NCBI GenBank assembly: GCA_003833135.1
Contig: QZLH01000986.1
Span: 15,823-27,852, forward strand
DNA: 12,030 bases
Reading direction: 5' to 3'
DNA from: Oehlia diaphana
Lineage: Eukaryota > Glomeromycota > Glomeromycetes > Glomerales > Glomeraceae
Positions 1 through 12,030 of the stretch are shown here, one piece after another (the first letter of the stretch is position 1; every line of letters starts with the position of its first letter). Under the pieces are notes generated by a model. The model had not been told where the DNA came from. It saw only the letters and a list, made by a program, of their open reading frames with translations, and did no database searches. The translations under genes were made by a program, and so were the position numbers.

Positions 1-135
1 GGGCTAATTTTTATTAAGGATGATTGTTATATGTGTGATCGGCACGGGCTTCTCCATGATCGTTAGCCAATAAATAGGCAATATGTACGAACATTATTAA
101 ATTATTGTCAAATATATATAAGAATTTTTCTAACT

Positions 136-250
136 ATCACCGGGGTGATGATCACCAGTGATTGAAATTATGATGATTGACCAACATTAAAAAATATAGT
201 GCCAGTAAAAATTGATAATTCTGGCCAACGGTGATGATCACCCCGGTGAT
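136..250. repeat. 115-bp MITE-like element with compound inverted-repeat ends
   Basis: The left end (136-156) and the right end (230-250) are 21-bp inverted copies with a single mismatch at their fourth spacer position. Each end is itself built from three hexamers: ATCACC, GG, GGTGAT, G, ATCACC on the left, and GGTGAT, G, ATCACC, CC, GGTGAT on the right. Six copies of one hexamer therefore sit in 115 bp. The GC-rich ends stand out against the very AT-rich flanks. The interior (157-229) has no coding potential. The structure suits a small non-autonomous inverted-repeat element or a foldback/cruciform site. I cannot identify a convincing target-site duplication or a superfamily. Confidence 0.55.
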
Positions 251-1500
251 TTGAAGTAAAAATCTTTTTTTAAACCTTTTTTTTTTTTTTTATAAAAAAA
301 CTTCTTTTATTTTTTTTTTCTCCATGAAAAACATCTAGAAAAATTCAACTCCACTATATTGTATAAATAATATTGAGAAGTCGCCCAATGACCGGTTAAT
401 CATTTTGTACTAGTAATTAATAATTAATAATCAGTGTCGCGATTTATTTAGTTGTTTGATTTTTATTTTTTATTTTATTTTTTTTGTTATGTAAATTAGA
501 TAGTATTTGATTGTATTTTTTTTACTTAGAAAATATAGCATGTTTATATGATCAAAAAATAAATAAGTCTATTATGAAAAATATAAAAATATATATGTAT
601 ATATATATATATTATTAAATAATAAAAAAATTGTTTATTGCTGAAAAAAAAATCAAATAATTATCATTTTCTTTAATAAATTTTTATGATACTTTTTTTT
701 TTATAAATGTCTATCATGAAACAAATTATATTTGTTATTAATAAAAAAATCGAATAATAACTAGATTAGTCACGCTCATTGATATTTTCAGTAAGTTATG
801 TTTGCTCTTTATGTATAGTTAACAAATTTAATAATAATGAAAACATGATACATGACAATGAAATTTATTTGCTTTTAGTTATTATTATTTGTAACTTTGT
901 TAAAAATCTATTTATTCATTGATTTTTCTTTTTATAATAAAAATTTGTATGAACTTTATTAAAATTATTTTCTTAATAATAAATAATATGAAAACTTTTT
1001 ATCACGTAAAAAATATTTTGATGTAATCATTATTCGTGTAACAACTTTTATAGATTCATCTACAAATATTTTACGTACTTTTATTCGTATGTTTCTATTT
1101 TTTAATTCCCCGCGAACTTTTTGAGGGTAAATAATAGATAGATAAAGTGTTTTGTTAGATATATTGAATTATGATGCAATATTTATAAATTAATATAACT
1201 AATATGCAATAAATTTAAAAATACAGTTTATTGTTATATGTTTCAGGAAATTGCACATTCAGATATATTTAGTTATTGAATGTAATATTTAAAAATCAAA
1301 TCAAATTATGAAATTAAATAGGTTTTTAAGAACTATTTTTTTAAAAAAAAATTATTATTTAAACTATTTGACTTTAACTTTTTATAGAAAAAAAATTCAT
1401 TTAATATTATTTTCACCATCTTGAAAAATTTCATTTAGAGAATGAATTTCAGAGTTCGGGAAATAGGGATTCGGGGATTGTATATTTCAGGAAATGTCCA
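251..1500. other. AT-rich stretch without a recognisable gene
   Basis: I see no coding region or RNA gene here on either strand. The stretch holds homopolymer runs of T and A (about 266-320, 470-520 and 690-705) and the TA microsatellite at 589-613. The 10-mer TTCAGGAAAT occurs at 1242 and again at 1486 and 1502, the last two leading into the inverted-repeat element that follows. Frequent stops in all frames argue against a missed large exon. Confidence 0.5.
589..613. repeat. TA dinucleotide microsatellite
   Basis: A run of alternating A and T, interrupted once by a G at about 598. It is an ordinary low-complexity tract in this AT-rich background. Confidence 0.75.
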
Positions 1501-1507
1501 GTTCAGG

Positions 1508-1718
1508 AAATTAGCATTCGGGTAGGACCCGAGTTATAAATATATAGGTCAGAGGAGATCGGTACACATTTATCACAGGGACGGCACTATGTAATGCTGG
1601 TCGGTATTGTCCACAAATGGAAGTGATCTACATTTTTTTTTTTTTTCAGTTCATTCTAAGCAAATAACCAGAACCTGACCTTTCTATATATAGCTCGGGG
1701 TCCTATTCAGGTAATTGA
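1508..1718. repeat. Imperfect inverted-repeat element (MITE-like)
   Basis: The left arm (about 1508-1552, containing TAGGACCCGAG and GGTCAG) pairs imperfectly with the right arm (about 1675-1718, containing CTGACC and CTCGGGGTCCTA). The best-matched core is 1523-1552 against 1675-1705, with one- to three-base gaps around a TATATA stretch in each arm. The roughly 120-bp centre is richer in GC than the flanks and contains a run of T at 1633-1646. No open reading frame fills it. A decayed small inverted-repeat transposable element is the simplest reading. Target-site duplications are not obvious. Confidence 0.4.
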
Positions 1719-1740
1719 TCTCGAAAAAAGTTCTTGAGCA

Positions 1741-2100
1741 TGGCTTTTAAGGAATAAATGAAATTATACTTCACTGCAAAAAAATTGATCATTATATTTA
1801 AGATTTAATTTGAAAAATAAAGGCTTTAATAGAAATTTTAAATATTATTGCAACATTAAAATAATTTTTTTATGGTTTAATGTATTATTACGAAGTATCG
1901 TAAAAATCAGTGAAATAAGGACAAGTACGTACTGTATTAGTTTTAACTTTATAGCCAATGATCGATAAGAAAGTCGTACTTTTATAATTTAGTGACATTT
2001 CGGATGCTCTAACGGTTCCTGTTGCCTAATTAAATATATCTGGAACTAAAACCTGAAAATTGGTATCTGCATTTTGCATAGATAATACTACACAAATAAC
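1741..2100. other. AT-rich stretch without a recognisable gene
   Basis: I see no coding region or structured RNA here. Slightly higher GC occurs around 1995-2030 without an open frame. It lies immediately upstream of the candidate promoter at 2101 and could hold upstream regulatory sequence, but no specific site is recognised. Confidence 0.4.
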
Positions 2101-2175
2101 TATATATACTCGTAAAGGCGTTCATTTGTATTTACCCTATTTTTTTAGAAAGAATTCCAATAAAATTATTTAGTA
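2101..2175 (+). promoter_or_regulatory. Candidate core promoter and 5' leader of the array/kinase gene
   Basis: A TATATATA box lies at about 2101-2107. A pyrimidine-rich tract (CCCTATTTTTTT) follows at about 2135-2146, and the first ATG comes at 2176. The F-box gene in this window shows the same arrangement: TATATAAATA at 7887, CCCCCTATTTTTT at 7916-7937, ATG at 7951. TATA-to-ATG distances are about 70 and 64 bp. The shared layout is what makes a gene start here credible. Without it the ATG would be unremarkable in AT-rich DNA. Confidence 0.4.
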
Positions 2176-2314
2176 ATGGCTCTAAGTAACGATAAAGGTA
2201 AAAGCATATAATATGAATATAGATATCTGATACAAATTAAAATTATTCTAAAATTTTTTTCAAACCAAATTTGCAATATAATGTAACAAGTTTCAAAAAT
2301 TGAGAAAGATAAAG
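2176..2314 (+). other. Candidate first two exons leading into the mini-intron array
   Basis: The ATG at 2176 opens a 22-nt exon (2176-2197, MALSNDK plus one base) that ends at a GTAAAA donor. A second segment ends in the same GATAAAG|GTAA context at 2314/2315, 117 bp downstream, which is one array period. If its acceptor is the AG at 2289-2290, exon 2 is 24 nt (2291-2314), the frame stays open and the phase is unchanged. The alternative acceptor at 2303-2304 gives an immediate stop. The CAAG acceptor is weaker than those in the array. The repeated exon edge suggests that the first unit arose by tandem duplication across an exon-intron boundary. The exons are too short to recognise a product. 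Confidence 0.3.
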
Positions 2315-4721
2315 GTAAGAAAATTACTTAACAGCTTGTAAATTATAAACATATAATTTAAATATTTTATATTATTTCTAAAAATTATTTTACTATATTA
2401 GCTCGTAAGTAATAGGCTATCTTAGTATAATCGGCATGATAATTAAATTACTTACTTCTATTATTTTATATAACCAAATAATTTATTTTATTATTAATAT
2501 TATAGTTGGTAAGTTAATAGCTATTTATTTTATTGTATTTTACATGATATTTTAAATAACTAAATTTCTATTAATAATAATTACTAATATTATAGAAAGT
2601 AAGTATTTAATTTTATATCAATTAAAAGTATTTGTATATAATTTAAACTAATAATATATTTATTTAAATAATCAATTTGTAAGTTACTGTATATACTTAA
2701 AATACAATTATAATATTTTATCTAATTGATTATAATTACTTTACTTTGTAATTATTATTAATTAATAATGCTACAGGGTGTAAGTTAGTTATTTAATCTA
2801 TTATATTAATATAATATTTATATATTTACATATTACTTAAACTAACAAAATCCTTTATTTAAAAAATGATTTTGTAATTTCTTTTAGTTGGTAAGTTATA
2901 AGGTATTTATTCAATTCTATCATATTTATATAATACTATTGTATTTACATATAATTTAAACTAACTAAATTCTTTGTTTAAAAAATTATTTTGTAATTTC
3001 TTTTAGTTGGTAAGTTATTTAATTTTATTATATTCATATAATATTTATATATAATTTGAATTAACTAAATTCTTTGTTTAAAAAATTTTCTTTTAGTTGG
3101 CAAGTTATAAGTTATTTATTTAATTCTGTTATATTAATATAATATTTATATAACTAAATTCTTTATTTAAAAAATTATTTTGTAATTTCTTTTAGTTGGT
3201 AAGTTATAAGTTATTTATTCAATTCTATCATATTTATATAATACTATTGTATTTACATATAATTTAAACTAACTAAATTCTTTATTTAAAAAATTATTTT
3301 GTAATTTCTTTTAGTTGGTAAGTTATAAATTATTTATTTAAGCCTATTGTATTTATAATTTTATATAATATTTACATATAATTTAAACCAACTAAATTCT
3401 TTATTAAAAAAATTATTTTGTAATTTCTTTTAGTTGGTAAGTTATAAGCTATTTATTTAATTCTATTATATTTATATAATATTTACATATACTAATTTAA
3501 ACTATCTAAATTCTTTATTTAAAAAATTATTCAAATATTTCAGAACGTAAGTAATTTATTAATATTTTCATAATATTTACATATAATTTAATTAACTAAA
3601 TTCTTTATTTGAAAATTATTTATTTAATAATATAGGGAGTATGTTATTTATTTAATTCTATATAATATTTACATATAATTTAAACTAACTAACTAAATTC
3701 TTTATTTAAAAAATTATTTATTTAATATAGGGAGTATGTTATTTATTCTATTGTATTTATATAATAATTACATATAATTTAAAACTAACTAAATTTTTTA
3801 TTTAAAAAATTATTCAAATATTTTAGATCGTAAGTAATTTATTATATTTATATAATATTTACATATAATTTAAACTAACAAAATTCTTTATTTAAAAAAT
3901 TATTTATTTACTAATAGGGAGTATGTTATTTATTAATTCAATTATATATATATAATATTTACATATAATTTAAACTAACTAAATTCTTCATTTAAATATT
4001 TTAGATCGTAAGTAATTTATTATATTTATATAATATTTATATATGATTTAAATTAACTAAATTCTTTATTTAAAAATTATTTTGTAATTTCTTTAGTTGG
4101 TCAGTTACAGTATAAGCTATTTATTTAATTCTATTGTAGTATTTATATAATATTTCTATAATTTTAACTAACTAAATTCTTTATTTAAAAATTATTTTGT
4201 AATTTCTTTTAGTTGGTAAGTTATAAGTTATTTATTTAATTCTATTATATTTATATAATATTTACATATAATTTAAACTAATTACATGATTCTTTATTTA
4301 AAAAATATTTGTAATTTCTTTTAGTTGGTAGGTTATGTTATTTGTTTAATTCTATAGTAATATTATATAATATTTACATATAATTTAAACTAACTAAATT
4401 CTATATTTAAAAAATCATTCATTTAATAATATAGGGAGTATGTTATTTATTTAATTTTATTACACTTATATAATATTTACATATAATTTTTAAACTAACT
4501 AAATTATTAAAAATCATTTAAAATATATATATTAGCATGTAAGTATCACATTTTTAATTATGATAATCCTATATTTTTATATTAATTTATTATAACTATA
4601 TAATCTTTTTAAAAATTTTGGTAATTTATTTTAGTTGGTAAGTTATAAGTACTATTTATTTAAATTTAAATTAATTAACTATTTGTTATATTAAAATCTT
4701 ATAATTTTAATTAGAGTAAGT
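2308..4721 (+). repeat. Tandem array of about 24 intron-like units separated by 3-nt micro-exons
   Basis: Each unit has a donor (GTAAGT in most), an AT-rich body, a branch-point-like CTAAC/TAACTAAA usually about 40-45 nt before the acceptor, a T-rich tract and an AG. Exactly three nucleotides follow before the next donor. The 3-nt segments start at 2402 CTC, 2506 TTG, 2596 AAA, 2777 GGT, 2888, 3007, 3097, 3196, 3315 and 3434 TTG, 3544 AAC, 3636 and 3731 GGA, 3827 ATC, 3918 GGA, 4005 ATC, 4097, 4213 and 4325 TTG, 4435 GGA, 4536 CAT and 4635 TTG. Site 2676 (TTT) has AA in place of AG, and 4715 has a single A. Of the 22 regular sites, 15 donors are GTAAGT, 4 GTATGT (all after GGA), and one each GCAAGT, GTCAGT and GTAGGT. 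The intron-like spans are 77-116 nt. That the sequence contains these motifs is directly visible. That they are spliced is inference. The alternative is one long intron filled with a minisatellite. Confidence 0.8.
3318..3436 (+). repeat. Representative complete unit of the array
   Basis: This is a typical 119-bp unit: donor GTAAGT at 3318-3323, branch-point-like AACCAACTAAA near 3386-3396, the T-rich tract TTTCTTTTAG ending at 3433, then the TTG trinucleotide at 3434-3436 followed directly by the next donor. The units ending at 3009, 3317 and 3436 all have 116-nt intron-like spans, so this is probably the parental form. Shorter units (84-93 nt, at 3547-4007) have lost part of the body but kept both splice signals. 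Confidence 0.7.
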
Positions 4722-5020
4722 ATAATTAATATTATATTTTCAATTGTAGATTTATTTTAAATTTTGATTTTAATATAATTATAATTTCATTTTAATCATA
4801 TTTAAGATTTGGTACTAGTGGAAGTGAAATTATGGATCAATTTATTTCTGAAAATAAATTATAATGGATTCCTTATGATAAGTTTGAAAATATTGAATAT
4901 CTTGATAAAGGAGAATTTGGTACTATATATAAAGCTAAATATAATAGTATTGAAGTAATTCTCAAATATTTTGATTATCTTATTAATACAGATGAAAGTT
5001 TAAATGAATTTTTAAATAAT

Positions 5021-5099
5021 GTATGATTAAATATTATTTTTTTTTAAAAAAAAAAAAATAATTTATTTATACTAATTAACTAAGTATTATTTTTTATAG
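5021..5099 (+). other. Ordinary spliceosomal intron within the kinase pseudogene
   Basis: The donor GTATGA follows codon AAT (EFLNN). The acceptor TTTTTTATAG precedes TGG (WKIIDSNE). Joining them keeps the kinase frame (phase 0) and gives continuous kinase-like sequence. The intron is 79 nt, with TACTAATTAACTAA near 5070-5083 as a plausible branch point. Its length and its branch-point text resemble those of the upstream array units, which shows that such short introns are what this genome normally splices. Confidence 0.7.
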
Positions 5100-5756
5100 T
5101 GGAAAATTATTGATTCAAATGAAATTATTAAAATATATGGATTTACAAAAGATCCAGATACTTTGAATTATGTATTAATAATAGAGTATACAAATAAGAG
5201 TAGTTTAAAAAGATGTTTAACAGAAATAACAAAAAATTGGGAACAAAAATTATTTTATTTATATCAAATTATTAAGGGTCTTAATGATATTCATGAAAAA
5301 GATCTTAATCATTACAACTTTCATAATGGTAATATTTTATGTAACAAATATGAAGAAGATTTTTATTAGTAATTATTTTGGATTATACCAACTTGCAAAA
5401 TCTTTTTTAAAAGAAAGTAATATCTATGGAGTTTTACCATTTATAGCACCTGAAATTTTAAGAGGTCAACCTTATACTCAAGCTAGTGATATAATAGTTT
5501 TTCTATGATTATGTGGGAATTTGCATCTGGAATTCCACCATTTAATGATAAAGTACATGATCTTCAACTTGCTTTAAATATTTGTAAAGGTGAACGTCCT
5601 GAAATTATTGAAAATACTCCACAATGTTATTTGGAATTAATGAAAAAATGCTGAGATGAAGATCCATTAAAAAGGTTATCTTCTAAAGAAGTTTTAAATA
5701 TTATTAAAAATTGGATTTTTTGTTCTTCAAATAAGAAAATTAAATATATTAATAAA

Positions 5757-7120
5757 GAATTAAAAAGCAATATCATGGAATTTATAAATGCACCAATTGA
5801 GCATAATAACCTTATTGTAAAATCTCATCCAAAAGAATGCTATACAAGTCATTTACTTGATTTTACTAGTAAAGAATTAAGTGAGATTCTAAAAGATTCT
5901 CAAGGATTTCTTGAATTAAAACAAAAATATCAAAATTCTCAAAACAAATTAGAAAATATTCAAATGGAATTAGTTAATTTACAACAAAACCCAACTTTAC
6001 AAAATTAAGAACTTGCAGAAAAAGAAAGTGCTTTACAAAGCCAAATTACAAACCTGCAAAGTGAAAAGCAAGATTGGATGGTAAGTTGACTGAACAGTTA
6101 AAACAAAATCAGTCAGTTAAATCAAGAAAAAAATAATCAGCAAGATAAATTAGTCCAAGCAGAAATTATTATTCAAGAATTAAAATCTCAGCAAGAAAGC
6201 TTAACTGAACAAAAAGAGCAATAAAAGATCAGGTTACACAATATGGTAAAAGGTCTTTCACTAGAACAAAAGCTTACAACTAAATTGAAAACCAAGTTGG
6301 AAAAAGAAATTGTTCAATTAGAACAAAAATTGATTATTGAAGAACAAATCAAAATGCAATTAACTCAAGCTTTACAGATAAAAGATGATAAAATGAATGA
6401 ATTAGAAAAGAAACTTGTTACTCTTGATCAAGAGTGTATTAAGCAGTTAAAAGACAAAGAAAAAGAATTGAATAAAATTCAAAAGGAATTATTAAATAAA
6501 TTAACTAGTGGAGAAACTACTAAGGAAATTCATAAAGAAAAAGAAGCTAAACAAAAAGAGATGAATGAACTTCGACAAGAAATATCAAGAACTTTAGCTT
6601 CTTATGATGCCAAAAGAAAAAAACAGATTCTCAATTAAGTTAATAATTTTCTGAAAACTAAGGGTAATTTCCTAACTTTACGAGAAGAAGCTATTAAAAA
6701 GCTACAAAATTGCTGTAATCGTTTAGAAAGCTCCATTAATGAGGAAAGAAATACTATAGGCTCTATCAGAGATATAAAAATCTCCAAATTGACTGACAAA
6801 TATACTAATGAATTTCAAAGTACTCTTGTAAAATATAATGATGGATTATTAGAGCTGAACAAAAATTATTATTCCTTAAAGAATGAGGTTCAGGAAAATA
6901 AAGAGTTGGAAGTTAGTCTCATAATTGAAAATATTCTTAAGTTGAATTCTTTCAATCTTGATAAATACAAAATTTTTAAGTTTGCTACAAATTCTCAGGA
7001 AGGAACCAAAATTCTAGCATGATGGAAGAAGATATAAATTCATTAAGAAAGAATTTGAATGAATTGAGATTAGAATTAAACCAAGAAAAAAATGAATTAA
7101 AAAATTTAGCAACAGTTTAG
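5757..7120 (+). other. Coiled-coil tail region of the kinase pseudogene
   Basis: After a linker with the segments FINAPIEHNN and SHPKECYTSHLLDFTSKEL, the translation becomes rich in Lys, Glu, Gln and Leu with heptad-like Leu/Ile spacing. The longest open pieces are 5775-6005, 6243-6635 and 6789-7019, all in one frame. They are separated by single stop codons (6006, 6222, 6636) and by a short frame detour at about 6071-6110. The last 33 codons (7019-7117, starting MMEEDIN) are in another frame. The region would have served oligomerisation or partner binding; that role is inferred only from composition. Confidence 0.7.
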
Positions 7121-7214
7121 ATTTAACAATTATATTGATGGATTATAGTACAGTTCAAAAATAACTTTTGATTTATTGAAATGAAAATAGGTACAGTGTT
7201 TAACAAAATATATA

Positions 7215-7220
7215 AATAAA
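7215..7220 (+). terminator. Poly(A) signal candidate after the kinase pseudogene
   Basis: An AATAAA hexamer about 95 nt after the final stop codon of the coiled-coil tail. AATAAA is common by chance in DNA this AT-rich, so position is the only support. Confidence 0.3.
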
Positions 7221-7886
7221 TATTCTAGAATTTATTGGGCATTATAGTTTTTTAACAAAAGAAATATATAGTTCTAGGAATTTTGAGATTTTATTTATTA
7301 AATTATAACTGTATTTTTATATTTTTTTGTTTTGTTTATCAAAAGGTTTCAATAAAGGATCATTTAACTTTTTTGGGAATTCTATATATAAGTCATTTAA
7401 ATGATATAAAAGTGAAATTTATAGAAAGCTTATTTATGATGCTATTATGACAGAACGATAATGTCACGTGATATTTAATTATTTTTAGATATTTAGTGAT
7501 AAGATAACAAACGGAAGCTTAGCAAAAATATAATTGTTAATTATTTCATGCGCACATGATCCTGTATTACTGATCTCTTTAACAATAATCAATGCACAAT
7601 AAATTAAATACTTGTCTTACGCAAAAAAAAAAAACACTTTAAATAAACTTGCAGGAATCGCTTACTGCACATTTTATTTTATTTTATTTTATTTTAACTA
7701 ACTACAAATTTTAGATTTGATTTCGAAAATAAAAATAGTCTCTACGGATTTTATTTTTCTTTTGAACCTTTTAACATAAAATAGATATCAAGTATCGATC
7801 GAATATCTACATTATTTAAGCTCCAATTTTTAATCTGTACATTGGTGAAACATTGTCGATCAACATAATGGTCGTACATCGGAAAT
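7221..7886. other. Intergenic stretch between kinase pseudogene and F-box gene
   Basis: No gene is seen here. It contains a CACGTG E-box-type hexamer at 7465-7470, an A run at 7623-7634 and five perfect copies of ATTTT at 7671-7695. The E-box could bind a bHLH factor and lies about 480 bp upstream of the F-box ATG. A single hexamer is weak evidence. Confidence 0.45.
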
Positions 7887-7950
7887 TATATAAATATGTA
7901 TTCTATTTTTATTTCCCCCTATTTTTTTTTTTTTTTTCCTTCAAAGAAAA
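7887..7950 (+). promoter_or_regulatory. Core promoter and leader of the F-box gene
   Basis: TATATAAATA lies at 7887-7896. A pyrimidine tract (CCCCCTATTTTTT and a long T run) follows at 7916-7939. The ATG at 7951 is preceded by AAAGAAAA, a favourable A-rich start context. Confidence 0.5.
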
Positions 7951-9138
7951 ATGTCCAAACTTAATAAAGATATTCTTTTCTTGATATTTGAGGAATTACG
8001 TGATAATCCAAAATTCCTTTTTTCATGCTTAATGGTTAACAGAGTTTGGTGTGAAACCGTGATTCCAATTTTATGGAGGAACCCCTGGCGCTATGCTATA
8101 AAATATTATAATAAAAATTCTTTATATTCTATTCTTACTTCTTACTTGTCCAACGATATTAAAGAATTCTTCGCAAAGAAAAAAATCAACATTCCAGGTC
8201 AATCAATTGCATTTGATTATTTGTCTTTCTGTAAGAGTATTAATATAGAAATTATAGATATTATAATTTCCATTGGATCAGAATATAATCGATTTCTTTT
8301 GAAAGAGGAAATTTATAGTTTCTTGATGAAGAAATGTCCAGAAATAAAGTATTTAAATATATGTGGCACCTATGATATACTACATCTTCCAGAAGCAAAG
8401 TTCCGCCTTGAATCACTTTGTGAATTAACGTGTCACACATTGATTAATCCTAAGTATTTTTACAGATTAGCACATATCTGTCAACAAATACAAAGCATCA
8501 TCATTATTAATAAAAACTTAAAAGCTAATCCTGGGACTACTAAATTAATCGAATTTCAAAAAAATTTGAAATATTTTGAATGGGTAGATGAATTTGAAGT
8601 AGAAAATGACATGTATTATTGGGAAATGTTGGAAGATCCTTATACAGAAATTTTTAATGCATTAAAGAAGCATGCAAATACTCTTAATCATTTTCAGTTT
8701 GATAATTCATTAGATAATTACCATGATGATGGTGATTATACATTTCTACAAGACGCACTCCTAGAACTTCATAATATAAAAATATTAAAAATTAGTTCTC
8801 CTCTATTGTCAAATAATGATGATTTTAATAAAAAATTGGAAATGGTGGCTTATCGTAACCTTGAGTTTATAGAAATTGATTTTATATATATTTACCAAGT
8901 TAATTACATAATTAAAAATAGCTTATTTCTTAGAGAATTAAAGATCAATCATTTTTGTATAGAAAAAGATTCCTTTAATGATGATTCTCTTAATTTTATT
9001 CGTACAATTTATGAAAATTGTTTTTTAATTGAATATTTAACAATTCCTATGTTTCCATTATTGGAAAATTACTTTATTGAATTCAGAATTTACGATCTTT
9101 ATATTTTAAAGAAGAATATGAAAAAGGGAAGGGTTTAG
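7951..9138 (+). CDS. F-box domain protein (truncated by frameshift)
   Basis: A 395-residue open frame. Residues about 3-45 match an F-box: LNKDILFLIFEEL, then CLMVNRVWCE and IPILWRNPW. F-box proteins bind Skp1 and bring substrates to the SCF ubiquitin ligase. The rest is rich in Leu, Ile and Asn with irregular LRR-like spacing (for example CPEIKYLNICGTY and LRELKINHF), which would hold the substrate surface; no target can be named. Expanded families of such F-box/LRR-like proteins are typical of Rhizophagus genomes. The start follows a TATA box and an A-rich context. The last residues, from about FRIYDLYI onward, are out of frame with the natural C-terminus, which continues in another frame to 9380. 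The stop at 9136-9138 is therefore probably premature. The protein may still be made with an altered tail of about 15-20 residues. Confidence 0.8.
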   Translation: MSKLNKDILFLIFEELRDNPKFLFSCLMVNRVWCETVIPILWRNPWRYAIKYYNKNSLYSILTSYLSNDIKEFFAKKKINIPGQSIAFDYLSFCKSINIEIIDIIISIGSEYNRFLLKEEIYSFLMKKCPEIKYLNICGTYDILHLPEAKFRLESLCELTCHTLINPKYFYRLAHICQQIQSIIIINKNLKANPGTTKLIEFQKNLKYFEWVDEFEVENDMYYWEMLEDPYTEIFNALKKHANTLNHFQFDNSLDNYHDDGDYTFLQDALLELHNIKILKISSPLLSNNDDFNKKLEMVAYRNLEFIEIDFIYIYQVNYIIKNSLFLRELKINHFCIEKDSFNDDSLNFIRTIYENCFLIEYLTIPMFPLLENYFIEFRIYDLYILKKNMKKGRV

Positions 9139-9380
9139 AATATGGGGATTACTTATCAAATGTGTTAATTAAAGAAGCATCAACAAATCTAAGAAAAATA
9201 GGAATTCCTCATGGTATTAGGTTTTCTTTAGAAACTTTAGAAGCATTCTTTGAAAAATGGAAGGGACGATCTGCAATTTCCATTCATTTAGTTGAGTATT
9301 ATCTTTATCAAACTGATTCATATATGAAACTGGTCGATAAATATAAGATTGAAGGAGTAATTAAAGATATAAACATATAG
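9093..9380 (+). pseudogene. Out-of-frame C-terminal part of the F-box gene
   Basis: In the frame offset from the main F-box ORF, the sequence reads LRSLYFKEEYEKGKGLEYGD and onward through IRFSLETLEAFFEKWKG to EGVIKDINI and a stop at 9378-9380. It is a natural continuation of an F-box/LRR-like protein, with no ATG of its own (GTG at 9162). The join with the upstream frame falls near 9083-9092, where FIEF runs straight into LRSLYF. A small deletion that removed a few residues and shifted the frame is the likely cause. No splice sites that could bridge it are visible in the few bases available. Confidence 0.65.
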
Positions 9381-9421
9381 ATAATTCAATTGCATTACTG
9401 AGGGAATTACTACTCATTTTA

Positions 9422-9427
9422 AATAAA
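9422..9427 (+). terminator. Poly(A) signal candidate of the F-box gene
   Basis: An AATAAA hexamer 42 nt after the stop of the out-of-frame C-terminal part. It fits 9380 rather than 9138 being the ancestral end of the gene. Confidence 0.4.
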
Positions 9428-9591
9428 GACTACAATTTTCTTTTGCGGTATAAAATTTATAAATACTAATTATATATCTATGTATTATGATTTATAAGAA
9501 CAATTTAATAAAGATTTTCATCTATAACCGAATAAATCTCTGTTTTTATTTTATGAATAATATATTTTTTAATATCAGGTGGCTGTATAGA

Positions 9592-10136
9592 CAAATGTGC
9601 CCAGATCACCACAACTGCAATATTAGCCGGGTGGCAATTCTGGAAAGACATCGATTTGCACCAAATTTTTAAAAAATATAAAAAGGACCGTTGTTGGAGG
9701 TGCAGTTGGATTAGTTAGTTAGTAGAGGTTTTTTTCAGTTTAAGTTTAGTATAGATTTTATTTTCAACAGATAGATATACGGATATTACAGAACGCCGAT
9801 AGAGGAAGTAAATATCGTATATTCGTATTTAGTTCAATTGTTAATAAACCGCCCGATTGTTTCCAATTTATTACAACTCGTTTTTTTCTTTAAAGTGTTC
9901 ATTAACCTATATTGACCTTTAGTTACATATCGTTTTGTTATTTATACATGGTTTACTTTCACTAATTGATATCATATACACGTTATCATTAATTTATTAT
10001 TATTCAATTATCTATTTTCCATTATTTGCATACATTAACCGATTTACTTTAACACCTGATAACTAACGACATATTACCTTGCGATTATTAACCAATCTTA
10101 TATTTCCTTCTGTTACCCGGTGGTAAGAATTTCACC
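9592..10136 (+). mobile_element. LTR-like repeat, copy A
   Basis: This stretch matches 10669-11211 in the same orientation, with many substitutions and small gaps. Shared landmarks in order are GCCGGGTGG (against GCCGGATGG), a TATA-like box (TATAAAAAGG at 9677), TGGAGG, the core AGATAGATATAC at 9769-9780 followed by ATTACAGA.CGCCGA, AATAAA at 9843-9848, GTTTCC, GTGTTCATTA and GTTACATAT. A TATA box about 160 nt before AATAAA is the U3-R layout of an LTR. The roughly 80-bp left part has higher GC than its surroundings. No gag or pol sequence and no clear TG..CA ends are visible, so a solo or eroded LTR is inferred. Confidence 0.45.
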
Positions 10137-10155
10137 TTCTGATATAACTATTGGA

Positions 10156-10395
10156 CTAACCTAAGATATTTATATTTGTTTTCTTTGTTGTTTTGATTTC
10201 ATATTTGTTGATGCAGCTTTTGCATATGTTAGCAAAATCTAAACTCTCAGGAGCTTTAAGTATAGTAGGTACATTAACTTTAAACCATTCAAGAAAGGTA
10301 TAATATATTGCTTTCTTACATTTTATATACCCACTTTGTAATTGGTTTGCAAAGAGATCTCTTGATTTTTTATAAGAGTCTTGGGGTGTTTGCAC
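10156..10395 (-). CDS. Unrecognised minus-strand open stretch, probably a fragment
   Basis: An open frame of 79 codons without an ATG (first codon GTG, preceded by in-frame stops). Its composition looks protein-like rather than random AT-rich translation: an aromatic patch (AIYYTFLEWFKV) is followed by a Cys-x-x-Cys pair (ICKSCINKY) near the C-terminus. It lies between the two LTR-like copies and runs against their orientation. It could be the last exon of a host gene, a piece of a transposase, or chance. I do not recognise the family. Confidence 0.3.
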   Translation of the reverse strand: MQTPQDSYKKSRDLFANQLQSGYIKCKKAIYYTFLEWFKVNVPTILKAPESLDFANICKSCINKYEIKTTKKTNINILG

Positions 10396-10668
10396 AAGTT
10401 ATACAAACTAAATATATCGGACAAATATTAGGACTATAAGTTAAAGATGCAGTCTGACATTTATATATATATACACACATATATTTTTGGAAAAAATAAA
10501 TATAAATATGATATGAAATTATAAATCAATAAATTATATCAACGAGTTACGGTTAACTATTTTAACTATTATCATAAACAAAGCAAGTATCATGGGACAA
10601 TCCGATATCCAACATACTGGACCGGATGTTGGGTTCAAAATATTACTTTGTCTGAATAATTTGAAAAC
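10396..10668. other. Spacer between LTR-like copies with a short hairpin
   Basis: AT-rich sequence with TATA/CA alternation at 10461-10485. CCAACAT (10609-10615) and ATGTTGG (10626-10632) form a perfect 7-bp inverted repeat with a 10-nt loop. The sequence from about 10590 on is richer in GC and may belong to the 5' part of LTR-like copy B, which would then extend further left than the matched portion. Confidence 0.3.
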
Positions 10669-11211
10669 AGCTGTAAACAGGCAAAATCGTCTGATCGGTG
10701 AATTTGACCGGAAGGAAAAATTGGCCGGATGGAAAATTTGTCCGATAAGCAAATTAGTACCAGATTTCAGACGATATATATACGACCGATCGTGGAGGTT
10801 TTGAAAAAAGTGTATGGTTTTATTTTTAAAAAGATAGATATACAAATATTACAGAGCGCCGACAGAGGCAGTAATATTGTATTTTATTTAAGTGTTAATA
10901 AACCCTGCCTATTTGTTTCCGATTTCTTACAATTCGTTTATTTGATTACAGTGTTCATTAGTATCTTGCGTTACATATAGTTTAATTATCTATACACAAT
11001 TTATTTTTTTCGATTGTCAACTAATTAATATATACACGTTTTAATTACTTCATTGTTCATTTACTGATTGCTCATTATTTGCGTACACATTATCCGATTT
11101 ATTTCACCACTTGATATTTAACGTCATATTATCTTGCTGATTATTACCGATCCTTATTTATCTTTCTGTTACTACCTAACCGAACGTTAAAAACTGGTGG
11201 TCTGTTCATTT
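10669..11211 (+). mobile_element. LTR-like repeat, copy B
   Basis: The direct-repeat partner of 9592-10136, about 1.06-1.1 kb downstream. It carries GCCGGATGG, a TATATATA box at 10775-10782, TGGAGG, the core AGATAGATATAC at 10832-10843 with ATTACAGAGCGCCGA, AATAAA at 10897-10902, GTTTCC, GTGTTCATTA and GTTACATAT. Compared with copy A it has an insertion of about 20 bp after GTTAC near 11174. The divergence is too great for the two LTRs of one recent insertion. Two independent old insertions of related elements, or a duplicated segment, are more likely. Short open frames across it on both strands are by-products. Confidence 0.45.
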
Positions 11212-11286
11212 CCGTTATTCCGGTCAGATTTTGTTGTACAAAAATTATCCAATAAAATTTTTTGATTTTCTTTCGAAATTTACAAC

Positions 11287-11292
11287 TTTATT
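11287..11292 (-). terminator. Poly(A) signal candidate for a minus-strand gene
   Basis: TTTATT on the plus strand reads AATAAA on the minus strand, about 50 nt downstream of the stop codon at 11341-11343. The spacing supports a real gene end on this strand. Confidence 0.3.
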
Positions 11293-11340
11293 TCACTCTA
11301 CTATATAATTATAATATTGTAAAGATTGCAACAAAACCTG

Positions 11341-11453
11341 TTACCCTTCCATGTTCTCGGTCGACATTGTTAATTTACGTTTATATTCTTTTATTTGTTG
11401 AACCATTTGTTCAAGAGGAATAAAGTTAAAGATATTTTTCAACCATTTTTTCT
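11341..11453 (-). CDS. Probable terminal exon of an unrecognised minus-strand gene
   Basis: Read on the minus strand, an acceptor (TTAATTTTCCTCAG, ending at 11454) precedes a 113-nt open segment. It is two bases plus 36 codons ending in TAA, with KKWLKNIFNF near its start and MSTENMEG at its end. The frame closes 18 nt upstream of the acceptor, as expected at an intron edge, and a minus-strand AATAAA follows about 50 nt downstream. Higher GC at its end and a mixed codon choice look coding. The matching donor is unclear: the nearest, GTATCT, lies only about 20 nt away, and the GTATAA donor near 11570 arrives in a different phase. The product is not recognised. Confidence 0.35.
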
Positions 11454-11552
11454 CTGAGGAAAATTAATAGATACCTTGTCATGCTATATATAAGATTTTA
11501 TGCAACAAAATATAATAGAAATCGACAACTATATTATGAAATAATTTTAACT

Positions 11553-11792
11553 TTAATATTGATATGCTTTATACTTTAGAATTTTGAACTTATTATTCCA
11601 TGCAATAACAATTAATTCGCAATTCGCGAGAGATGAAAAATTAAGATTTTCATTATTGCCGTTTTCAAAGTGATTGAAATTGATAACATAAAAAATTCTC
11701 ATATACGAAAAAAAAATTTTTGATCGATAAAAATATTGATGGTACGATCGGTAAGTTACATTTGTTTTAAGAGAAAAAATTAAATAAATGGA
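11553..11792 (-). CDS. Possible upstream exon of the minus-strand gene
   Basis: A minus-strand frame is open for 79 codons, with an internal ATG at 11700-11702 that would give 49 residues. The second half reads FENGNNENLNFSSLANCEL and then IVIAWNNKFKIL, which looks more like protein than random AT-rich translation. The first half, rich in Phe, Tyr and Ile, does not. A GT donor near 11570 could link it to the exon at 11341-11453, but the phases disagree with the longer reading there. I cannot name a family. Confidence 0.22.
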   Translation of the reverse strand, partial: SIYLIFSLKTNVTYRSYHQYFYRSKIFFSYMRIFYVINFNHFENGNNENLNFSSLANCELIVIAWNNKFKILKYKAYQY

Positions 11793-11896
11793 TCATCTTA
11801 TTATCCAATTTCTTTCAAGGGGATTGCATTTCTTGGCATTTTTTAATTTAAAGATCTTAATTTTTTATCGTTCTACTATATATATACCGTATTCAT

Positions 11897-11961
11897 CCGA
11901 AAATAAGCAACCCCCGAAAATAAGCAACTCCTAAAATATTTAATACCCGAAAATAAGCAAC
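11897..11961. repeat. Short tandem repeat of CCGAAAATAAGCAAC
   Basis: Three perfect 15-bp copies start at 11897, 11914 and 11947. The spacing is 17 and 33 bp, so a degraded copy (CCTAAAATATTTAATAC, from 11930) probably fills the larger gap. GC-containing repeats of this kind often mark the ends of DNA transposons, but the window ends before a partner could be seen. Confidence 0.6.
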
Positions 11962-12030
11962 AACCTTGAATATTAACTAGTATTGTGTTAAAACTTATGT
12001 AATGTAATAAAAAGATCTTAAATAATAAAT

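Follow-up and report, generated by a model that had tools for sequence, protein, structure and literature searches.

Results and discussion

A segment of the protein encoded by a fungal kinase family is, to judge from sequence, very probably specified by a chain of 3-nt exons, each spliced to its direct neighbour, so that every unit contributes one residue. In the window, which is the whole 12,030-nt stretch of Oehlia diaphana DNA analyzed here, a site scan of the plus strand located 22 places between 2402 and 4637 at which an AG acceptor is followed after three nucleotides by a donor (Table 1), confirming the 22 places, the eight trinucleotide types and the single GC donor of the initial annotation; the types are CTC, TTG, AAA, GGT, AAC, GGA, ATC, and CAT, and the GC donor lies at 3100. 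Twenty of the sites carry a donor of the strict pattern, and the other two read GTCAGT and GTAGGT. Exon 2 is followed by a GTAAG donor at 2315. Its introns between 3-nt exons measure 84–116 nt, with the sole exception of the 178-nt gap at 2599–2776, inside which a donor-like GTAAGTTA is left near 2679, and the last intron (4638–4714) measures 77 nt. The 1-nt exon at 4715, the coding exons at 2176–2197 and 2291–2314, and the kinase exons from 4807 were absent from the initial annotation. The window's own gene copy is damaged in its kinase part, with an in-frame stop in K1 at 4862–4864 and with K2 and the tail broken up over more than one frame, although several sister loci read them as a single long one.

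Table 1. Features of the array and its flanking exons, in window positions.
Feature	Positions	Strand	Content	Basis or remark
Exon 1	2176..2197	+	MALSNDK + first base of next codon; ends phase 1	Gene model by conservation across loci
Exon 2	2291..2314	+	V SKIEKDK + first base of next codon; phase 1	Present in related loci
3-nt exon 1	2402..2404	+	CTC	AG-N3-donor site
3-nt exon 2	2506..2508	+	TTG	AG-N3-donor site
3-nt exon 3	2596..2598	+	AAA	AG-N3-donor site
178-nt gap	2599..2776	+		Probably two introns, middle exon without acceptor
3-nt exon 4	2777..2779	+	GGT	AG-N3-donor site
3-nt exon 5	2888..2890	+	TTG	AG-N3-donor site
3-nt exon 6	3007..3009	+	TTG	AG-N3-donor site
3-nt exon 7	3097..3099	+	TTG	AG-N3-donor site, GC donor
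3-nt exon 8	3196..3198	+	TTG	AG-N3-donor site
3-nt exon 9	3315..3317	+	TTG	AG-N3-donor site
3-nt exon 10	3434..3436	+	TTG	AG-N3-donor site
3-nt exon 11	3544..3546	+	AAC	AG-N3-donor site
3-nt exon 12	3636..3638	+	GGA	AG-N3-donor site
3-nt exon 13	3731..3733	+	GGA	AG-N3-donor site
3-nt exon 14	3827..3829	+	ATC	AG-N3-donor site
3-nt exon 15	3918..3920	+	GGA	AG-N3-donor site
3-nt exon 16	4005..4007	+	ATC	AG-N3-donor site
3-nt exon 17	4097..4099	+	TTG	AG-N3-donor site, donor GTCAGT
3-nt exon 18	4213..4215	+	TTG	AG-N3-donor site
3-nt exon 19	4325..4327	+	TTG	AG-N3-donor site, donor GTAGGT
3-nt exon 20	4435..4437	+	GGA	AG-N3-donor site
3-nt exon 21	4536..4538	+	CAT	AG-N3-donor site
3-nt exon 22	4635..4637	+	TTG	AG-N3-donor site
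1-nt exon	4715..4715	+	A	TTAG|A|GTAAGT, conserved in sister loci
Kinase exon K1	4807..5020	+	FGTSGSEIMDQFI, glycine loop GEFGTIYKA	
Kinase exon K2 + coiled-coil-like tail	5100..7100	+		End approximate

A family of arrays with a fixed exon length

The genome, 108.8 Mb in size, has similar arrays on 39 of its contigs. Taking only the largest cluster per locus, and leaving L001–L008 aside, we mapped 1,096 3-nt exons in 30 arrays (19–76 per array), 59 of them being weaker sites filled into wide gaps; a rough extrapolation gives about 2,800 such exons genome-wide. Some units are broken or interrupted by insertions, since 37 of the 92 wide gaps in these arrays hold no candidate 3-nt exon, and the 600-nt cluster rule brings the exon count of L025 to 32 by readmitting a doubtful site that lies beyond an unfilled gap. 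When a splice-signal matrix was scanned over exon lengths of 0–15 nt in 21 loci, length 3 was found at 715 places, length 1 at 13, length 7 at 21, and every remaining length at 0–2, a preference far beyond chance. The length-7 matches most likely arise where GTAAGTAA donors are read a second time, and we excluded them from the exon counts. The same scan of six hold-out loci gave 185 places of length 3, seven of length 1, and none of any other length. Genome-wide, TATAG-N3-GTAAGTNAT occurs 763 times as compared with nine for a reversed-pattern control, the corresponding counts being 14 versus 25 for an N2 spacing, 3 versus 37 for N4, and 15 versus 11 for N6.

The arrays also share their ends. 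CTC or CCC is the first exon in 20 of the 30, and among these 20 the fourth exon is ATT in 17 and the fifth is GGT (giving the W codon) in 16, while 21 of the 30 finish with CTT, CCT, or CAT followed by TTG or TTA. Read in phase 1, most arrays would encode A-L-x-x-W at the start and F-E at the finish.

Stop codons are avoided where neighboring exons meet

Phase-1 stops at adjacent junctions number 1 of 728 in the 21 derivation loci, where shuffles of the exons gave 26.8 ± 4.1, and 2 of 301 in nine hold-out loci, where they gave 17.3 ± 3.1 with a minimum of 6 in 3,000 shuffles. Neighboring exons are weakly correlated by descent, so the shuffles overstate independence; with each distinct neighbor-exon pair counted once, and with the first strict L025 site and the last L021 site removed as outlying, there is 1 stop in 336 pairs versus 5.5% in shuffles. 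Of the codons with an expectation of four or more, 35 in all, the two most depleted are TAG (0 versus 20.8) and TAA (1 versus 15.2), and TGA (2 versus 8.3) ranks seventh; some non-stop codons, such as CAT (z −3.9) and GGG (z −3.6), are depleted as well. The three counted stops lie in L026, L034, and L037, and a further one in L033 falls across one of the 37 unfilled gaps, junctions over which are left out of the derivation and hold-out counts. Phase 2 has 129 stops in the derivation set and 35 in the hold-out set, and phase 0 fits neither exon 2 nor the kinase join.

The avoidance is confined to direct neighbors. At lag 1, 3 of 1,029 junctions carry a stop versus 44.2 expected from shuffles, whereas at lags 2–8, corresponding to one to seven skipped exons, there are 26–43 stops versus 29–42 (z −1.9 to +1.2, with lag 5 slightly low at −1.9). 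Stop avoidance confined to adjacent junctions suggests that directly neighboring 3-nt exons are joined in the mRNA and translated. Together with an in-frame join to the kinase, it favors the proposal in the initial annotation that splicing adds one residue per step.

These counts bear on an arrangement in which exons would be included alternatively, with combinatorial skipping yielding many variants per gene as in schistosome micro-exon genes. Any subset of the 3-nt exons would keep the frame, and two deposited R. diaphanus protein models do use subsets: P0003 is spelled in order by 10 of the 31 exons of L025, skipping 21 (none of 100,000 random and none of 100,000 shuffled peptides fit these exons as it does), and for P0010 the L026 array, which has 30 exons, supplies 24, taken from a run of 25 successive ones. 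That deposited proteins can be spelled with array exons also speaks for translation of the arrays. However, junctions skipping one to seven exons carry stops at about the shuffled rate, so skipped-exon products are not kept open, and the subsets in both models look frame-driven; P0010 reads another frame and would apparently require an exon of 2 nt, while its locus has a phase-1 stop. We consider alternative inclusion improbable. By the same token, since skipped junctions show no clear stop avoidance, the variable-length proteins envisaged in the initial annotation hold up as variation between gene copies (19–76 exons per array), with less to support variation within one gene.

A 1-nt exon would carry the frame into the kinase

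Downstream of the array, a 1-nt exon is present in 24 of the 27 loci with enough downstream sequence, three of the 30 having too little for this survey. All 15 completed gene models take it as A, although the survey reads G in L012 and no clear 1-nt exon in L022; an automated tally of 25 loci includes an L022 site judged spurious. In the downstream sequence read, neither a 1-nt exon nor the K1 motif was found in L030 or L033. With the 1-nt exon, phase 1 would give way to phase 2, and a single codon, G|A|A, would be spread over three exons. Gene models could be completed for 15 of 21 loci, the window being one of the six left incomplete, and in 13 of these 15, exon 1, exon 2, the array, the 1-nt exon, and K1 form a single open frame; the exceptions are L011, with one stop in K1, and L026, with one stop in the array. 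The completed models open with hydrophilic residues. The reconstruction of L025 matches Pfam PF07714/PF00069 as a protein kinase, and VILK, HCDFHDGN, and DLG, which we take to be catalytic motifs, are read in the kinase exons of the family. When the type-A reconstruction L018 was searched against the database, 20 candidates came up, none of them a match.

It could be argued that a single long intron spans the whole array and is spliced out, or that only the 1-nt exon is kept from it, the internal signals being relics or decoys and exon 2 joining K1. The deposited R. irregularis models examined have hardly anything separating the kinase from exon 2 (P0001, P0002, P0007, P0008, and P0009 have short, differing stretches there, and the ALxxW start was not found in these five), and exon 2, the 1-nt exon, and K1 stay in frame when joined. 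Deposited models of the family also differ from one another, a point against translation of the full chain. However, a direct join of exon 2 to K1 breaks the frame, the exact 3-nt spacing between signals would go unexplained, and an untranslated array gives no reason for a loss of stops in phase 1 at adjacent junctions only. We regard such wholesale removal as quite unlikely, and less plausible still than alternative inclusion.

The unit of descent is centered on the exon

The information shared by acceptor and donor types amounts to 0.57 bits across the same exon, above shuffles, and to 0.13 bits across the same intron. On this evidence, acceptor, codon, and donor are inherited as one unit, with breakpoints within introns, which makes it likely that arrays grow and reshuffle codon by codon and agrees with the multiplication by tandem duplication that the initial annotation had offered as one possible meaning. 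Codons differ several times more than intron bodies, both in nearest-neighbor pairs, which were picked for the likeness of their introns or flanks and are not independent, and in 16 colinear stretches that contain 207 exon sites; in these stretches divergence is 0.31 in exons versus 0.083 in intron bodies. Of 921 nearest-neighbor pairs, 65 that fell beyond 72–97% identity were omitted. Single changes at exon positions 3, 1, and 2 number 77, 41, and 26 in such non-independent pairs, position 2 being the wobble position. The best intron partner lies in another locus for 687 of the 921 pairs, as expected from exchange between paralogues, a figure that may include whole-locus shared ancestry. We do not argue from the conserved AG and GT of the units, because the units were found by these very signals and their low divergence is largely circular.

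Introner-like mobile elements inserted between the codons of a once continuous segment would also leave introns that are alike with differing exons between them, and some introner families make target duplications of 3–9 bp according to the available portion of one account (PMC9860276). The acceptor–donor match, however, runs across the exon and not across the intron, and exact 3-nt spacing over 19–76 units would be unexpected from insertion. This origin seems to us very unlikely, marginally more so than removal of the array as one intron.

Intron features

The units look like full introns, with a median length of 95 nt and mostly GTAAGT donors, and the exons between them are exactly 3 nt, as expected of the complete mini-introns with single-codon exons that had been described for the window. 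Among 1,018 introns with 60–135 nt spacing, 835 contain a branch-point-like motif, so that its presence in most units holds beyond the window, and 772 contain TAAC, at a median position 37 nt before the intron end. U2-type features found are the GT(GC)-AG ends, which were partly required by the search, the GTAAGT donor, and the branch-point-like 3′ motif. With units that resemble complete introns and mostly carry such a motif, the recursive splicing raised in the initial annotation is not needed. That the units, which are tandem repeats, are an ordinary AT-rich minisatellite with chance AG-N3-GT is scarcely credible and contradicted by the results on frame and spacing alike: intron length varies freely (357/328/333 introns by remainder modulo three) while the exon stays at 3 nt, that length is preferred genome-wide, the frame signal is present, and CTAAC occurs 547 times versus 12 for GTTAG.

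Proposed mechanism and significance

We propose that the spliceosome would join every 3-nt exon to the next, with about one intron per codon, and that splicing would be constitutive, taking in all the dozens of single-codon exons in order. Intron definition is the probable mode, because 3 nt are too few for exon definition to work. Translation would then yield a variable N-terminal segment of about 19–76 residues, mostly with an ALxxW start and an FE end, which may provide the kinase with a rapidly changing surface for binding or regulation. Arrays would probably be lengthened, shortened, and reshuffled when their mutually similar introns recombine, with single codons moving as cassettes, and the outcome would be exon shuffling at codon resolution.

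More tentatively, such a codon-by-codon gene, with an intron in every codon, homogenized introns as recombination tracks, and codons exchanged, might constitute a diversity-generating recognition system built on a kinase of mycorrhizal fungi; we think this possible without yet favoring it. The same caution applies to that reading when taken jointly with its readout by faithful splicing of up to 76 consecutive 3-nt exons. If true, the spliceosome would be able to work by pure intron definition without a usable exon, making these genes a natural extreme test for splicing mechanics, and exon shuffling would be carried to its limit, with one amino acid inserted, deleted, or swapped and the frame intact. 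For mycorrhizal fungi, the arrays suggest that a kinase family has a variable segment which has stayed hidden because it is poorly annotated.

Relation to known systems

No description of arrays of consecutive 3-nt exons appeared among the matches listed in literature outside subscription journals and preprints. Exons of 3 nt and 1 nt have been reported singly, as isolated cases. The comparisons that follow draw on the available portions of the sources cited. Schistosome MEGs resemble the arrays in being a multigene family in which part of the protein is encoded by a long series of very short exons; these are mostly multiples of three, mostly 15 bp (range given as 3–81 bp in the abstract and 6–81 bp in the body of the paper) and 10–20 per gene, and are difficult for automatic annotation. 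Their introns range from 100 bp to about 5 kb, and their products are secreted (PMC10526429). The arrays differ in their 3-nt exons, 19–76 consecutively, their introns of about 95 nt, and their place in kinase genes, and they fall outside the MEG pattern of mostly 15-bp symmetric exons. The Podospora het-d/het-e WD-repeat family offers a possible parallel, its repeat units being exchanged by concerted evolution within and between paralogues and diversified at chosen residues (PMC1805685), but there the unit repeats at the protein level and varies at four residues, whereas in the arrays an intron-like part is homogenized and one codon varies. Introners and introner-like elements share the feature of many similar introns per genome (PMC9860276, PMC4457414); there the intron is the copied unit, which the stronger match across the exon argues against here, the arrays having an exon-centered unit of descent.

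Drosophila homothorax and other genes have a single 3-nt micro-exon handled, as predicted for the arrays, by the ordinary spliceosome, although as one alternative exon per gene rather than a chain of dozens (PMC7392893). Arabidopsis APC11 and Fusarium CYP621A each contain a frame-keeping 1-nt exon like the A before K1 (PMC4674806, PMC12940212); in those genes it is an isolated oddity, whereas in the kinase family it recurs across loci and is preceded by a 3-nt chain.

Results and discussion

Architecture of the gene

The anatomy of the array, the spacing of its splice-like signals, its reading frame and its conserved ends can be read directly from the DNA, and we consider it highly probable that this is a kinase-gene array of 3-nt exons, predicted to be spliced neighbour to neighbour and translated. 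The initial annotation had claimed 22 AG-N3-donor sites, and 22 were counted in the window. Its array introns measure 84–116 nt, with a 178-nt gap as the single exception, and the exon series reads CTC TTG AAA GGT, TTG six times, AAC GGA GGA ATC GGA ATC, TTG three times, GGA CAT TTG. As a query against its own genome (G000; 108.8 Mb, 1,672 contigs), the window array gave at least 130 matches on at least 39 contigs, 40 of 216 candidates being scored. The arrays total 30, namely the window, 20 loci fetched first and 9 later hold-out loci.

Coordinates of features in the window
Feature	Position	Strand	Remark
Short AT-rich element	140–260		near window start; CACCGG/GATGATCACC-like ends
AG-N3-donor sites of the array	2402–4637
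First kinase exon (K1)	4807–5020		3′ of array
Long single frame	7894–9138	+	contains MSKLNKDILFLIFEELRDNPKFLFSCLMVNRVW
17-bp tandem repeat, short	10704–10744		outside array
17-bp tandem repeat, short	11897–11961		outside array

In the gene models built, two coding exons lie 5′ of the arrays and both end in phase 1 (the junction codon takes one base from the upstream exon and two from the downstream one); the first encodes an MA(L/Q)SNDK-like product and the second a VSKIEKDK-like or an acidic VSGNIEFEGSS-like segment. Downstream of the array, a 1-nt exon (TTTAG, A, GTAAGT) is present in 24 of the 27 loci having enough sequence, the base being A in 21, G in 2 and T in 1 by manual reading (a scripted tally of 25 included one spurious site in locus L022). 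K1 comes next, with a phase-2 acceptor (A TTT GGA AAA AGT...) in most loci; in L030 and L033 the downstream stretch read holds neither the 1-nt exon nor the K1 motif. If all 3-nt exons are read in phase 1, a Glu codon spread across three exons results from the array's final G, the 1-nt exon A and the A that opens K1, after which the frame continues into the kinase. After K1 comes the remainder of a protein kinase, the reconstruction from locus L025 matching PF07714 (E 1e-40).

Gene models were completed for 15 of 21 loci, all with A as the 1-nt exon, and 13 of these keep an open frame across both array and K1; the exceptions are L011, with a stop in K1, and L026, with a stop in the array and a truncated kinase frame. 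The window gene is a damaged copy, because it carries an in-frame stop in K1 and more broken frames in the kinase part. At locus L013, additional kinase-like frames lie 3′ of the first kinase, which suggests kinases in tandem or fused.

Exon length

The strict acceptor-N3-donor pattern occurs 18–69 times per locus in the first 21 loci, and any other exon length from 0 to 12 occurs 0–4 times. An acceptor and donor position matrix, trained on the strict sites of these loci and blind to exon length, gave 715 matches there for a 3-nt exon, 13 for 1 nt, 21 for 7 nt (most likely GTAAGTAA donors read a second time) and 0–2 for each remaining length up to 15. Six loci outside its training gave 185 matches for 3 nt and 7 for 1 nt, and no other length up to 15 had a match. 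Genome-wide, TATAG-N3-GTAAGTNAT was found 763 times (reversed-pattern control, 9), and the N2, N4 and N6 versions 14, 3 and 15 times (controls 25, 37 and 11). Since this pattern recovers 296 of 1,096 mapped exons, the genome may hold some 2,800 such exons by rough extrapolation.

Introns and the inherited unit

Among 1,018 introns, restricted to a spacing of 60–135 nt, the median length is 95 nt (5–95% range 78–112), length modulo 3 is even (357/328/333), and CTAAC occurs 547 times versus 12 for its complement. Across 856 nearest-neighbour intron pairs, bodies differ by 7.1% and flanking exons by 40–56%. In the same pairs GT differs in 1.0% and AG in 0 of 1,712, largely a circular result, as the units were found via those signals; a comparison free of this circularity sets the 1,096 exons found against only 37 wide gaps in which no unit could be recognised. 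Exon-centred pairs with flanks less than 2% different still have an exon mismatch of 36% (84 pairs), and 16 colinear stretches (at least 250 nt, 85–90% identity) differ by 31% in exons and 8.3% in intron bodies. Single-base changes number 77, 41 and 26 at exon positions 3, 1 and 2, that is, codon positions 1, 2 and 3, and are thus fewest at the wobble base. These figures make diversifying change of the codons likely, but the pairs were selected for similar flanks and are not independent.

Acceptor and donor types are tied by 0.57 bits above shuffles across the same exon and by 0.13 bits across the same intron, which points to acceptor-codon-donor as the inherited unit, with predicted breakpoints inside introns, a form of single-codon exon shuffling. 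The same difference speaks against the alternative that the array introns arose as introner insertions. Of the 37 wide gaps left unfilled, 5 (two in L010, one each in L016, L020 and L028) contain short motifs that match the AT-rich element near the window start; these motifs lie inside enlarged micro-introns, and the element may be a miniature transposon tolerated by introns.

Stop codons and splicing order

If the array is translated, codons across neighbouring exons must avoid stops. Phase-1 stops number 1 in 728 junctions of the derivation set, versus 26.8 ± 4.1 with exon order shuffled within loci, and 2 in 301 of the hold-out set, versus 17.3 ± 3.1 (minimum among 3,000 shuffles, 6); phase-2 stops number 129 and 35. 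The three phase-1 stops lie in L026, L034 and L037; one more, in L033, was excluded because its junction crosses a gap that could not be filled. With distinct neighbour pairs counted once, 1 stop remains in 336 pairs, versus 5.5% in shuffles. When the 35 codons with an expected count of four or more are ranked by depletion, TAG and TAA take the first two places and TGA the seventh, and enrichment is strongest for TGG and GAA; CAT (z −3.9) and GGG (z −3.6) are also depleted, so exon order is non-random in other respects too.

The strongest of the translation tests is the lag test. Directly neighbouring exons (lag 1) give 3 stops in 1,029 junctions versus 44.2 expected (z −8.0); at lags 2–8, junctions that skip one to seven exons, the counts are 43, 40, 41, 26, 32, 35 and 34 versus 41.9, 39.3, 37.0, 34.9, 32.7, 30.7 and 28.7. 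Lag 5 is a little low (z −1.9), and no lag from 2 to 8 comes near lag 1. Because avoidance is confined to lag 1, adjacent exons are kept open and skipped products are not, indirect, purely sequence-based evidence that exons would be joined to their direct neighbours; removal of the whole array as one big intron is very improbable. For neighbour-to-neighbour splicing, we suggest that intron definition would splice the array, that every exon would be constitutively included, and that the exons would be translated into a protein segment which, more tentatively, might serve as a rapidly changing surface for tuning or targeting the kinase.

Conserved ends, variable middle and deposited proteins

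The first exon is CTC or CCC in 20 of 30 arrays; all 20 of these have T(T/C)N as their second exon, which fixes Leu as the second residue, and 17 have ATT as the fourth exon and 16 GGT as the fifth. Their phase-1 reading starts A-L, mostly A-L-x-x-W. The last exons are CTT, CCT or CAT, then TTG or TTA, in 21 of 30, giving F-E or F-K ahead of the kinase exon's FGxSGN-like residues. The intervening peptides vary by locus in length and sequence, and R, N, E, L, D, F, W, K and Y are abundant in them.

The deposited protein P0003 (Rhizophagus diaphanus, NCBI) matches L025 at 99.3% over 298 residues, pointing to that species, listed as Oehlia diaphana in NCBI taxonomy, as the probable source of the genome. 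The N-terminal DEWWNRMVEF of P0003 is spelled exactly, in order and in phase 1, by 10 of the 31 L025 exons (0 of 100,000 random and 0 of 100,000 shuffled 10-mers fit). For P0010 (R. diaphanus), 24 of the 30 L026 exons spell the sequence (24 out of a run of 25), but they do so in phase 0; L026 has a phase-1 stop. An independent annotation thus also caught these exons; the exon skips in its models look frame-driven, so we do not treat the two proteins as proof at the RNA level. In the R. irregularis models P0001, P0002, P0007, P0008 and P0009 the flanking exons are similar, and only short, differing stretches take the place of the array peptide. In P0004 (R. irregularis), a similar exon 1/exon 2 segment (ALSNDKVSGNIEFEGSSTEEFEG) is joined to a DUF8211 domain with no relation to the kinase, which may reflect a faulty model or a domain swap.

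Relation to known systems

In the Podospora het-d/het-e family, paralogues share homogenised repeats that diversify at particular residues (PMC1805685). The array may work comparably; unlike het-d/het-e, its homogenised part is intron-like, and by that account it is no member of the family. Both 3-nt exons (PMC7392893) and 1-nt exons (PMC4674806, PMC12940212) are known as isolated cases, schistosome micro-exon genes have mostly 15-bp exons (PMC10526429), and the term "microexon" is absent from the passages covered of a recent R. irregularis annotation that used nanopore RNA (PMC10234402). Single-codon exon chains had no account among the literature matches listed, in a search spanning part of the literature, and within that reach the predicted architecture would be new.

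Elsewhere in the window, the long plus-strand frame had no Pfam match at E 0.001, and its product, judged by eye, looks like an AM-fungal F-box protein.
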